Under the pieces are notes generated by a model. That model was not told the origin of the DNA. It worked only from the letters and a program-made list of their open reading frames with translations, and did no database searches. A stretch of DNA of 64,000 bases, from contig NZ_CP100445.1 of the NCBI RefSeq assembly GCF_024227435.1, positions 2,539,369 through 2,603,368 on the forward strand. Reading direction: 5' to 3'. Below are positions 1 to 64,000 of the stretch, piece after piece. This DNA is from Natrinema caseinilyticum. Lineage in GTDB: Archaea > Halobacteriota > Halobacteria > Halobacteriales > Natrialbaceae. Positions within the stretch are counted from its first letter, which is position 1; every line of letters begins with the position of its first letter. The position numbers and the translations under genes are program-made.

Positions 1-1539
1 ATGTACGCCCAGAAGCAGGAGGGGTACTTCATGATCCGGACGAAGGTTCCGGGTGGGTATCTGACGCCGGACCAGGCCGAGGTGATCGGCGACGTCACCG
101 ACGACCTCGCCGTAGCCCCCGAGGAGTACGGCGGCGACGAACAGAACGAACTCTGGGGCGACGCCTATCTCGACATCACGACCAGACAGGACATCCAGAA
201 GCACTGGATCCGAGTCGAGGACGTACCGGAGATGTGGGATCGCTACGACGAGGTCGGCCTGACGACCGTCCAGGGCTGTGGCGACTCGGCCCGGAACGTG
301 CTCGGCTGTCCCGCCGCCGGCCTCGACGACCACGAGTGTTTCAACGCACAACCGGTCATCGAAGCCGTCTCGGACTTTTTCACCGAGAATCGCGAGTACG
401 CCAACCTGCCACGGAAGTTCAAGATGACGATCACCGGCTGCGCCCACGACTGTGCGCAGTCCCAGATCAACGACATCGGGCTCGTCCCCGCGAAAAAGGA
501 GATCGACGGGACCCATCTCTACGGGTTTCACGCCCGCGTCGGCGGTGGGCTCTCGGACGGCCCGCGCATGGGCTCGGAACTCGACGTGTTCGTCAAACCC
601 GAAGACGCCGTCGAGTTCTGCCGCGCCGTCGCCCAGACGTTCAAGGAACTCGGCGATCGACACAACCGCGGCGTCTGCCGGATGCGCTATCTCGTCGAGC
701 AGTTGGGCCCCGAGAAATTCGAGGAAGCGATCCGCGACCGCTGTACGGTCGACCTCCCCGACGCCGGCCGGAACCTGACGGTCGGCTACCAGGGCGATCA
801 CGTCGGCGTCCACGACCAGAAACAGGACGGGCTGAAATACGTCGGTTTCAACGTCGTCGCCGGTCGCATGGGCGGCGACGAGTTCGCGGCCGCCGCCCGC
901 GCCGCCCGGAAGTACGGGACGGAAGACGCCTCCGTCCGCCTGGCGACGGATCAGAACTTCCTCATCACCCACGTTCCCGAGGAGAACGTCGACGACCTCC
1001 TCGCGGAACCGTTCGCTCGGGAGTACAGCCCCGATCCGGGGCCGTTCTCTCGGGGTGCGGTCGGCTGTACGGGCAGCGAGTTCTGTAACTACGCGATCAT
1101 CGAGACCAAAAAGCGCACCAAGCGCTGGGCCCGCGAACTCGACGAGCGCATCGACGTCCCCGACGACATCGAGGCCATCCGGATGCACATGTCCGGCTGC
1201 TCGGCGTCCTGTGCCCAACCCCAGATCGCCGACATCGGCTTCCGCGGCGAGACCGTCAAACTCGAGGAAGACGGCGAATCCGATATCGTCGAGGGGATGG
1301 ACTTCGGTCTCGGCGGCTCGCTCGGCGCCGACAACGAGTTCCTGGACTGGGTACAAAACGCCGTCCCCGCCGACTCCGTGATCCCGGCTCTCGAGCAACT
1401 GTTCGAGGCCTACGCCGAGGACCGCGACGGCAGCGAGAAATTCTACCAGTGGTGTCGCCGCACCAACAACGACCGACTCCGCACGATCATGAACGGGGCC
1501 GACGCGCCGGTCGCACGGGGTGTTGCCCATGGCGACTGA
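1..1539 (+). CDS. Siroheme nitrite/sulfite reductase, 5' truncated by window edge
   Basis: Ferredoxin-type assimilatory nitrite or sulfite reductase; it would catalyse six-electron reduction of nitrite to ammonia or sulfite to sulfide on a siroheme coupled to a 4Fe-4S cluster in the cytoplasm. The C-terminal half carries the paired cluster/siroheme cysteines, CTGSEFC near residue 354 and GCSASC near residue 399. A half-repeat with CGDSARN and GCAHDCAQ lies upstream. The visible 512 codons begin in the middle of the family's first substrate-binding domain, so the ATG at base 1 is probably internal. The stop overlaps the next gene by 11 bases, which suggests translational coupling. Nitrite and sulfite cannot be separated from sequence alone. 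Confidence 0.88.
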   Translation: MYAQKQEGYFMIRTKVPGGYLTPDQAEVIGDVTDDLAVAPEEYGGDEQNELWGDAYLDITTRQDIQKHWIRVEDVPEMWDRYDEVGLTTVQGCGDSARNVLGCPAAGLDDHECFNAQPVIEAVSDFFTENREYANLPRKFKMTITGCAHDCAQSQINDIGLVPAKKEIDGTHLYGFHARVGGGLSDGPRMGSELDVFVKPEDAVEFCRAVAQTFKELGDRHNRGVCRMRYLVEQLGPEKFEEAIRDRCTVDLPDAGRNLTVGYQGDHVGVHDQKQDGLKYVGFNVVAGRMGGDEFAAAARAARKYGTEDASVRLATDQNFLITHVPEENVDDLLAEPFAREYSPDPGPFSRGAVGCTGSEFCNYAIIETKKRTKRWARELDERIDVPDDIEAIRMHMSGCSASCAQPQIADIGFRGETVKLEEDGESDIVEGMDFGLGGSLGADNEFLDWVQNAVPADSVIPALEQLFEAYAEDRDGSEKFYQWCRRTNNDRLRTIMNGADAPVARGVAHGD

Positions 1540-3250
1540 GAGCGAGGACGAACGCAGTGAGTCCTCGAGTAAGCGAGGGGGAGCGAAGCGACACGCGAGC
1601 CGCGAGGTCCCCGGTGAAGCGAGCGGTGAACCCGCGAGCGAGAAGCGACACGCGAGCCGTGACGGCGACGAGCGTCGGTTCCCTCGCGTCCCCGCATCGG
1701 ACGACGATGACGATGCCGTCATCGTGCCCGACGCGGGCAGCGGTCAGGCCCGCTCCCGTGAGCACACGGACCACGCTCGAGCGGGCGCTATCGCCACTGA
1801 CGGTGGCGCTGACGGCGACAGCTGCTCGCCGGACACCTGTACCTGCGGCGGGAAGACCCGTGCCGACGCCCAGTCGGAGACGCCGCCGGTCGCGACTGAC
1901 GGCGCGGGCGTCGCGAACGTCGACGAAATGGGCGAACTCGGCGAGCTCGAGTTTACGACGCCAGCCGAAAACGTCAGTCAGGACGTCGACAACGGGTCAC
2001 CGGACACGCGCGTCGGGATTCCGGACAGTGTCGGCCTCGAGACCCCCGAGTACTCGATCCGGTCGCAGATGAACGACATCGAGACGCCCGACGAGAAGAC
2101 CTGGTTCATGGAACTGGACGAGGCCGTCATCGACGCCGACCGCTGTATCCAGTGCGGGACGTGCGTCGCCGCCTGCCCTTCCGACTCGATCGGCGTCGGC
2201 GACGACGGACTGCCGGAACTGGTCAAGATGTGCACCGGGTGTTCGCTCTGCTGGGACTTCTGTCCCCGCGGCGGCCTCCGATACGAGCGCCAGTGGACGA
2301 TCACCGGCGGCGAGGACAACGTCAAAGGTGCCGGCGACCCGATCACGGAGTTCTCCGCCAAGGTCGACGACGACTGGACCGACGGCGCACAGGACGGTGG
2401 CGTCGTCACGGGCATCCTCGCGACGCTGCTCGAGGAAGGCGAGATCGACGGCGCGCTCGTCGCCACCGAGAGCGACGAGGAGGCCTGGAAAGCCGAGAGT
2501 TACCTCGCGACGACGACGGACGAACTCATCGAGAACGCCGGGACCGTCTACAACCAGACGCTCGCGCTGGGTAACCTCGATATCGAACAGTGGGAGCACA
2601 AGCTCCCCGACAAAGACTGGGACGACCTCAGCCTCGCGATCGTGGGCACGCCCTGCGAGATCGAGGGCATCCGGGCCCTGCAGGACTTCGAGTGGGACTA
2701 CCAGGCCCAGAACGAGGGCATCCGTGCGGTCGATTACACGATCGCTCTGATGTGTACCAAGAACTTCAACTACTACAGCCTCATGGGCGAGCAACTCGAG
2801 GAAAAACGGGACGTCTCGCCCGACGAAATCGGCAAGATGGACGTCCTCCACGGCAAGATGATGGTCTACGGCCACGACGGCGAGATGATCGTAGAGGAGG
2901 ATATTGAGAACTTCCACGACGCCGCGCTCAAGGGCTGTGACGAGTGTGCCGACTTCACCGGCTTCTGTTCGGACATCACCGTCGGCTCGGTCGGCTCGTC
3001 CGACGAGTACTCGAGCGTCATCATCCGCACCGACCAGGGCATGAAGGCGTGGGAGCTGACCGAGCCCACGCTCGACTACCACGACCTGGAGGACCGGAGT
3101 GCGGTCGGCAAACTCCAGGGCTGGGACAAGAAGAAGGCCTTCGAGAGCTTGGAGCGCCCGTTCGACCCTGACGCGCCCCGATTCATCGACTACACCGACC
3201 ACGCCGAGAACTACGGCACGGCGCTGAATCCCCACGATCAGGGCCACTGA
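1529..3250 (+). CDS. Ferredoxin-FrhB type F420 hydrogenase/dehydrogenase beta-subunit family protein
   Basis: Cytoplasmic iron-sulfur flavoprotein of the FrhB/FpoF family, which passes electrons between coenzyme F420 and iron-sulfur partners. An acidic, low-complexity N-terminus of about 190 residues includes a SCSPDTCTCGG cluster. Two 4Fe-4S motifs follow (CIQCGTCVAACP and CTGCSLCWDFCP, residues about 205-245), then the FrhB N- and C-terminal domains. ATG 1529 is preferred over GTG 1520 because it gives a normal start inside the upstream stop region. The overlap with the siroheme reductase gene suggests that this protein supplies its electrons, a split version of the methanogen F420-dependent sulfite reductase. 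That role is inference. Confidence 0.85.
   Translation: MATESEDERSESSSKRGGAKRHASREVPGEASGEPASEKRHASRDGDERRFPRVPASDDDDDAVIVPDAGSGQARSREHTDHARAGAIATDGGADGDSCSPDTCTCGGKTRADAQSETPPVATDGAGVANVDEMGELGELEFTTPAENVSQDVDNGSPDTRVGIPDSVGLETPEYSIRSQMNDIETPDEKTWFMELDEAVIDADRCIQCGTCVAACPSDSIGVGDDGLPELVKMCTGCSLCWDFCPRGGLRYERQWTITGGEDNVKGAGDPITEFSAKVDDDWTDGAQDGGVVTGILATLLEEGEIDGALVATESDEEAWKAESYLATTTDELIENAGTVYNQTLALGNLDIEQWEHKLPDKDWDDLSLAIVGTPCEIEGIRALQDFEWDYQAQNEGIRAVDYTIALMCTKNFNYYSLMGEQLEEKRDVSPDEIGKMDVLHGKMMVYGHDGEMIVEEDIENFHDAALKGCDECADFTGFCSDITVGSVGSSDEYSSVIIRTDQGMKAWELTEPTLDYHDLEDRSAVGKLQGWDKKKAFESLERPFDPDAPRFIDYTDHAENYGTALNPHDQGH
1585..1659 (+). repeat. In-frame 18-bp direct repeat inside the FrhB-like gene
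   Basis: The same 18 bases occur at 1585-1602 and 1642-1659. They are 57 bases apart and so in phase, encoding KRHASR twice in the disordered N-terminus. The surrounding DNA has the purine-rich style typical of haloarchaeal spacer DNA. Confidence 0.8.
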
Positions 3251-3276
3251 TCTCGAGTCGACTCGTCGAGACCGCG

Positions 3277-4188
3277 CTATCGAGACGTGTTCGGACGATC
3301 GTCGAGCGGTTCTGAATCCGCTCTGATCGAGGCATAGACCCGGTTTGCCCACTCGTACGCGATGGGTGCGTCCGTATCGACGAAGACTTGCATGAGTCCG
3401 GTCGTTTCATCGTACCCGCCCATCCCGACGCGCTCGTCGAATATCGCGAGTCCGTACGGGAGTTCATCGCGCGTTCGGAGTGACAGATGCCCGCGGTCGA
3501 TCGCCTCTCGGGCGCGCTCCGGGTACGTCTCGAGGAGCTTTTCGATGATCGTGGGCAGATAGACGATCTCGGTATCGGTCTTCTCGAAGATCTGCTGGTG
3601 AAACTCGCCGAGAACGAGCGGTGCCATGTGCGTGGTATTGAACCCTCGGAAGGTCTCCGACTCGTCGAGCAAGGACATGAACCGCTCGATCGGTTGATAT
3701 GGGTTGTCCGGTTCGGCGGGTGTGATCTTCGCATCCACGAACGGCTCGATGACGAATTCCTGGTGGTCCTCACAGATGACGTCCAGCAACGGTGCGAGGC
3801 GGTGGACGGTGTGGACGTTTGCCTCGAACCGGAGGACCTCGTCCGCGACGGCTTCGCCCCGGCCCGTCAGCTGAAATCGGCCTTCGTCTTTCTCTACGAA
3901 ACCCTGTTCGTCGAGCCACTGCGTGAAGCGGTGGCTCGTCGCACGCGAGACGTTCAGTCGCGCTTCGATCTCCCGGCGGTCGAGCGGTTCCGTGCGGAGG
4001 GCTTCCAGAACCGGCCCGTGTCGCACGATGTCGCCGAGAAGATCCGTGTCGACGCGGTCGTCCGTCGCGTCGAGTCGCTGTCCGAGGTATTGGTGGTTCC
4101 GGGCGTTCTCCAGGATGGCTTCCAAGACGGGAGAACCGGGTGGTGGGCGTTCGTCGTCGGCCGCGTGTTCGTCCTCTTTGAATCCCAC
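3277..4188 (-). CDS. Winged-helix transcriptional regulator with FilR1-type (DUF1724) domain
   Basis: Probable DNA-binding regulator of 303 residues. An N-terminal winged helix (about residues 45-115, with ARLNVSRATSHRFTQWL as the recognition region) is followed by a FilR1/DUF1724 sensor domain ending near residue 290. This layout is common in haloarchaea and is related to the methanogen FilR1 regulator. The start codon is GTG at 4188; no better ATG lies upstream. It converges on the FrhB-like gene and has its 5' end toward the flavin oxidase gene at 4300, so the divergent pair may share a control region. The ligand and targets are unknown. Confidence 0.8.
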   Translation of the reverse strand: MGFKEDEHAADDERPPPGSPVLEAILENARNHQYLGQRLDATDDRVDTDLLGDIVRHGPVLEALRTEPLDRREIEARLNVSRATSHRFTQWLDEQGFVEKDEGRFQLTGRGEAVADEVLRFEANVHTVHRLAPLLDVICEDHQEFVIEPFVDAKITPAEPDNPYQPIERFMSLLDESETFRGFNTTHMAPLVLGEFHQQIFEKTDTEIVYLPTIIEKLLETYPERAREAIDRGHLSLRTRDELPYGLAIFDERVGMGGYDETTGLMQVFVDTDAPIAYEWANRVYASIRADSEPLDDRPNTSR

Positions 4189-4299
4189 AGCGAGTCACCG
4201 GTGTCCGGAACGATGGCACGGATTGTAATTCTATCCCGTACGTGACGTGAGAGACGGTTCACGACGCGAAACGACGCGTGTTCGGACGAATCCATCTCA

Positions 4300-5739
4300 G
4301 TGAGTGAGGCCAACAGGGCTGCGACCGATCGGACGTCTATGGGACAACTGACCCGCGGCGACGAGCGGATCGACCAGTTTCGAAGCGACGTCCACGGAGA
4401 CGTGATCCGGTCCGGTGACGGTGCCTACGACGACGCACGGGCGGTCTGGAACGGAATGATCGACAGATATCCGACGGTGATCGTCAGGTGTCGAGGCACG
4501 GCGGACGTTATTCGATCGGTCGACTTCGCCCGAGAAAACGGGCTTCGCGTGGCCATTCGGGGCGGCGGTCACAACGTCGCAGGCACGGCAGTTTGTGACG
4601 ATGGTCTCGTGATCGATCTGTCGGAGATGACGGGCGTCCGGGTCGACCCCGACGAACGGAAGGCGTGGGTACAGGCCGGTGCGACGTGGGCCGACGTCGA
4701 CCACGAGACCCAGGCGTTCGGCCTGGCGACGCCCGGCGGCGTCGTCTCGGACACGGGGGTCGCGGGGCTCACGCTCGGCGGCGGCATCGGACACCTCCGG
4801 TGTAAGTACGGCCTGACCTGCGACAACCTCGCGTCCGTCGAACTCGTCACGGCGAACGGCGAGTTTGTAACCGCCAGCAAGGACGAACGCTCGGAGCTCT
4901 TCTGGGGGTTTCGCGGCGGTGGGGGAAATTTCGGCGTCGTGACCGAATTCGAGTTCGACCTCCACCCCGTCGGGCCGGACGTCGCGACTTGTTTCGTCTT
5001 CTATTCGGGAGATCGGGCGACTAACTGTCTGCAGGCATATCGTGAGTACGTTTCGGCAGCGCCAGACGAGGTTAGCACGCTCACATCTCTCGGTACGATG
5101 CCCGACGAGGAACTCTTCTCGGAAGACGGCGTGGATCATTTCAAAATCGGGTTCCTGGGATGTTACTCGGGACCGGCTGTGGAAGGTGAGGAGGTACTCG
5201 CACCGCTGCGAGAACTTGCCGAGCCGATCGCCGACGTCAGCGGGACGATTCCGTACGCCGAGTTCCAGCGAACGCTTGACGAAGACTATCCTTCGGGGAT
5301 GCGGTACTACTGGAAATCGTTGTATCTCGATGGTCTCACTGAACCGGCAATCGATCGAATCAGGTATTGGGCCGACACCGCCCCGTCCCCGTTAGCGACA
5401 GTTGACATCTGGCAACTGGGGGGCGCAATCGGGGACGTCGGTATCGACGAGAGTTCCTTCGCGGGCAGGCACGCGCCGTTTCTCCTCGGTGTCGAGGCGA
5501 ACTGGCACGACCCTGAACGAGACGACGCCAACGTGGAGTGGGTCCGCGATTGCCTGGCCGATATGCGGCAGTTCTCCGACGGCTCTGTCTACCTGAATTT
5601 TCCGGGCTTTCTGGAGGACAACGACGAACTCGTTCGAACCACGTTCGGATCGGCGTACGAACGGTTGGTCGCGGTGAAAGACGAGTACGATCCGGAGAAC
5701 CGCTTCGACGTGAACCAGAATATCAAGCCCTCTATCTGA
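4300..5739 (+). CDS. FAD-linked oxidase, berberine-bridge-enzyme-like (PCMH/BBE family)
   Basis: Probable flavin-dependent oxidoreductase for an unknown alcohol, sugar or alkaloid-like substrate. The FAD-binding PCMH domain spans about residues 45-215, with RGGGHNVAG carrying the His expected to bind FAD covalently and GGGIGHLRCKYGL lining the flavin pocket. The BBE domain at the C-terminus ends in YDPENRFDVNQNI. The second covalent attachment cysteine of bicovalent members is not at its usual place (the sequence reads TPGGVVSDTGV), so a single covalent bond is expected. GTG 4300 gives 479 residues; an ATG at 4339 gives 466 and is an equally plausible start. Confidence 0.85.
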   Translation: MSEANRAATDRTSMGQLTRGDERIDQFRSDVHGDVIRSGDGAYDDARAVWNGMIDRYPTVIVRCRGTADVIRSVDFARENGLRVAIRGGGHNVAGTAVCDDGLVIDLSEMTGVRVDPDERKAWVQAGATWADVDHETQAFGLATPGGVVSDTGVAGLTLGGGIGHLRCKYGLTCDNLASVELVTANGEFVTASKDERSELFWGFRGGGGNFGVVTEFEFDLHPVGPDVATCFVFYSGDRATNCLQAYREYVSAAPDEVSTLTSLGTMPDEELFSEDGVDHFKIGFLGCYSGPAVEGEEVLAPLRELAEPIADVSGTIPYAEFQRTLDEDYPSGMRYYWKSLYLDGLTEPAIDRIRYWADTAPSPLATVDIWQLGGAIGDVGIDESSFAGRHAPFLLGVEANWHDPERDDANVEWVRDCLADMRQFSDGSVYLNFPGFLEDNDELVRTTFGSAYERLVAVKDEYDPENRFDVNQNIKPSI

Positions 5740-5981
5740 GAGCGACCCGACGAGTTTGCTTTTTCACCGCCGTGGCGGAGACGTGGTGTGCGCTCACCGC
5801 CGGTGGAGAATCGAAACGCCGCCCCGCTGTTTATCGTTGGCGCGCGCACGTCCATCGCGACGCGGCGGTTGCGTCGGAACGTCCGGTGACGCATCGTTCG
5901 CTTCCCAGTATCTACTGGGACACGTATCCGGACGCCGGGATTCCGTGAATTGATCGAAACGGGACCGCAGACGTTGCGGGC

Positions 5982-6134
5982 CTAGTCTTCGACGGGAACC
6001 TCGGGGAGGCTCAGATACAGCGAGAACTCCTCTTCCTCGCAGTTGAAACACTTTCGCGGACCGGTTTCCGCGGACGACGTTGCCATGACGTTTCCGCAGT
6101 GACGACACACGTGGAGATGGTTTCTGTCTTCCAT
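5982..6134 (-). CDS. Small zinc-ribbon protein, 50 residues
   Basis: A short gene too small for usual ORF cut-offs. The product begins MEDRNHLHVCRHCGN and has a second knuckle, KCFNCEE, giving two CxxC pairs that can hold one zinc ion, followed by an acidic tail. Such one-domain zinc ribbons are common in haloarchaea and mostly uncharacterised; nucleic-acid or protein binding is likely but unproven. The ATG at 6134 sits in the first copy of a 20-bp tandem duplication. The second copy supplies another ATG at 6154, which is out of frame, so 6134 is the only sensible start. Confidence 0.7.
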   Translation of the reverse strand: MEDRNHLHVCRHCGNVMATSSAETGPRKCFNCEEEEFSLYLSLPEVPVED

Positions 6135-6160
6135 ACTAAGTTTCTGTCTCCCATACTAAT
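6121..6160. repeat. Tandem 20-bp duplication spanning a start codon
   Basis: Bases 6121-6140 and 6141-6160 match at 18 of 20 positions. Each copy contains the TATGG(G/A)AGACAGAAA start context of the zinc-ribbon gene on the minus strand. Because 20 is not a multiple of 3, only the copy nearest the gene is in frame. Confidence 0.85.
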
Positions 6161-6347
6161 ATCGTCCCCCACGACGGTAAAAATCGCTTTTCTCAGCGTA
6201 CCCTGTCGGTAACGCGGAGTGCACATTCCCGCTCGATTGACTCTGTTGCGCTGCCGAACCGTGACGTAGGCTGCGTCGTCCACCACGATCGATCGGGAAG
6301 CGCCGTCCGTCCGAATCGGATGTCCGGACGACCGAGACGCCGTGAGG

Positions 6348-6551
6348 TCAGACCTCGAAACAGCTCGCGGATAGGCCGCCGCTGTCGAAGCGTTCGGCTT
6401 CGGCAGGAGTGGATATCGATGTCGTGGATCTGCGTCCGTCCCTCGAGAGCCGATGCGAGGACGTGAGAATCCGATCGGAGCCCGTATCGATCACGCATCG
6501 AACGTCGATGTTTCCGGTCGCGCTGTCCTCGGTACAGGCGAGCAGTCGCAT
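6348..6551 (-). CDS. Hypothetical short haloarchaeal protein, 67 residues
   Basis: An open frame starting ATG at 6551, only 29 bases from and divergent to the cupin gene at 6581. The first half (MRLLACTEDSATGNIDVRC) has the G/C wobble pattern of real haloarchaeal genes. The second half is less convincing and may be affected by a frameshift. I do not recognise a family. The divergent arrangement with a short shared upstream region is the main support beyond codon pattern. Confidence 0.4.
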   Translation of the reverse strand: MRLLACTEDSATGNIDVRCVIDTGSDRILTSSHRLSRDGRRSTTSISTPAEAERFDSGGLSASCFEV

Positions 6552-6580
6552 TTACGAGGGCGATTCACGAACCGTGTTCC

Positions 6581-6952
6581 ATGGGATACCACATCGTGGA
6601 CCCGGACGAACTCGAGCGCGAACCGGACCGGCCGTCGGATATGCGATACGTCAGTGAATCGGTCGGCCTCGAGAAGTTGGGATTGCGAACGTACACCGTC
6701 GAACCCGGCGAAGAGATCCCGGTTTCGGGTCTCCACTATCACGACGAGCAGGAGGAGGTCTTCTACGTGGTCGGCGGCGAACTCAGCGTCGAGACGCCGG
6801 ACCGACTGTATACGGTCGAACCCGGCCAGTTCTTCGTCGCCGAACCGGAGAGTCCCCACCGGGCGTACACCGACCCCGATGCAGACGCCAGTGCGACGGT
6901 GCTCGGAATCGGCGCACCGCCGGTCAGCGACGCACACGCCTACGACGGGTGA
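6581..6952 (+). CDS. Cupin-domain protein
   Basis: A single-domain cupin of 123 residues. The metal-binding motif 1 reads HYHDEQEEVFYVVGGE (around residue 50) and motif 2 reads FFVAEPESPHRAY (around residue 90), giving the His-Glu-His set that normally binds Fe, Mn or Ni. The length and lack of extra domains fit stand-alone haloarchaeal cupins thought to bind small metabolites or act as isomerases or dioxygenases. The substrate is not evident. ATG 6581 follows a short spacer without a clear ribosome site, consistent with a leaderless transcript. Confidence 0.85.
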   Translation: MGYHIVDPDELEREPDRPSDMRYVSESVGLEKLGLRTYTVEPGEEIPVSGLHYHDEQEEVFYVVGGELSVETPDRLYTVEPGQFFVAEPESPHRAYTDPDADASATVLGIGAPPVSDAHAYDG

Positions 6953-6991
6953 CGAAACGCCATCGGTTCCAGTCTCCCGACCGATTCGGAG

Positions 6992-7951
6992 TCAGATCAC
7001 CACGCCGGACTGCAAAATGGCGATCACGAGGGTGAGCGCCGGAATCGAGAGCACCGTCGTGAGGAACACGCAGGTCGAGACGTACTCCGAGACGGGGATC
7101 CCCTTCGATCGCGACCCGTCGGCGAATTCGATGACGAGGATCAGCGGCGTCACGGCTGCCGGCATCGCGGTCTCGAGGACGAACACGCGAGCGACCGTCG
7201 GGTCCCGGAACCCGACGAGGAGCGCGATTCCGAGGCCGACGACGGGGGCGACGCCGAGTTTGAGGGCGGTGGCGGGCCACGCCCGTGAAACGGCGGTTGT
7301 GGTGTTCGAGCGCGCGAGCTGGATTCCGAGGATGAGCAACATCAGCGGAATCGAGGCTTCACCGACCAACTGGAGCGTCTCCATGCTCGCGGTCTCGGGG
7401 GACGGAACCAGGTCCAGCGACCGCGCGATGAGCGCGGCGGCGACGGCGTAGACGAGCGGGATATAGAACACCCGTCTGACGCCCTCGAGGCCGGCGGAAC
7501 CGCTGCTCCGGGAGGCGACGTAGACGCCGACGGTGTACATCAGCACGGACTGGACCGACAGGAAGAGGACGGCAGTCTGGCGCCCGATCTCTCCGAACGC
7601 GAAATCGGAGACGGGAATGCCGAGATTCCCGGAGTTACAGAAGATCGCGACCAAGACGAGCCCGCTCAACGCCGGTTCCCGCTCGCCGACGATGCGCCCG
7701 ACGGCCTCGGCGATCGCCCACATCACGGCCGTGAACGCGGCGATCCCGACCGCGACCCGCAGGAGCGTCGTCGTCTCGAGTTCCGTGACGGCGAGACTGT
7801 GAAACACCAGCGCGGGTGCCAGCACGTAGACGACGGCCGTGTTCAGCGGTTCCGGATCGACGTCCTTGACGGTGGCGAGGACGTAGCCAACGCCCGCGAT
7901 GGCGACGATCGGACCGACCGCGGAGGCGAAAATATCGACCAGGTCCGCCAT
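6992..7951 (-). CDS. AEC-family (auxin efflux carrier type) membrane transporter
   Basis: An integral membrane permease of 319 residues in the AEC/Mem_trans family, whose bacterial members export or exchange malate and other organic anions. About ten hydrophobic helices are visible. The two inverted five-helix halves start at VDIFASAVGPIVAIAGVGY and near VFYIPLVYAVAAALI. Conserved signatures include FCNSGNLGIPV in helix 4 and TAMPAAVTPLILVIEF in the second half. It converges with the cupin gene, and nothing nearby indicates the transported compound. Confidence 0.85.
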   Translation of the reverse strand: MADLVDIFASAVGPIVAIAGVGYVLATVKDVDPEPLNTAVVYVLAPALVFHSLAVTELETTTLLRVAVGIAAFTAVMWAIAEAVGRIVGEREPALSGLVLVAIFCNSGNLGIPVSDFAFGEIGRQTAVLFLSVQSVLMYTVGVYVASRSSGSAGLEGVRRVFYIPLVYAVAAALIARSLDLVPSPETASMETLQLVGEASIPLMLLILGIQLARSNTTTAVSRAWPATALKLGVAPVVGLGIALLVGFRDPTVARVFVLETAMPAAVTPLILVIEFADGSRSKGIPVSEYVSTCVFLTTVLSIPALTLVIAILQSGVVI

Positions 7952-8067
7952 CGGTCAGCCGTCGTCCTCCGCTGGGGGTGGTCGCCTCGAGACGCGCGTC
8001 TCCCGGCCGCCGGTCGCTTCTTGCATTACGCGTCAGATGCGCTCCGGACACACTATGGCTTACGATG

Positions 8068-8141
8068 CCGTCGTTCGCCGCGGGCGGGACGGTGGTGTCA
8101 CGGCCCGTCGTTCGCTGCGGGCGGGATGGTGGGTCCGTGAC
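8068..8141. repeat. Two tandem 37-bp imperfect repeats upstream of a GNAT gene
   Basis: Copies 8068-8104 and 8105-8141 each start CCGTCGTTCG and share the motif GCGGGCGGGA followed by a GTG(G/T) stretch; a few positions differ. They lie in the 313-bp spacer between the AEC gene and the acetyltransferase and appear non-coding. Confidence 0.65.
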
Positions 8142-8264
8142 CCGACGGCCGCCCGTCGGGTACGTCTCTCCGGCGTGCGACGGTACTACTGCCGGGACGC
8201 GTTCCGCCTCGCCGTTTCGGATCCGTTCCAGCGAATTTATCGTTCGAGAGCGAGGACCGCTCGT

Positions 8265-8873
8265 ATGACATCCGACGTCCGTATTCGAGTCGCGGCGCCG
8301 ACGGACGCGGCCGCCGTCCGAACAATTTACGCGCCCTTCTGCGAGTCGACGGCTGTCACCTTCGAGGAGACCCCGCCCCCCGAGACCGAACTGGCAGATC
8401 GGATCGAGTCGACACTCGAGCGGCACCCGTGGCTGGTCTGTGAGGGCGACGGCGAGGTCGTCGGCTACGCGTACGCGGGGCCGCTTCGCGAGCGCCGCGC
8501 CTACGACTGGATCGTCGAACTGTCGGTCTACGTGGCCGACGCGACGCGCCGGTCGGGCATCGGTCGGGCGCTGTACGAATCGCTGTTCGCCGTCCTCGAG
8601 CGACAGGGTATTCGCGACGCCTATGCGGTGACGACGGTTCCCAATCCCGAAACGGAGCGCTTCCACGAGGCGCTGGGGTTCGACCGCCTGGTCGAGTTCC
8701 CGTCGATGGGCCACACGGAGGGGGAGTGGTGGGACGTGGCCTGGTGGCGGCGACCGATCGCCGAGAAACCCGAGGCGCCGGAGCGGGTGCGCGCGCTTCC
8801 GGCCGTCCGTGAGGACGACGATTGGGAATCGCTCGTGCGGTCTGGTGAGGCGTTCCTGTCGCTATCGTCGTAG
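8265..8873 (+). CDS. GNAT N-acetyltransferase, phosphinothricin acetyltransferase-like
   Basis: Transfers acetyl from acetyl-CoA to a small amine; members of this subgroup often act on glufosinate-like or methionine-derived compounds. The acetyl-CoA loop reads DATRRSGIGRALYESLF (about residues 105-120), preceded by the strand WIVELSVYV. Motif B, FHEALGFDRL, follows. At 202 residues it is about 25 longer than typical because of a charged C-terminal tail after the WWDVAWWRR end of the core fold. ATG 8265 was chosen because upstream codons show no family similarity and include the 37-bp repeats. Confidence 0.85.
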   Translation: MTSDVRIRVAAPTDAAAVRTIYAPFCESTAVTFEETPPPETELADRIESTLERHPWLVCEGDGEVVGYAYAGPLRERRAYDWIVELSVYVADATRRSGIGRALYESLFAVLERQGIRDAYAVTTVPNPETERFHEALGFDRLVEFPSMGHTEGEWWDVAWWRRPIAEKPEAPERVRALPAVREDDDWESLVRSGEAFLSLSS

Positions 8874-9249
8874 CGGCCGGCCGAACTCCCGCGGCGGCGT
8901 CACTCTTCGAACGCCGCGTCGATACCGTCTCTGCCGCCACTCGCTACACCGGCCGCCGTTCACCACGTCGAACGTCTTTCCGTCCCGTCGTCGGGCACTC
9001 GCGTGTTTCAGTTTCACCGTCGATTCGCGGCCGCTGTCTCGGCGTCGTGTCCACCCCATGCCTCGCCGCCGGACCCCACTCGCAGTCGGTCGGCCAGAGT
9101 CGCGACCCGCTCGAGCGCGAGCGTCGGTCCCGGATCGACCGTCCCGTAACCCGTTCGGTGCCCGAGGCCACCACTACCGGTCCCGCATCGTCTGGCGGAC
9201 CGTCCGAGCGACCGAAGGCGCTTTGTGCGACTATCGACTGGTATTCCAC
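8874..9249. other. Intergenic stretch without recognisable gene
   Basis: 376 bases between the acetyltransferase and thiE. All six frames give only arginine/serine-rich shadow translations. I see no thiamine riboswitch-like conserved core and no clear TATA element. Confidence 0.6.
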
Positions 9250-9915
9250 ATGAATCCCGCGAGCTGGCGGACCTATCTCGTGACGCAGGCGTCGCTTTCG
9301 GGCGACCGATCGACGCCGGAGATCGTCCGCGAGGCTATCGACGGTGGGGTCGACGTCGTCCAACTCCGCGAAAAGGGCTCGAGCGCTCGATCGCGGTACG
9401 AACTCGGACACGAACTGCGCGAACTGACGGCGGACGCGGGCGTCGATCTGATCGTCAACGATCGGATCGATATCGCATCGGCGATCGACGCCGACGGCGT
9501 TCACGTCGGACAGTCGGATCTGCCGATCTCGGCCGCCCGGGACCTGCTGGGTTCGGACGCGATCGTCGGCTGTTCGACGTCCACGGTCGCGGAGGCCCGT
9601 ACCGCGGAAACCGAGGGGGCGGATTACCTCGGCGTCGGAGCCGTCTACGGAACGTCCTCGAAAGCGGTCGCCGACGAGAAAGACGGAATCGGCCCGGAAC
9701 GGATCGCCAGGATCGCCGACGCGGTCTCGATTCCCCTCGTCGGCATCGGTGGCATCACGGCCGACAACGCGGGCCCTGTAGTGGAGGCGGGCGCAGCCGG
9801 CGTAGCGGTCATCAGCGAGATCACGACGGCCACAGAGCCGCGGGTCGCGACCGAAACGCTTGCAGCCGCCGTCGAAACGCCGAAGGCCGTCGATACCGGA
9901 ACGTTCTCAGAATGA
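9250..9915 (+). CDS. thiE: Thiamine-phosphate synthase ThiE
   Basis: Couples hydroxymethylpyrimidine diphosphate with thiazole phosphate to give thiamine phosphate in the cytoplasm. The 221-residue TIM barrel shows the family signatures: VVQLREKGSSARS near residue 36 (diphosphate binding), LIVNDRIDIA near residue 72, DGVHVGQSDLP, and the phosphate loop GIGGITADN near residue 172. The ATG at 9250 matches the usual family N-terminus. The stop overlaps the start of thiM by four bases (ATGA), so the two are cotranscribed and translationally coupled as a thiazole-salvage operon. Confidence 0.95.
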   Translation: MNPASWRTYLVTQASLSGDRSTPEIVREAIDGGVDVVQLREKGSSARSRYELGHELRELTADAGVDLIVNDRIDIASAIDADGVHVGQSDLPISAARDLLGSDAIVGCSTSTVAEARTAETEGADYLGVGAVYGTSSKAVADEKDGIGPERIARIADAVSIPLVGIGGITADNAGPVVEAGAAGVAVISEITTATEPRVATETLAAAVETPKAVDTGTFSE

Positions 9916-10742
9916 GTGTGACCGACACCGCTGAAGTCGACCTCGCGGACTCAGTCCGGACGGTCCGAGAGCGGGAGCCGCTCGTGCAGTCGCTGACCAA
10001 TACGGTGACGATCAACGACGTCGCGAACGTGACGCTCCACTGGGGTGGATTGCCCGTGATGGCCGACTCGTCGGGCGACGCCGGAGAGATGGCGGATCTC
10101 GCACACGCAGTCCTGATCAACACCGGCCAGGTACCGGACGGTCGCGTCGAAGCGATGCACGAGGCCGGCCGGAAAGCCAACGAACGGGGCGTTCCCGTGG
10201 TCCTGGATCCCGTCGGCGTCGGATCGACGCCGTCCCGTCAGGCAGTGGTCGAGAGCCTCCTGTCCGAGATCGACTTCACCGTCATCAACGGAAATTACGG
10301 TGAAATAAGCGCGCTCGCGGGCGTCGAAGCAGAAGTCAAGGGCGTCGAATCCGTCGGCGAGTACGAATCGATCGAGCGGACGGCGTGCTCTCTCGCCGAG
10401 TCGACGGATTCGATCGTCGTCGCGTCGGGCATCGACGACGTCGTCGCGGATTCCGACGGTGCCGTCCGGCTCGCCGCCGGCCACGAGATGCTGGGAGAAG
10501 TCGTCGGGACGGGGTGCATGCTCGGCGGTACCATCGCGACATTCTGTGGCGCCATCGCGGACGCCCCGACGGCCGCCGTCCACGGCACGCTCGGATTCGG
10601 CATCGCCGGCGAGCGCGCGGCCGACCTCGGGTATACCGGGCCGGGGAGCTACCGGACGAACTTCCGGGACGCCGTCTCCGGCATTACGGCCGACGTCGCC
10701 GCGGCCGTCGACCTCGAGCAGCGCATCGAACAGGTTCGTTGA
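9912..10742 (+). CDS. thiM: Hydroxyethylthiazole kinase ThiM
   Basis: Phosphorylates 4-methyl-5-(2-hydroxyethyl)thiazole so that ThiE can use it; a ribokinase-like fold of 276 residues. Visible motifs include PLVQSLTNTVTINDVANVTL near the N-terminus (thiazole site), VLDPVGVGSTPSRQ, NGNYGEISALAG, and the catalytic loop GTGCMLGGTIATF with its conserved Gly-Thr-Gly-Cys. It overlaps thiE by four bases. With thiE it makes a complete salvage pair; no de novo thiazole gene is adjacent. Confidence 0.95.
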   Translation: MSVTDTAEVDLADSVRTVREREPLVQSLTNTVTINDVANVTLHWGGLPVMADSSGDAGEMADLAHAVLINTGQVPDGRVEAMHEAGRKANERGVPVVLDPVGVGSTPSRQAVVESLLSEIDFTVINGNYGEISALAGVEAEVKGVESVGEYESIERTACSLAESTDSIVVASGIDDVVADSDGAVRLAAGHEMLGEVVGTGCMLGGTIATFCGAIADAPTAAVHGTLGFGIAGERAADLGYTGPGSYRTNFRDAVSGITADVAAAVDLEQRIEQVR

Positions 10743-10858
10743 GTACGAGTCACACACCGATCTCGTCCGATCCCACACCGCTCGCCGTTCTCGTCGCTGC
10801 CTCTACCGGCCGGGCGCGTATTGAAACTATTTTATCGGTTCCGGACGAACCGGAAACT

Positions 10859-11131
10859 ATGACCCGCGACGAACTCGAAAACGCAGCCGAATCGATCGAA
10901 CGAGCAGCGGACGAAGCGTCCGACGAGACGGCGACGGATCGGCTTCGGAACCAATCGGAACAGTTCGCGGCGTACGCGACGGCCGACCGCGGCCCCGACC
11001 ACGGCCAACTCGCGCGACACGAACACATTCTGAACGAAATCGCCGACGAGGAAAGCGGCGACGTCGCGTCGAACCTCGAGGACGCGCTCGAGTCGATCAG
11101 CGCGTTCCGAGAGACCGTCGAGGGCGTCTAA
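10859..11131 (+). CDS. Conserved small helical haloarchaeal protein, 90 residues
   Basis: A highly acidic, almost wholly alpha-helical protein: MTRDELENAAESIERAADEA, then a segment around RNQSEQFAAYATADRGPDHG, a conserved-looking LARHEHILNEI, and a closing helix ending FRETVEGV. I recognise this as a widespread haloarchaeal small-protein family without known function; no metal-binding or catalytic residues stand out. An AT-rich box (TATTTTATCG) lies about 25 bases upstream of the ATG, fitting a leaderless promoter. Confidence 0.75.
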   Translation: MTRDELENAAESIERAADEASDETATDRLRNQSEQFAAYATADRGPDHGQLARHEHILNEIADEESGDVASNLEDALESISAFRETVEGV

Positions 11132-11301
11132 CGCCGGGCCGACGTCCCTCGTGATAGACTCGAGCGATCGGCGAGTACCGGTCCGGTCGCCGATAGTCGT
11201 CCGACCGACGGCACGGACTGCCGGAGACGTCGAGTCGCGCGTCCGGCGGCCGTCGTCGCGCCCCCGTTCGGTCCCCGGCGGACGCCGTTCGAACGGTGCG
11301 T

Positions 11302-11937
11302 TCAGCAGACGGGTTTCGGGTTCGCGCCCAGCCCCTCGAGCGTCTCGACGTACTCGTCGTACGCGGCCTGGATCGCGCCCGTCGCCGCCCCCTCGGCGCG
11401 CTCCCAGTCGTCGTCGCTCTGGCAGACCGTTTCGAGCAGGTCGGTCGCGCGCTCGAGTTGGTCGTCCAGGTCCTCGCCGAACTCCCGAAACAGGCTGGCG
11501 GTCTGGGGGTCGGCGTCGCCGACGAAGTAGCCGACGACCTGATCTTTCGACCGCTTGCTCGCGAGGAGTCGGCCGACGAACCCGCCGACGCGTTCGACGG
11601 TGTCCTCCAGGTCGCGGAGATACTCGTGAAGGGTCGGAACGTCGGACGGGTCGTACTCGTCGTCACCGAGTTCGTCGACGACGGTTTCGTAGTGAGATCG
11701 CTCCTCGTCGGCGGTAGCTTCGAACGCGGCGCGCACCTCGTCCGTGGCCTCGTCGTCTGCCCACCCGGCGAACGTTTGCCAGGCGGCGTACTCGGCGTCG
11801 GCGGTCGCCTCGAGGACGGGTTCGGTGTCGATCTCGCCGCCCGTGTCGGCGTACAGCGACTTGGACGACCCGAGTCGTGAGAGTGCGGTCTGGTTCTCTT
11901 CGCTAACTGTCTCGACGAACGTCTCCGGATCGGTCAT
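11302..11937 (-). CDS. Rubrerythrin-like ferritin-superfamily protein
   Basis: A 211-residue four-helix protein with paired Glu/His-bearing helices: EATADAEYAAWQTFAGWADD and a second ATADEERSHYETVVDEL helix. It resembles the haloarchaeal rubrerythrin family thought to manage peroxide or iron in the cytoplasm. There is no C-terminal rubredoxin CxxC domain, so it is shorter than classical rubrerythrin. The start at 11937 is preferred over upstream in-frame codons because the spacer translation is unlike a protein. The exact reaction is uncertain. Confidence 0.75.
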   Translation of the reverse strand: MTDPETFVETVSEENQTALSRLGSSKSLYADTGGEIDTEPVLEATADAEYAAWQTFAGWADDEATDEVRAAFEATADEERSHYETVVDELGDDEYDPSDVPTLHEYLRDLEDTVERVGGFVGRLLASKRSKDQVVGYFVGDADPQTASLFREFGEDLDDQLERATDLLETVCQSDDDWERAEGAATGAIQAAYDEYVETLEGLGANPKPVC

Positions 11938-12109
11938 GGGGGTCGCTTCGACCGGACTCGAGTTATGTCTATCGTGATGTAGCTCGGAGACGTCCTCGCG
12001 GGTGCCCACCCGACCCGGCTGCGGATGGCGATAGGCAACAGTTACCGGTCGGCGACCGATTTCCAGTGGCGGCATAACAATTACCGTATCCGGACTGTCA
12101 TCGAACGGA

Positions 12110-13330
12110 ATGAAACGACGAGCGTACCTCGTGACGGCCGCCGCGGCGACGCTTGGCGGCTGTTCCGCCCTGACAGATTCAGATACGACGAGCGAATCGA
12201 CCGACGGTGATGGTGACGATCCCTCGGGGTCGCCGGAGGAGCCGATCGACGAAGAACCCGGCTCGTTCGACCGCTTCGACGACCTCTCGATGTGGACGGT
12301 GATGGAGGGGACGCTGGAACTCGACACCGAGCGGGCGTACGTCGGTGACCAGTCCGGTCGCATGACTGCCTCGCTGACCGAACAACGAGCCATGATCAAG
12401 CGCCGATTCGACCAGCCGCGGGATCTCTCGAGCGAGTTCCCGGCGCTTGCGCTCGCGACCGACCAGGACACCGATCCGTTCGTCCAGTTGTCGGACACCG
12501 ACGGGAACCGGCTGATCCTCCAGGCGAAAGTCGACCCCGGCCTTCCGCTCGCCCACCACGACCTCGGCGTCGTCGGCACCGACGGAAAGCCGGACCTGAG
12601 CTCGGTCGCTCACGTCAAAATCTCGACGTGGGCGGGCGACAGGGAGGCTCGGGTCTGGTGCGACGACCTGCATTTCGTCTCCCGGCCGGACACCGGGAAA
12701 GTCCTCCTGCAGTTCGACGACGGCACCGAAACAGCCTACACTCGCGCCCGTTCGACGCTGTCCGAGTACGGGTTCCCGGCGACCGCCTTCGTCCCGACCG
12801 ACGAGGTCGGCGGTCCCGGAACCCTCAGTCGGGATCAACTCGAGACCCTCGAGAGCGAGGGCTGGACGATCGGGAGCCAGGGAAAAACCGGCGGCGATCT
12901 CACCAGACGGCGCGAGTCGGCCCAGCGAGACGAGATTCAGGGCGCCGTCGACTGGCTCGAGCGCAACGGTTTCGAAGACGGGGCCAGCTACTTCGCGTAT
13001 CCCCTCAACCGGTACGACGAGGCCGTAATGAGTCTCGTCGACGAACACCACGACGTCGGTTTCATCGCGGGCCACGCCGGTCACGCCGACCTGTTGAACC
13101 CCGCGCTTGCGCCGCGGGCGGTCAGTCCATCGCCCGACGCGGCCCGCAAACTACTCGATCGGACGGCGCGGTACCGGACGATCACCACGCTGAGTTACGG
13201 CGACCTCTCCGGCGGGACGCGGGCGGCGTTCGAGGAGACGATGTCCTACCTCGCCGACCTCGAGTCAGCCGGGGACGTCGAGGTCGTCGGGCCCGACGAG
13301 ATCGCGTCGAACCACGTGTACGAAGCGTAA
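12110..13330 (+). CDS. Lipoprotein with polysaccharide-deacetylase (NodB-like) domain lacking the His pair
   Basis: A secreted, membrane-anchored protein: the N-terminal signal ends in the lipobox LGGC (Cys about 18), followed by an acidic linker, a carbohydrate-binding-like beta domain (about 55-200) and a NodB-type barrel from about 205. The first metal motif is intact (LLQFDDGTETAY). The second, normally SHTVTHPDL, reads SQGKTGGDL, so both zinc-ligand histidines are missing. A later AYPLNRYDE segment matches motif 3 only loosely. The protein may bind a glycan without deacetylating it. It stands alone, divergent from the rubrerythrin gene. Confidence 0.8.
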   Translation: MKRRAYLVTAAAATLGGCSALTDSDTTSESTDGDGDDPSGSPEEPIDEEPGSFDRFDDLSMWTVMEGTLELDTERAYVGDQSGRMTASLTEQRAMIKRRFDQPRDLSSEFPALALATDQDTDPFVQLSDTDGNRLILQAKVDPGLPLAHHDLGVVGTDGKPDLSSVAHVKISTWAGDREARVWCDDLHFVSRPDTGKVLLQFDDGTETAYTRARSTLSEYGFPATAFVPTDEVGGPGTLSRDQLETLESEGWTIGSQGKTGGDLTRRRESAQRDEIQGAVDWLERNGFEDGASYFAYPLNRYDEAVMSLVDEHHDVGFIAGHAGHADLLNPALAPRAVSPSPDAARKLLDRTARYRTITTLSYGDLSGGTRAAFEETMSYLADLESAGDVEVVGPDEIASNHVYEA

Positions 13331-13438
13331 TATATCGACGAGGGGTCCGGTTTGCGACGGTGCCGACGCTCTCCTGGAGTGCCTCGAGAAGATAGCCGCG
13401 TGATCGCTCGAACGTCTCTCTCTCCGCCGAAACGACGC

Positions 13439-14302
13439 TTATTCGGCGCTGCCCGTCTCGATCGGCGCGTTGACCAGGTTGCCCCACTCCGTCCACGAGC
13501 CGTCGTAGTTGACGGCGTCGTCGTAGCCGAGGAGTTCGTGCAGGGCGAACCAGGCGACGGAGGAGCGCTCCCCGATGCGGCAGTAGGCGACGGTCGTCTC
13601 GTTGCCGTCGATGCCTTCCTCGGCGTAGAGTTCCTCGAGTTCGTCGCGGTCCTTGAAGGTGCCGTCGTCGTTGGTCACCGCGGCCCACGAGATGTTGCTC
13701 GCGCCGGGGATGTGGCCGCCGCGCTGGGCGGTCTCCTGGAGTCCCGGCGGGGCGAGCACTTCGCCGGAGAACTCTTCGGGCGAGCGCACGTCGACGAGCG
13801 GCACGCCGCGCTCGATCGCGTTCTCGACGTCTTTGCGGTAGGCGCGGATGCTCTCTCGCGGACCGGCTGCCTCGTACTCGGTTTCGGAGAAGTCGGGTTC
13901 CTCGTCGGTGGTCGGGTAGTCGTTTTGCAGCCAGTACTCGCGACCGCCGTCGAGGAGGTAGACTTCGTCGTGACCGTAGTACTTGAACTGCCAGTAGGTG
14001 TAGGCGGCGAACCAGTTGGAGTTGTCTCCGTAGAGGACGACGGTGGAGTCCTCGCTGATACCGTGGCTGCCGAGCAGTTCTTCGAAATCGTCTTTCGAGA
14101 GGATGTCGCGGGTGACCTGGTCCTGGAGCTGGGTTTCCCAGTTGAACCCGATCGCGCCGGGTGCGTGTTCCTCCTCGTAGGCCTCCGTGTCGACGTCGAC
14201 CTCGACGAGTCGAAGGTCTGAGTCGTCGTCCTGGAAGTCCTCGAGCCGGTCTTCGACCCAATCGGCCGTGACGAGTACGTCGTTGGCGTAGTCGGTTGCC
14301 AT
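13439..14302 (-). CDS. Two-domain rhodanese, thiosulfate sulfurtransferase (TST/MST type)
   Basis: Moves sulfane sulfur from thiosulfate or mercaptopyruvate to a thiophilic acceptor. Of 287 residues, the N-terminal inactive rhodanese domain (about 5-125, with Asp in place of Cys at VVLYGDNSN) precedes an active domain whose catalytic loop reads VAYCRIGERSS near residue 240. The loop form CRIGER is typical of haloarchaeal and actinobacterial thiosulfate sulfurtransferases. ATG 14302 was chosen over one nine codons upstream because it matches the family start. It is divergent from the next rhodanese gene. Confidence 0.9.
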   Translation of the reverse strand: MATDYANDVLVTADWVEDRLEDFQDDDSDLRLVEVDVDTEAYEEEHAPGAIGFNWETQLQDQVTRDILSKDDFEELLGSHGISEDSTVVLYGDNSNWFAAYTYWQFKYYGHDEVYLLDGGREYWLQNDYPTTDEEPDFSETEYEAAGPRESIRAYRKDVENAIERGVPLVDVRSPEEFSGEVLAPPGLQETAQRGGHIPGASNISWAAVTNDDGTFKDRDELEELYAEEGIDGNETTVAYCRIGERSSVAWFALHELLGYDDAVNYDGSWTEWGNLVNAPIETGSAE

Positions 14303-14569
14303 GCACTGCCGTTCGATGGCGACACACAAAGGGCCTGCCTAACCGGTCAATTCGGTCACCTATCGACTTTGACGGGCATATTTGCCGCCTTTCGTATCGT
14401 CGATCGGTATAACCGCCGGTACGGCGGCCGAATTCGGCAGTTTCGGAGACCGTTCGTTACATATCTGATGATACAGGTCAGATTTCTCAGCAGACACCAG
14501 CAAGAGTTGCCACTGTCCCGGTACTCGAAACCGACGTCGAAACCGGTGCGTTCTCGGGTCTCCGCGAGT

Positions 14570-15382
14570 ATGTACCGGTTAATGGACGAATCCCTCGTCG
14601 TCACCCCCGACTGGCTCGCATCGCGACTGGACGATCCCACCGTACGCATCGTTGACGTCAGGGACGCCTGGGAATACGACGGTATCGGGCACCTCCCCGG
14701 CGCGGTGAACGTCCCGTTCGATCGATACCGCGACGAGAGCGACGTCGACCGCGGGACCCTGCCCGGTGCCGAGGCCTTCGCGGACCTGCTCGGTGACGTC
14801 GGCATCGACCCCGACGAGACGATCGTCGCCTACGACGACACTCACGGCGTCTTCGCCGCCCGGTTCGTGCTCACCGCCCTCGAGTACGGCCACGACGACG
14901 TTCGTCTCCTCGACGGCGATTACAGCGCCTGGAACCGCGAGTACGAAACGACGACCGAGGCGCCCGCGACCGAGTCGACGACCTACGAGCCCGATCCGCT
15001 GGCCCCCGACGAGAGCCCGCTGGTCGGCTACGAGGCCGTCCAGGAAGCCCTCGAGCGAGACGCCGTGTTCGTCGACACGCGCGAGCGAGACGAGTTCGAG
15101 GACGCCCGCCTGCCGGGTGCCGTGCGGTTCGACTGGCGCGAGGTCGTCGACGAGGAGACGCGACGACTGAAACCCGACGCGGAACTCGAGGCCCTGCTCG
15201 ACGACCACGGAATCACCCCGGATCGGGAGATCGTCCTCTACTGTAACACCGCGCGGCGGATCAGCCACACCTTCGTGGTCCTGACGGCACTCGGCTACGA
15301 GACCGTCGCATTCTACGAGGGTAGTCTGACGGAGTGGCTCGCCCACGACGGCGAAGTCGAGAGCGGACCCGAAGACGCGTAA
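14570..15382 (+). CDS. Two-domain rhodanese sulfurtransferase, second copy
   Basis: A 270-residue homologue of the divergent neighbour. The first domain carries Asp at the catalytic position (VAYDDTHGV); the second has IVLYCNTARRISH, so the active-site loop CNTARR differs from the CRIGER loop of its neighbour and may imply another donor or acceptor. A start at 14582 (MDESLVV) is equally possible, only four codons shorter. The two genes sit head to head over 267 bases and may share regulation, but the differing loops argue against redundancy. Confidence 0.88.
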   Translation: MYRLMDESLVVTPDWLASRLDDPTVRIVDVRDAWEYDGIGHLPGAVNVPFDRYRDESDVDRGTLPGAEAFADLLGDVGIDPDETIVAYDDTHGVFAARFVLTALEYGHDDVRLLDGDYSAWNREYETTTEAPATESTTYEPDPLAPDESPLVGYEAVQEALERDAVFVDTRERDEFEDARLPGAVRFDWREVVDEETRRLKPDAELEALLDDHGITPDREIVLYCNTARRISHTFVVLTALGYETVAFYEGSLTEWLAHDGEVESGPEDA

Positions 15383-15585
15383 CGCGTAGCGGCCTCACAC
15401 GCGCCGTGGACTTCCGGGCGCCCGGACCCTGTTCACGCGGCCGCGACCCGGCTCCGGCCTCGAGCGGCGAGGTGCCCGCGACGGTCTCGAGTGGAAACGA
15501 AGGGGTCGAAGGAGCCGAAGAGGTCGAAGGGGTGTGACCTGTCCGGGCCCAGAACGTTAACGATCGCCGATACGAATCGAGAGCT

Positions 15586-16335
15586 ATGAACGGGCCCGTC
15601 GGCCGTCGACGATTTCTCCTCGCCACCGCCTGTGCCGGTGGAGTTGCGGGCTGTTCGTCGTCGAGATCGGCCGGACCACGATCGAACGAGACGCCGGAGA
15701 CGGCGAATCCATCCGCCCCGGCAGCGGGACCGAGCGTGTCGGTGGCGTTACAGTACGTTCGACGAACGCGAGACGATCGAGTGCCGGAGGTTCTCGCGTC
15801 CGACGGCGGCCAGTACGTCGTCGTCACGTTCGCCGACCCGTCGGTCGCGGCGACCGACGTCGCGGTTCGGGTGGACGGAACGGAGTACACTAATTCGTTC
15901 ACCGCGACGGTGGATCGCGGGGTCGACATCGGATTCGAGAGTCCTCGCGACGTCGCAGCCGAGAACGGCGCGGTGCTCGTCGGCGGTGAACCGTACCCGC
16001 TCTCTCGGGACGTCCTCGATCGGCTTGCGAACCCGCCCCGGTTCACCGACGTCTCGTTCGACGCTCGAGCGGAGGTGCGGCCCGGTGGGCTCGTGGGACT
16101 CGACGTCCGGGTCTGGAACAGGGGCGGACCGGGGACGTTCGCGGGCGTGTTCGGCGTTCCGGACGCGCCGCCGACGGTATTCTCGGAGCGAGTCGACAGC
16201 GGGACGTTCGCCGGGTACGCGGAGCACGTGACCATCGCCGCCAACGCGGCACCGGGAGATCGAACGGCCGTTTTCGACACCGGCTTCGAGCGGTATACGG
16301 TTCCGTTCACCGTCGTCGAACCGGATACGAAGTAA
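15586..16335 (+). CDS. Tat lipoprotein of unknown function
   Basis: 249 residues with a twin-arginine signal (GRRRFLLATACAGGVAGCSS, residues about 6-25) and lipobox Cys, so it is predicted to be folded before export and anchored on the outer membrane face. The mature part is beta-rich with a repeated Ig/CARDB-like flavour (VRVWNRGGPGTFAGVFGVP). I do not recognise a named family. It converges on the histidine kinase gene, with no operon partner. Confidence 0.75.
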   Translation: MNGPVGRRRFLLATACAGGVAGCSSSRSAGPRSNETPETANPSAPAAGPSVSVALQYVRRTRDDRVPEVLASDGGQYVVVTFADPSVAATDVAVRVDGTEYTNSFTATVDRGVDIGFESPRDVAAENGAVLVGGEPYPLSRDVLDRLANPPRFTDVSFDARAEVRPGGLVGLDVRVWNRGGPGTFAGVFGVPDAPPTVFSERVDSGTFAGYAEHVTIAANAAPGDRTAVFDTGFERYTVPFTVVEPDTK

Positions 16336-16378
16336 CGCCGAGATCCGACCGCTGCGAGCGCGGCCGCCCGTTCCAGGG

Positions 16379-17959
16379 TCACGACTCGTCCGCCGAGACG
16401 CCGGGAAGCGTCAATCGGAACGTCGACCCCTCGTCGAGTTCGGAGTCGACCCAGATCTCCCCGCCGTGGCGTTCGACGATGCGCCGACAGAGCGTGAGAC
16501 CGATCCCCGTCCCGGCGTGTTCCTCGCGGGTGTGGAGTCGTTCGAACACCTCGAAGACGCGTTCCTCGTCGTCGGGCGGAATTCCGATCCCCTCGTCGCT
16601 GACGGAGATGTGCCAGTCGCCGCCTTTCCGTCGAGCCTCGACGCGGATCCGCGGCGGTTCGTCGCCGCTGTATTCGAGCGCGTTCGACAGCAAATTCTGG
16701 AACAATTGTCGCAACTGGTCGGCATCTCCCTCGACCCGAGGGAGCGACTCGCTCGAGAGAGTCGCGTCGGTCTCCTCGAGTCTGAGTTCCAGGTCGTTTC
16801 GGACGTCCGCGAGCACGGCGTTCAGGTCGACCGGTTCCAGCGGATCGCCCCGCGTTTCGACCCGCGAGTACGCGAGGAGGCCGTCGATCATCGCTTGCAT
16901 CCGGTCGGCGCCGTCGACGGCGAACTCGACGAACTCCCGACCGTCAGCGTCCAGTTCGTCTTCGTAGCGGTCCTCGAGGAGCGTGAGGTAACTCGAGACC
17001 ATCCGCAGGGGTTCCTTGAGGTCGTGAGAGGCGGCGTTGGCGAACTGTTCTAACCGTTCGTTCGACGCTTCGAGTTTCCGCTCGGACCGGTGGCGCTCGA
17101 GTTCGCCACTGACCCAGTTGCCGAGCAGTTCGACGAACGTGACTTCCCAGTCGGAGAACTCCTCGGCGCGGGCGTCCATATCGTAGAAGCAGAACGTGCC
17201 GTAGATTTCGTCGTCGACCGAGACGGGCGTTCCGAGATAACAGGAGATTCCCCACTCGGCGTTTCCGGCGCGATCGGCTAATTCCGGCACGTCCCTGTCG
17301 ACGTCTTCGATGACCAGCGTCTGTTCAGTATCGACCGCGCGCTCGCAGTTCGTCGCCGACAGCGGCGTGGTGTCCCCCGCTTCGAGGTCTGCGTCGGCCG
17401 GCGCGTCGACGGCCTCGAAAATGTACTCGCCTGCGTCCTCGTGGATCCGGGACAGCGTCGCGTAGTCGGTGTCGATCGTCCGCCGGACGACTCCGAGCAG
17501 CGAGTCGATCTTTTCGTCGAACTGTCGGTCCGGATCCGCGATCACCTCGTATGCGTCCTGCAGCGCTCGTTCGCGGTCTCGGAGCCGCTCCGTCCGCCGA
17601 GTGCGCTCGGTGTCGATCCGGACGGACACCGTCAGCCCCGTCTCGGAGGGATACGCACGTCCCGCCACGCGGGCGTCGAGCGACTCGGCGTCGGTCTCGA
17701 ACCCGACAGGTTCCTGCGTCTCCATCGCCCGCTCGTACTCGGCTCGGACCGCCGATCCGATCGCGTCCGGGGCCTCCTCCCAGACGACCGTCCCGAGTAC
17801 GTCCGCCTCGGATCGGTCGAGCAACCGCTCGGCTCGCTCGTTGCAAAAGGTGAACCGCCACTCCTCGTCGAGCGCGAAAACGGCATCGGTGATCCGATCG
17901 TAAACCGCAGCCAGAGCGTCACTGTCGTGCGGCGCTGACGGGCTAGCTTTCTCTGGCAT
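16379..17959 (-). CDS. PAS-GAF sensor histidine kinase
   Basis: Soluble sensor kinase of 526 residues. A PAS domain covers about residues 15-110 (RITDAVFALDEEWRFTFCN), a GAF domain about 135-290 (VVRRTIDTDYATLSRI to TFVELLGNWV), then HisKA with ASHDLKEPLRMVSSYL near residue 310 and HATPase boxes N (NLLSNALEYSG), G1 (DEGIGIP) and G2 (GTGIGLTLCRRI). No membrane helix is present, so the signal is cytoplasmic: light, redox or a small ligand. No response regulator gene adjoins it, as is usual for haloarchaeal orphan kinases. ATG 17959 matches a normal start. Confidence 0.9.
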   Translation of the reverse strand: MPEKASPSAPHDSDALAAVYDRITDAVFALDEEWRFTFCNERAERLLDRSEADVLGTVVWEEAPDAIGSAVRAEYERAMETQEPVGFETDAESLDARVAGRAYPSETGLTVSVRIDTERTRRTERLRDRERALQDAYEVIADPDRQFDEKIDSLLGVVRRTIDTDYATLSRIHEDAGEYIFEAVDAPADADLEAGDTTPLSATNCERAVDTEQTLVIEDVDRDVPELADRAGNAEWGISCYLGTPVSVDDEIYGTFCFYDMDARAEEFSDWEVTFVELLGNWVSGELERHRSERKLEASNERLEQFANAASHDLKEPLRMVSSYLTLLEDRYEDELDADGREFVEFAVDGADRMQAMIDGLLAYSRVETRGDPLEPVDLNAVLADVRNDLELRLEETDATLSSESLPRVEGDADQLRQLFQNLLSNALEYSGDEPPRIRVEARRKGGDWHISVSDEGIGIPPDDEERVFEVFERLHTREEHAGTGIGLTLCRRIVERHGGEIWVDSELDEGSTFRLTLPGVSADES

Positions 17960-17990
17960 GTCGAGAGTTAATGTGATTGCGACGGATAAG

Positions 17991-19469
17991 CTACCCGTCG
18001 GCAACGTCCCGCCAATCCGGGGCCGTCGAGTACGTCGCGTCGGAGAGTTCGTCGAACGCCGAGTAGATGACCTCGTTCAGCGCCGGGTGGACGTGGACCG
18101 GCTCTGCGACGTCGTCGACCGTCCCGCCGGCGCTGTCCATCGCGACGACGACCTCGTGGACCAGCGTCGCGGCCTGCGGACCGACGATGTGACAGCCGAG
18201 AATGTCCCCGTCCGGTCCGGCGATGGCCTTTACGAACCCGTCGTCGGCCTCGAGAATCAGCCCCAGCGGTGCGGCCTCGTAGGGGGTCGTCACCGCCTCG
18301 TACTCGCGATCGTCCGCCTCGAGTTCGGCTTCGGTCCGCCTGACGCTCGCGACCTGCGGATTCGTAAAGACCGCGTGGGGCATCGTCTCGTAATCGACCG
18401 TCTTGCCGGCGTCGTCCAGGACGTTCGCCGCCACGAGTTTCGTCTCGTAGTCGGCAGCGTGTTTGTACGGTTGCTCGCCGAGTGCGTCGCCGAGCGCCCA
18501 GATCCCGTCGGCGGTCGTCTCGAGGGACTCGTCGGTCTCGACGGCCCCCTTCTCGTCGGTTTCGACGCCCGTGGACTCGAGGTCGAGCGCGTCGGTGTCG
18601 GGCCGGCGACCGGTGGCGAGCAGGAGGTCCCCGGCGGTCAGTTCGACGCGGTCGTCGGTGCCGTCATCGTCGTCCGCCGCCGGTTCTGCGGTCACCGTCA
18701 CGCGGCCGTCCCCCGCGCGAACCGACGTTGCCTCGAAGCCGGTGTAGACGTCGCAGTATTCCTCGAGGGAGTCGGTCACGACCGCGCTTACGTCGCGGTC
18801 CTCCCGGGGAACGAGCCGATCGGAACGGCCGACGATCGAAACCTGGGCTCCGACTGCGCCGAAGAAGTAGCCGAGTTCGGCACCGATGTAGCCCCCGCCG
18901 ACGATCACGAGGCTGTCGGGCCGTTCGTCGAGGTACAGGGCGTCGTCGCTCGTGAGAAACGCGACGTCCTCGAGCCCGTCGATCGGCGGGACCGTCGGCC
19001 GGCTTCCGACGGCGATGACGACGGTGTCGCCGCGGATCCGGTCGTCGTCCGCCCGCCCGTCCGTCCCGTCGCCCCGTTTCTCCCCGTCCTCGACGGGGTC
19101 GATCTCGAGGGTGCGGTCGTCGACGAACCGGCCCTCCCCGCGGTAGAGCGTGACGCCGTCACTGTCACGGAGACTCGAGGCCTGCCGGTCAGCTTTGTCG
19201 TAGACCGTGTCGTGGATCGAGGACGTAATTTCACCGTAGTCGACCGCCGCTTCCTCCGTCCAGACGCCGAACTTCCCGGCGTGTCGCAGTTCGTGGAGGA
19301 TGTCCGCTCGATGGATGAGCGCCTTCGACGGGACGCACCCGCGGGTCACGCACGCGCCCCCGAGCGGGCCGCGTTCGATTACGGCCGCCTCGTGTCCCTG
19401 CCGGGCCGCTGCCGTGGCGACCTGGCTCCCCGATCCGCCGCCGATAACGACGATATCGTACACTTCCAT
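17991..19469 (-). CDS. Class I pyridine nucleotide-disulfide oxidoreductase
   Basis: FAD- and NAD(P)H-dependent disulfide reductase of 492 residues, in the group that includes dihydrolipoyl dehydrogenase, mercuric reductase and the haloarchaeal bis-gamma-glutamylcystine reductase. The FAD dinucleotide fold starts VVIGGGSGSQVATAA, the redox-active disulfide is GGACVTRGCVPSKAL near residue 40, the NAD(P) fold is LVIVGGGYIGAEL, and the C-terminal His-Glu pair is HVHPALNEVIYSA. No 2-oxoacid dehydrogenase genes are nearby, so a thiol-disulfide housekeeping role is as likely as a dehydrogenase complex. It lies 31 bases upstream of the kinase gene in the same direction. Confidence 0.85.
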   Translation of the reverse strand: MEVYDIVVIGGGSGSQVATAAARQGHEAAVIERGPLGGACVTRGCVPSKALIHRADILHELRHAGKFGVWTEEAAVDYGEITSSIHDTVYDKADRQASSLRDSDGVTLYRGEGRFVDDRTLEIDPVEDGEKRGDGTDGRADDDRIRGDTVVIAVGSRPTVPPIDGLEDVAFLTSDDALYLDERPDSLVIVGGGYIGAELGYFFGAVGAQVSIVGRSDRLVPREDRDVSAVVTDSLEEYCDVYTGFEATSVRAGDGRVTVTAEPAADDDDGTDDRVELTAGDLLLATGRRPDTDALDLESTGVETDEKGAVETDESLETTADGIWALGDALGEQPYKHAADYETKLVAANVLDDAGKTVDYETMPHAVFTNPQVASVRRTEAELEADDREYEAVTTPYEAAPLGLILEADDGFVKAIAGPDGDILGCHIVGPQAATLVHEVVVAMDSAGGTVDDVAEPVHVHPALNEVIYSAFDELSDATYSTAPDWRDVADG

Positions 19470-19588
19470 GACGTGTCGAACCACGTGCGATCGCGTAAAA
19501 CGGGGGCCTGGCATTCGAACGGAACTCGAGGGTGGTCGCTATTCGGACGGAATCCGGTCGACTCCGAGTGGTGCCTCGACGAGGCTGG

Positions 19589-20134
19589 TTACGATGCGGT
19601 CCAGATTCGATCCGGAACCGCGTGGCGAACGACCAGATTCGAGGCGATCGAACACAGCGCGTACCAGGCCATCCACGCCCTGACCGGGCCGATGATTCGG
19701 GCGGTCCAGACGACATCGCCGAGGACGGGCGCGACCGTCACCAGCGGCATCGCGGCGTGGACCGGCGCCACCACCAGCCACGAGAGGTAGAGGAAGACCG
19801 GGACGGTCACCAGCATCGTCCGTGCGAGTACTTTGAGGTGGCCGGTCATCAACAGCGCCTGCCCCGTCACGAGTTCGCGGCGTCGGTCGGCGATCCGGTC
19901 GGCCGTCTCGTCGTCACCGCTCGCACGAGCGGCCGTCAGCCGCTCGGTGAGTTCGTGATTCCGGTGTCGGAGGCCGTCCATCTCCGGGGGATCGGTCCGG
20001 TGACGAACGACAGTCGCGGCGATGGTCGTCGTGACCGCGAGAACGACCACGACCGCGGGGAACGGTAGAACCGCGACAGCGGGACCGAACGCGACGTCGA
20101 GGACCGTCGCGACCGCGTCCTGGATCGCCGACAC
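19589..20134 (-). CDS. DUF106 membrane domain, possible separate translation from GTG
   Basis: 181 codons if translation starts at GTG 20134. Three hydrophobic segments are visible: AVLPFPAVVVVLAVTTTIAA, MLVTVPVFLYLSWLVVAPVH and VRAWMAWYALCSIASNLVV. A charged amphipathic coiled segment lies between the first two, the hallmark layout of DUF106. Without the upstream domain the first helix remains intact, so a truncated but membrane-inserted product is feasible. Confidence 0.65.
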   Translation of the reverse strand: MSAIQDAVATVLDVAFGPAVAVLPFPAVVVVLAVTTTIAATVVRHRTDPPEMDGLRHRNHELTERLTAARASGDDETADRIADRRRELVTGQALLMTGHLKVLARTMLVTVPVFLYLSWLVVAPVHAAMPLVTVAPVLGDVVWTARIIGPVRAWMAWYALCSIASNLVVRHAVPDRIWTAS

Positions 20135-20191
20135 CTGATAGCCGGCGACGAGCGAGAGCGCGCCGGCGGCCGCGGCCAGATCCCGGCCGGA

Positions 20192-20452
20192 CTACCCCTC
20201 GGCATCGGGCAGGTGGAACTCGCGTTCCTCGAGCGTCTCCCTGACGGCGGTCGGATCCGCGAGGACGAACCGATCACCGGCGGGAACGAGAACGCCGTGT
20301 GCCAGCAAGGCCCCCCATTGCTCGCGCGAGATCTCGCCGTCGAGGGCCGCCCACGTGACGGTGCCGTCGCCCTCTTGGGCGACCCGAAGCACGGTCGCCA
20401 GCGCCGCCGCCCCTTCGTCGTCGGCTGCAACGCCCGTTCCAGTTTCTATCAT
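20192..20452 (-). CDS. N-terminal domain fragment of DUF106 protein
   Basis: 86 codons ending at the in-frame TAG. The product (MIETGTGVAADDEGAAAL onward, with REQWGALLAHGVLV and a final REFHLPDAEG) matches the soluble leader domain of haloarchaeal DUF106 proteins rather than an independent family. It could be made as a separate small protein. Confidence 0.6.
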   Translation of the reverse strand: MIETGTGVAADDEGAAALATVLRVAQEGDGTVTWAALDGEISREQWGALLAHGVLVPAGDRFVLADPTAVRETLEEREFHLPDAEG

Positions 20453-20625
20453 CCCAAATTGGTTGGATTTATAATACCATAGGCGTTACCGTCACGGGCG
20501 GATCGACCGTTTTCTCGTCACACTTCGACCGTCGTCACCAGACAAACGACCGAGATCGACGTCAGGCAGTAACTCCGGTCGGAAAGAATCGTGACACGAG
20601 AGTGGCGGTGGTTCGGCTGTGGCCG

Positions 20626-21159
20626 TTACCCGTCGCCTCGGCCGCCGATCGTAATCGGCGCCGTCCCGGCCAGGCCGTGCTGGCCGTCCTCGGTTCGATC
20701 CCACTCGAGGCGGGCCGTCGATTCGTCGCCGTCGAAGCCGGCCTCGTCGGCCCGGAAGAACAGGACGAGATCCGCGCGTCCGTCGCCGTTCACGTCGCAA
20801 GCGGTCCCGTCGCAGACCGGGCGTGCGCCGGCCCCGTCGCGTACGACGTCGGGTGCGCCGAACCGGTATCGGACCGGTTCGCCCGTCGGATCGAATTTGT
20901 CGGCCCGCAACACCGCGACCGGAACGACGCCGCGACCGTCCGGATCGATCGGCGCTCGATCGGATCCCGGGTGGATCTCGATCTCGAGGTCCGTCGGGAA
21001 GTGTGCGGCGGCCTGTCCGCCGAGGGCCGCGATACCGAGTGCCGTCGCCGCGAGTCCCGACCCCGCGCGGAGAACGCGTCGCCGGCCGACCCAGACGCGT
21101 CGCTCGCGTGGGGTGTCTGCCGTCGGTTCGACTCGTTTCGTGGGGAGGTCTGATTTCAT
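20626..21159 (-). CDS. Tat-exported protein with a DVNGDG calcium-type motif
   Basis: 177 residues. A twin-arginine leader (GRRRVLRAGSGLAATALGIA, about 25-44) ends near AAAHFP. The mature part begins LEIEIHPGSDRAPIDPDGRG and continues to CDVNGDGRADLVLFF. This is the widespread secreted domain in which a short IEIKPGS...GVIPVAVL segment precedes a dockerin/FG-GAP-like calcium loop. Function is unknown; adhesion or cell-surface use is typical of the company it keeps. A Cys pair (VCDGTAC) may form a disulfide. Confidence 0.75.
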   Translation of the reverse strand: MKSDLPTKRVEPTADTPRERRVWVGRRRVLRAGSGLAATALGIAALGGQAAAHFPTDLEIEIHPGSDRAPIDPDGRGVVPVAVLRADKFDPTGEPVRYRFGAPDVVRDGAGARPVCDGTACDVNGDGRADLVLFFRADEAGFDGDESTARLEWDRTEDGQHGLAGTAPITIGGRGDG

Positions 21160-21254
21160 GGGTCTGCTCCCAAACCACGACCAATCACCGATGGAAATAG
21201 CTACTGTGGTGCAACTCTCGAAAAAAGGACCGTACCGACCCTGCGTTCTCGCGT

Positions 21255-21476
21255 TCAGAGCCAGTCGTCGCCTGGGTCGTCGTCCGTCGCTTCCCTGTAC
21301 GACTCGACCGCGGCCGCGAGGTTCGCGAGCGCTTCCTCGGGCGTCTGTCCCTGGCTCGAGACGCCGGTCACCTCGTCGTCCGCGATGTGGAGCCCGTGAT
21401 CGTTCTGTCGCATGACGACGTCCGCATCCTCGAGCGCATCGTACTCCGAAGGATCGACGTTCGCGTCGGAACTCAT
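21255..21476 (-). CDS. HicB-like antitoxin-fold protein without a HicA partner
   Basis: 73 residues with the HicB partial RNase-H fold: VVMRQNDHGLHIADDEVTG, then GVSSQGQTPEEALANLAAAV, where the last helix is the family signature. Normally a HicA toxin gene sits next to it; none is visible between 21160 and 21537. It may be an orphan antitoxin, a regulator, or one of the many solitary haloarchaeal HicB-like proteins. ATG 21476 is the only start giving the family N-terminus. Confidence 0.7.
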   Translation of the reverse strand: MSSDANVDPSEYDALEDADVVMRQNDHGLHIADDEVTGVSSQGQTPEEALANLAAAVESYREATDDDPGDDWL

Positions 21477-21537
21477 ACGCGAGGATTGTCGGGGTCGAGT
21501 GAAATACTCACCGACGCGCGCGCCGGTCCCCGTCGGC

Positions 21538-23769
21538 TCACAGTTCGGATCGTTTGACCAGCGCGTACACGAGCAAGGCCGCGAGTATCGTACTGAGGTA
21601 GGCCTCGGTCCCGGCGAGCAAGCGAGCGAGCGGTCCCATCGGTCCGATATCGCCGTAGCCGATCGTCGTGTAGCTGATGTAACTGAAGTAGAGGTTGTCG
21701 TAAAAGACGCGGAGCCCGTCAGCGGTGGCGAGGTCTCCGATCCCGAGTTGGCCAGCTTGCGTCTCGAACAGCGGGCCCCCGAACGCGTACGGGAACGCGA
21801 AAAACAGCGGTGCGATGGCGAACGTGATGCCGATCCGCATGGGTCGCATGCCGTGGCCACACGTGACCCCGAGGAAGAAGTTCTCCGCGGCCCGACCGAG
21901 ATTTTTCGTCCGGGTCCAGACTCCGGCGTCCGAGTCGCGGACGGCCTCGAGACTCTTGTAGCGACTGTACCGCTGGCGCTTGACGCGAAACTCGCCGGCG
22001 GTCTTCATGTCGCCGACCTCGCGCGCGCTCTGCTTGGCCTTCAGGTACGTCGTCTCGACGACTTCGGGCGTCATCTCGAGGGCGTACTCGGGGTCGAATT
22101 CGTCGGTCGTCGGCTCGTCGAAGCCGTGGATGGTCCAGGCGTTTCGGTCGAGATACTCGCGATGGCCACTGAAATCGAACGTGTGACCGTCGAACTCGTC
22201 GAACTCCGTCCGGCAAAACCGAAAGTAATCCAGGAGCTGGCGGTGATCTCGCTTTCGTTCGGCCTCGAGATCGACGTCGCCGATGCTCGCGAGCGTCAGG
22301 TCGTAGCGAACCCATCCCTCGGTGGGCTGGACGATCCGGCCGCTTCGGATCTTCGCGCGGGTGAAATCGACGAACGCATCGTCGTCGATTCCGCGTGCCT
22401 CGATGTCGATCCGTTCGGTGACGACGCAGCCGTGACAGTCGACCGTTCCGCCGAAGGCGACGTTCGTGAAGTTCGCCGACGAGATCTCGGTATCGTGGAA
22501 GTCGACGTCGTCGGCGAACCACGAACGCTCGAAGGAGACGTCGTCTTTGAGGTGATTTGCGCCGCCGACGAACTCGCAGCCCCGGAAGGCACACGGCCCC
22601 TCGAACCGGGTCCCCGAGAAGTCAGCGTCTTCGCGGAACCGACCCTCGTCGAAATCGACTGCGCCGTCGAACGAGACGTCGGGGAAGTCTGCGTCGCCGG
22701 CGAAAGTCGCCGACTCGAACCCCGCGGTTCCCCGAAACTCGGCCGTTGCGAACGTCACGTACCGAAACGACGCGCGCCGAAACGAGACGTCGTCGTCGAA
22801 GGTCACGCCAGCGAAACTGGCGTCGTCGATCAGTGCTCGAGCTCCGCCGGCGAACGTTCCTCCTCGAAAGGTCGCCCGCCCTCGAAACGCGGCCCCGTCG
22901 AATCTGCAATCGCCCTCGAATCGAACCTCGTCGAAATCCGCTTCGGCGGCGAAGTCAGCGCCGCCGAACTCCGCGTCGCCGGTGAACGTCGCCTCCCGAA
23001 AGACCGCATCGTCGTGGCAGGCCACGTCGTCGAACCGGGTGAAACCGAACTCGGTTTCGCGGAAGCTTACGTCCGCGCGAAACGTCGCGCCCGAAAACGT
23101 CGTGTTGTCCTCGAGATGGTTCGAATCGCCGTAACACTCCGCGGCCCGAAACGTCACCTCGTCGTCGAACACGGTGCCGTCGAAGCGAACGTCGTCACGG
23201 AAGGTCACCTCGTCGCAGTTGACCGGTCCCTCGAACGTCGTCCCGTCGAACGTCACGTCGCCGTCGAACTGCGCCTCGAAGAAGTCCGTCTCGCCGGTGA
23301 TGGTCGCGTCCGAGCACGATATCGGCGCTTCGACGTGCGCCTCCGCCAGTCGAAGCGACCCGATAGTCGCCTCGTCCAGCACGAACGGCAGCGTTACCTT
23401 CGAGTACTCTAGCGAGAGTCCCTCGATGGTCGACCCGCTGAGATCGACCGGATGTCGATCGACGCTCCGCAGTGTGGCCCGGTCGAGCGTGATTTCAGGG
23501 AGCGTTACTCCCCTGAGATTTTTCTGTTCGTCGGATCCGTGGGCGAGGACCGAGCGAAAGGCCTCGCTGATCTCCTCGTCGGTGATCCCCCGCGCCTCAC
23601 GCTCGGCCGAGGAGAGATGCAGGATCGAACTGTCGACGTCCGTCGGCGTCCCCGGCGCGACGAGATCGCCTCCCTCTTCGAGCGTCTCGTCGCTCGTTTC
23701 GGTGCTGGTGCCGCTCTCGTCGTCACTCCCGCCGCTTTTTTTACTCCCCTCTCTAATTTTATCATCCAT
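21538..23769 (-). CDS. Pentapeptide-repeat protein fused to a two-helix K+-channel pore
   Basis: 743 residues. After a disordered acidic head (1-60), residues about 100-480 consist of pentapeptide repeats of the A(D/N)F type, for example GDVTFDGTTFEGPVNCDEVTF, arranged as a right-handed quadrilateral helix. A charged linker (about 560-640) leads to a C-terminal pore module: helix GITFAIAPLFFAFPYAF, selectivity filter TTIGYGDIGPMG near residue 710, and helix YLSTILAALLVYALV. The filter predicts K+ selectivity. The cytoplasmic repeats probably gate or tether the channel. A TATA-like box lies about 25-35 bases upstream. Confidence 0.85.
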   Translation of the reverse strand: MDDKIREGSKKSGGSDDESGTSTETSDETLEEGGDLVAPGTPTDVDSSILHLSSAEREARGITDEEISEAFRSVLAHGSDEQKNLRGVTLPEITLDRATLRSVDRHPVDLSGSTIEGLSLEYSKVTLPFVLDEATIGSLRLAEAHVEAPISCSDATITGETDFFEAQFDGDVTFDGTTFEGPVNCDEVTFRDDVRFDGTVFDDEVTFRAAECYGDSNHLEDNTTFSGATFRADVSFRETEFGFTRFDDVACHDDAVFREATFTGDAEFGGADFAAEADFDEVRFEGDCRFDGAAFRGRATFRGGTFAGGARALIDDASFAGVTFDDDVSFRRASFRYVTFATAEFRGTAGFESATFAGDADFPDVSFDGAVDFDEGRFREDADFSGTRFEGPCAFRGCEFVGGANHLKDDVSFERSWFADDVDFHDTEISSANFTNVAFGGTVDCHGCVVTERIDIEARGIDDDAFVDFTRAKIRSGRIVQPTEGWVRYDLTLASIGDVDLEAERKRDHRQLLDYFRFCRTEFDEFDGHTFDFSGHREYLDRNAWTIHGFDEPTTDEFDPEYALEMTPEVVETTYLKAKQSAREVGDMKTAGEFRVKRQRYSRYKSLEAVRDSDAGVWTRTKNLGRAAENFFLGVTCGHGMRPMRIGITFAIAPLFFAFPYAFGGPLFETQAGQLGIGDLATADGLRVFYDNLYFSYISYTTIGYGDIGPMGPLARLLAGTEAYLSTILAALLVYALVKRSEL

Positions 23770-23792
23770 GTGCTACTATTGCGAAAAACTGA

Positions 23793-23803
23793 ACTATATA
23801 GAT
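23793..23803 (-). promoter_or_regulatory. TATA-like promoter of the pentapeptide/channel gene
   Basis: The minus strand reads CTATATAG about 25-35 bases before ATG 23769. That is the spacing expected when an archaeal transcript starts at or very near the start codon. Confidence 0.5.
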
Positions 23804-23942
23804 TGAGCATACGTCTCGAAGCGAAACGAATCCCGACGGCACTTCTGTAGGAGTCGTTGAACGTCGGTGCACACCCCGCTCGCGAAGTCGCGGCCAGCGA
23901 GTCTTCGCCGGTCGCGTCACTGCGAGCGGTGAGTAAATCGTT

Positions 23943-24482
23943 TCAACGACTACTGTACTCGGACGCGCGGGTCCTCCGCTCTCGCGTCGACGCGCCGTCA
24001 ATCCTCGTGAAGGCCGTCCGCGTATACAACGCGAGATCGAACTCCGGATAGGTGTGATAGGTCTCGTAGCTGTCCTCGCCGATCTCGATCGTCGTGACCG
24101 CCTCGGGATCGCCGTCGAACGCGTACGCGAGATCGAAGTCGCTCCACCCGGCCTCACACCGATCGGGCGGGAACGCCGCGAGGGGACGGTGCTCGACGAC
24201 CGTCACGCACCGCAACGCATCGGTCTCGAAGGCGAGTCGACGGGACGGACGGTCGGGCTCGAGGGGGACCACCGTTCCGCCGTTCCCCCCGCTCGGGGCC
24301 GGTTCACAGGTAGACAGTTCGTAGAATCCGTAGTCGGGCGCACTGACGTAGTGCGAACTACCGATGATCCGGAACGTGAACGCCGTCCCCAGAAATTGCC
24401 GCGTGAGCGAGTCGAACACGCGAACGTCGCCGACCTCCGGCGGGCGGTCTGCGTGAACGAACTGGAGGGTTTCACCGGTCAT
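23943..24482 (-). CDS. DUF2617-like protein
   Basis: A 179-residue soluble protein starting MTGETLQFVHADRPPEVGD, with the distinctive FRIIGSSHYVSAPDYGFYEL near residue 38. I associate this with DUF2617, a family recurrently encoded beside membrane-bound spermidine-synthase-like proteins. No catalytic motif is obvious. The gene begins two bases after the aminopropyltransferase stop, so they form one operon. The last 20 residues, rich in Arg and Ser, look unconserved. Confidence 0.65.
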   Translation of the reverse strand: MTGETLQFVHADRPPEVGDVRVFDSLTRQFLGTAFTFRIIGSSHYVSAPDYGFYELSTCEPAPSGGNGGTVVPLEPDRPSRRLAFETDALRCVTVVEHRPLAAFPPDRCEAGWSDFDLAYAFDGDPEAVTTIEIGEDSYETYHTYPEFDLALYTRTAFTRIDGASTRERRTRASEYSSR

Positions 24483-24484
24483 GG

Positions 24485-26335
24485 TCAGTAGTCGACGATG
24501 ATGTCGTAGTTCGGATGCAAGACGCTGTTCGGGTCGACGCCGCGATACCTGGGGATCGTCCACCACTGCCACTCGTCGAACGTGTCGGCGTACTCGCGAA
24601 TATAGTCGCTCTCGGCCCGCTCGAGGGCCGGCTCGGGTGTCGGCCCGTCCGAGAGTATGTAGAAGCGTTCGCCGGCCTCGAGTTCGTCGTCACCGTCGAG
24701 GTCGTCGAAGACGTAGTACGGAAGGTATCGGTCGAACCCTGCTTCCCTGACCGTGTTGGTGTAGGCCTTGTGGTGGCTCGGGTGGTTCCCCTTCGTGTAG
24801 GTCCAGGTGACGACGAGGCCGTCGTCGGTCAGATGCTCGCGGAGCAGCGTGTAGAACTCCGTCGAGTACAGCGAAAGCGTCTCGTCGTTTCGGACACCCG
24901 GAACGTCGAGCAGAACGAGATCGTACGTCTCGTCGGTTCCCTGCATGTAGGTGAACGCGTCCTCGGTCGTCGTGTTCAAGCGGTCGTACTCGTACGCATC
25001 GTCGTTGTACTGCCTGAAGAACTCTCGCTCTCGTGCCATCTCGAGGAACTCGCCGTCGAGGTCGACCTGGTCGACCGAGGCGTTGTACTCGCGGAGATGG
25101 TCGACGGCGATGTAATCGCCGCCGCCGACGAGCAACACGTTCACCGAGGACGGATCGTCGAAGGTACTCATCGGAACGTCGACGAGTCCGCTGTGGTAGG
25201 AGTCGACCCACCGATCACACAACTGGAGCGCCTGGTCGAGGTGGAGACACGTCTCCGTCCCGGCGTGGCCCTCGAGGTCGCGCTCGTACGTGAGCACCGT
25301 CTGGTACGGCGTGGTATCGTAGCTGCGTGCCCTGACGTCGGCCGTCCCGGCGGGGAACTCGCCCTCGATGGTTCGCTCGAGGTAGGTCGTCGTCACCGCC
25401 CGGTCGACGGCGTTGGGATGGGCAACGAGGCCGGCGTAGCTTCCCGTCAGGAGAAGACCGACGACCAGTACGGTGCGCCACCGTCCCGTAGTCGGCCGCG
25501 AGAGCGTGAAAGCTGATCCCGAGAACGTCCAGGCGGCAAACGCCAGTGCGGCGACGGCGTTTACCAACCCCAGTGCGAACACGGAGACGACGAGTCCGAA
25601 GCGGGGGTACAACAGGAGCGCGTAGACGACCGTTCCGGCGAGGCTTCCGAGATAATCCACTCCGAGAACCTCAGAGAAGGACCGCTCGTCCGGCTCACCG
25701 ACCGCGAAGAAGACGCCGAGGACGCCGCGGACGATCCGTCGCGGATACAGTCGCCCCAGCGAGGCGAAGACCGTCCCCTCTCGATCCTCGACGAGGTCGG
25801 TCAGCAGCGGCACCTCGAATCCCGACAGCACGCCGACGACGAGGATCGGGACGTGCGAGAGCGCGAGCACGAGTTGTCCCTTTCCGCTGAAGGTCATCGC
25901 CGGAAGTGAGTTGACCGCGACGATGGCCATCGCTCCCGCGGGGCCGGCGATCGCGAGATACACCTCGGTCCTGAGAAAGTTCGATTCGGGTTCGCCGAGT
26001 TGCGCGGAGAGGACCGATCCGACGCCGAGCGAGAACATGTAGAGGCCGATCGTGATCGAGTACCGGAGCACGGTGCCGCCGAAAAATACCGTGAGAAGCT
26101 CCGAGTAGACGAGTTCGTACGCGATCGAACAGAAGGCGACGACGAACGTCGCCGCGAGCGTCACCCGTCGATCGGTGACGAACCGGTTCGACGGCACCGG
26201 CTCTCGTCGCTCCCCGCGACTTCGCTCCGTCGTCCCGGATGCGGACCCGGTCGAACTGGACGTGTCGAACCGCCGTTCGTCGGTCGCGTCGGCGCTCCCC
26301 TCGTCGGCGCTATTCGTCGATTTCTCGTCTGACAT
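24485..26335 (-). CDS. Membrane-anchored polyamine aminopropyltransferase-like protein
   Basis: 616 residues. An acidic N-terminus of about 55 residues is followed by roughly seven hydrophobic helices (about 60-310) and a C-terminal methyltransferase-fold aminopropyltransferase domain (about 330-600). The binding loop reads VLLVGGGDYIAVDHL, then the acidic QVDLDGEF and the catalytic-region VLLDVPGVRND. Canonical enzymes have GGGDG and D-P-D-P at these sites, so the substrate may not be putrescine. It is cotranscribed with the DUF2617-like gene and preceded by a lipoprotein gene. A membrane-stress role is inference from similar bacterial neighbourhoods. Confidence 0.8.
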   Translation of the reverse strand: MSDEKSTNSADEGSADATDERRFDTSSSTGSASGTTERSRGERREPVPSNRFVTDRRVTLAATFVVAFCSIAYELVYSELLTVFFGGTVLRYSITIGLYMFSLGVGSVLSAQLGEPESNFLRTEVYLAIAGPAGAMAIVAVNSLPAMTFSGKGQLVLALSHVPILVVGVLSGFEVPLLTDLVEDREGTVFASLGRLYPRRIVRGVLGVFFAVGEPDERSFSEVLGVDYLGSLAGTVVYALLLYPRFGLVVSVFALGLVNAVAALAFAAWTFSGSAFTLSRPTTGRWRTVLVVGLLLTGSYAGLVAHPNAVDRAVTTTYLERTIEGEFPAGTADVRARSYDTTPYQTVLTYERDLEGHAGTETCLHLDQALQLCDRWVDSYHSGLVDVPMSTFDDPSSVNVLLVGGGDYIAVDHLREYNASVDQVDLDGEFLEMAREREFFRQYNDDAYEYDRLNTTTEDAFTYMQGTDETYDLVLLDVPGVRNDETLSLYSTEFYTLLREHLTDDGLVVTWTYTKGNHPSHHKAYTNTVREAGFDRYLPYYVFDDLDGDDELEAGERFYILSDGPTPEPALERAESDYIREYADTFDEWQWWTIPRYRGVDPNSVLHPNYDIIVDY

Positions 26336-26442
26336 GTGAACTGAATTCGTTCCAATCGGTCCGTCTGCAGACGGTTTTCGTCGCTCGATTCAGGCCGGTG
26401 TGGCTCGGAGTACTGCCGGTCGAACCCCCATCAGAGCGGCGG

Positions 26443-27282
26443 CTACAGTCGCGGTCGAACGTGCCAGGCCTCGTCGACCGCGAGGCCGTCGCCCCCCTTT
26501 CGCTCGAGTTTGAAGTCGGCTGCCTGCCAGTCGAAGTAGCCGTCGCCGTCGGGCGACTCGAGTTCGGTGCCGACGCGGTACCAGCCCTCGCTGGCTCCCC
26601 GTCCGGACCCGGTATCGGTTCCGGCGTCGGTCTCGTTTCCGTCCGTAGATTCGGTCCCGGTTTCGGACGCCGATTGTGAATCTGATTCGGGTTCCGTTTC
26701 AGCGCCCGACGAGAGGGGTGCGAGGTCGACCTCGTAGGTCGCTCCCTGGGTCGGATCGGTCCACTCCTCGTCCCACGTCACGTTCGCCGGCCCCGGTCCT
26801 GGCGACTTCGCCTCGTACTCGACCTGGGTCCCGATGTAGGCGACGGCGAGGGTCGCGACGACTGCGCGATACATCTCGAGGTCGTCGTCGTGATCGTCGC
26901 GCCAGCTACTGTGCGAGTGGCCGCCGTAGATCGCCCAGTGATGTCGACCCTTCGGGGCCGAGCCGAAGCCGCTCTTCGTGCCCCGACCGGTCGCGCCGCT
27001 CGTGCGCGAACCGGAACTCGAGGATCGCGACCCGGCGCGTGCGGTTCCGATCGGGAGGAGCGAGCCGACGATCGCGGCCTCGTCGACGTTGTCGATCTGT
27101 GATTCCACTTTCGGTTGCGAGTGGAGGTCGATCTCCATCGTCCCGTCCTCGATCGTGACGTCGTCGAACACCTCGGCTTTTCGCGGGGGCGGCGCCGCGT
27201 CGTTCCCCAGACACCCTGCCAGCCCCCCGGCCGTAATCGCGAGCCCTTCCCCCGTCCTGCGAAGGAATCGCCGTCGGTTCAT
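26443..27282 (-). CDS. Tat lipoprotein upstream of the aminopropyltransferase gene
   Basis: 279 residues. The twin-arginine signal NRRRFLRRTGEGLAITAGGL ends at lipobox LAGC. A Ser/Gly/Arg-rich centre (about 85-115) and an aromatic patch (HHWAIYGGHSHSSW) precede a membrane-proximal helix. A Ser/Thr/Glu/Asp-rich insertion of about 45 residues then follows, before a C-terminal GWYRVGTELESPDGDGYFD segment. I do not recognise a named family. The gene is 107 bases upstream of the aminopropyltransferase gene in the same direction, so it is probably the first gene of that operon and acts outside the membrane. Confidence 0.7.
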   Translation of the reverse strand: MNRRRFLRRTGEGLAITAGGLAGCLGNDAAPPPRKAEVFDDVTIEDGTMEIDLHSQPKVESQIDNVDEAAIVGSLLPIGTARAGSRSSSSGSRTSGATGRGTKSGFGSAPKGRHHWAIYGGHSHSSWRDDHDDDLEMYRAVVATLAVAYIGTQVEYEAKSPGPGPANVTWDEEWTDPTQGATYEVDLAPLSSGAETEPESDSQSASETGTESTDGNETDAGTDTGSGRGASEGWYRVGTELESPDGDGYFDWQAADFKLERKGGDGLAVDEAWHVRPRL

Positions 27283-27389
27283 ACCTCGAAATGATGTTTC
27301 GTATACAAGTATTTTTAGGTTTTAATCACGCCGCATACAATTTCTATCCGATCGGTTGAAGTAAATAGGTGGCGTAGCTCGAGCGAATC

Positions 27390-28352
27390 ATGAGTGGTGA
27401 GGATGCGGTTCGCCGAGAGGTATCGGGAGACGTTCGCGTCGGGGGTAGCGAAACCGCACCCGTCGAACTCCGCGGGGCCGAAGACGTATACGTACGGGCC
27501 GAAAGCGTCGCGGGCAAACTCACGATCTTCGACCCGGAGCACGTTTTCACGGACGTTCCTCCCGGTGCCGAGCCCGCCGATTCGGACGGAGTGCGGACGG
27601 TTCTGACTGGCGATCTCGACGACGGCTACGTCGACGCGGCCGACGGTGACGTCTTCGTTACCGACGCCGAGGACGTGTTCGTCGAACACGGGGCGGTCGA
27701 GACGGTCTCGGCCGTCGGGGCCGAACAGGTCTTCCACGACGATGCGGCGTCGCCTACCCGTTCCCCGGACGACTACGAGATCTCGGTGTCGGGCTGGCAG
27801 CGGAACCGGAGCGTGCGGGACCCCCGCGGTGGCGTCTCGGTCAGGGGCGCCACGAACGAACTGACCGTTACCGATGCGCGCCACGACCTTACCGTCTACG
27901 TGGCGGGGTGGGGAAACGAGGTCCGCATCGAGGGCCAGGCCGTCGAGGTGACGGTCTACTTCGTCGGTCGCGACAATCGCGTCAGCGTCGGCCCGTACGT
28001 AACGGCGACCACGGGGGCCGAAAGCGGGTTCGACAACGAACTCGAGTCGGACCCCCTCCCGCCGGAGGCGCTCGTCGAGCGGACCGAAGCCGAGGCGTAC
28101 CGCGGGGCATTTTTCGGCCGTCACAAGGTGACGTACCAGGAACCGGCACCCGGAAAGGAGTGGTGTCCCAACTGCGGTGAGACCGCCGACGCCGTCGTCG
28201 CGCGCAAACAGCGCGACGCCTTCTTCCTGTTCGGAAAACCGGTTCGCACGTACGACAGCGGAGACGGTGCATTCGAGTGCGAACACTGTACGGCCTTCGC
28301 TATCGGCCCGGTCGAACTCACGCCCGCCGAGCGGAAACGGATTCTCGAGTAG
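27390..28352 (+). CDS. Beta-solenoid-like protein with C-terminal zinc ribbon
   Basis: 320 residues, divergent from the lipoprotein/aminopropyltransferase operon across 107 bases. The N-terminal two-thirds are short repeated beta strands (for example DVFVTDAEDVFVEHGAVETV) and resemble DUF3060-type solenoids. The last quarter holds two CxxC pairs (WCPNCGE near residue 255 and CEHCTA near residue 297) that should bind zinc. No signal peptide is seen, so it is cytoplasmic. The head-to-head position suggests shared control with the operon. Function is unknown. Confidence 0.7.
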   Translation: MSGEDAVRREVSGDVRVGGSETAPVELRGAEDVYVRAESVAGKLTIFDPEHVFTDVPPGAEPADSDGVRTVLTGDLDDGYVDAADGDVFVTDAEDVFVEHGAVETVSAVGAEQVFHDDAASPTRSPDDYEISVSGWQRNRSVRDPRGGVSVRGATNELTVTDARHDLTVYVAGWGNEVRIEGQAVEVTVYFVGRDNRVSVGPYVTATTGAESGFDNELESDPLPPEALVERTEAEAYRGAFFGRHKVTYQEPAPGKEWCPNCGETADAVVARKQRDAFFLFGKPVRTYDSGDGAFECEHCTAFAIGPVELTPAERKRILE

Positions 28353-28484
28353 CAGACTATCCTCGAGACTCTCGGCCTCGCGCGACCTCGGCTTCGCGTG
28401 ATCGACGCCGAACCCCACCGCGAATCGTTTTGCGGGACCGTTCTAGATAAAGCCTTTAACGCCATCGCCCCCTAGACCGAGCAA

Positions 28485-29876
28485 ATGGTACTCGACGATC
28501 TCGGGAGTTCTCTGCGGGGCACCCTGGACAAGCTCCGCGGGAAGTCGCGACTCAGCGAGGAAGACGTCGAGGAGATCGTCAAGGAGATCCAGCGGTCCTT
28601 GCTCTCCGCCGACGTCGACGTCTCGCTCGTGATGGAGCTGTCGGACAACATCAAAGAGCGGTCACTCGAGGAAGAGCCCCCCGCCGGCACCCCGGCGCGG
28701 GACTTCGTCCTCCGCATCGTCTACGAGGAACTCGTCGATCTCATCGGGGAGTCGACCGACCTTCCGCTCGAGGAACAGACCATCCTGCTGGCGGGGCTCC
28801 AGGGGTCGGGGAAGACCACCTCCGCCGCGAAGATGGCGTGGTGGTTCTCGACCAAGGGGCTCCGACCGGCGGTCATCCAGACCGACACCTTCCGGCCGGG
28901 CGCGTACGACCAGGCCGAGGAGATGGCCCAGCGCGCGGAGGTCGACTTCTACGGCAATCCGGACAACGACGACCCCGTCGAGATCGCCCGGAGGGGTCTC
29001 GAGGAGACCAGCGAAGCCGACGTCCACATCGTGGACACGGCGGGTCGCCACGCCTTAGAGGACGATCTGATCGACGAGATCGAACAGATCGAGGGCGTCG
29101 TCGAGCCCGACACCTCGCTGCTCGTCCTCGACGCGGCGATCGGTCAGGGGGCGAAAGAGCAGGCCCAGCAGTTCGACGAGTCGATCGGGATCGACGGCGT
29201 CGTCATCACGAAACTCGATGGGACGGCGAAAGGTGGCGGCGCGCTGACCGCGGTCGATCAGACCGATTCGTCGATCGCGTTCCTCGGGACCGGCGAGGAG
29301 GTCCAGGACGTCGAACGCTTCGAGCCCGACGGCTTCATCTCGCGACTGCTCGGCATGGGCGATCTCGGTCAACTCGCCGAGCGCGTCGAACGCGCGATGC
29401 AGCAAACCGGGGAGGAAGAAGAGGAGTGGGACCCCGAGGACATGCTGCAGGGGCAGTTCACGCTGAACGACATGCAAAAGCAGATGGAGGCGATGAACAA
29501 TATGGGGCCGCTCGATCAGGTGATGGACATGATCCCGGGCTTCGGCGGCGGGATCAAAGACCAGTTGCCCGACGACGCGATGGACGTCACCCAGGAGCGG
29601 ATGCGCACCTTTAGCGTCATCATGGACTCGATGACCGACGCCGAAAAGGAGTATCCCAAAGCCATCGGCGCGAGCCAGATCGAGCGCATCGCCCGCGGTT
29701 CGGGAACCAGCGAGGAGCAGGTGCGCGAACTCCTCCAGCAGTACAAGATGATGGAACGCACGATCAAGCAGTTCCAGGGCATGGGCTCCGAACAGGAGAT
29801 GCAGCGCATGATGAAGCAGATGCAACAGGGCGGCGGTGGCGGCGGTGGCATGGGCGGTATGGGGCCGTTCGGGTAA
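28485..29876 (+). CDS. srp54: Signal recognition particle 54 kDa protein Srp54
   Basis: GTPase of the signal recognition particle, which binds 7S RNA and nascent hydrophobic signal sequences and docks with FtsY. 463 residues: N domain (1-90), G domain with [28 protein letters not shown] and [12 protein letters not shown], then the Met-rich M domain from about residue 310 ([20 protein letters not shown]) ending in a Gly/Met tail. The length and layout are typical of archaea. A TATA-like AT-rich patch (GATAAAGCCTTTAA) lies about 30 bases upstream of the ATG. Confidence 0.97.
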
Positions 29877-29997
29877 CGCCAACGGATCGCTCTCGCGCCG
29901 TCCAGGTGGCTCGTGGCGGCCGGAGTTAGTTTTCAGATCGGACGACAGTCTGCCTGCCACTACGTTAATGCACTTCTAGTCGCATCCTCGAGTACGA

Positions 29998-30990
29998 ATG
30001 AACCGTCGACAGTATCTCACTCGCACGTGCGCGAGCACGGGACTTCTCGCTTCGGTCGCCGGCTGTCTCGGCGACCTCGGTGGCTCGTCCGACGCGGACG
30101 GCGGCGACGCCGACGTCGACAGTCGGGCGGGCGAACGCGCGATCGATCGCGCCGCCGGCAAACTCAACGAAGCCGCACAATCCCTTTCCGAACTCGGCGA
30201 CCTCGGGAATCCCGAGGACGTCGCGTTCGATCCCGCGGAACCACGGACCAGGATTTCCGAGGCGCGGGATCACCTCGAGACCGCGGAATCCGAACTGGGT
30301 GAGGATCGCCAGGCCGACGTCGAGACCCTCCGGTCGTATGCGGACGCGCTCGAAGGGCTGATCGACGTGACGGTGATCGTCACCGACGACACGGTCTCCG
30401 ACGACATCGACACCGTCACGACGGCCATCGAAGAGGACGGCGATATCGAGACGGCGAGCCAGACGGCCCACGGTCGGTACCAGGACATCTCGGCGGCCAC
30501 CGATCGCTTCGAGGCGGCGAACGCGACCATCCAGGACCTCGACGGCGACCGACTCGAGACGCTGACCGGCGTCGCACTGACCGAACTGGAGGAGGGCGCG
30601 AACGCGCTCGGCTCGGCCGTCGCCTCGCTCGAGACCCTGGCGGCCGCCTACGATTCGACGCTGGACACGGACGCGGGATACGGCGCACTCGAACGAGGCC
30701 GTGCCGGCTTCGAGAACGGATCGTACGAGGCCGCCCAAACGGAGTTCGAGACCGCCGAATCGACGTTCGCGAACGCGCGCTCCGACCTCGAGAGCGGGAC
30801 CGAGAACGCTCCCGAGGGGCTCGTCACGTACTTCGAGACGGCGGCATGTCAGACCCGACGCCTGGCAACGGCGGCGGGGGCGTTCGCCGACGCCGCGGGG
30901 GCTGCAGCGAGCGGTGATCCGATCACCGCCAGAGACCGGAAAGACGACGGCGAAGCCGCCCTCGAGAAGATCGGTACCTGCACGAACTAA
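29998..30990 (+). CDS. Helical Tat lipoprotein of unknown function
   Basis: 330 residues with a Tat-like signal (NRRQYLTRTCASTGLLASVA) and lipobox AGC near residue 22, so it is surface anchored. The mature protein is strongly alpha-helical and acidic, with runs such as KLNEAAQSLSELGDLGNPED that suggest a coiled or TPR-like bundle. Two Cys late in the sequence (TAACQT and GTCTN) could pair. I do not recognise the family. It follows srp54 by 121 bases and converges with the CBS-MaoC gene. Confidence 0.7.
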   Translation: MNRRQYLTRTCASTGLLASVAGCLGDLGGSSDADGGDADVDSRAGERAIDRAAGKLNEAAQSLSELGDLGNPEDVAFDPAEPRTRISEARDHLETAESELGEDRQADVETLRSYADALEGLIDVTVIVTDDTVSDDIDTVTTAIEEDGDIETASQTAHGRYQDISAATDRFEAANATIQDLDGDRLETLTGVALTELEEGANALGSAVASLETLAAAYDSTLDTDAGYGALERGRAGFENGSYEAAQTEFETAESTFANARSDLESGTENAPEGLVTYFETAACQTRRLATAAGAFADAAGAAASGDPITARDRKDDGEAALEKIGTCTN

Positions 30991-31022
30991 CCCCTCGAGC
31001 TACGTTCTCGAGCCACCTCCCG

Positions 31023-31964
31023 CTAATCGGTGCGGCCGGTCGTCGCCTCGTCTCGCTCGTGGCTCGCCATCGCCGGAAGGTCGTCGACGAGGACGACCGC
31101 GCTCCCCTCGAGGACCGTGGTTTCGTCGCCGTCTACCACGGTCGTCTCGATGCGGTACTTCGCGCGACCGAGGTCTTCGACGACGTCACAGACGGCGGTG
31201 ACTCGCTCGCCGATCGACAGCGGAGCCTGGAAGCTACTTTCCTGCGAAAGGTAGATGGTCAGCCCCGGTAGCCGAGCGAGCGCCGCGCTGATGAGACCGT
31301 TCGCGAGGACGCCGTGAACGATCCGTTCGCCGAACCGGGTTTCGGCGGCGTAGTCCGCGTCGAGGTGGAGTCGGTTCGTGTCGCCGGTGACCTCCGCGAA
31401 CGTCTCGACGTCGTCCGCGGAGATCGACTTCGTGAACCGAGCGCTGTCGCCCACCGAGACGGTCGACTCGTCTTCGCCGCGGTACTCGAACGCCCAGTCG
31501 TCGCGTTCGTACAGGGTGTCGGTCCTGACCCGCCGCTGCGCCGGATCGGCTTCCAGCCGATCCGTGCCGCGGGCCAGGTGCGGAACGTAGTAAGACAGTT
31601 CCGTCGTGGTCAGGATTCCCTCGAGTGCGCCGTGGTCGTCCTCACCGACGACCGGCAGGTGTTCGATATCCGACGACTGCAGCACCTCGACGGCGTCGAC
31701 GATGGATGCGGCCGCTGGAACCGTCGTCAAGGGCGTCGACATGACCGCGGAGAGTTCGAGGTGACCGAGATCCTCCCGTTCACAGAGGTTCGTCGCGAAG
31801 TCCCCTTCGGTGACGATCCCGACGGGTTCGCCGTCCCTGACGACGAGTACCGAACTCACGTGTTCGTCGCGCATCAGCCTCGCCGCCTCGGTTGCGGTCG
31901 CATCGGCGGGCGCGGTCACGACGGTTTCGACCATGATCTCCGCGACGGGTATCGTGTCGTGCAT
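31023..31964 (-). CDS. CBS-pair protein fused to a MaoC-like hydratase domain
   Basis: 313 residues. Two CBS motifs form the N-terminal half (about 1-130; EIMVETVVTAPADATATEAA and VMSTPLTTVPAAASIVDAVE), a module that usually senses adenosyl nucleotides. Residues about 165-300 are a hot-dog MaoC domain with the hydratase signature FAEVTGDTNRLHLD and RFGERIVHGVLANG. MaoC proteins hydrate (R)-enoyl-CoA in fatty-acid or polyhydroxyalkanoate metabolism. The CBS half may tune activity to energy state. The fusion is the unusual point; the substrate is inferred only at family level. Confidence 0.85.
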   Translation of the reverse strand: MHDTIPVAEIMVETVVTAPADATATEAARLMRDEHVSSVLVVRDGEPVGIVTEGDFATNLCEREDLGHLELSAVMSTPLTTVPAAASIVDAVEVLQSSDIEHLPVVGEDDHGALEGILTTTELSYYVPHLARGTDRLEADPAQRRVRTDTLYERDDWAFEYRGEDESTVSVGDSARFTKSISADDVETFAEVTGDTNRLHLDADYAAETRFGERIVHGVLANGLISAALARLPGLTIYLSQESSFQAPLSIGERVTAVCDVVEDLGRAKYRIETTVVDGDETTVLEGSAVVLVDDLPAMASHERDEATTGRTD

Positions 31965-32237
31965 TTGACGCCCCTACGTGGCCGGGCCTTATTTTTCTAC
32001 GAGGAGAGACCCGCCGGTTAGGGGAAGTGAATTTCAGTCGTAGATGGTTTGATGCGATCGGTCGCCACGAGACACCTCGAGGACGCAACGCGAGCCAGAG
32101 TCGCTTCTCACGGCGGGTGCCACCGAAATTGACGGAAAAGGTGTCGAGTTTGATAGGTGATCTCGACGACTAGAACGGAACGGAACGAAACACGGGTCGG
32201 ACACGCCGCTGCGATGCCGAACGGGACCCGAACCGAA

Positions 32238-32651
32238 TCAGGTGTCGACCGGCCTGCCGTCTTCGGTTGGCGGCGCGATGTGATCGACGTACTCCTCGAG
32301 GCTCGGCTCGTCGACGCGGACGCGAACGCTAATCTCGCCGAGTTCGTCCGGTTCGCCGACCGAGAAATTGACCCGGTCCTCGAAGGCCGCCTGCTTCTTC
32401 AGCGCGAACGAGAAGGTGTCTCCCTCCCGGTTCGAAAAAAACTCGCCACGGGCAGTGTCGAGGATCTCCTGGCGGTGAAGCAACTCGGAAAAGTGATCCA
32501 GCGCGTGGGCCTCCCCTCTCACCTCGCCGAACGTCTCCTCGATGTCGGCGGTCGGAAAGACGTTCGCCACGGCGTCGATCACCCGACTCGTGACTTCGGT
32601 ATCGAAGACCGGTGCCGTGACCTCGACGTCGACGCGATAGATATCGCTCAT
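32238..32651 (-). CDS. RNA-binding protein of the archaeal PF01877/COG1325 family
   Basis: 137 residues starting MSDIYRVDVEVTAPVFDTEV, with the family segment EVRGEAHALDHFSELLHRQE near the centre and an acidic tail. It is small and cytoplasmic; the family is annotated as RNA-binding and often accompanies a dephospho-CoA-kinase-like gene, as it does here. Its ATG overlaps the upstream gene's stop (ATGA), so the two are translationally coupled. Confidence 0.8.
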   Translation of the reverse strand: MSDIYRVDVEVTAPVFDTEVTSRVIDAVANVFPTADIEETFGEVRGEAHALDHFSELLHRQEILDTARGEFFSNREGDTFSFALKKQAAFEDRVNFSVGEPDELGEISVRVRVDEPSLEEYVDHIAPPTEDGRPVDT

Positions 32652-33232
32652 GATTCTCGTTTTCGTTCGGTACGTTTCCCGTCGTCGATTCCCTCCCGAA
32701 CGACCTCCCGAATCCGATCGTGGAACGCCTCGAGCGAGTCGGTATTCTCGACGACTACGTCGGATCGCTCCATCGCGTCGTCCATTCCGAAGCCACGCTC
32801 GCGTTCGTCGCGGGCGGCCAACCCTTCGCCGCCGTCTGCCTCGCCCGCGTCCCGGCCGCGCTCGTCGATTCGGTCGGCTCGGATCTCGTAGGGGGCTTCG
32901 ATACTGACGAGCGTAAACGCGTCCCCGAATTCGGTCTCGAAGACGTCGACTTCGACGTCGGAGCGAATGCCGTCGACCAGCACCGCCTCGTGGTTCTCGA
33001 GGCGATCCTCGATCATCGGTAGCGACCGTTCGGCGATCGCCGTCGGGCCGTTTTCCTCGCGCAACGCTTGCGCGACCGTGCCGTGATCTTTCGCGGGATC
33101 GAGCCCGCGGTCGGCCGTCTCTTGGCGGACGACGTCACCCATCGTCACCACCGGGATCCCATCTTCGCGTGCGACGGTGGCGGCCTCACCCTTCCCGCTC
33201 CCGGGTAGTCCCACCGTTCCGATGACGTGCAT
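32648..33232 (-). CDS. P-loop nucleotide kinase, UPF0200/dephospho-CoA-kinase-like
   Basis: 194 residues, the first gene of a two-gene operon. The Walker A motif lies at the extreme N-terminus (IGTVGLPGSGKGEAATVARE), then VVTMGDVVRQE, VLVDGIRSDVEVDVF, and a LID-like Arg/Asp/Glu segment (RDERER). This matches the archaeal UPF0200 kinases, whose substrate is still uncertain; dephospho-CoA and nucleosides have been proposed. ATG 33232 puts the P-loop at residue 9, the normal family position; the upstream extension is not conserved-looking. Confidence 0.85.
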   Translation of the reverse strand: MHVIGTVGLPGSGKGEAATVAREDGIPVVTMGDVVRQETADRGLDPAKDHGTVAQALREENGPTAIAERSLPMIEDRLENHEAVLVDGIRSDVEVDVFETEFGDAFTLVSIEAPYEIRADRIDERGRDAGEADGGEGLAARDERERGFGMDDAMERSDVVVENTDSLEAFHDRIREVVREGIDDGKRTERKRES

Positions 33233-33655
33233 CGGGACCACATACCGGCGAGACGTGTATAAGCGCTGTGTTCCCGTCCCTCGATCTGACGCCGACACCC
33301 GCGACCGCGTCGATCCGCCACTCGATTTCCTCGTCGGTCGTCCCGACGCTGTTGTTCCATTGCAACGATTTTAGGCCAATATGAGCCGCGTTTTATCTGC
33401 GACCGGTTCGTAATTCGAGACGAAACTGCCGCGATGGATCCCCTTCGAGCGACGACTGGTGTCCGCTCGCGGCGCTCGAGTTGATACGCTTATGAATTCG
33501 CTATCGCGTTATTTTTCTGGACCGAATCGGCAATATCTGCGGTCTCACCTCACTCAATCGTTCGAATTCGCGCCGATTAATTCAAATCCCGACTAATCTG
33601 TGAAACGGAGTCTCGCTGTTATATGGGTGTCGGCCGCTCGAACAGGTGCCGCACT
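33233..33655. other. AT-rich intergenic region before an acidic lipoprotein gene
   Basis: 423 bases with no credible open frame. From about 33480 to 33620 it becomes noticeably AT-rich and probably carries the promoters of the flanking divergent genes; no exact box is assigned. Confidence 0.5.
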
Positions 33656-33970
33656 ATGACAGAAAAGCGTATCAAACGGCGCCGATTTACTGCCGGTCTC
33701 GGCGTCGGTCTGGTCGCAGCAGTCGCCGGTTGTATGGGCAACGAAAGCGAACCCAGTAACGAGTCGGACGACGATTCCGAGGGCTCGAGCGACGGATTAG
33801 ACGATTCCGACGGCTCGGACGACCCCGAATCCAACGAGAGCGGGACGAACGAATCCGACGACGGTCTCGGTAACGAGTCCGGGAACGAAACCGGCGGAAA
33901 CACGAGCAACGAATCCGACGACGGACTGACCGAAAACGAGACCAGTGAGGATTCCGATATCAAGTACTAA
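33656..33970 (+). CDS. Highly acidic low-complexity lipoprotein
   Basis: 104 residues. The signal IKRRRFTAGLGVGLVAAVAGC has twin arginines and a lipobox Cys near residue 28. Everything after it is made of Ser, Asp, Asn, Glu and Gly (for example NESDDDSEGSSDGLDDSDGS), with recurring N-E-S/T triplets that could be N-glycosylated. Such tails are known in haloarchaeal surface proteins as extended, hydrated spacers. There is no folded domain, so a binding partner or structural filler role is possible. Confidence 0.65.
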   Translation: MTEKRIKRRRFTAGLGVGLVAAVAGCMGNESEPSNESDDDSEGSSDGLDDSDGSDDPESNESGTNESDDGLGNESGNETGGNTSNESDDGLTENETSEDSDIKY

Positions 33971-34147
33971 CACTGGACAGTGACGTCGCTCACGCCGTCG
34001 CGGGACGCTTTTCTTTGCGTCGGCCCCGCCGAATAGGGCCCCGTCCCGCCATTGCACCCCGTTTGCGTCCGCGCGATTATGGATAGCGGTCGACTGCGAC
34101 CCGAAATCCCAATCGCTTATACTGTTCCGACGTGGATTCGGACTCGA

Positions 34148-34222
34148 GGGCACGTAGCTCAGTCCGGATAGAGCGTCGGACTTCTAATCCGACGGTCGTG
34201 GGTTCGAATCCCATCGTGCCCG
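34148..34222 (+). tRNA. tRNA-Arg, anticodon UCU
   Basis: A complete cloverleaf can be drawn. The acceptor GGGCACG pairs with CGTGCCC, the D arm is GCTC/GAGC, the anticodon stem TCGGA/TCCGA encloses loop CTTCTAA with anticodon TCT, and the T stem GTGGG/CCCAT encloses TTCGAAT. The discriminator base is G at 34222. No intron is present and CCA is not encoded. DNA downstream changes abruptly in composition, making this a likely integration site. Confidence 0.95.
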
Positions 34223-34458
34223 TTACCGCAGTTCACGGTCAGATATCAAAGACGGCTCGGGGTTCGGGTCTATTTTACCCGCTCGAACCGCTTGATATCG
34301 TGATGCTACATCACGGCCCTTCACTCTGTCTGGCGATTCCACTTGATACGACGTGTTTCTGCGCTATAAAGATATGACTAGTATTCAGCGTCCATGTCTC
34401 CGCACGAAGCTGTCGAATTAACCGAACTATTGATATTATTTCCTACGACGAATTACGC

Positions 34459-34671
34459 ATGGCGAGACCTCCATTTTCAGCGCCTCGAGAAGCGTGGTCA
34501 TGGGAAAAATCTGCGCAGAACCTCATCGGCGCCGTGATTCCTACAATAGCACTGGCTATCGTCCTTGGGACGACATATGGTGTGCTGTATTCAGCCTTTG
34601 CAGCCCTTCTATTCGCTTTTTCGGCAGCATTACAGGTGTATCTCGACCGACGTACGATGAAGACAGAATAG
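34459..34671 (+). CDS. Small two-helix membrane protein, 70 residues
   Basis: The product starts MARPPFSAPREAWSWEKSAQ and has two hydrophobic stretches (AVIPTIALAIVLGTTYGVLY and AFAALLFAFSAALQVYL), then a charged end. It lies in the AT-rich segment after tRNA-Arg and uses many A/T-ending codons, unlike core genes. An AT-rich box about 30 bases upstream could be a promoter. The function is unknown; similar small proteins are common in haloarchaeal proviruses and integrated elements. Confidence 0.6.
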   Translation: MARPPFSAPREAWSWEKSAQNLIGAVIPTIALAIVLGTTYGVLYSAFAALLFAFSAALQVYLDRRTMKTE

Positions 34672-34755
34672 TCGATTTCTGGGTATTATTCCTTCTTATT
34701 TTCACTTGGAATCTTTTCGCCTGTATAAGAGGGAATGCGTGCTATTCCGTCATGC

Positions 34756-34956
34756 ATGTCTGATGAGGGACCAAGCTGCGAGTTGTTGGCGGCGGACGAT
34801 AGAGTGTATGCCCGTATATCTGGGGGTTCCGGGGATTCGTTGAACGATGTGGTATCTGCAGCGCATCAAGAGTTCCAATGGTTGTATGAGAAGGAGGATA
34901 TGGTGTTTGTCGAGTCGTATGATGTAGTCACTGTTGACCCGACAAGTGGGGATTAG
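34756..34956 (+). CDS. Hypothetical accessory protein, 66 residues
   Basis: ATG 34756 gives MSDEGPSCELLAADDRVYAR and a central helix around NDVVSAAHQEFQWLYEK. It is acidic, soluble and lacks motifs I recognise. Codon use is AT-rich like the flanking accessory genes. ATG 34735 in the same frame would add seven residues with no better context. Probably part of the tRNA-associated element. Confidence 0.5.
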   Translation: MSDEGPSCELLAADDRVYARISGGSGDSLNDVVSAAHQEFQWLYEKEDMVFVESYDVVTVDPTSGD

Positions 34957-35059
34957 TCTGGTCTAAGTGCTTAACCCGGCGTGGCTTCACAATACCGTTT
35001 TCATTCATCTGTTAACTTGCAGTTAGTTTATATCTCCTCTGTCCCGGACTGGACAGTGT

Positions 35060-35394
35060 ATGGTGATTCCAAATTCGCTTGACGAAGTGGAAGAACTGCA
35101 GACAGATGAGTTGAAACACTAAATAAACGTAGCAGAAGTAGATTTAGACGTGTACTTGGCCGAGCGAGGAGAGCATCCCGAATATCAGCGTGTAAGAAAG
35201 CCCATCAAGCCATGAAGCGAGAGTTGAAGGACAGAGTGTCTGAGGATGAGTATCGAGAATTCATGGGGATTGTGGACAATGACGAAGACGAAGATAGGTT
35301 CCAATCTATTACTGATTTGCCTCCGGATGACTTTGCTGAAGTGGTTCGTGAGATTCAGGAACAGGTAAAGCGAGAAAAAGAAGAAAAAGATTAG
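35060..35394 (+). pseudogene. Accessory gene broken by a stop and a frameshift
   Basis: Frame 1 from ATG 35060 reads MVIPNSLDEVEELQTDELKH and stops (TAA 35120). The same frame continues sensibly as INVAEVDLDVYLAERGEHPE, then must shift by one base near 35195 to join AHQAMKRELKDRVSEDEYRE, which runs to 35394. The joined product would be about 111 acidic residues. The last 60 codons (from ATG 35212) are open and could still be translated alone. The ancestral gene is my reconstruction; no homologue search was possible. Confidence 0.5.
35212..35394 (+). CDS. Short acidic ORF, surviving 3' part of the broken gene
   Basis: 60 codons, MKRELKDRVSEDEYREFMGI through a Lys/Glu-rich end. There is no recognisable domain. 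It may be expressed from ATG 35212, but the upstream same-style coding sequence makes an N-terminally truncated remnant more likely. Confidence 0.4.
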   Translation: MKRELKDRVSEDEYREFMGIVDNDEDEDRFQSITDLPPDDFAEVVREIQEQVKREKEEKD

Positions 35395-35455
35395 CACGTT
35401 ACCGTGAGACAATGACGTAGTTTAAATCAACGGAATCAAAACTCCTGACAAGGCA

Positions 35456-35689
35456 ATGTCGCTCATCGGGAGTACAAAAATGGATATCTTACGGCTCTTA
35501 TATGACTCTCCCCAACATGGATACCAAATCCACAAAGAATTGGACATAACCACATCAACGGTATATCGACACCTCAACGAGCTTGAGGATGCTGGCATGG
35601 TCGTTGAAAAAGGAGATACAGAGAACAATCGCATAGAATACGCACTTACCGATGATGGGGAAGAACTCCTAAAGCTCTTATCTGATTAA
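35456..35689 (+). CDS. Small winged-helix regulator (PadR/ArsR-like)
   Basis: 77 residues that are all DNA-binding domain: MDILRLLYDSPQHGYQIHKE, recognition helix TTSTVYRHLNELEDAGMV and a beta wing NRIEYALTDDGEELL. Such single-domain proteins usually autoregulate or control element maintenance. It is in the AT-rich accessory block with matching codon bias. TTTAAATCA about 30 bases upstream may be its promoter. Confidence 0.75.
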   Translation: MSLIGSTKMDILRLLYDSPQHGYQIHKELDITTSTVYRHLNELEDAGMVVEKGDTENNRIEYALTDDGEELLKLLSD

Positions 35690-35751
35690 TTCATCCCCTC
35701 GAACCTCTTCGTTCACTCAACAGATGACGCTAACGTGCAAAGCTGAGGTCA

Positions 35752-36204
35752 TTAGCACAACCCGATTCGGTCTATTTCCGCTTCACCGTAGTTCGTGATT
35801 TCGTACACATAGTGGCTCCCAGAGCCATCGTTGACTCTTTCCCGGTCCAATAAACGGCGCTGGTACAACTTCGACAGTGACGCAAATGCAGACCCCTCTT
35901 TGATATCCTCGGACTTCTCATACACTTCATTGCCAGATACAGCTCCATCATCTTCCAACCGTTTAACGGCCGATAACACCTTGTGATGGTTTGTGTTGGG
36001 TTGTATCTGCTTCAGTTCCCGGTCATCATCGTCTTTGGATTCTCCGCTACTCTCGTCACTCGATTTTGTCTCGTCTTCAAACGTCTCTTCGACTTCGATG
36101 GATATCCTTTCTACTTTTCCTAAGTCATAGCTGCTTAGAACATCTTTCGCTCGCTGCAACGAATGTGGCCCTTCGAACTCGACTGATGTGGTGCCTTTCG
36201 TCAT
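35752..36204 (-). CDS. Winged-helix-like accessory protein, 150 residues
   Basis: The N-terminal third (MTKGTTSVEFEGPHSLQRAK) is a small alpha/beta unit. An acidic Ser/Asp/Glu linker follows, then a C-terminal helix-turn-helix-like half (NHHKVLSAVKRLEDDGAVSG, LYQRRLLDRERV) ending in a YEITNYGEAEI wing. This resembles MarR/replication-initiator-type winged helices. It converges with the preceding regulator. A pair of 9-bp direct repeats lies about 50 bases upstream of its start and may be its operator. Confidence 0.55.
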   Translation of the reverse strand: MTKGTTSVEFEGPHSLQRAKDVLSSYDLGKVERISIEVEETFEDETKSSDESSGESKDDDDRELKQIQPNTNHHKVLSAVKRLEDDGAVSGNEVYEKSEDIKEGSAFASLSKLYQRRLLDRERVNDGSGSHYVYEITNYGEAEIDRIGLC

Positions 36205-36254
36205 GACTTAGCGTTTTTGCGGAGCCGGGATAAATATGTCGGTCAAACAGATAC

Positions 36255-36274
36255 TGGGATACAAATGGGATACA
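36255..36274. repeat. Paired 9-bp direct repeats, possible operator
   Basis: TGGGATACA occurs at 36255-36263 and again at 36266-36274, an 11-bp spacing close to one helical turn. It lies in the non-coding region upstream of the minus-strand winged-helix gene starting at 36204. Confidence 0.5.
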
Positions 36275-36593
36275 TGCCCGGACACATGAGCCATAGTCGC
36301 CGTTCTACTATTCTCAATAGAGGCTCTCATCAATCTCAAGTGGACTAGCGCTAAAGCTGGTCTCAAGTTAGTGCAAAAGTGTTCCCGTCACTCGATTATT
36401 CACGTGTAATGCACGCGATGTCCGTTTCTGGTTTTCAGTGTAATTATCGTGTCCGTTTTGCGTTTGCTAATCGCAAGACGCTGTGAACCAGACAGGCGGA
36501 CAGGCGGCGGTGCCCCCCTTCCAAATGCGCCCGCTCGAGTCCCGTGCTGTTCGAGAACAGGCAGGAGACCGAGAGCGATCGGGGTGAGTAACG
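36275..36593. other. Transition region, no gene seen
   Basis: About 320 bases in which base composition rises from AT-rich to the GC-rich norm. No credible frame, hairpin or RNA gene was found. Confidence 0.5.
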
Positions 36594-37736
36594 GTGTCCC
36601 AGGTCGAGACGACTCCGCACGAAATCGAGGGTCGATGGAAGTGGCCCGACTGGGGTCGCGGTCCGTACGACGCGCTCTCGTCGGTGATGCTCGGTCCACC
36701 ATTCGAAGGGCACCTCGAGATAACCACCGAGGTCGACGGCGAGCCCTGGCTCCTCGAGGTGAGCTACAGCAAATCCGGATTCGCACCCCGTCTGTCCGAC
36801 GGGATCAACGCCGAACGGCTGTACGAGTGGGATATCAAGGGCCGTGGACGCGGTGAGCGAAAGGCGGCGTTCAATATCTCGCCGCGATTCCCGAACATGC
36901 GCCACTGGGAGACAGGCGAACCGGTGAATCTTCCGTGGGAGAATCAGGTCGGCGAGGTCGATGGCGTCGACGTCGAGTTTCACACGAGCAATATCGAGCC
37001 AGAGCGTGGCCTCGAGTTGTTGCCGGCGTTCTTCGCGGCGGTGTTCGACCACGCTGGTGAGCGTGTGCACCCGGACTATTTTCGAACGGAACCGCATCCG
37101 GCCAGTCGAATGTGGGCCTACGAACGGTCCGTCCGGATCCGTCGCGAGTGGGCCAAGAAGCTTTCCTCGGCCGGTGTCCTGCAGAAGGTCGTCCACTACC
37201 GCTCCGATCTCGAGGGCGTGAAAGCCGAACTGCATATCGACAACGAGGAGGTGATCAACCACCAGAATCGGCTGTTCCTCGAACCGAGTTCGGTCAGTGA
37301 GTTGCTTCCTGGTCACACCTACGGACGAAAATTCGAAATCTACCAGCTCAGAAACGCCGACGCGGTGTCGAAGAACCACCCGTCGTATCATCCGAAGGTG
37401 GAAGTGCTGGTGAACAAGTCGATGAACGATAACGAGGCGTGGGCGTGGGCCGATCGTCACGAGGTGACCGAACAGATCGAGGAGACGCTGTTGAACGCGC
37501 TCCACTGGGAAGATATTCCGCTCAGTCCTGACGGGAACGACGTCTACGTTGCCGACGATCACTTCGACGCGGCCGCTCGAGAGAATCTGGTCGAACTGTA
37601 CGAAGATCCGACGCCGCGCCTCGAGGCCAAGTCGGATCACCTGTTGATGACGACGCTTCGGGATATGGGCGAGGCCGCTCGAGACGTGACCGAATCGGTC
37701 GCGACCGATGGCGGTGCAACCGTCGGCGGTCTATAG
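36594..37736 (+). CDS. Plasmid/element-associated protein (DUF7845-like), 3' truncated by an IS
   Basis: 380 residues from GTG 36594 (MSQVETTPHEIEGRWKWPDW). Characteristic stretches include WLLEVSYSKSGFAPRLSDGI, RKAAFNISPRFPNMRHW and HPKVEVLVNKSMNDNEAWAW. I recognise it as a protein family found on haloarchaeal plasmids and integrated elements, normally continuing into a C-terminal helix-turn-helix. Here the frame ends at GATVGGL, and the stop TAG lies in the end of the IS630 remnant that follows. The protein has therefore probably lost its DNA-binding tail. The enzymatic role, if any, is unknown. Confidence 0.65.
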   Translation: MSQVETTPHEIEGRWKWPDWGRGPYDALSSVMLGPPFEGHLEITTEVDGEPWLLEVSYSKSGFAPRLSDGINAERLYEWDIKGRGRGERKAAFNISPRFPNMRHWETGEPVNLPWENQVGEVDGVDVEFHTSNIEPERGLELLPAFFAAVFDHAGERVHPDYFRTEPHPASRMWAYERSVRIRREWAKKLSSAGVLQKVVHYRSDLEGVKAELHIDNEEVINHQNRLFLEPSSVSELLPGHTYGRKFEIYQLRNADAVSKNHPSYHPKVEVLVNKSMNDNEAWAWADRHEVTEQIEETLLNALHWEDIPLSPDGNDVYVADDHFDAAARENLVELYEDPTPRLEAKSDHLLMTTLRDMGEAARDVTESVATDGGATVGGL

Positions 37737-38590
37737 GTGGGGCTAGAAATAATTGCTCACTCCAAGTATGGTGGTTGGTGAAGAACGACATCGACTTCTT
37801 CGAATTATTATCATAATGCGAGAATGGAATGTCCTGCGTGATCGGGCAGTCACATACTCTTCGAATCGAGAAAAAAGCGATCATCGTTTTCGGTGATCGC
37901 TCCCGACGGACACGTCCGGTCACGGTGGCCAGATACTTCGACAGACGGCCGCGTGCCGCGGGGAAATCCCGCGGCACACGGCTCGAATTGCACGGATTTC
38001 CTGGGTCGATCGATACAGACTAGTGTGGCGTCCATTTCCCGCCGCTTTTTCGAGATTCTCGCAGAACGATTCTTGCCCATCAGCGGTTGTACGGCGCGGT
38101 TTTTTGAGAGCGCAATCCCGCTTCCTCGAGCGGCCGCCGACAGCCCGGGATCGAGTATTCGACGTCGTACGTCTCGTCGAGATACTGCTGGACGAGCGCC
38201 GGCGCGTCGAAGCCAACTTTCTCGGATGATTCGTGGACCGTTCCTTCGAACCTTTTCTCCTCTTATTCTGAAGGCTTTCAGTTTCTCCCAGTTCGGTTAC
38301 TATCGGTACCGGCCTGCTCGAGCGACTCGACACCGGCGAGCCGCTCGAGCCAGCTATAGATCGTTCGTCGCCGAACGTCCGCCGAACGTCGTACCACTCT
38401 GCCAGTTCAGTCTGTGTGTGGCCATTTTGTACGCAATTGCTGCTAAGAGCCGTTGTGACGGTTTCTTCCCCTCTACAGTGTCGAGGACACATTGAAATTT
38501 TTCGACAGGAATCTTGTCGAGGTGATCCGCTACGTCCGACGGCGATTTCTGAGTAGAAAATTCTAACGGTCGCTGTCGTCGAGTTCACAA
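37732..38590 (-). mobile_element. Decayed IS630-type element, copy 1
   Basis: Minus-strand remnant matching the element at 54.2-55.2 kb. From right to left, the region around 38400 encodes the transposase head (QTELAEWYD helix-turn-helix) with frameshifts. At about 38033 the second frame restarts (MDATLVCIDRPRKSVQFEP to GAITENDDRFF). Near 37750 the transposase end, GVSNYF, survives. Most of the catalytic DDE region is deleted. Both copies share the left-end sequence TAGAAATAAT about 14 bases after TATAG. It cannot be autonomous. Confidence 0.8.
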
Positions 38591-39081
38591 ATTCCACCTA
38601 TTGTACGAGAGCAGCGACTTCTTTGCGGTTCTGGAAGGCCCGAACAAGCTCGAATTCACGGGCAGCTATTCATGCGTCTTTTGCACAACACTTCCTCTTT
38701 CGTTTCAATTCACTCATTCTACCGACTTATCCTGTCGTCATCGGTGGGGGAAATAGAACCGACTTCGACGGATACCGATTCGAATCGCTTAGCAGATCCT
38801 CCACTAGCTGATCGTTTTCCTCACTATTCGTCCCCCTCCGAAGAACAGTTCCGTCTGCACTGTTCGGAGTCGACGTCCGTCCGGCAGTTGCGGGAACGGC
38901 CGATTGGACAGCGGGAATCCGCTGAGCCGTCGACCCTGTATTTACACTCGTACTACTGTAACGCAAGTCGGGAAAGATACCGACTGTCGAGGGGAGACCA
39001 GACCTTGACCCCTCCGACGCGGGTGGGTCTCGGCAACTGTACCGCTGCCTCAGCGTGAAGTTCGAATCAACTTCCGAGACG
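38591..39081. other. Non-coding stretch between IS remnants
   Basis: About 490 bases of mixed composition without a convincing frame. It may contain further decayed element DNA that I could not identify. Confidence 0.5.
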
Positions 39082-39105
39082 GATTACAATCGTATGATTG
39101 TAATC
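39082..39105. repeat. Perfect 10-bp inverted repeat with 4-base loop
   Basis: GATTACAATC (39082-39091) and GATTGTAATC (39096-39105) are exact reverse complements around GTAT. It sits 39 bases upstream of the tnpB remnant and is AT-rich against a GC-rich background. It could be a leftover element hairpin or a regulator site. Confidence 0.75.
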
Positions 39106-39143
39106 AACTCTCAGAACTGTGAACAGCGGTAACGACCGGCGAG

Positions 39144-39480
39144 ATGACCGAGCCGAGTAGGTGGACAAATCACCTCGATTTCTCGTCTTTCATCCGTCGA
39201 AAACTGGACGAACTCACTGAGGAACGCATGTACTACGTCCACATGCACCGCCTCGAGCCGTCCGACGCCTACCGTGAGGAATTGGGCCGCCACCGCGATA
39301 TTTGTCGGCAACCGTACAACCACACTCGCTACTGGCTCACCGAGCGCCGAGAGACCCGTAGCGAAGTATCCTCGATGACCGCGCTTCGGTCAGAGCTACC
39401 CGACCTCGAATAGTGGTGGGACGGCCTCTCGAACGCGTAATCGGAGGTGCCTCCGAGCAGCCTGTGTCGAGAGAAGTATC
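39144..39480 (+). pseudogene. TnpB (IS200/IS605, IS1341-type) N-terminal remnant
   Basis: The frame from ATG 39144 includes MHRLEPSDAYREELGRHRDI and CRQPYNHTRYWL, the start typical of one haloarchaeal TnpB group (an RNA-guided nuclease of IS200/IS605 elements). It runs to PDLE, then TAG, then WWDGLSNA and another stop. WWD is the normal continuation, so the frame is interrupted. The remaining three-quarters, including the RuvC-like nuclease and zinc finger, are absent. No tnpA is nearby. Confidence 0.65.
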
Positions 39481-39736
39481 AGGAATAATATTAATTGGGT
39501 CCCCACACAGCTATCTTTTATCTATAATACGGTTGCTACTTATCACGACTCTGGTTTTCGGATAGCTGGCTAAAGCCATCGATGGTGCCTAAAAAGTGGG
39601 TAGTCACAAACAATCTATGGAAACAAGTATCTTACATTTTTTGGAGGTCATGCATCTAAAATAAGTTTCATTTCTCGGAGCTATCGAACCAACGACTACA
39701 CTAAACCTTCATACGCTTGGACGCAAGCTATCGTGT

Positions 39737-40819
39737 ATGAACCGCAGCACGCTCAAACAGGCGCTGGAAAACGCCGACCTCACCACCTACGAGGCTGACG
39801 CGTACCTGACGCTCGTCGACTACGGGCGCCTCCCCGCTGTCGACGTGGCGAAGAAATCAGACGTGCCAACGACCCAGGTGTACGACACGCTTCGTTCGCT
39901 GGAATCGAAGGGCTTCGTCGATACCATCGACCGGGACCGATTGCACGCAGAGCCCTCGGATCCCGTCGACATCCTCGCTCATCTGCGCAAACGGGGAGAA
40001 CTGTTTACCGATGCCGCCGAGGAACTCGAAGATCGATGGGAGCAACCGGAACTCAAAGACCACCGAGTGGGGGTCGTCAAGCACGCCGACACGGTGCTCG
40101 AACACGTCCGGAATCAGATCCGAGAGACCGACGTCGCAGTCGAAGTCGCGCTGACCGCCGACCAATTCGAGTCACTGCGGACAGAACTCTATTCGGCGGT
40201 TGACCGGGGCGTCATCGTCCACGTTGCTATCTACTACGAATCTGGCCTGACCGAACGAAGTGAGTCCTGGGACCTCTCCAGGACGAACCTCGAAGTACGC
40301 CTCGTCAATATTCCTGGTCCGTTCATCTCCGTGCTCGACCGGAGCCGAACGTACTTCGCACCGAACTCGCGGGCCGCAGAGAACTACGGTATTCTGATCA
40401 ACGACAATATCCTCTCGTTTATCAACCACTGGTACTACCAGACCTGCCTCTGGTATCCGTGGGAGTCACTGGCCTCACGGCAGGAACTCCCGAAGCCGTA
40501 TATCAGCCTCAAGGAGTTCATCAGAGACATCTCCTCGCTGCACCACAGCGGCGGGAACGTCGCCGTAACCATCTCGGGGATCGATGTGGCGGCCGACGAG
40601 TTCCGTACAGTCACGGGGACGGTCACGGAGATCTACTATCCCGACGTGATCAACGACGATTCGCCATCGCTCGAACAGCTTTCGACGTATGCGGTGGTGA
40701 CCCTCGATACCGGGGGAGCGGAACTCACCGTCGGTGGATGGGGAGCGGTATTCGAGGACATCGAAGCCCAAAAGATCATCCTGGAGGCGATTTCGTTCGA
40801 CGACGTCGTTCAGTCGTAA
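39737..40819 (+). CDS. TrmB-family sugar-responsive transcriptional regulator
   Basis: 360 residues. The N-terminal winged helix (LTTYEADAYLTLVDYGRLPA, then DVPTTQVYDTLRSLESKGFV) is the TrmB class, followed by a coiled linker (about 75-110) and a C-terminal sugar-binding TrmB domain ending FDDVVQS, with WYYQTCLWYPWESL inside. TrmB proteins repress or activate sugar uptake and glycoside-hydrolase genes according to bound sugar. It overlaps the GH3 stop by ten bases tail to tail and lies in a glucan-use cluster, so it is the likely local regulator. Confidence 0.88.
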   Translation: MNRSTLKQALENADLTTYEADAYLTLVDYGRLPAVDVAKKSDVPTTQVYDTLRSLESKGFVDTIDRDRLHAEPSDPVDILAHLRKRGELFTDAAEELEDRWEQPELKDHRVGVVKHADTVLEHVRNQIRETDVAVEVALTADQFESLRTELYSAVDRGVIVHVAIYYESGLTERSESWDLSRTNLEVRLVNIPGPFISVLDRSRTYFAPNSRAAENYGILINDNILSFINHWYYQTCLWYPWESLASRQELPKPYISLKEFIRDISSLHHSGGNVAVTISGIDVAADEFRTVTGTVTEIYYPDVINDDSPSLEQLSTYAVVTLDTGGAELTVGGWGAVFEDIEAQKIILEAISFDDVVQS

Positions 40820-43041
40820 GTCGTCTCGATGGTAAGTTCGACCGTCTGCTCGCCGACGTGAACCGAATACGCGCCCGCCTCCGTCCGTCTAACCCCGTCA
40901 GCGCCGACCTGCCCCAGCTCGGCCGCGGCGAGTTCGATTTCCGCCATTACGTTCTCACCACCGTCGAGCGAGACGCGCTGAAAGCCACGGAGTTCGCGGA
41001 CCGGCGTGACGCGTGCACTCGCGTGGTTCGTGACGTACACCTGTACGACGTCGCTTCCCGGTCGGTCACTGACGTTTGCAACCGGCACCCGAACTGTCGT
41101 CGTGTCGTGTGGCCCGATGGTCGACTCGGTCAGTGTGATGTCGTCGTACTCGAAGTCGGCGTAACTGAGTCCGTGGCCGAATTCGAACAGCGGATCGTAC
41201 GACGAGGGGTGTTCCTCCTGATCGATGGGGGTGGGATGTGGGAAGTGGTTGAACCGTGTCTGCAGGTGGCCCTCGGACTTCGGAATCGAGATGGGGAGTC
41301 GGCCGCTGGGGTCGTTCTCGCCGAAGAGCGTCTCGGCAACCGCCTGTCCGCCCATCGTTCCGGGATAATACGCCATGAGGAGGGCTGGCACGTGCTCGTC
41401 CATCCAGTCGACGATGAGCGGTCGGCCCGTGACCAAGACGCCGACGACAGGCGTTCCCGACTCGTGGATCGCCTCCACGAGCTCGCGCTGGGCGTCAGGC
41501 AGGTGCAGCGTGTGTCGGTTCGGGAACTCGTCGGGTTCGGTGCCGGTGTCGACGGTCGGGCCGAATTCGTGGAGATACCACGGTTCACCGACGGCGACGA
41601 CGGCAATATCTGCGTCTTCGGCTGCCTCGACGGCCGCATCCACATCCAGCGTGTCGTTCATCGTCGACCCCTGTTCGTAGACCACGTTGCCGGACGTGAT
41701 CGCCTCGATGCCGTCGCGAATCGTCACGACGTCGGTTCCCTCGGGGTCGGGCACACTCCAGCCGCCGAGCTGGTGGACCACGTCGTCGGCGTTCGGCCCG
41801 GCGACGAGGACGTCCGCATCCGTCTCGAGCGGGAGGAGGTCGTCGTTTTTCAGGAGGGTCATCGAGTCGCGTGCGATCTCGAGAGACGCCTCGCGATGGG
41901 CGTCGGCCCCGACCACATCACGTGCCTCGCCTGGGTCGACGAAGGTGTCCTCGAAGAGCCCCAATCGGAACTTCTGTTCGAGTACACGTTCGACACTGTC
42001 GTCGACGACGGCCTCGGCCACTTCACCGTCCTCGACCAGCGAGACGAGGTGTTCGGCGTGGTCGATCGCGTCGACGGACGCGATATCGAGGCCGGCTTCC
42101 CGGGTCTGGCGGACGGAATCGCGGTGGTCCGCGGTTATCTTGTGGTCTTCGTCGAGCATCTTCACGCCGCCCCAATCGGACACCACGGTGCCGTCGAAAC
42201 CCAGCGTCCTGCGGAGCAGGTCGGTCAGATAGCGCCGCGACCCGTGTGCGGGTTCCCCGTCGACGGCGTTGTAACAGGGCATCACCGACTCGACGTCCTC
42301 GTCCAGTACGTCGAGGAAGGACGGCAAGAAGACGTTCCGCAACAGGTACTGTGACACTTCGACCGGGGCGGCGTCTTCGCCACGCGCAGGGTCGCTGTAG
42401 GCCGGAAAGTGCTTTGCCGTCGCGATGACCGACGACGGATCTTCGATGCCATCACCCTGATAGCCGCGAACTTTCGCGGCCGCCAGTTTCGCACAGAGGT
42501 AGGGACTCTCGCCGAACGTTTCGAACGTGCGACCCCACCGTGGGTCACGCGCTACGTCACAGGTGGGGGAGTAGTTCTGGTGCGCGCCGCTTCGTCGGAC
42601 CTCAGTGGCCGTGATGCGGGCACCCCGCTCGACTGCGTCGGCGTCCCACGTCGCCCCGGCGCCGAGACCGTTGGGAAACGCCGTTCCTTCGGCAACGTAG
42701 GCGTGACCGTGGACGGCGTCGACGTTGAACAACAGGGGGATACCGAGACGTGTCTCCGAGAGCGCGGCCTCCTGGATTCGGTTGACGTTCTCGACGATAT
42801 CGTCCAGTCGCATGTCCACGGCACCGCCCCAGCCGAACGACGCGACGGCCCCGACGTTGTGTTCCGTGACTTCCGTCACGACGTCGTCGATATCTTTGAA
42901 CTCGTCGAGGTGGCCCGCCCACGTCCCGACTAATTGACCGACCTTCTCTTCGAGCGTCATTCGACCGAGTAAGTCGCTGACTCGTTCCGCGGTCGAGACA
43001 GTCGGATCCCTAAACAGCGGTTGCGTATCGCTAGACTGCAT
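40810..43041 (-). CDS. Glycoside hydrolase family 3 beta-glucosidase
   Basis: 743 residues, no signal peptide, so it acts in the cytoplasm on imported beta-linked oligosaccharides. The N-terminal GH3 barrel shows KVGQLVGTWAGHLDEF, AKHFPAY and the nucleophile motif TVVSDWGGVKM (Asp about 289). The C-terminal alpha/beta sandwich and a fibronectin-III-like domain (about 640-735, GSDVVQVYVTNHASARVTPV) complete the usual three-domain form. It is divergent from the ABC importer operon across 243 bases with TATA boxes facing each way. Substrate, probably beta-1,3-gluco-oligosaccharide, is inferred from the GH81 gene nearby. Confidence 0.92.
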   Translation of the reverse strand: MQSSDTQPLFRDPTVSTAERVSDLLGRMTLEEKVGQLVGTWAGHLDEFKDIDDVVTEVTEHNVGAVASFGWGGAVDMRLDDIVENVNRIQEAALSETRLGIPLLFNVDAVHGHAYVAEGTAFPNGLGAGATWDADAVERGARITATEVRRSGAHQNYSPTCDVARDPRWGRTFETFGESPYLCAKLAAAKVRGYQGDGIEDPSSVIATAKHFPAYSDPARGEDAAPVEVSQYLLRNVFLPSFLDVLDEDVESVMPCYNAVDGEPAHGSRRYLTDLLRRTLGFDGTVVSDWGGVKMLDEDHKITADHRDSVRQTREAGLDIASVDAIDHAEHLVSLVEDGEVAEAVVDDSVERVLEQKFRLGLFEDTFVDPGEARDVVGADAHREASLEIARDSMTLLKNDDLLPLETDADVLVAGPNADDVVHQLGGWSVPDPEGTDVVTIRDGIEAITSGNVVYEQGSTMNDTLDVDAAVEAAEDADIAVVAVGEPWYLHEFGPTVDTGTEPDEFPNRHTLHLPDAQRELVEAIHESGTPVVGVLVTGRPLIVDWMDEHVPALLMAYYPGTMGGQAVAETLFGENDPSGRLPISIPKSEGHLQTRFNHFPHPTPIDQEEHPSSYDPLFEFGHGLSYADFEYDDITLTESTIGPHDTTTVRVPVANVSDRPGSDVVQVYVTNHASARVTPVRELRGFQRVSLDGGENVMAEIELAAAELGQVGADGVRRTEAGAYSVHVGEQTVELTIETTYD

Positions 43042-43065
43042 CGTGAGAACGATTCTGTCACGTGC

Positions 43066-43077
43066 ATTTATACTTTT
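43066..43077 (-). promoter_or_regulatory. TATA box for the GH3 gene
   Basis: The minus strand reads AAAAGTATAAAT about 25-36 bases before ATG 43041, suitable for an essentially leaderless transcript. Confidence 0.6.
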
Positions 43078-43249
43078 GGATGGCCCTGACACGGCCGGTC
43101 TAAAACTCGTCGCGACGGTTCCGTCGGGACAGGCACTGATGCTGACTCGCCGCGATGTGCCTCAACTCGCGTGCGACTCCGACATGCCCCGGGGCACCAC
43201 CTGTCAAGGTGTCGGGATACGGAGCGCGATTGCCATTAACAACCACAAT

Positions 43250-43260
43250 GTTTAATATAG
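43250..43260 (+). promoter_or_regulatory. TATA box for the ABC importer operon
   Basis: TTTAATATAGG lies about 25-35 bases before ATG 43285. With the opposing box near 43070 it makes a compact divergent control region where a TrmB-family protein could act. Confidence 0.6.
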
Positions 43261-43284
43261 GTAAGTGTGCGATAATTGTACGTA

Positions 43285-45015
43285 ATGTCACGAGCTACTG
43301 AAGGCTATGGCGATCTGATTAGCCGACGGCAATTCGTCAAACTGACCAGTGTTTCTGGAGCTGCAGCCCTCGCTGGGTGTAGCGGCGGGGGTTCGTCCGG
43401 CGGCAACACTCTGACGGGCGCGACGAACGTAGGCGTCCCGACGAACATGCACCTGAATCCGATGGCGACCCAGAACTACGACTGGACTGCGGGCAACCAC
43501 ATCTTCGAGCGCTTCGCCGCCTACAACTTCTCTACACAGGAGTTCGAGTTGGCCGGCCTCGAGAACTGGTCGTTCGAAGACGAGACTGTCACGCTGACGC
43601 TGCGCGACGACCTCAAGTGGGACACTGGTGATGACGTCACGGCAGGTGACGTCATCACGCAGTTCAGACTGATGAAAAAGACCGAAGCAACGCTGTGGGA
43701 CTTCGCTGACAGCGTCGCGGAGGGCGAAAACGATAAAACTGTTGTCATCACGCTTTCGAAGCCGTCGAACCCGGAGATTATTAAACATACTCTCGCGAAC
43801 GGAGACCTTCGTATTCACGGGTACCAACCTGTCTACAACGAGTTCCTGGACAAAGACGCATCGGCCATCCAGCAGTTCGAGTGGGAAGAAGATGTCCACG
43901 GGAACGGTCCGTTCACACTGGAATCCAAAAGCGACCAGGCCTGGACGCTCTCGCGCAACGAGCACTTCTACGACGCCGATAACGTCACTTTCGACACGTA
44001 CGAACTCCTGAGCCGACAGGAAAATAGTGCCCTCCAGCAGGGGCTGATGGGCGGCGAACTCGACGTCGTCACGAGCATGTTCGCCCCCCCGAAGATCGTC
44101 GATAATTTCCCGGATCACGTCGAAGAGGTCACTCTCCCGGCGAACTGGGGGTACGGGATCATATTCAACCACGACGACGAGGACTTCGGCAACCGGAAGG
44201 TACGCCAGGCGGTCGCACACGTTGTCAATCGCCAGCAGGTCGCCGACAACGCCGGGCCGCGCACGAAAAAACCCGCGCCAAAGGTCACCGGTATCGCACC
44301 GGCCGACCAGGAGTCGTGGCTCGGCGGCGCCTACGATAGTTTCGAGAGCTACGGGGCGGAAGCTACGCAGTCCGAGGCGGCTGCCACGCTGCTCCGCGAG
44401 GCCGGCTACTCGAAATCGGGCGGGACGTGGCGTGACGATGACGGGAACGCGCTCGGCGGAAGTTACCTGACGCCGGCCGGGTGGACCGACTGGACGACCG
44501 CGACGAATACCGTCGTCGATCAGCTGAACTCCTTTGGCTTCGACTTCGAGATCAACTCGGTGCCGAGTAGCGACTTCTTCGGTACGTACACCGACTCCAA
44601 CTTCAAGATCGGTGCGTTCTACTGGCTGCCCGGTGGCGCTCGATCGTCGTACCCGTACTTCCCGCTGCGCTGGCAGCTGAACGTTCCGGACGTCGGTGGC
44701 GGACACAACTTCGCCGAAGGCGAATACACCGTCCCGGCGATGGACGGCTCGGGCGAGATGACGCTGAACCCGTTCGAAGAGATACGCAGCGTCGCGACGA
44801 TGCAAGACGAAACGCAGGCCTCCGAGACCATAACGCGGGTCGCGTGGCACAACAACCAGAACCTCCCCGTCCTTGGCCTCGTCGCGAAACAGGACCAATC
44901 CTGGCTCACCTCCGACGAGTGGGACATCGCCCCGGCCGACGACTCCGCCCGCGGTGTCAAGTGGCCGTCGCACTGGCTGCCCAAGCAAGGCAAGCTGAAC
45001 GCGTCCGATCGGTAA
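43285..45015 (+). CDS. Extracellular solute-binding protein, family 5 (oligopeptide/oligosaccharide type)
   Basis: 576-residue lipoprotein, first gene of an ABC importer operon. The Tat-type signal (SRRQFVKLTSVSGAAALAGC) ends at a lipobox Cys near residue 30, followed by a Ser/Gly linker. The mature part has the SBP_bac_5 layout, including LTLRDDLKWDTGDDVTAGDV and GIIFNHDDEDFGNRKVRQAV. In archaea this family often carries cello- and gluco-oligosaccharides rather than peptides. The neighbouring GH3 and GH81 genes favour beta-glucan fragments. ATG 43285 is preferred to TTG 43276. Confidence 0.9.
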   Translation: MSRATEGYGDLISRRQFVKLTSVSGAAALAGCSGGGSSGGNTLTGATNVGVPTNMHLNPMATQNYDWTAGNHIFERFAAYNFSTQEFELAGLENWSFEDETVTLTLRDDLKWDTGDDVTAGDVITQFRLMKKTEATLWDFADSVAEGENDKTVVITLSKPSNPEIIKHTLANGDLRIHGYQPVYNEFLDKDASAIQQFEWEEDVHGNGPFTLESKSDQAWTLSRNEHFYDADNVTFDTYELLSRQENSALQQGLMGGELDVVTSMFAPPKIVDNFPDHVEEVTLPANWGYGIIFNHDDEDFGNRKVRQAVAHVVNRQQVADNAGPRTKKPAPKVTGIAPADQESWLGGAYDSFESYGAEATQSEAAATLLREAGYSKSGGTWRDDDGNALGGSYLTPAGWTDWTTATNTVVDQLNSFGFDFEINSVPSSDFFGTYTDSNFKIGAFYWLPGGARSSYPYFPLRWQLNVPDVGGGHNFAEGEYTVPAMDGSGEMTLNPFEEIRSVATMQDETQASETITRVAWHNNQNLPVLGLVAKQDQSWLTSDEWDIAPADDSARGVKWPSHWLPKQGKLNASDR

Positions 45016-45035
45016 CACCATCAGAAGAGTACGAA

Positions 45036-46040
45036 ATGGTCAACTACTACGTGCGCCGGACGGCCAGGGTGTTCGCCACAATCTTCATGGTCGCATCACT
45101 GACGTTCGGCCTGATACGGTTGCTACCCGGCGGTCCGTATACGCAGTTGCGCGCCCAGTTACTCAGGCAGGGTGTGCCGGCTGCGGAGGTAGACGCCAGA
45201 ATCGCTAACCTACAGAACATCCGTCCGGACGCACCCCTCTGGCAGCAGTACATCGACTACATGTTCGCACTCGCCCAGGGTAACCTCGGGGAGTCGATCT
45301 CGCTCAACGAACCGGTCGTCTCGATACTCGCCAGTTCGGCCCCGTGGACCGTGTTCGTCGTGCTCGTTTCGACGATACTCGTGTTCGCTATCGGCATCTT
45401 CCTGGGGGCGCTGCAGGCGTACTGGGAAGGCTCCCGATTCGACAAGCTGTTCTCGGGTATCTCGATTACCCTGATGTCGGTGCCGTTCTACGTCGTCGCC
45501 GTCCTGGCGCTGTACGTCTTCGCCTACCAGCTTCGCTGGCTCCCCACTGCGGGGACGATTGGAACGGGAGTCGAACGGCAACTCAGCATCCCGTTCGTTC
45601 TCAGTGCGCTGGAACACAGCGTGCTGCCCATCTTCTCGTACACGCTGGGCGCCATCGGGGGACAGGCACTGGCGATGCGCGGGAACAGCATCCAGGTACT
45701 CGGCAACGACTACGTACAGGTGGCTCGGCTTCGCGGCCTCTCGGACCGTCGTATCGCGACTCGATACGTCGCCCGGAACGCCATCTTGCCGATGTACACT
45801 GGATTCTTGCTCCTGCTCGGCTTCCGACTCGGCGGGACCGTCATACTGGAGCAGATCTTCTCCTACAACGGACTCGGCTACTACCTCATCTCCGCGCTGA
45901 ACGCCAACGACTACCCGCTGATGATGGGGACCTTCCTCATCATCACCATCGCGCTCGTCCTCGGCGTCTACGTCGCGGACCTTACTTACAGCAAGATCGA
46001 CCCGCGAATCAGCGCAGGTGATTCAGATGAAGCCTACTGA
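45036..46040 (+). CDS. ABC importer permease, DppB type
   Basis: 334 residues starting MVNYYVRRTARVFATIFMVA. It has the long first extracellular loop and six membrane helices of the DppB/OppB class. The ATPase-contact EAA loop reads QVARLRGLSDRRIATRYVAR near residue 230. It follows the binding-protein gene by 20 bases and its end overlaps the next permease by 14 bases, indicating one polycistronic unit. Confidence 0.92.
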   Translation: MVNYYVRRTARVFATIFMVASLTFGLIRLLPGGPYTQLRAQLLRQGVPAAEVDARIANLQNIRPDAPLWQQYIDYMFALAQGNLGESISLNEPVVSILASSAPWTVFVVLVSTILVFAIGIFLGALQAYWEGSRFDKLFSGISITLMSVPFYVVAVLALYVFAYQLRWLPTAGTIGTGVERQLSIPFVLSALEHSVLPIFSYTLGAIGGQALAMRGNSIQVLGNDYVQVARLRGLSDRRIATRYVARNAILPMYTGFLLLLGFRLGGTVILEQIFSYNGLGYYLISALNANDYPLMMGTFLIITIALVLGVYVADLTYSKIDPRISAGDSDEAY

Positions 46041-47037
46041 TACGGACAGCGTGGATTGGCGAAGTGAGAGCAGGTCGGCACCGGACGTGACGACGCGTGA
46101 GCGACTCCGCGAGGTGTACGACGACCGGATACGTACCCCGCTACTCGTCGCGTGGGCTGACTGGCGAACGCGACTCGGCTTCCTCATCATCGGTGGGTAT
46201 CTCACGATGGCGCTCGTCGCGATCCTGGGGCTCTGGCGAGAACCGTCGACGAATCAAGCGCCGCGCTACCTCATGCTGTTCGAGAACATGAACTATCCCC
46301 TCGGCACGACCGCCTCGGGGACGGACCTCGCCGCGCTCATCGTCCACTCGACGCCCGATATCCTGCTGATGATTACCGCCGGTGCGGTGTGGGCGACGGC
46401 CGTCGCCGTCGTGATCGGGACCGTCGCCGGCTACAAGGGCGGAAGCGTCGACAGAGCACTGATGTCGTTCTCGGACCTCGTCATGGCGATTCCGGGCCTC
46501 CCGCTCGTGATTATCCTCGCGGTGACGCTCAATCCGGAGAACCCCATCCTGCTGGGCGTCGTCATCAACATCAGCTACTGGGCCGGTCTCGGCCGGTCGC
46601 TGCGCTCGCAGGTACTCACCATCCGCGAGAACGACTACGTCGAGGCGTCGCGAACTATGGGCGTCAGCACGCCCCGAATCATCCTGAAGGACATCATCCC
46701 GAACCTGATGCCGTACGTGACGGTCAACTTCGTGTTCGCCGCGCGGTACGTCATGTTCGCCTCCGTGGGGCTGTACTTCCTCGGCGTCTTGCCGTATTCG
46801 ACGCAAAACTGGGGGGTAACTCTCAACTTCGCCTACAGCGGCGGTGCGCTCTTCTCGTGGAGCGCGGCCCACTGGCTGCTGGCTCCGATGGTCGCGATCA
46901 TGGGTCTCTCACTGGGGCTCATCCTGCTCAGCCAGGGGCTCGACCGGGTGTTCAACCCTCGCGTCCGAACTCGGATGTCTGGCGAGTCCAGTTCGACGGC
47001 GGGCGACGACGACGCTGACGTGACGGAGGTGCTCTAA
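46027..47037 (+). CDS. ABC importer permease, DppC type
   Basis: 336 residues. A soluble N-terminus of about 50 residues leads to the first helix, LGFLIIGGYLTMALVAILGL. The EAA loop is YVEASRTMGVSTPRIILKDI near residue 205, and several further helices follow, as in DppC/OppC. It pairs with the preceding permease to form the channel. The stop is directly followed by the dppD-type ATPase start at 47038. Confidence 0.92.
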   Translation: MKPTDTDSVDWRSESRSAPDVTTRERLREVYDDRIRTPLLVAWADWRTRLGFLIIGGYLTMALVAILGLWREPSTNQAPRYLMLFENMNYPLGTTASGTDLAALIVHSTPDILLMITAGAVWATAVAVVIGTVAGYKGGSVDRALMSFSDLVMAIPGLPLVIILAVTLNPENPILLGVVINISYWAGLGRSLRSQVLTIRENDYVEASRTMGVSTPRIILKDIIPNLMPYVTVNFVFAARYVMFASVGLYFLGVLPYSTQNWGVTLNFAYSGGALFSWSAAHWLLAPMVAIMGLSLGLILLSQGLDRVFNPRVRTRMSGESSSTAGDDDADVTEVL

Positions 47038-47197
47038 ATGACACCGGATACTACAGCACAACGACGGCACGGTGATCCGACGGCGGCAACTGACCCGATA
47101 ATCGAGATGCGCAACGCCAGCGTCACGTACGACGACGGCGAGACGTTCGTCTTAGACGACGTGAGTATGGCCATCGAGCGCAACGAAGTGGTCGGCG
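47038..47197 (+). pseudogene. 5' fragment of a DppD-type ABC ATPase gene, cut before Walker A
   Basis: The reading frame begins properly (MTPDTTAQRRHGDP, then DPIIEMRNASVTYDDGETF and [16 protein letters not shown]). It should continue into VGESGCGKST, but at about 47197 it passes into unrelated DNA identifiable as mptA and terminates at 47283. The Walker A, signature and Walker B motifs are all missing. The product would be an 81-residue chimeric peptide without ATPase activity. Confidence 0.85.
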
Positions 47198-47841
47198 TTG
47201 CTCGAGAAACACGACTACACGTCGAAAGCCGAGGTTTCGATGGAAGCGGAGTACATGCGTCGCGAGCGGACGCCGGCGAGTGACCGCGAGACCAGCACAT
47301 GGTCGACATCGTCGCCTCGGCGACCGCCACGGACGAGGGAACCCGCGAAGAAATCGGTGCCCAGGTCACCGGCATGACCGTCTGTCCGTGCTCGCAAGGG
47401 ATGTCCGCCGCTCGCGCGAAACAGACGCTCGAGGACCTCGGCGTGGAAGAAGAGACGATCACGGAGTTCCTGGACGAAGTGCCCCAACCGGGCCACTCCC
47501 AGCGCGGGCACGCGACGCTGACCGTCGAAGCCGATGGCGATCCCGCGGTCGACCTGAACGACATCATCGACATCGCTCGAGATTCGATGAGCGCGCGGAT
47601 CTACAACCTCGCGAAACGGCCCGACGAGGACCACATGACCTACGAGGCTCACGCGGACGCCAAGTTCGTCGAGGACTGTGTGCGAGCGCTGGCCGAGGGC
47701 GTCGTCGACGAATTCGACCACTTGCCCGACGACGCGGTGATCACGATGAGTCAGTCCAACGACGAGTCGATCCACCAGCACAACGCCCACGCCGAGCGCG
47801 TCGTCGAAATGGGAACCTTACGCGGCGAAATTGCGCCCTAA
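47198..47841 (+). pseudogene. mptA: 3' two-thirds of a GTP cyclohydrolase MptA gene, frameshifted
   Basis: MptA is the archaeal Fe(II)-dependent GTP cyclohydrolase of the tetrahydrofolate/methanopterin pterin pathway, normally about 310 residues. The fragment reads [20 protein letters not shown] in one frame, then shifts by one base near 47290 into [41 protein letters not shown] and [15 protein letters not shown], ending GTLRGEIAP at 47841. The metal-binding Cys and His region is intact, but the first hundred or so residues are absent. A functional copy must exist elsewhere. An ORF from ATG 47299 could still be translated. Confidence 0.85.
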
Positions 47842-48123
47842 AACTGGAGCGGTTCCGCTTCTTTCCACCGCGGGATGAACTCCTCGTGGACGTTCGCGGC
47901 GAACTCCGGATCTTTCAGGTCGATCATTCCGAACGCCTCCCCGGACGAAAGCGGGTTCGGCACCTGAATGCACACCTCGACACCGTCGATGATGTTGAAC
48001 GAACCCGTTATGTCGTCGTTCGTGCGGACGTCGAAGTCGTCGCGCTGCTGGAGCGTCTCCCGATAGCGCTGGCCTACGTCCTCCGACAGCGAGGCGACCA
48101 TCTCGCGGGTCATCAAGAGAGCC
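47838..48123 (-). pseudogene. 3' fragment of a TrmB-family regulator gene, convergent to mptA
   Basis: Minus-strand coding DNA encoding LLMTREMVASLSEDVGQRYR, TGSFNIIDGVEVCIQVPNPL and FIPRWKEAEPLQF, the C-terminal domain of a haloarchaeal TrmB-like protein. Its stop overlaps the mptA stop, so the two fragments arrived together as a contiguous convergent pair. The helix-turn-helix half is missing. The fragment ends at about 48118, exactly where dppF coding begins. Confidence 0.75.
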
Positions 48124-49220
48124 AGAGAGACACCGTTTCCGACGCGACTGTCCGAGACGACGCCGACGCACCGCTCATCTCGCTCGACGACGTCAACGTC
48201 CACTTCGAGAAGGAACAGGGGCTGTTTGAATTCTTCGAGGACCCGGACGTCGTCAAAGCGGTCGACGGCATCTCGCTCGACATCGAGGAGAACGACGTTC
48301 TCGCGCTCGTCGGCGAGAGCGGGTGTGGGAAGTCGACGTTGGGTAAGACAACCATCGGGCTACAGCGACCGACCGCCGGAACTGTCCGGTACCGCGGGCA
48401 GGACGTCTGGGCGGCCAAGGACGGAACCGGCGAGGTCGACATCCCGTTCAGCGATATCCGTTCGTCGCTCCAGATCATTCATCAGGACCCCGGAAGCTCG
48501 TTGAACCCGAATCGTCGAATCGTCGACATCCTCGCCCAGCCCATCAAACAGACGCACCCCGACATCGGCCTCGGTGAGCGACGCGCGCGAATCTACTCGC
48601 TGCTCGAGCGCGTCGGGATGAACCCGGCGGCGGACTTCGCCGACCGCTATCCACACCAGCTCAGTGGTGGGGAACAACAGCGCGTCGCACTCTCCCGTGC
48701 GCTATTGATGAACCCCGACCTCATCCTCGCCGACGAGGCGATCAGCGCGCTCGACGTCTCCCTGCGCGTCGAGATGATGGACCTGATGTTGGACCTGCAG
48801 GCGGACTTCGACACATCGTTCGTGTTCATCTCGCACGACCTCTCGAACGCACGCTACTTCGCCGAACACGGGGACGGGCGCATCGGCGTGATGTACCTCG
48901 GTGAACTCGTCGAAGTCGGGACAGCCGAGCAACTCATCGAGGACCCTCGACATCCCTACACCAACGTCTTGCGGTGGGCGACGCCGGACCTCGCACTCCA
49001 CGCGGCCGGCGCGGGCGAACCACCCATGCGCAAGATCGACATCCCCGACCCGGTCGACCCGCCGAGTGGCTGTCGCTTCCACACGCGCTGTCCCGAAGCG
49101 CGCGAGGCGTGTCGCGAGTCCTGTCCAGCCCTCACGGGTGAGACAGACGGACACCGCACCGCGTGTTTCCGCAGCCAACCGGACCACGAGTACTGGGACA
49201 GCGCACCGCTGGAAGACTGA
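48117..49220 (+). CDS. DppF-type ABC ATPase lacking its start codon
   Basis: 368 codons of an otherwise complete importer ATPase: LISLDDVNVHFEKEQGLFEF, Walker A GESGCGKSTLGKTT, Q-loop IIHQDPGSS, signature YPHQLSGGEQQRV, Walker B LILADEAISALD, switch His VFISHDLSN, and the Cys-containing oligopeptide C-terminal domain (SGCRFHTRCPEA). The frame enters from the TrmB fragment with no ATG, GTG or TTG near the junction; the first Met is about residue 167. Expression would need readthrough from upstream or a non-standard start. Confidence 0.8.
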   Translation, partial: ESQRDTVSDATVRDDADAPLISLDDVNVHFEKEQGLFEFFEDPDVVKAVDGISLDIEENDVLALVGESGCGKSTLGKTTIGLQRPTAGTVRYRGQDVWAAKDGTGEVDIPFSDIRSSLQIIHQDPGSSLNPNRRIVDILAQPIKQTHPDIGLGERRARIYSLLERVGMNPAADFADRYPHQLSGGEQQRVALSRALLMNPDLILADEAISALDVSLRVEMMDLMLDLQADFDTSFVFISHDLSNARYFAEHGDGRIGVMYLGELVEVGTAEQLIEDPRHPYTNVLRWATPDLALHAAGAGEPPMRKIDIPDPVDPPSGCRFHTRCPEAREACRESCPALTGETDGHRTACFRSQPDHEYWDSAPLED

Positions 49221-49249
49221 GCGGTCGGCCGTCAAGGGGCCAGTCGTCG

Positions 49250-49682
49250 GGTCGGGGAATCGCCCGCAAAGCGGGTGCAATCGGCCACGACGTGACGGTG
49301 TTCACCCGCGGCGAGACCGAGACCGATCTTCCAGACTCGGTCGATCACGGGACGGTCGACCGAACCGCCCGCGACGCCTTAGCGCGGGCGCGTGACGAAC
49401 TCTTGCTCGGGTGCGTGATCGGCATGGTCGTCTTCGATTCGCCAGATATCGAGACGGCTATCGACGTGCCGACCAACGTACTCCGCGAGGCAGTTCCCAG
49501 TCGCGTGGGGCCGCCGTTGGATCATTTCCAGTTCTCGATCCTGGGGAGACGGTGTCGAACGGACGGTTCCCCGTCTCGAAGCCGACGACACGATAGCCGA
49601 CTGGGACACCGACCCCGAATGCGACGCCGCCGTCTCGGCGTGGCGTGATGTGATGAATATCTTCGACGGTGGCGGCCGATAG
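49250..49682 (+). pseudogene. Decayed NAD-dependent epimerase/dehydratase gene
   Basis: Coding remains read GIARKAGAIGHDVTVFTRGE, TETDLPDSVDHGTVDR and DCV-like GCVIGMVVFDSPDIETAID, the N-terminal nucleotide-binding half of an extended short-chain epimerase. After a deletion and frameshift near 49540, a different frame gives TIADWDTDPECDAAVSAWRD up to stop 49680-49682, probably the same gene's end. The Rossmann GxxGxxG and the catalytic YxxxK are not preserved. It lies just after the importer, where a sugar-metabolism gene would fit. Confidence 0.6.
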
Positions 49683-49733
49683 TCCATCTGACTCGTCGAC
49701 TGTCGGGCACGCGGGCGGACGCCCGGCGCTCGC

Positions 49734-50192
49734 TCACTCGGTGACGAGCGTCGTGTAGCCGTCGAAGTTGAGGATGACTCGCTGTGCGAAGTCGCCGAAG
49801 ACGGCTTTCCCGGCGGGTGACCGGGAGGTTCCGACGATGAACACGTGGTCACACTCGCGTTCCACGGCCGTATCGAGGACGTGCTGAGCACGCGTCGTTT
49901 CGGAGTCGACGACGACCACGATTTCCGGGTCGACGTCCGTCTCCGACAGTACCGATTCGACGAACGCCGTCGCGTCCACCGCGGCACCCTCGACGATAGC
50001 CGAGTGGTCGTAGTCGACGTGTTCGACCCGCTCGATCGATTCGAGGGTGTCCACATCGGCATCGTATTCGCCTTCGTCGAGGTGCCAGAGGACGACGAGT
50101 TTGCCGTCGGCTCCGGCGCACCACTCCGCCGCTTCCGCGAGGAGTTCGCGATGTGTCTCCGACTCTCTGAGGCTTACTAACCCGCGTTTCAT
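49734..50192 (-). CDS. Universal stress protein (UspA-type), single domain
   Basis: 152 residues in the UspA alpha/beta fold. The ATP-binding-type signature appears at the end as VGTSRSPAGKAVFGDFAQRV, followed by a final strand YTTLVTE. The N-terminal strand MKRGLVSL lacks the usual Asp of the ATP pocket, so nucleotide binding is uncertain. It is acidic and cytoplasmic. It is likely a general stress protein and not part of glucan use. Confidence 0.85.
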   Translation of the reverse strand: MKRGLVSLRESETHRELLAEAAEWCAGADGKLVVLWHLDEGEYDADVDTLESIERVEHVDYDHSAIVEGAAVDATAFVESVLSETDVDPEIVVVVDSETTRAQHVLDTAVERECDHVFIVGTSRSPAGKAVFGDFAQRVILNFDGYTTLVTE

Positions 50193-50343
50193 ACATTCAG
50201 TGCTCCCTCGCTCGATGTATAAACCTACCGCTCAGTGGGCTATCGGCCGGCAGTCGATACGGTCCAATCGTCGCAATCGGGGTCACGGACCGTCTGCCGG
50301 CGCTGACCGGGACGTTAATGAGCGTTCGGCTGAAAGTGACGAT

Positions 50344-50577
50344 ATGAGATTCAGAGAGGTCCTCATGGACGCAGTCTGCGAGCAGCGGGACCAAATACCG
50401 CTCCTGCTCGCGGTCGTCACCGTGATGGGAATCCTCCTCGCGTTCTCGTTTCTCTTTCTCCAGTCCGGTACCGCCGCGTACGTCATCGCACTCGTCGACC
50501 TGCTACTCGTCGTCGGGAGTCTCGTCACGTTCGGCGGCACGTATTGGTACTGTACGAAGCGGGCGATGAATAACTGA
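50344..50577 (+). CDS. Small two-helix membrane protein, 77 residues
   Basis: MRFREVLMDAVCEQRDQIPL precedes two hydrophobic helices, LLAVVTVMGILLAFSFLFL and YVIALVDLLLVVGSLVTFGG, and a basic tail. No family is recognised. It is divergent from the stress-protein gene with about 150 bases between them. Wobble use matches the core genome. Confidence 0.6.
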   Translation: MRFREVLMDAVCEQRDQIPLLLAVVTVMGILLAFSFLFLQSGTAAYVIALVDLLLVVGSLVTFGGTYWYCTKRAMNN

Positions 50578-50894
50578 GGTCGCTCTCCCGGATGCGACGT
50601 GCTGGTACGGATGGAATCCCTGCTGTCGTTTGCAGGTCCGATTCCCTTGGCCAGCGATGGGGTGCTCGGTACCGGAGGCGGTACGATTCGAGCAACGCGG
50701 CCGTCTCTGCCGCGAAGATCGCAATCTCGTCGTCACCAGCAGCGTCGGCAGACCGCTGATCGATCGGCGTTCTCTCGGAGCGCCAGCCTGGTTTTACTGG
50801 ATCGCTGGCACGTCCTCGCTCGATCGTACTACCGGAAACGGTGAGAAAAGTGGCGAAAAAGTGCGACGCGATCGGGACCTGTCCGAGACCGACC
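50578..50894. other. Intergenic region, no gene seen
   Basis: 317 bases between converging genes; only shadow frames rich in Arg and Ser. No terminator hairpin stands out. Confidence 0.5.
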
Positions 50895-53846
50895 TCAGGC
50901 TACCACGGTCTTCGTCTGCGTTCTCGTGTTGCCGGCGGCGTCGGTTACAGTCAGGATCACGTCGTAGCTGCCCGAGCCCTTCTTGTCGCGGACGTTCGTC
51001 GTATCGGACGCGCTCGATCCGCTGACGCTGATCGTCTTACTGGCTTGCACACCGTTCTGCCGGAGTTCGACGACGACCGACGAGAGATCGCCGTCGGCGT
51101 CCGAAACGGTCCAGTTTACGTTGAAGCTCGCCCAGCCACCGTTCGAGACGTTCGTGACGCTGACGCTGTCGATGGTCGGGGCAGTTGATCCGGTCGACCC
51201 GGAGTCGGTCGTCACCGAGACCGTGTTCGAAGCGCTCGACTCGTTGCCTGCGCCATCAACTGCCGTGACGTAGCAGTCGTAGGTGGTGCTCGTCGAGAGG
51301 TTCGAGACCGTCGTCGACGTGGTCCCGGCGGTGACTTCCTGGTCTTTCGTTCCGTCGACGTACACGTTGTAGTGGTCGACGCCCGTGCCGTCGTCGCTCG
51401 AGGCGTCCCAGGAGAGGTCGACTGACGTGTCCGTTTTACCGGTCGCTGTTAAGTTCGACGGCGCGGTCGGGGCAGTCGAGTCGCCCGACCCCCCACCGCC
51501 AGCCCCGGTCGATGTGGCCATCGAGTTCGCCGACACGTCGAGGGCCGTCCCATCGGAGAACGTGACCGTGATCGGCGAACTCCCGCCGTTGTACGCGACG
51601 TAGGTCTTGGCAGTGCCGTCGTCGAACACGGCCGTTAGGGGATGGTCAGCTGTGATCGACGGATCGGGCGTGCCCATCCCGTCTATGTTGTAGATCCAGT
51701 GGTACGTGTGGGCCTTCGTCTCGCCGAATTCGACGGGATAGCTGCTCTTCTTCGCTTGCCACCTGTTCTTCGCGTCGGTCACGTCCGAGAACGATCGGAA
51801 CATCCACACGATGTCCGGCCAGTAGCTGAAGTCATCGCCGTCGACGTCGTTGGCGACGAGTTCGTCGTAGTTCGACTGGGCGTACTGGGTGTCCCAGCCG
51901 AGGAACTCCATGTGGGCACACATCGGCAGCATGTTGATACCGTGGATGGCCTCGGTGTCGGTGGTCCACCAGGTGGTGTACTTGTAGCCGTTGCCCCACA
52001 CCATCGCAGCGTAGTCGTAGTTCCAGCCCGACGGCTGGTTCTCGTTGTCTACGTCGAACCAGTATTCCCGGACTGCGGAGCGTTCCTGCGTGTAGAGGAA
52101 CACGCCAGCGTCGCGAATCTCGGTGTCGTTGGTGAACTCTCCCCAGAGGATCATCGACGCGTAGGCGTTGAGGGCTTCCGAGGAGGACTCCTGGTTGTTC
52201 CCCTCGGCGAACGCAGACCCGCCACCGTCTGCCCACGAGTGTCCCTCGTAGGGACTGAAGTGGCGCAAGAACGGGAACATCGAATCCGACCGATCGGGGT
52301 TCGCGAAGTCCCGAATCAGGAGATCGACCATGCCACCCCAGTTGGAATCGTGGGCCCACGTCGAATCCTTTCGGGCGACTTCTGCGGCGCCGCGGACGTA
52401 GTAGCCGTAGTGGAAGTGGTGGTCGTTGATGTTTGCGCCAGAACCGAACGAATCGTTGTAGCCGATGAGCGTCCCCCAGTTCTGGTTGTAGTAGAACACG
52501 TCCTCCGAGGTGGTTTTCCCGCTCGAATTAGCGTCGAACCAGAGTTCGAGGTCGTCTTTGAGCCCCTTCGTGTTCTGATCGCCGTTGAGGAAGTAGTCCG
52601 CGGCGGCAGTGTCACCTAACTGTTCTGCGATCGGGATGATCTCGGCCAGTCGACCGTAGTTCTTGCCGGTCCAGTAGGTTCCGTCGCCGGGGTTCTCCGG
52701 ACCGGTGCGGACCAGCGTCCGTGAACTCTCCTCGTCGTCGACGTAGTTCTGTAGTTCCGTCTCGTCGTAGGTTCCCTCGTCGGGCAAGAATGGGAGGATC
52801 CCGCAGAACGAGTGCGTCGTGGTGAACGACCCGCCGGCGACGGTTTGCATCGTCCCACGCGCGGATTCGTAGGTGTATCCCTCGAACGTCTCACTCGTGT
52901 TCTTGTGCTGATGCGGGAACAGCGCCGAGAGGGTTCCTGACGACGAACTTTCGGCCTTCGCGCTCGTCGAGACCGTGTAAGTCGTGACGACCTCGCTGGC
53001 TGTTTCGTCGTAGTTCCAGGATATCTGGGTGTCAGTGAGGAAGTTGTACGCGTACTGTTCGAAGTCTGCGAGTGCCGTGCTGGTCGCTTCCGGTAGTGCA
53101 GCGACCGTGAGATACCCCGCACCAGCGAGGTCGGACGTTAATTCGGTCGTTCCCTTCCCCGACCACGTCGCCCCGGAGGGCGCGTATAGACCGTATGCGT
53201 GGCCGTCGATCGACACGCCCAGCACGTTGCCGTCGTCGGTAAAGACCGTCGGCGCCGAGGGAAACGAGAGAGCAGCGCCACCGCCGCTATACTCGCAGAA
53301 GACGTACGGTGATCCTTGCGCCAGGGTTATCGAGAGGCTCGTCGACGTGCCCCCTCCCCAGACAGCGTCGACAGACCAGTCGCCGTAGCCGTCACAGCGC
53401 ACGTCCTCAAACGAGGAGGTCGCCGCGTGACCGATCGTCAGATCTGTCGCGTCGTCCATCATCGCGACGTCCCCCTGATGGGGATCGTTCGACGAGTCAG
53501 TCGTGTACGTCCACTCTGTCGGGTTACTGACGTCCAGCCCGACTCCGTTTGCGTCGAACGCGAGTGGATGTGCGAACATCGGTTCCGAATACTGGAACCA
53601 CAGCAGCGTACTCCACCAGTCGTTCGTCGGCAGTGGTGCAGACACGTTCGACGTGGTATACCGTGTCGACGGGGGTTCTGATTCCCCCGAGGGAAGTGTC
53701 GTCTTGTAGCTGCCCTTGCCGACCGAAACCGATGCCGCATTGGCGGTTCCAAGCGTTCCGAGTCCGGCTGCAAGCCCCAACGCAGAGACGTACGATCGTC
53801 GGGAAAGCCGATGCGAATCGCCAGTACTATTGTTCTCGTTCACCAT
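50895..53846 (-). CDS. Tat-secreted GH81 endo-beta-1,3-glucanase with fibronectin III and Ig-like domains
   Basis: 983 residues. A Tat signal (SRRSYVSALGLAAGLGTLGT) indicates export in folded form, without a lipobox, so it is probably released. Residues about 50-750 form the GH81 laminarinase module: LPTNDWWSTLLWF near the start, NINDHHFHYGYYV and the catalytic-Glu segment AEGNNQESSSEALNAY near residue 550. A fibronectin III domain (about 800-885) and a final Ig-like beta domain follow, both acidic and Thr/Ser-rich. It hydrolyses internal beta-1,3-glucosidic bonds of laminarin-like glucans. It should feed the importer and GH3 enzyme in this island. Confidence 0.92.
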   Translation of the reverse strand: MVNENNSTGDSHRLSRRSYVSALGLAAGLGTLGTANAASVSVGKGSYKTTLPSGESEPPSTRYTTSNVSAPLPTNDWWSTLLWFQYSEPMFAHPLAFDANGVGLDVSNPTEWTYTTDSSNDPHQGDVAMMDDATDLTIGHAATSSFEDVRCDGYGDWSVDAVWGGGTSTSLSITLAQGSPYVFCEYSGGGAALSFPSAPTVFTDDGNVLGVSIDGHAYGLYAPSGATWSGKGTTELTSDLAGAGYLTVAALPEATSTALADFEQYAYNFLTDTQISWNYDETASEVVTTYTVSTSAKAESSSSGTLSALFPHQHKNTSETFEGYTYESARGTMQTVAGGSFTTTHSFCGILPFLPDEGTYDETELQNYVDDEESSRTLVRTGPENPGDGTYWTGKNYGRLAEIIPIAEQLGDTAAADYFLNGDQNTKGLKDDLELWFDANSSGKTTSEDVFYYNQNWGTLIGYNDSFGSGANINDHHFHYGYYVRGAAEVARKDSTWAHDSNWGGMVDLLIRDFANPDRSDSMFPFLRHFSPYEGHSWADGGGSAFAEGNNQESSSEALNAYASMILWGEFTNDTEIRDAGVFLYTQERSAVREYWFDVDNENQPSGWNYDYAAMVWGNGYKYTTWWTTDTEAIHGINMLPMCAHMEFLGWDTQYAQSNYDELVANDVDGDDFSYWPDIVWMFRSFSDVTDAKNRWQAKKSSYPVEFGETKAHTYHWIYNIDGMGTPDPSITADHPLTAVFDDGTAKTYVAYNGGSSPITVTFSDGTALDVSANSMATSTGAGGGGSGDSTAPTAPSNLTATGKTDTSVDLSWDASSDDGTGVDHYNVYVDGTKDQEVTAGTTSTTVSNLSTSTTYDCYVTAVDGAGNESSASNTVSVTTDSGSTGSTAPTIDSVSVTNVSNGGWASFNVNWTVSDADGDLSSVVVELRQNGVQASKTISVSGSSASDTTNVRDKKGSGSYDVILTVTDAAGNTRTQTKTVVA

Positions 53847-54019
53847 GGGTGTTTGTCACTAGCGCACCAGCGTCGCGGCCGATATACTACTACGAACCGC
53901 GTTAATGCTGATACGGTAGTCCACCAGCAAATCGGACGTATATGTAATAAATTAATCGGTGGTTTCCATATCGAAACTTTTATCCAGTAGGAAATCTATT
54001 AAAGTTGGGGAGGGCGACG

Positions 54020-54184
54020 TTCGATGTTCGAGTAGCTACTCCGAAACCAAGCAACGCATCGTCGACAGTCCCGGAGACATGGGCCTCGTTCGAGGCTGCC
54101 TTCGAGTACGCCGGCAGAGAGAATGCCGACCGGCATCGGGTTCGTCGTTACTGACGACGATCCCATCGCCGTCGTGGATTTATA
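54020..54184 (+). pseudogene. Fragment of a primase-like plasmid/provirus protein
   Basis: Reading across one frameshift gives PSNASSTVPETWASFEAAFE, YAGRENAD, then GIGFVVTDDDPIAVVDL. This resembles the N-terminal domain of bifunctional primase-polymerase-like proteins in haloarchaeal plasmids and proviruses (TWASFE...GIGFVFTxxDP.xGVDLD pattern). Only about 55 codons remain, and they stop at the IS630-type boundary. Identification is from pattern memory. Confidence 0.5.
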
Positions 54185-55170
54185 GTGAGTATTAGAAATA
54201 ATCACTCACATCAGGTATGGAGAGTTGATCGAGAGCGGCAACGATCGCTGTCGTGAGTTCAGAGAGTAAGTCTACTTCCGATGAATACGCCGGCAATTTC
54301 ACGAAGACGAGGTCCGTGACGGCTGACGCCCGAAAAGACGGTGCTCCATCCAGCACAACGATCAGATCATCTTCGAACTCTTAGCATAATGTGAGGACGA
54401 TATATTCGAATGTTTGGAAGTCACGTACTCTTCGAATCGAGAGAAAAAGCGATCACCGAAAACGGTGATCGCGCCCAACGGACACGTCCAGTCGCGGTGG
54501 CCAGACACTTCGATAGACGGCCGCGTGCCGCGGGGAATCGCGCGGCACGCGGCTCGACTTGCACGGATTACTCGGGTCGAGCGATACACCTACTGGGGCG
54601 TCCATTTCCCGCCGCTTTTTTCGAGATCTTCACGGCCCGATTCTTGCCCATCACCAGCAGATTCAGCGGCTGTACGGCGCGGTTTTTGATAGCTCAGTCC
54701 CGCTTCTTTGAGCAACCGCCGACAGCTCGGGCTCGAGTACTCGACGTCGTACGTCTCGTCGAGATACTGCTGGACGAGCGCCGGCGACCACGCCGGCGCG
54801 TCGAAGCCGACTTCCTCGGGTGATTCGTGGACCGTTTCTTCGAACTCTTTTTGCTCTCTTTCTGATAGCTTTCTTTTTCTTCCAGTTCGGTGAGCATCAG
54901 TAACGGCCTGCTCGAGCGACTCGTCGGTGTCGAGTCGCTGGAGCCAGCTATAGATCGTTCGTCGCTGAACGTCGTACCACTCTGCCAGTTCAGTCTGCGT
55001 GACACCGTTTTTGTACGCAATCGCTGCTAAGAGCCGTTGTGTCGGCTTCTTTCCCTCCACGTTGTCGAGGGCGTCGTGCAATTCTTCGACAGAGATCTCG
55101 TCGAGATGATCCACTGCGTTCGACGACGATCTCTGAGTAAAAAGTTCTAACGGTTGCGATGCTTTCAGAG
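54181..55170 (-). mobile_element. Decayed IS630-type element, copy 2
   Basis: The same family and orientation as copy 1. The left end carries TAGAAATAATCACTCAC, and the transposase end (LDQLSIPDVSDYF) reads toward it. The DDE part shows DDLIVVLDGAPSFRASAVTD and FVKLPAYSSEVDLL, but the normal ELNPVEECWRQLQ segment is deleted. A one-base deletion near 54596 shifts the second frame, and another shift occurs near 54390. The first frame is intact, so copy 2 is better preserved than copy 1 but still inactive. Right boundary estimated from where the copies stop matching. Confidence 0.8.
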
Positions 55171-55213
55171 CCGTCGTACTGCTGTTGTGGTCACCGTTCT
55201 TGGCATCACGCAC
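54590..55213 (-). CDS. IS630-type transposase, first frame (helix-turn-helix part)
   Basis: Encodes the DNA-binding half of the transposase: ISVEELHDALDNVEGKKPTQ, helix-turn-helix GVTQTELAEWYDVQRRTIYS, a winged-helix segment (DAPAWSPALVQQYLDETYDV) and the end KSGGKWTPQ. The real start is probably inside this frame, for example GTG 55114, because similarity with copy 1 stops around codon 20. The catalytic half is encoded by a separate, broken frame, so it could at most bind element ends. Confidence 0.75.
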   Translation of the reverse strand: MRDAKNGDHNSSTTALKASQPLELFTQRSSSNAVDHLDEISVEELHDALDNVEGKKPTQRLLAAIAYKNGVTQTELAEWYDVQRRTIYSWLQRLDTDESLEQAVTDAHRTGRKRKLSEREQKEFEETVHESPEEVGFDAPAWSPALVQQYLDETYDVEYSSPSCRRLLKEAGLSYQKPRRTAAESAGDGQESGREDLEKSGGKWTPQ

Positions 55214-56228
55214 CTCTCTCAGTCGTTTCGCTGGCCGACTCGGTGAATCGTCCCGAACGATCTCCTGACCGAGACCTGTCCACTCGTGACATCATGTCCA
55301 TCATATTTTTCAGTTGCTTTTCTCGTCTTGCACATCTCCACGTCTGATCGACTGGTCGGTACTCCAATAGGTCTCGAGGAAGGATCTCAGCTACAGAAAC
55401 GCCCGTCCCGGCGTCGTCGAACCGTGACCTCTCACAGTCCGGACATTCGTTAGACTGTTCCGACGGGTATCGTCCGGAATTCTGTTCCGCCACGGCTACC
55501 AGATCACGGACTCCCGCGGCGGCCGTGCAGGGACGATATCGGCTCAACTTTCGATGAAAGACGAGACGCTGTCGGAGGCTACGGGCGGAGAAGGGTGAGT
55601 GCCTCCCGGTCCTGGCCCGAACGAGAGACGGTGTTACACCGACGTCAGTCTCTGTCGTCGCTACCGAACTGGAAAGGCCACTCTCTCCCCCGTTTCTGAC
55701 GCGGAGACGGTGATTTCGGATCGATTATCGCACGGTCGCAACGACCGTGGTCGGTGCATACTTCCACCCGACCAATTTCGACGACGAAAACGCCGAGGAG
55801 TGGTTGCCGAAAGACGGCTCCGTTTCCGAGATCGAGACCGCCGAACGAGTCCGGATAGTGCCACCGCTCCTCCATTTCGGTTGTGCAATCGCACTTCCGT
55901 TCGCACTCGATGGTCACACGGCCGGTCGCGCTCGAGTCGCTCGACCGCGGCAATCGTCAGGATCGCACTGCACGCTTCACGGGTCGTCTCACCCTGCGTG
56001 CGAAAGATCCCGTGGCGGGTGTCGCCAGGGCGACAGCACCACAAATCACAGCGCCCACCTCCTCCCTCCGTACGCCGATCTCCAGTTACTCCAAATAGAG
56101 CGGGTTCGATCACCTCGTAATTTGGGAGCTCAGTGTTCACTGTCGGACGAGTATCTCACAGGGGTTCCCAGCCCTCCGACGGTCGATAAACCGACCACCC
56201 CGTTTCGACGGAAGGCGGCCACTTTTCG
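55214..56228. other. Long region without a confident gene
   Basis: About 1 kb. A minus-strand frame at 55206-55547 contains ECPDCERSRFDD and WRCARREKQLKNMM and might be a small zinc-binding protein, but codon pattern is weak. The plus frame from 55747 starts plausibly (MVGAYFHPTNFDDENAEEW) and then degenerates. I regard the stretch as spacer or decayed DNA. Confidence 0.4.
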
Positions 56229-57080
56229 TCAGTACTGCCGGACCAGATACACGACGGTCGCGAGCCAGACGGCTCCGGCAAAGGCGTAGATCGCGTCACC
56301 GGGAGGGTTCTCCGAACCGAACTGTGTCGCCGACAGCACGTACGTCAGGACGGCAACGACGAGCGGGCTGCCGACATACGGCAACCAGTTCGTCCTCGAG
56401 TTCGGATCCGACGTGTCGTTCGCTCGCGCATCGCGAACGAGGACTGCAGGGGTGATTATCGATGCGACGGTCAGGAGTACGACTAGTCCGAACCCGATGG
56501 CGAAGACGAGGCTCCCTTCCGGTCCTCCCGCGATACCAGTCCAGATGAGGTACGCGAACGCGATCGGTACCGTCGCGGCGTACCCGACGAGAACTGTCGG
56601 CCAGACTACGGAGCCCTCGGTTTTTGCTTCGAGCCAGCCGACGAAATCCGGTGCGAGTGGATACGACCAGGCGCTGCCGAATATTGCTTTGCCCGTGGCG
56701 ATGAGCCCAAATGCGAAGTTAATCAGGACCACGGACGTACACACGAAAACGCCCACTGCAAAAACGAGGAGAAACACCGTCCCGATCTGTCGTAATGGCG
56801 TGTTTTCTGGGGCCCACGATTCGAACGCCAGTCCAGTAGCGAACGTTCCGAACAGGACGGCGAACGTTCCGGTAATCAGTAGCTGCCAGTTGAACGCATT
56901 TCGGGCGTTTTCTCGCGTGAAGTCGCGTTTCGCTACCAGGTAGACGACTGCTGGGAGGACAACCCCGGTTCCCAGGCCCAGCAGGTGGACGAAGATTCCG
57001 CTCAGGGTTCGTTCAGTCAAGAGGTCCGGTCCCGGTTGTGTCTGTGCATCGGTCGATGTGGATCGGTGTTCGTTGGACAT
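56229..57080 (-). CDS. DUF4870-type membrane protein
   Basis: 283 residues, longer than typical DUF4870 (about 110-180). After a hydrophilic N-terminus of about 25 residues comes the family core, GIFVHLLGLGTGVVLPAVVY with FTRENARNAFNWQ between the first two helices, distantly like Tic20. Additional helices (AFAYLIWTGIAGG, FAIGFGLVVLLTVASIITPA, PLVVAVLTYVLSATQF) extend it to about seven membrane passes. Function unknown; possibly membrane homeostasis. Confidence 0.75.
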   Translation of the reverse strand: MSNEHRSTSTDAQTQPGPDLLTERTLSGIFVHLLGLGTGVVLPAVVYLVAKRDFTRENARNAFNWQLLITGTFAVLFGTFATGLAFESWAPENTPLRQIGTVFLLVFAVGVFVCTSVVLINFAFGLIATGKAIFGSAWSYPLAPDFVGWLEAKTEGSVVWPTVLVGYAATVPIAFAYLIWTGIAGGPEGSLVFAIGFGLVVLLTVASIITPAVLVRDARANDTSDPNSRTNWLPYVGSPLVVAVLTYVLSATQFGSENPPGDAIYAFAGAVWLATVVYLVRQY

Positions 57081-57152
57081 CGGTGCGTAACGTTCGGTTC
57101 GTTCGTGTGACCGTGATGGGCAGCAGGCGGCTTATCGATCGGTTCGTCGGCG

Positions 57153-57755
57153 TTACCTGGAGCGGATGCGTTCGGGAAGGACGCGCTTCGTTGCCCCTCT
57201 TTTAGTTCGGATCATTCTCGCCAGTCGCTCGGCGAGCAACAGGGCCAAACACATCACGAAGAGGTTTCCACCGGCTTCCCAGTACCCGTTCGTACTCTGC
57301 ACGGGTGGGTCGCCTAACACGACGGGCGCGAGGATCCCGATGGCAAAGAGGACGAGCGTCAACTGAAACCCCGCGAGCACCAGCGTTCGGATGCCGGCCG
57401 GATTTCGAAGGCGAACGAAATCGCTGACGGAGAGGGTTTCGAGCGGCGTCTCGAACGCGAGTGCGTCTTTCCCTTCGGGCGAAAGTGGCCAGTTCGACTC
57501 CGGGTGGTTGATGTAGTACAGCGTGATCGACTCCGGATACGTGTCGGCGGCGACCACGTCCCGCTCGCGGAGTTCGTTCAGTCGGAGACGAACCGTCTCT
57601 TTGCTCACGTCCGGGCGGACTCGAGCGCAAATCTGCTCGGCCGAGAAGTACGGCCGCTCGGCCTCGAGCATCGTCTCGACGACGTGGCGCTGCGTGAGCT
57701 TTTTGTCGAGAGTGTGTTCGATCCGGTTCTCGATCCAGGGCGGAAGCGTGGACAT
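57153..57755 (-). CDS. Winged-helix domain with two C-terminal membrane helices
   Basis: 200 residues. The N-terminal winged helix (KLTQRHVVETMLEAERPYFS, recognition part VSKETVRLRLNELRERDVV) is followed by a short linker and two hydrophobic helices, TLVLAGFQLTLVLFAIGILA and LFVMCLALLLAERLARMI, then a basic end. Membrane-tethered regulators of this shape are common but poorly studied in haloarchaea. ATG 57755 gives MSTLPPWIENRIEHTL; the longer frame upstream looks non-coding. It is transcribed in the same direction as, and upstream in position of, no obvious target. Confidence 0.75.
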   Translation of the reverse strand: MSTLPPWIENRIEHTLDKKLTQRHVVETMLEAERPYFSAEQICARVRPDVSKETVRLRLNELRERDVVAADTYPESITLYYINHPESNWPLSPEGKDALAFETPLETLSVSDFVRLRNPAGIRTLVLAGFQLTLVLFAIGILAPVVLGDPPVQSTNGYWEAGGNLFVMCLALLLAERLARMIRTKRGATKRVLPERIRSR

Positions 57756-58319
57756 CGTGTCAGTGATCACACCGTGATTGTGGGGGGAGTTAAACCCACA
57801 TCCGAATTTGGCGGGCACCAAATCGGTTCGGAGCGGGGAACACGAGCAGTTCAGTGGCCGATCACGATATCGGCACTCGAAACGGTCCAGTTCATCCGGT
57901 CGCGTCACTGGTGGAAGCAGTTCCGGGAGAGCAGTCCCGCTTGTGCCCCCATTCGAGACCGTTGTGGACGGAGCGTCCATTTCACGTAGTTATCGTGACG
58001 TTCGGCCACTCTCCACGTGAACGGAAGACGTAATGGATCGGTTCGACCACCCCCTCGAGTTGCACGTCGATAGAATCCGGTTTCCGAACACGCACACGAA
58101 CTTCGACCTATCGTGTACGAATCTCGAGTCGGCCGATCACTCGATTCGCCGTTCGCCGTCGACCGTCCGACACGATCCGTTCACGTGACGCCAAAATGGA
58201 CCGCTCGGTGGGCCACGAACCCGGGATTCGGCGGCCGCGTGTCCGAGTATCCGAACCCGTGTGCGGTAGATTCGGCGTGATCGGCCGTCGAGACCCTCGC
58301 TGAGCAGCGCTCGAGTGCG
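57756..58319. other. Intergenic region, no gene seen
   Basis: About 560 bases with only short shadow frames. The part just upstream of 57755 is AT-richer and may hold the promoter of the membrane winged-helix gene. Confidence 0.5.
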
Positions 58320-58505
58320 TCAGCGAGTCCGTTCCTGTGCGGCCGCACGGGTGGTATCGACCCGCTCGAACAGTTCGATCGTGGCCTCGATGTTTTTGAT
58401 CGACGGCCGCATCGTGATCGGTTCGGGGAGTTCCCTGTCGAGCGTCTTCACCTCGCCGAGAACCTCCTCGAGGCGAACCCGTGTGAACTGGTGGCTATCG
58501 GTCAC
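58320..58505 (-). CDS. Hypothetical small helical protein, 61 residues
   Basis: GTG 58505 starts MTDSHQFTRVRLEEVLGEVK; almost every codon ends in G or C and the residue mix (acidic, Leu/Val/Ile spaced for helices) is protein-like. There are no known motifs. It is isolated between two empty regions, which lowers confidence, but no competing frame is as good. Confidence 0.5.
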   Translation of the reverse strand: MTDSHQFTRVRLEEVLGEVKTLDRELPEPITMRPSIKNIEATIELFERVDTTRAAAQERTR

Positions 58506-59328
58506 GTGTGATCTCCCTCCGCGTGTCGGTCACCGGTCGTGTGCGTCTTCCAGTCGGTCGTGGACCGGCCTCGTGTGGAACGATAAAACCACGCAGCAGG
58601 CGCTCTCGGGACGTTTTATCGGCCTCAGCTTCCGAAATTCTTTCGTAGGGTCGTGTGTGAGTATACATTGTCCTCAATTGGTGCGAGGACACGGGTCGGG
58701 TGCTCCTACACCCGGCCGACTTCATTCATTCGGCCATCCCGCGCCTCTAATTTAGCTGATTAGGATCGGTTACTTATAGCTTACTGAACACCTCGCGGAC
58801 CTCCGATGCGGACAGTGCGGGGAGATCGCTGCTCCCGTGCCAGCGGAGCGCGGAGGATCTGCAGTGAGCGCGCCGTGCGCCTGAACGGTTTCGCCACCGC
58901 CAGCGCTTTCGACGCCGTCCGTCGGTATCCTGGAACGGTCCACCCCGTCGATTTTGCGGGCAGACTCGCTCGTGGGTGCCTCCTATCGGCACTCCTCGTG
59001 ATCGAAGGTCGCTCGAGACACGACACGGATCGTCTCACCGCTCTTCGACGAAAGAAGAAATCGGAGACGACATTCGCCACGTTGCGGTGGAGACGGCCCG
59101 AATACGCAGCAGACGTGATTACCGAAATGAATCTGATAAAAATAACGCTCTGGGGAAGTACAATACATAGCGTAATTTACACAATTTTCATTCTTCCAGG
59201 TAGCATAGTGTGGTCGAAGTAGAAGGGCCAATAACGACGATTTCCGGCGGATGAGCCCGCGCGGATACCGACGTTGAAACGGGATTAACCCACCTATAGT
59301 AACTGATCCAACACGCTGGACGTGAGGC
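58506..59328. other. Intergenic region, no gene seen
   Basis: About 820 bases. A minus-strand frame ending LPALSASEVREVFSKL looks locally protein-like but its upstream part is Arg-rich and unconvincing. The final 150 bases are AT-rich and include a likely promoter (CACCTATAGTAAC near 59290) for the Tat-signal gene at 59329. Confidence 0.45.
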
Positions 59329-59411
59329 ATGCGGAATTTCAAGCGACGGAACGTCCTCGGTGCGACCGGGTTCGTTCTCGGTGGTGGTTTGTTCGTTGAT
59401 GGATCCTTCGC
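59329..59411 (+). pseudogene. 5' fragment (Tat signal) of a beta-propeller gene split by an IS
   Basis: The frame encodes NFKRRNVLGATGFVLGGGLF, a twin-arginine export signal, then VDGSF, where the IS6-type element is inserted. With the IS in place translation runs a few codons into the element and stops (FAVLFR then TAA). Joined to 60118-61885, after removing the IS and one 8-bp duplicate, the frame is continuous for 617 codons including the stop. Confidence 0.85.
59404..59411. repeat. Target-site duplication, left copy
   Basis: TCCTTCGC at 59404-59411 is repeated exactly at 60110-60117, on the other side of the IS. Eight bases is the duplication length expected for the IS6 family. Confidence 0.85.
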
Positions 59412-60109
59412 GGTGCTGTTCAGATAAGGCTGAAGGAGTGAGGCGTGGCGTTTTCAAAGTGATTCATGCCCGAAAACGCACGCCTCAGTCCTAGTATCGG
59501 CCAGTTCGACTTGGATTTTGTGGAGCGAGAAGCAACACCGCGGCTGTTGATGAAGCTCAGTATTCAGCTCCATCTTGCTGGACTCTCGCTTTCGAATACT
59601 GTTCGTGTTCTCGAGATATTCGGTGTTGAACGGGCTCGATCGACGATTCATAACTGGGTTCACAAGGCAGATCTACAGCCCGATTCCTGTCGAAGCCCGG
59701 ATCACGTTGCAGTTGACGAGACGGTGATCCGGCTTGACGATGAACAGTATTGGCTGTACGCCGCTGTCGATCCAGAGTCAAACGAATTACTCCATACAAA
59801 GCTTGAACCGACGAGAAATAAGGTCATAGCCAGTACATTCTTCACGGAATTACGCGAGAAACACGATGTCGATGACGCTGTGTTTCTCGTTGATGGGGAT
59901 AAATCACTGAACTACGCCTGTCAACGGCATGGCCTCGATTTCAGATACGAACGACATGGAAATCGGAACAGTGTCAAACGTGTCTTTCGGGAGATAAAAC
60001 GTCGAACCTCTTCTTTCTCAAACTGCTTTAGTAACGCTCACGCAGAAACTGCTGATCAGTGGCTCAGATCGTTCGCCTTCGCATGGAATCAGCTTATCTG
60101 AACACGATG
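59412..60109 (+). mobile_element. Intact IS6-family insertion sequence, 698 bp
   Basis: Bounded by imperfect 17-bp inverted repeats, GGTGCTGTTCAGATAAG (59412-59428) and its partner CTTATCTGAACACGATG (60093-60109); 13 of 17 positions pair, and the inner 12 are perfect. It contains one complete transposase gene and is flanked by an exact 8-bp duplication, so the insertion is recent. It interrupts a Tat-exported protein gene. Confidence 0.9.
59466..60101 (+). CDS. IS6-family transposase
   Basis: 211 residues, the compact haloarchaeal IS6 type. A helix-turn-helix is seen at LSLSNTVRVLEIFGVERARS. The DDE catalytic residues are visible as the first Asp in HVAVDETVIRLDDEQYWLYA, the second in VFLVDGDKSLNYA and the Glu in KRVFREIKRRTSS. 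The gene fills the element and ends inside the right inverted repeat. All parts look intact, so the element may be active. Confidence 0.93.
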   Translation: MPENARLSPSIGQFDLDFVEREATPRLLMKLSIQLHLAGLSLSNTVRVLEIFGVERARSTIHNWVHKADLQPDSCRSPDHVAVDETVIRLDDEQYWLYAAVDPESNELLHTKLEPTRNKVIASTFFTELREKHDVDDAVFLVDGDKSLNYACQRHGLDFRYERHGNRNSVKRVFREIKRRTSSFSNCFSNAHAETADQWLRSFAFAWNQLI

Positions 60110-61885
60110 TCCTTCGCGGGGTCCGAAACCATGGACGGCCCTGCCGCGAGTTGGCCCCAGCTCCAGTTCGACGCAGCTAATTCCGGAAACGCTGATACGT
60201 CCGGCCCGGCGAAACCCCTCCACACGGCGTGGCGGTTTCAGTCCGTCGGGGAATACGGTTGCGCCTCCGCACCCGCGATGGCGGACGACACGCTGTACTT
60301 CGTTTCGAACGACACCGGCGACGGCGGCACCGCCGACGGCGGTTACTCGGGAATCGTCCACGCAGTAGACGCTAGTGGGACCGAGCGTTGGCGTACCCGC
60401 ACGACGGTGGCACAGTCCTCACCTGCGGTCGCCGATGGGAACGTGTTCGTCGCCGGGCGCGGCGGTCCCCTCCTCGCGCTCGACGCCAGTACCGGCGACC
60501 AACGATGGTCGTTCGGCGACGCGAGTACCTTCGAGGGCTCGCCGACGGTCGCCGACGGAACCGTCTTTCTCGCTACCAGTGCGTCAGACGACGGACTCGT
60601 ATTCGCCCTGAACGCAGCAGATGGGACCGTCAAGTGGTCCGCTGGGGCTGACGTTCCCGGCAGTCCGATGGAGGTGACGGCCGTCGCCGTGGCGAACGAC
60701 GTCGCGTACTTCGGCGTCGGGACGGACGCCAGCGAGGGTGCGCTGTACGCAGTCGACGCCGAAACGGGCGACCGGCGCTGGCGTGTCGATTTCCCCCGGG
60801 TAGGCCGTCATCCCGGAAATCTCGCACCGCCAACGATCGGCAATGGACGGGTGTTTTTCGCCACGAATAACGCGCTGTTCGCGTTCGGATCGGACGGCAC
60901 CGAACAGTGGCGGGAGGAGATACGCGGATTCACGCCCCGCTTTTACACTGAACAATCGCCCGCCGTCGCTGACGGAGCGGTTTTCTTCCTCGACGGTGAC
61001 GGACTGATCGCCGTCGATGCTGCCACTGGCGGCCGTCTATGGCAGTTCGATCCCTCGAGCGTCACCGTTAGCAGTTCACCGGTGGTCGCCGACGGGACGC
61101 TTTACGTCGGGACGGAACAAGCGGGGATGTACGCACTCGATGCCACCACCGGCGACCCGGTAGGGCAGTGCCGACCGAGACCGGACGCGCGGGTTATCAC
61201 TCCACCAGCGGTAGTCGACGGAACAGCGTACGTCGGTGCCTTTTCCCGGACCGGGAACGCGGCTCTCGGGGTGACCGCGCTGGAAACCGGACGCGACGCC
61301 ACCGCCTCGGCAGAACCCACCGCGTCGTTCGCCGTCGTCCCCGACGAGATACTCCGTGAAATGCCCGTGCAGTTCGAAAACCAATCGGATGCGTTCGGCG
61401 ACTTCGACGCCGAGGCCGACGATGTCGAGTATCGCTGGGACTTCGACGGCGACGGGGCGGTCGAGCAGACGACGATGAATAAGGATCGACCTCTCGAGTA
61501 CACGTACGAGGAGAGCGGTCGCCACGAAGTGACGCTCACGGTGAGGAACTCGTACGGATGGACTGTCTCGACGACGAAGTCCGTCGAGGTTGCCGAGGAA
61601 CGCTACGAACCACCGACGGCTCGCATCGAGACGGAGCCACCGAACGCCGACGAGAAGACCTTGGAGGCCGGGGATACGGTGATTCTCGACGCTTCCGCGT
61701 CGTCGAACGGATCGCGGGATATCGTCTCCTACGAGTGGACGACCGACAGTTGTGAAACGTCGGCGGGCGAACGGATCAGCGTCGGTCTCCACGAACCGTG
61801 TGGTGAGTGGCGGGTTCGGCTCACGGTCACCGATGAACTCGGTGTGAGTACCGAAACGAGCATCGTACTGACGACCGGCACGTAA
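60107..61885 (+). CDS. PQQ-type beta-propeller protein with PKD domain, signal peptide lost to the IS
   Basis: 592 residues if translation begins at ATG 60107-60109, which is the last three bases of the IS right end and in frame; the next ATG is 60131. Residues about 20-400 carry repeated propeller blades (SSPAVADGNVFVAGRGG, LLALDASTGDQRWSF, SPVVADGTLYVGTEQ). A PKD domain (about 425-515, VEYRWDFDGDGAVEQ) and a final PKD-like domain follow. The ancestral protein was Tat-exported, so the present product would stay in the cytoplasm. The propeller may bind a polymer or act as a scaffold; no quinoprotein active-site disulfide is seen. Confidence 0.85.
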   Translation: MSFAGSETMDGPAASWPQLQFDAANSGNADTSGPAKPLHTAWRFQSVGEYGCASAPAMADDTLYFVSNDTGDGGTADGGYSGIVHAVDASGTERWRTRTTVAQSSPAVADGNVFVAGRGGPLLALDASTGDQRWSFGDASTFEGSPTVADGTVFLATSASDDGLVFALNAADGTVKWSAGADVPGSPMEVTAVAVANDVAYFGVGTDASEGALYAVDAETGDRRWRVDFPRVGRHPGNLAPPTIGNGRVFFATNNALFAFGSDGTEQWREEIRGFTPRFYTEQSPAVADGAVFFLDGDGLIAVDAATGGRLWQFDPSSVTVSSSPVVADGTLYVGTEQAGMYALDATTGDPVGQCRPRPDARVITPPAVVDGTAYVGAFSRTGNAALGVTALETGRDATASAEPTASFAVVPDEILREMPVQFENQSDAFGDFDAEADDVEYRWDFDGDGAVEQTTMNKDRPLEYTYEESGRHEVTLTVRNSYGWTVSTTKSVEVAEERYEPPTARIETEPPNADEKTLEAGDTVILDASASSNGSRDIVSYEWTTDSCETSAGERISVGLHEPCGEWRVRLTVTDELGVSTETSIVLTTGT

Positions 61886-62369
61886 CGTCGCCACGCCCCT
61901 GAGACCTGTATTTCGGATCGGGGCGCCGACTTCTGATCGCTGGCTGCGGCCGCGGAGTGCTACGAATCCGTCACCTCCGCCAATTCGGCCCGTCTGTGAG
62001 CTCTGGTCGTACCCACACGTGGTCGTCGAATACCGGACGGACGGCACTCGACGGAATCGACGTATCGAACGGACGACGCGCTCTCTCGAGTCGCTCCGTG
62101 ATGACGTGACCGGCGAGTGTGGTCGAAGATCGGTGTCCTCGACACCGTCAGGACGGGCCCTGTTTACGGTCGTCTCACGGCTCCCGTGGTGGCCGACTAC
62201 CGACGTACTGGACCGCGGAATCCCGCCTCGAGTCGCATTAGATCAGCGCAACGCGAGTGAGGGTCTTCTCCGACCGATCGAAACGACACAACGTGTCGAT
62301 GTCGGTGTCCCACCGATACCGCTCCGTCCCCGCGTGTTACTTATCACCCAGCCGTACTATCACGACGGT
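61886..62369. other. Intergenic region, no gene seen
   Basis: About 480 bases, GC-rich, with only shadow frames. No RNA structure or repeat identified. Confidence 0.5.
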
Positions 62370-62543
62370 ATGGAGCGGCGACGACTCAAGACGGGGATCG
62401 GCCTGGCGATGGTCGCGCTGGGACTCGTGCAGGCGGGCGCGTACGCGCTCCAGAGCGAGTGGGTCCCGACCGCTCTGGGCCTCTTCTATTCGGTCATCGG
62501 ACTCGCGTACCTACGGGCCGAAGTGTACGCAGCCGACCGGTGA
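62370..62543 (+). CDS. Small two-helix membrane protein, 57 residues
   Basis: MERRRLKTGIGLAMVALGLV starts with a basic patch then a first helix (to AGAYALQS). A second helix, ALGLFYSVIGLAYLRAEVY, follows. Short hydrophobic proteins like this are widespread in haloarchaea; function unknown. Codon pattern supports it. It is 151 bases upstream of the rhodanese gene in the same direction. Confidence 0.6.
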   Translation: MERRRLKTGIGLAMVALGLVQAGAYALQSEWVPTALGLFYSVIGLAYLRAEVYAADR

Positions 62544-62694
62544 TCGCGGTTACTCTCCGCGAGAGCGGACCGCGAGACCACCCTCTGCCTCGCGTTCGCC
62601 GGCCGTCCGACCCGAATATTGACGAGGATCCACCGATACCGGTGTATCAAATGCGACCACGACAACGCGCGCCGTCGACGGGCGGGAGGCACCG

Positions 62695-63573
62695 ATGACT
62701 ATCGAGACCGTCCCGTCTCTGGTCGAACCGGAGTGGCTCGAGACCCGATTGGAAGCGCCGGAGTTACGCGTCGTCGACTGTACGGTTCACCTCAGCTTCG
62801 ACTCCGAAACGGGGGAGCGGCGAACCGAATCCGGCCGTTCGGACTGGGAGCGCGGTCACGTTCCGGGGAGCGTGTTCGCGGATATCCCGACCGACCTCTC
62901 GGCGGCCGACCCGGCGTATCCGTATCAACGACCGTCGCCCGAGAAATTCGCCGACGCCGTGGAGGAGTTGGGGATCGGCGACGACTCGAGGGTCGTTCTC
63001 TACGACGCGGCCGGAAACGGGTGGGCCGCGCGGGTCTGGTGGTTGCTGCGGGCGTTCGGCTTCGATCGCGCGGCGATCCTGAACGGCGGGTGGGAGCGGT
63101 GGACCGCCGAGGATCGGCCCGTCTCCACCGCCCCGTCGGCGGATCGGGAGGCGACGTTCACACCCGATCCGCGACCGGATCGATTCGTCGAGAAGGAGGC
63201 GGTTCTGGAGGCCATCGACGACGACGCGTGCTCGCTGGTCAACGCGCTCCGGCCGGAGGATCACGCCGGGACCGGCCTCGTGAAGTACGGCCGTCCGGGG
63301 CGAATCCCGGGGAGCGTCAACGTTCCGGCCGTCGGCGACGACGCGTTCGTCGATCCCGAGGACAAAACGTATCTCCCTCGAGCGGCACTCCGCGATCGAT
63401 TCGCCGAGGCCGGCGTGACCGATAGCGAGCGCGTCATCACCTACTGTGGCGGCGGCATCGCCGCGAGCAACGCCGCGTTCGCGTTGTCCCTGCTCGGCGT
63501 GGACGAGGTGGCCGTTTACGACGGGTCGCTGTCGGAGTGGGGACGGACCGACCTCCCCATGGAGACGGACTGA
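62695..63573 (+). CDS. Two-domain rhodanese sulfurtransferase, third in window
   Basis: 292 residues in the thiosulfate/mercaptopyruvate sulfurtransferase family. The N-terminal rhodanese domain has Asp in place of Cys (VVLYDAAGNGWAA). The C-terminal domain holds the catalytic Cys in VITYCGGGIAASN near residue 250. The Gly-rich CGGGIAA loop resembles mercaptopyruvate sulfurtransferase-like members and differs from the CRIGER and CNTARR loops of the two genes near 14 kb. The end GSLSEWGRTDLPMETD is typical. Confidence 0.9.
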   Translation: MTIETVPSLVEPEWLETRLEAPELRVVDCTVHLSFDSETGERRTESGRSDWERGHVPGSVFADIPTDLSAADPAYPYQRPSPEKFADAVEELGIGDDSRVVLYDAAGNGWAARVWWLLRAFGFDRAAILNGGWERWTAEDRPVSTAPSADREATFTPDPRPDRFVEKEAVLEAIDDDACSLVNALRPEDHAGTGLVKYGRPGRIPGSVNVPAVGDDAFVDPEDKTYLPRAALRDRFAEAGVTDSERVITYCGGGIAASNAAFALSLLGVDEVAVYDGSLSEWGRTDLPMETD

Positions 63574-64000
63574 ACGGCCGGTACTCGTCGCTCTGCGTCA
63601 GTGGCGCGGCGTCGGTCTCGGAGAGCGCCCCGTCTCGGGACACCTAAATGTATCGGCTGACTGATTGGTTCCGCCGCATTAATGTCGGCCACTACCGTTA
63701 AATACGATGTCGGCAGAGTCGGTCGGTGGTGTTCCAGCGTATAAGGGGAAACACTGGTCATCGGATTCACGCACGACGATCACCATCTTCGCTGCCGACG
63801 TGTGTACATCCTTTCGGAGTCGCGATGTGTCGTCCAGCGATTTCTCTCGCGGTCGGTCGAGCGGACGAATGCCTGATCCGGGTCGGTACACGGGCGTCGG
63901 GGACTAGGGGGGACGCACTGGAGCCGAAACGGGAGACGGTTCACCCGTCCGAGTCGCTCGAACCGATGGGTTTCTCCCGCTCGCGACCGGCCGCGAGCCG
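63574..64000. other. Window end, no confident gene
   Basis: Short frames on both strands (for example plus 63707-63907 and minus 63679-63891) overlap each other and show no family resemblance. Around 63650-63720 the DNA is AT-rich and may be a promoter. Confidence 0.45.

Follow-up and report, generated by a model that had tools for sequence, protein, structure and literature searches.

The process closest to the event described here is templated insertion, or microhomology-mediated break-induced replication with template switching, and in yeast and human cells most of the insertions recovered after break induction are described as ~50-300 bp long (PMC11724301). The reports that we found deal with yeast, human cells and other eukaryotes, and no archaeal example of templated insertion stood out in a literature search covering the titles and abstract openings of the 12 papers listed out of 80. 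A second point of comparison is provided by H. volcanii, a haloarchaeon without Ku that uses microhomology-mediated end joining, a pathway that, in the accessible part of the source, always gives deletions (PMC7776575). The locus reported here shares with this pathway a haloarchaeal setting, in which Ku was not found here either, and short common sequences, but it differs in that a templated filler of 923 bp has been added at joints with 1-2 bp in common (compare PMC7776575, same part). It also departs from templated insertion as described in the part of PMC11724301 mentioned above in that native DNA of equal length has been lost, so that the event would be a replacement and not an insertion alone. 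The third known situation is the intragenomic assembly chimera, which the locus resembles in that a segment recurs at a second position of the assembly and breaks an otherwise intact operon, and from which it is distinguished by the lack of overlap at the joints and by a frameshift private to the copy.

The locus lies on the chromosome of Natrinema caseinilyticum (genome of 4.77 Mb in three contigs, 99.83% complete, 3.86% contamination), within what is called the window hereafter, namely the whole stretch of 64,000 nucleotides that was analysed (C1:2539369-2603368). In this assembly, the native segment of dppD, in a dpp/opp-type ABC transporter operon, is missing, and its place is taken by a duplicate of the region in which mptA and a TrmB-family gene converge with their 3' ends, the source of which stands intact elsewhere on the same chromosome. 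The features of the region, in window coordinates, are the following:

43276-45015, plus strand: substrate-binding protein, intact, 579 aa, equal in length to that of the relative
45036-46040, plus strand: dppB-type permease, intact, start set from the 334-aa protein of the relative; Opp/Dpp/Nik permease models below cut-off
46018-47037, plus strand: dppC-type permease, intact, 339 aa, equal to that of the relative; permease models below cut-off
47038-47198, plus strand: what is left of dppD, its 5' end with 53 complete codons; the frame continues into the block and stops at 47283, giving an ORF of 81 aa
47198-47198, no strand: left joint, one common base (T), from window, relative and donor compared side by side
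47198-48120, no strand: intruding block, a copy of C1:2809428-2810351 with no substitution and one base missing
47198-47841, plus strand: mptA (GTP cyclohydrolase MptA), the 3' two-thirds, with a frameshift at ~47292; Pfam GCHY-1 on 47299-47841; parent TIGR00294
47838-48120, minus strand: TrmB-family regulator gene, 3' end only, covering part of the DUF7436 domain (Pfam DUF7436); parent with PF01978 and DUF7436
48119-48120, no strand: right joint, two common bases (GA), dppF ATG lost, from the same side-by-side comparison
48119-49220, plus strand: second ABC ATPase, dppF, with its native start codon missing; ABC_tran and oligo_HPY domains

Every NCBIfam model matching the proteins of the operon stays under its cut-off, so that no substrate is assigned to the transporter on this basis. 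The reference used throughout is Natrinema gelatinilyticum BND6 (NZ_CP100756.1), the nearest relative in the searched set, whose operon holds an intact dppD of 360 aa with ABC_tran and oligo_HPY domains, overlapping dppF by 4 bp. The DNA identity to this relative is 94.6% up to window position 47198 and 93.5% over 48119-49314. From its ATG at 47038, the dppD of the window tracks the ABC ATPase of the relative for 53 complete codons (up to RNEVVG, plus a V at the joint that matches by chance) and departs from it at 47198/47199, directly ahead of Walker A, as the first-pass annotation had proposed; in a tblastn search, residues 1-58 of the N. gelatinilyticum dppD match the window at 84%. The same annotation had described one clean block of about 920 bp, in its native convergent order and without IS or repeat at the joints, as having replaced most of dppD, and had foreseen a full mptA/trmB pair elsewhere in the genome. 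This description proved accurate, the exact size being 923 bp and the intact pair lying at the C1:2809428-2810351 locus. To it we add that the right joint also removes the ATG of dppF. The dppF sequence resumes at 48119/48121, and the in-frame starts left to it are GTG codons at 47280, 47388 and 47886, all within the block, and then a TTG at 48339, beyond Walker A. Because the start codon of dppF is gone as well, both ATPases are probably lost or impaired, and the transporter would have ceased to function.

A DNA search of the strain's own genome with window 47000-48200 returned two places, the region itself and C1:2809413-2810351 on the other strand. The source of the block is 924 bp long, on the minus strand of the same chromosome, at an mptA/trmB locus that lies 222 kb away and is inverted relative to the block. 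A base-level alignment gives 923 identities over 924 donor positions, with one missing base and zero substitutions; its full count of 926/928 extends four columns beyond the left joint, three of them matching and one a gap, and a looser alignment overruns the right joint by 15 columns, with five mismatches there. The missing base, at ~47292, changes CCC to CC and shifts the frame of the mptA fragment, which scores as GCHY-1 in the frame after the shift; the donor is without the deletion. Of the 957 nt of mptA in the donor, the final 645 correspond to the block, which has 644 of them; the TrmB-family gene, 816 nt long, contributes its final 283 nt, the two overlapping by 4 nt. A domain scan of these fragments gave GCHY-1 and DUF7436 only. 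Both donor genes are intact and convergent. The donor MptA (318 aa) reaches 416.3 bits with the TIGR00294 MptA equivalog, against a cut-off of 220; the regulator gene has a longest ORF of 301 aa (271 aa with the start of the relative), its protein carries the TrmB HTH PF01978 (74.7 bits against a cut-off of 25.6) and DUF7436, and it matches the NCBIfam TrmB equivalogs below their cut-offs. The presence in the same genome of a second locus that is identical over 923 bp except for one missing base means that the block is not a chance assemblage. As in templated insertion, the donor from which the inserted DNA was copied stays in place. A foreign donor, or contamination, was considered and rejected, since the block has no substitution relative to the strain's own locus but 93.4% DNA identity to the sequence of the nearest relative. 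As a separate observation, a second mptA, 80% identical, occurs at G028:C2:349662-350277, coordinates which match the 508-kb Natrinema zhouii plasmid NZ_CP084882.1.

The joints are also of the blunt or short-microhomology kind seen in templated insertion, with 1 bp in common on the left and 2 bp on the right. None of the repeats of at least 14 bp within 46900-48400 spans either joint; no terminal inverted repeat, target duplication or transposase was found at the joints or in the block, nor any common repeat or long overlap at the joints. Joints of this size, free of IS and repeats, argue against gene conversion as well as against a repeat-driven misassembly. Ectopic gene conversion between dppD and mptA/trmB would fit a one-way copy beside an intact donor, and haloarchaea such as H. 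volcanii are polyploid, according to the accessible part of the source (PMC7776575). At the right joint, moreover, 31 of 80 ungapped bases match (39%), above a background of ~26.5%. However, donor and recipient have around the tract no real homology from which conversion could be initiated: the left joint has 17 matching bases of 80, and the native dppD (923 bp), set ungapped and in register against the donor, is 27.0% identical, where registers shifted by -60 to +60 have a mean of 26.5% (s.d. 2.3%, maximum 31.7% at +14). Conversion is consequently very improbable; of the three origins contemplated in the first-pass annotation it is the one that is disfavoured, illegitimate templated recombination and assembly artefact both surviving.

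The operon is part of a ~14-kb cassette (window ~40810-54010) that occupies a different chromosomal place in N. gelatinilyticum, at 10-11 kb from mptA as compared with 222 kb here. It is 93-95% identical between the two Natrinema, their common backbone being 85-95% identical (mostly 89-93%), and Natronorubrum aibiense carries a related cassette on a plasmid. The cassette is likely to move horizontally, as a mobile unit of oligosaccharide use. The glycosidase beside the operon matches a gene that is annotated as GH3 in N. aibiense and, together with a 983-aa neighbour protein that is presumably GH81-like, suggests that the transporter would import oligosaccharides. With the cassette itself found at varied sites and on a plasmid in relatives, it could be supposed that an IS, a plasmid or a virus brought in the block and deleted dppD. 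This supposition is barely credible, as no inverted ends or repeats lie across the joints, viral contigs gave no exact match to the left joint, none of the 31 plasmid records among the matches listed for the region exceeds 90% identity, and no record was found with the block inside such an element.

No other place in the genome gave a high-identity match to the interior of the native dppD. A reciprocal swap, in which the native dppD would have been relocated, was rejected, since the high-identity matches are the two ends of the region itself, both in the window, and the best full-length paralogue in the genome has 43% protein identity. The intact dppD that the first-pass annotation had thought worth seeking elsewhere in the genome did not emerge from this search; it is present in relatives. 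Across 19 relative loci, dppD is an ORF of 359-376 aa in 14 and is fused to the next ATPase in three (L067, L068 and L072); in L071 the ORF is extended upstream to 675 aa, and L073 has no dppD match. The three fused cases belong to Halosimplex species, where dppD and dppF form a single ORF of 741-747 aa. Between the aligned flanks, N. gelatinilyticum has 920 bp (1953524-1954443) and the window also has 920 bp, so that the length is unchanged. Among the 13 unaligned gap pairs between the two genomes with at least 150 bp on both sides (13 of 47 pairs, one of which, with a difference of -12, overlaps another and is partly a product of chaining), the length difference is 0 in this pair alone. The dppD of the N. 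aibiense plasmid is longer, at 1092 bp, than the 1083 bp of N. gelatinilyticum, which leaves perhaps ~9 bp of uncertainty on the ancestral length in this strain; the equality with the closest relative is exact.

Such exact conservation of length could result from gap filling towards an estimated size, and it is quite conceivable, at somewhat less than an even chance, that the whole arrangement is an assembly artefact. A dppD stretch of the right length would then have received mptA/trmB sequence belonging to the same DNA, by such gap filling, through a chimeric read or as a coordinate-based patch, and in the cell dppD would be intact. In line with this, both flanks are intact and ordinary right up to the joints, the one missing base may be a consensus error left uncorrected, and no other dpp flank joined to an mptA block was seen among the matches listed from 29 genomes of the genus and 125 of the family, including the strain's own. 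Assemblers and gap fillers normally join on longer overlaps. Joints with 1-2 bp only leave an overlap- or repeat-driven misjoin nothing to use, and an artefactual copy, if its locus was well covered, should show no difference from the original. The few contigs and the completeness and contamination figures given above, as well as the small number of frameshifts nearby, also speak against an artefact, as does the lack of any further such chimera in the 400 kb compared. This self-comparison covered 400 kb of the 4.77 Mb, holding both loci, so that duplicates with one copy outside it are missed, and it gave no other pair of at least 100 bp at 92% identity or more. Among the own-genome matches listed for window 4001-64000, there is one other near-identical stretch above 100 bp, of 698 bp at 59412-60109; it has two copies at 98-99% on contig 2 and is possibly an IS. 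A partly palindromic repeat of ~110 bp at window 23845-23957 has ~25 further copies (78-91%) on contigs 1 and 2, some of them matching both strands, which suggests a MITE- or REP-like element. In a rough test of ORF integrity over the 400 kb, 90 of the 115 ORFs of the relative were matched to at least 80%: 82 were full, six broken (one by a frameshift-type split, five by an in-frame stop, possibly in spurious ORFs) and two partial, one of these being dppD. The reverse test, equally rough, matched 91 of 199 ORFs, with 72 full, 15 broken and four partial. Frameshift-type breaks are rare nearby (one split in 90 tested ORFs), and the copy carries its own 1-bp deletion, which counts in favour of a real event.

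Given the absence of overlap at the joints and the private frameshift of the copy, we slightly favour a recent, homology-independent templated replacement over the artefact, the two being nearly even, and we hold it about as probable as its contrary. We propose that a break or a collapsed fork may have arisen inside dppD, and that under repair an end would have copied ~924 bp spanning the point, 222 kb off, where mptA and trmB converge, before being rejoined to the operon where dppF starts, through 1-2 bp of microhomology. The donor would have remained intact, with ~920 bp of native dppD and the start codon of dppF lost. That the DNA is real, that a break occurred and that copying ran in this direction are steps that we infer. 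Ku was not found in the genome by a search whose control was positive in one of 14 known genomes, and by analogy with H. volcanii the haloarchaeal route would be a Ku-independent microhomology joining. Against the templated replacement, the microhomology of 1-2 bp is no more than expected by chance, and the replaced and inserted lengths are the same relative to N. gelatinilyticum (920 and 920 bp). We know of no illegitimate process that predicts such an equality. It could be accommodated by a replication-coupled excursion, in which a nascent strand would be extended by ~920 nt on mptA/trmB while the fork advances by a similar distance, and would then return home, a possibility that we consider very improbable.

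The remaining genes of the operon are without decay, so that the templated replacement would be either very recent or not real. At window 49255-49660 there is, in addition, a frameshifted and internally deleted remnant of an epimerase-like gene, which Halomicroarcula rubra has as an ORF of 335 aa (L056 10409-11416) and of which N. gelatinilyticum has a shorter remnant. The decay of this distal gene in both Natrinema makes a real loss of function believable. The 346 bp at 49315-49660 that are lacking in the relative were also considered as a second chimera; this was rejected, as no second genomic copy appears among the matches listed and the sequence instead reads as part of the epimerase-like remnant.

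If the arrangement is an artefact, it means that an archaeal genome in three contigs can contain a clean chimera that involves no repeat, and that a working transporter then looks dead. If it is real, it represents a base-resolved templated replacement on the kilobase scale, without homology, in an archaeon, and the equal length would have to be explained. Should the replication-coupled excursion be the right one, the equality of loss and gain would be no coincidence but a mark of the process itself, and further length-neutral, homology-free replacements would be predicted in haloarchaeal genomes.

Follow-up and report, generated by a model that had tools for sequence, protein, structure and literature searches.

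The described insertion sequences closest to the element reported here are ISH29, ISHarch14, ISNgar3 and ISNph1, which are 696-698 bp long, encode a 211-aa transposase, have 15/17-type terminal repeats and make an 8-bp target duplication (PMC6807381 Table 5). The element lies in what we call the window, the whole 64,000-nucleotide stretch of Natrinema caseinilyticum DNA that was analysed; it resembles this group in all of these respects and has about 81% DNA identity to ISH29, but is unlike the group in ending with CACGATG and in having a lysine in place of the catalytic glutamate. For ISHarch14, ISNgar3 and ISNph1 the same table lists GG/CA ends, implying a right end in TG. A second point of reference is gene activation by the bacterial elements IS26 and IS257, in which the end of the IS gives its neighbour an expression signal, as the window element would do at most; whereas IS26 and IS257 give a -35 promoter element, the contribution of the window element would be no more than a putative start codon. 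The gene that it interrupts is in turn like one of Halomicroarcula rubra F13 in having an RR leader, a propeller and PKD-type domains, the difference being that the Halomicroarcula gene has no IS and is intact.

The element and its boundaries comprise the following features.

59412-60109, + strand (gene orientation): archaeal IS6-type insertion sequence, 698 bp (NCBIfam NF033587 transpos_IS6; copies elsewhere)
59404-59411, + strand: left target-site duplicate TCCTTCGC (direct repeat)
60110-60117, + strand: right target-site duplicate TCCTTCGC (direct repeat)
59417-59428, + strand: left subterminal inverted repeat TGTTCAGATAAG (12 bp, perfect)
60093-60104, + strand: right subterminal inverted repeat CTTATCTGAACA (12 bp, perfect)
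59466-60101, + strand: transposase, 211 aa, with K171 at the catalytic Glu position (alignment of relatives; motif from PMC6807381)

The direct repeat, TCCTTCGC(GG), starts at 59404 and again at 60110, and positions 1-698 of the element are matched at 98.6% and 98.3% by two other copies that the genome has on contig C2, which confirms the ends at 59412 and 60109. The initial annotation, made from the letters of the sequence, had placed an IS6-type insertion at exactly these coordinates. One of the C2 copies has an exact 8-bp duplication of its own, GTCACGGT; the other, the near-identical copy at G000:C2:686335-687032 (L003), lacks a matching duplication, pointing to recombination or a rearrangement next to it once it had inserted. 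Besides its own genome, copies of the IS were found in 65 of 292 genomes of the class, and in many relatives, other genera included, 8-bp duplications lie outside identical boundaries. As to class, the element has the length, the 211-aa transposase, the terminal inverted repeats and the 8-bp duplication of an IS6-type element, and its transposase scores 196.9 bits against NCBIfam NF033587 transpos_IS6 (cut-off 125). Membership of IS6/IS26 in the strict sense of Harmer and Hall, which calls for an E-DH---K motif and for grouping with bacterial IS26, does not extend to it, since it has the archaeal E--F---K-R form that these authors place outside IS6/IS26.

The catalytic glutamate belongs to that E--F---K-R motif (PMC6807381), and it is this residue that the window copy appears to have lost. 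Alignment of the copies gives K at residue 171 in the window copy only, E in both C2 sister copies, and E in almost every relative alignable at that position; the E171K codon is at 59976-59978, IS position 565. Both aspartates of the DDE triad are present in the window copy and its third residue is K171, so that, as aligned, it is a defective IS6-type copy of a lineage that itself has the triad. Its transposase is probably inactive and the copy probably unable to transpose by itself; given E171K, it would be immobile unless another copy supplied transposase.

On either side of the element lie the parts of the interrupted gene.

59295-59303, + strand: TATA-like stretch tatagtaac, candidate native promoter (by eye; 26-34 nt upstream of the Tat-leader ATG)
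59329-59427, + strand: severed 5' gene end, ATG plus twin-arginine leader (MRNFKRRNVLGATGFVLGGGLFVDGSFA) (sequence; aligned to the RR leader of the intact homologue)
60107-61885, + strand: possible N-terminally truncated product, 592 aa, a PQQ-type beta-propeller then two PKD-type domains, no hydrophobic leader (Pfam)

The insertion point is codon 28 of the gene, and the severed leader frame runs for 32 aa before it meets a TAA within the IS. Deletion of 59412-60117 (706 bp) leaves a single open frame, 617 codons long with the stop counted, which starts MRNFKRRNVLGATGFVLGGGLFVDGSFAGSETMDGP and begins with the twin-arginine leader MRNFKRRNVLGATGFVLGGGLFVDGSFA; the initial annotation had proposed this same joining of Tat signal and propeller. 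In the joined frame an RR motif is followed near the N-terminus by an uncharged stretch (KRRNVLGATGFVLGGGLFV), the motif of a Tat substrate, and the propeller part has Pfam matches to PQQ_2 (2.6e-41) and PKD_4 (1.2e-18). The TAT profiles of Pfam and NCBIfam gave no match for the window leader and matched the homologue L096 only below their cut-offs. Short TAT profile models miss many genuine signals. On the basis of the motif and of the RR leaders of its homologues, we regard the leader as a putative Tat export signal.

We consider it likely that a Tat-exported propeller gene was disrupted here by an IS6-type element, that the ATG at the tip of the element is coincidental, and that what remains is most probably a gene in decay. 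An ISH29-like element would have entered a PQQ-propeller/PKD gene by ordinary transposition, making an 8-bp duplication and coming to lie in the direction of that gene, and with the leader cut off inside the IS the exported protein would have been lost. A transcript running through the transposase gene might still allow a leaderless, cytoplasmic propeller to be made by termination-reinitiation, and the transposase of this copy would have been dead on arrival or have become so since, through E171K. Overall, the best reading is that the exported protein has been lost, and possibly that a remnant which stays in the cell is translated at a low level. As it stands, the locus is a clean, well-bounded gene disruption by an IS6-type element.

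The age of the insertion was approached by polarising the differences among the three copies against six outgroup copies. Three clear changes (IS positions 324, 486 and 565) and one probable change (657) are private to the window copy, and because some of these may predate the insertion, they give a maximum for the divergence since then. With 3-4 changes in 698 bp, the 16 duplicated bases would remain intact with a probability of 0.91-0.93. It had been claimed that the exact 8-bp duplications show the event to be recent; the duplication is indeed exact, but as proof of recency it falls short, since about 90% would survive at 3-4 private changes. An unconstrained frame of 592 codons would likewise be stop-free with a probability of 0.74-0.80 at that divergence (stop mutations only, no indels). 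Both the intact duplication and the stop-free frame are thus expected and say little about age or constraint, and on these counts the age of the insertion is only loosely bounded.

The remaining feature of interest is the start codon at the right tip of the element.

60107-60109, + strand: ATG, the final three IS bases, in frame with the propeller and 5 nt after the transposase stop (sequence)

This ATG had already been read as the last three bases of the right end and in frame with the remainder of the gene, and so it is: the frame that it opens reads MSFAGSETMDGP, the stretch after the last part of the transposase that contains it is ACACGATG, and the right end is CTGAACACGATG in all three copies of this genome. 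Some haloarchaeal IS6 lineages end in ATG, a type of right end that occurs, independently of the propeller gene, at 36 sites spread over 19 of 391 genomes; with the same end in both sister copies as well, the ATG is a property of the IS lineage and not of the window insertion. Most of the sampled relatives have a different right end, most often ACACTACC, which is better paired with the left end than the ATG form is.

In Haloferax volcanii, reinitiation is efficient where genes overlap, drops at a distance of 13-14 nt and has nearly vanished by about 22 nt, and distances of -8 to +10 nt have been taken as predictive of coupling (PMC10666635). At +5 nt from the transposase stop the IS ATG falls inside this range, so termination-reinitiation there is possible, and a leaderless propeller made in this way is plausible, provided that the transposase gene is both transcribed and translated. 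On these data, the 38 nt that separate the end of the severed leader, at 59427, from the transposase ATG exceed the reach of coupling. A stronger claim would be that the IS ATG starts a cytoplasmic propeller/PKD protein in useful amounts and that this relocalised protein has been kept by selection. In its favour are the ATG in frame and just past the transposase stop, the shared direction of all parts, the spacing suited to reinitiation and a 592-codon propeller frame without an internal stop; the stop-free frame would also fit continued use, though, as calculated above, unconstrained frames would mostly be stop-free too, which makes the missing stops uninformative. PKD domains are moreover of extracytoplasmic type and would have no evident role inside the cell, and a frame match is to be expected in one third of cases. 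We therefore regard selection for a relocalised protein as unlikely. If the remnant were made, it would represent an insertion sequence changing the location of a protein by means of a start codon at its tip and short-range haloarchaeal reinitiation; the literature search, incomplete in its coverage, found no relevant precedent for insertion sequences supplying start codons.

Comparison with other ATG-ended copies bears on the same question. Among 31 such copies, the reading from the IS ATG stays open past 120 codons 7 times in frame 0, once in frame 1 and 4 times in frame 2, which is not significant (binomial about 0.07 for the frame-0 bias, a rough estimate), and three of the seven frame-0 cases are no more than upstream extensions of genes that begin farther in with a start codon of their own, for instance an ABC ATPase (L138) and an ArsR-like regulator (L149). 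The idea that the IS ATG preferentially meets open frames was rejected on these grounds. Other broken genes were judged where a perfect duplication allows rejoining. In two gene-breaking insertions (L135 and L146) the frame of the IS ATG does not match that of the gene. L152 (G190:C1:619335), which has a perfect duplication and its ATG in frame close to the beginning of a DUF1508 repeat gene, comes nearest to the insertion in the window. As frame 0 is not significantly favoured, the alignment of ATG and propeller looks like chance, a one-in-three outcome for a co-directional insertion, and not like adaptation. The suggestion in the initial annotation that the ATG could turn an exported protein into a cytoplasmic one is accordingly left unsupported by the 31 copies and by the other breaks, and on the frame statistics relocalisation, though possible, is not needed for the pattern seen. 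Improbable, too, is the broader idea of a haloarchaeal IS6 sublineage with a portable right-tip start codon 5 nt past the transposase stop, in which one third of same-direction insertions would yield a translationally coupled protein truncated at the N-terminus, in the present case deprived of export, and some of these would be kept. We also note a copy, L132 (G402:C1:122947), that ends in ATG, has a perfect duplication and directly precedes a small gene whose leader is of RR and lipobox-like type; here the IS ATG would put 16 residues ahead of the leader's own start.

Alternatively, a promoter formed at the right end of the IS might drive leaderless transcription of the remnant, hybrid promoters being frequent among the IS6 elements of bacteria (PMC7986276). 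No TATA-like stretch lies about 27 nt ahead of the IS ATG, where the sequence is ttcgcatggaatcag, and a sigma-70 promoter scan, a model that does not apply to archaea, returned nothing. To our knowledge, the -35/-10 hybrid promoters of bacteria do not apply to archaea either, and we hold a promoter at the IS end to be highly improbable.

The disruption that we favour presupposes that leader and propeller were once a single gene, and the strongest evidence for this is the uninterrupted homologue of Halomicroarcula rubra F13 (L161/L095), from another family of the order, which has 606 aa and an RR leader and is 56% identical over residues 6-613; it also lends weight to the 617-codon joined frame. 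A second, more distant full-length homologue (38% identity) aligns from residue 1 and again has an RR leader. Upstream of its ATG the Halomicroarcula rubra gene has 'cataggga', resembling the TATA-like stretch of the window, and 'ctggacg' is common to both. Searches of 28 other genomes from the genus of the window, a sample of one genome per species, gave no close homologue at strict or loose thresholds, the matches there being propeller paralogues of 30-46% identity. Contig scans gave no match with the truncated protein and, with the Halomicroarcula homologue as query, Halomicroarcula rubra plus weak others only. That the IS lies between two unrelated frames that join by accident would be in keeping with this lack of close congeneric homologues, but is barely credible, being largely refuted by a haloarchaeal homologue that aligns from RR leader to C-terminus without interruption and by the exact duplication at the break.

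An empty site was not found in two congeneric genomes, G023 keeping only the right flank (62322-66855) and G019 only the left (56226-57829), and by these alignments the gene is situated between stretches that are not conserved together. With the flanks conserved one at a time and no close homologue in the genus, the distribution of the gene is sporadic. Just upstream of it, about 490 bp of the window (58311-58804) match several places in the same genome, among them C1:1418503-1419021 (80%), C1:2639270 and C1:1691882, and also congeneric genomes; translated pieces of this stretch matched no Pfam family. A further dispersed stretch of about 200 bp (58050-58256) recurs, whole or in part and at about 66-88% identity, in many places in congeneric genomes.
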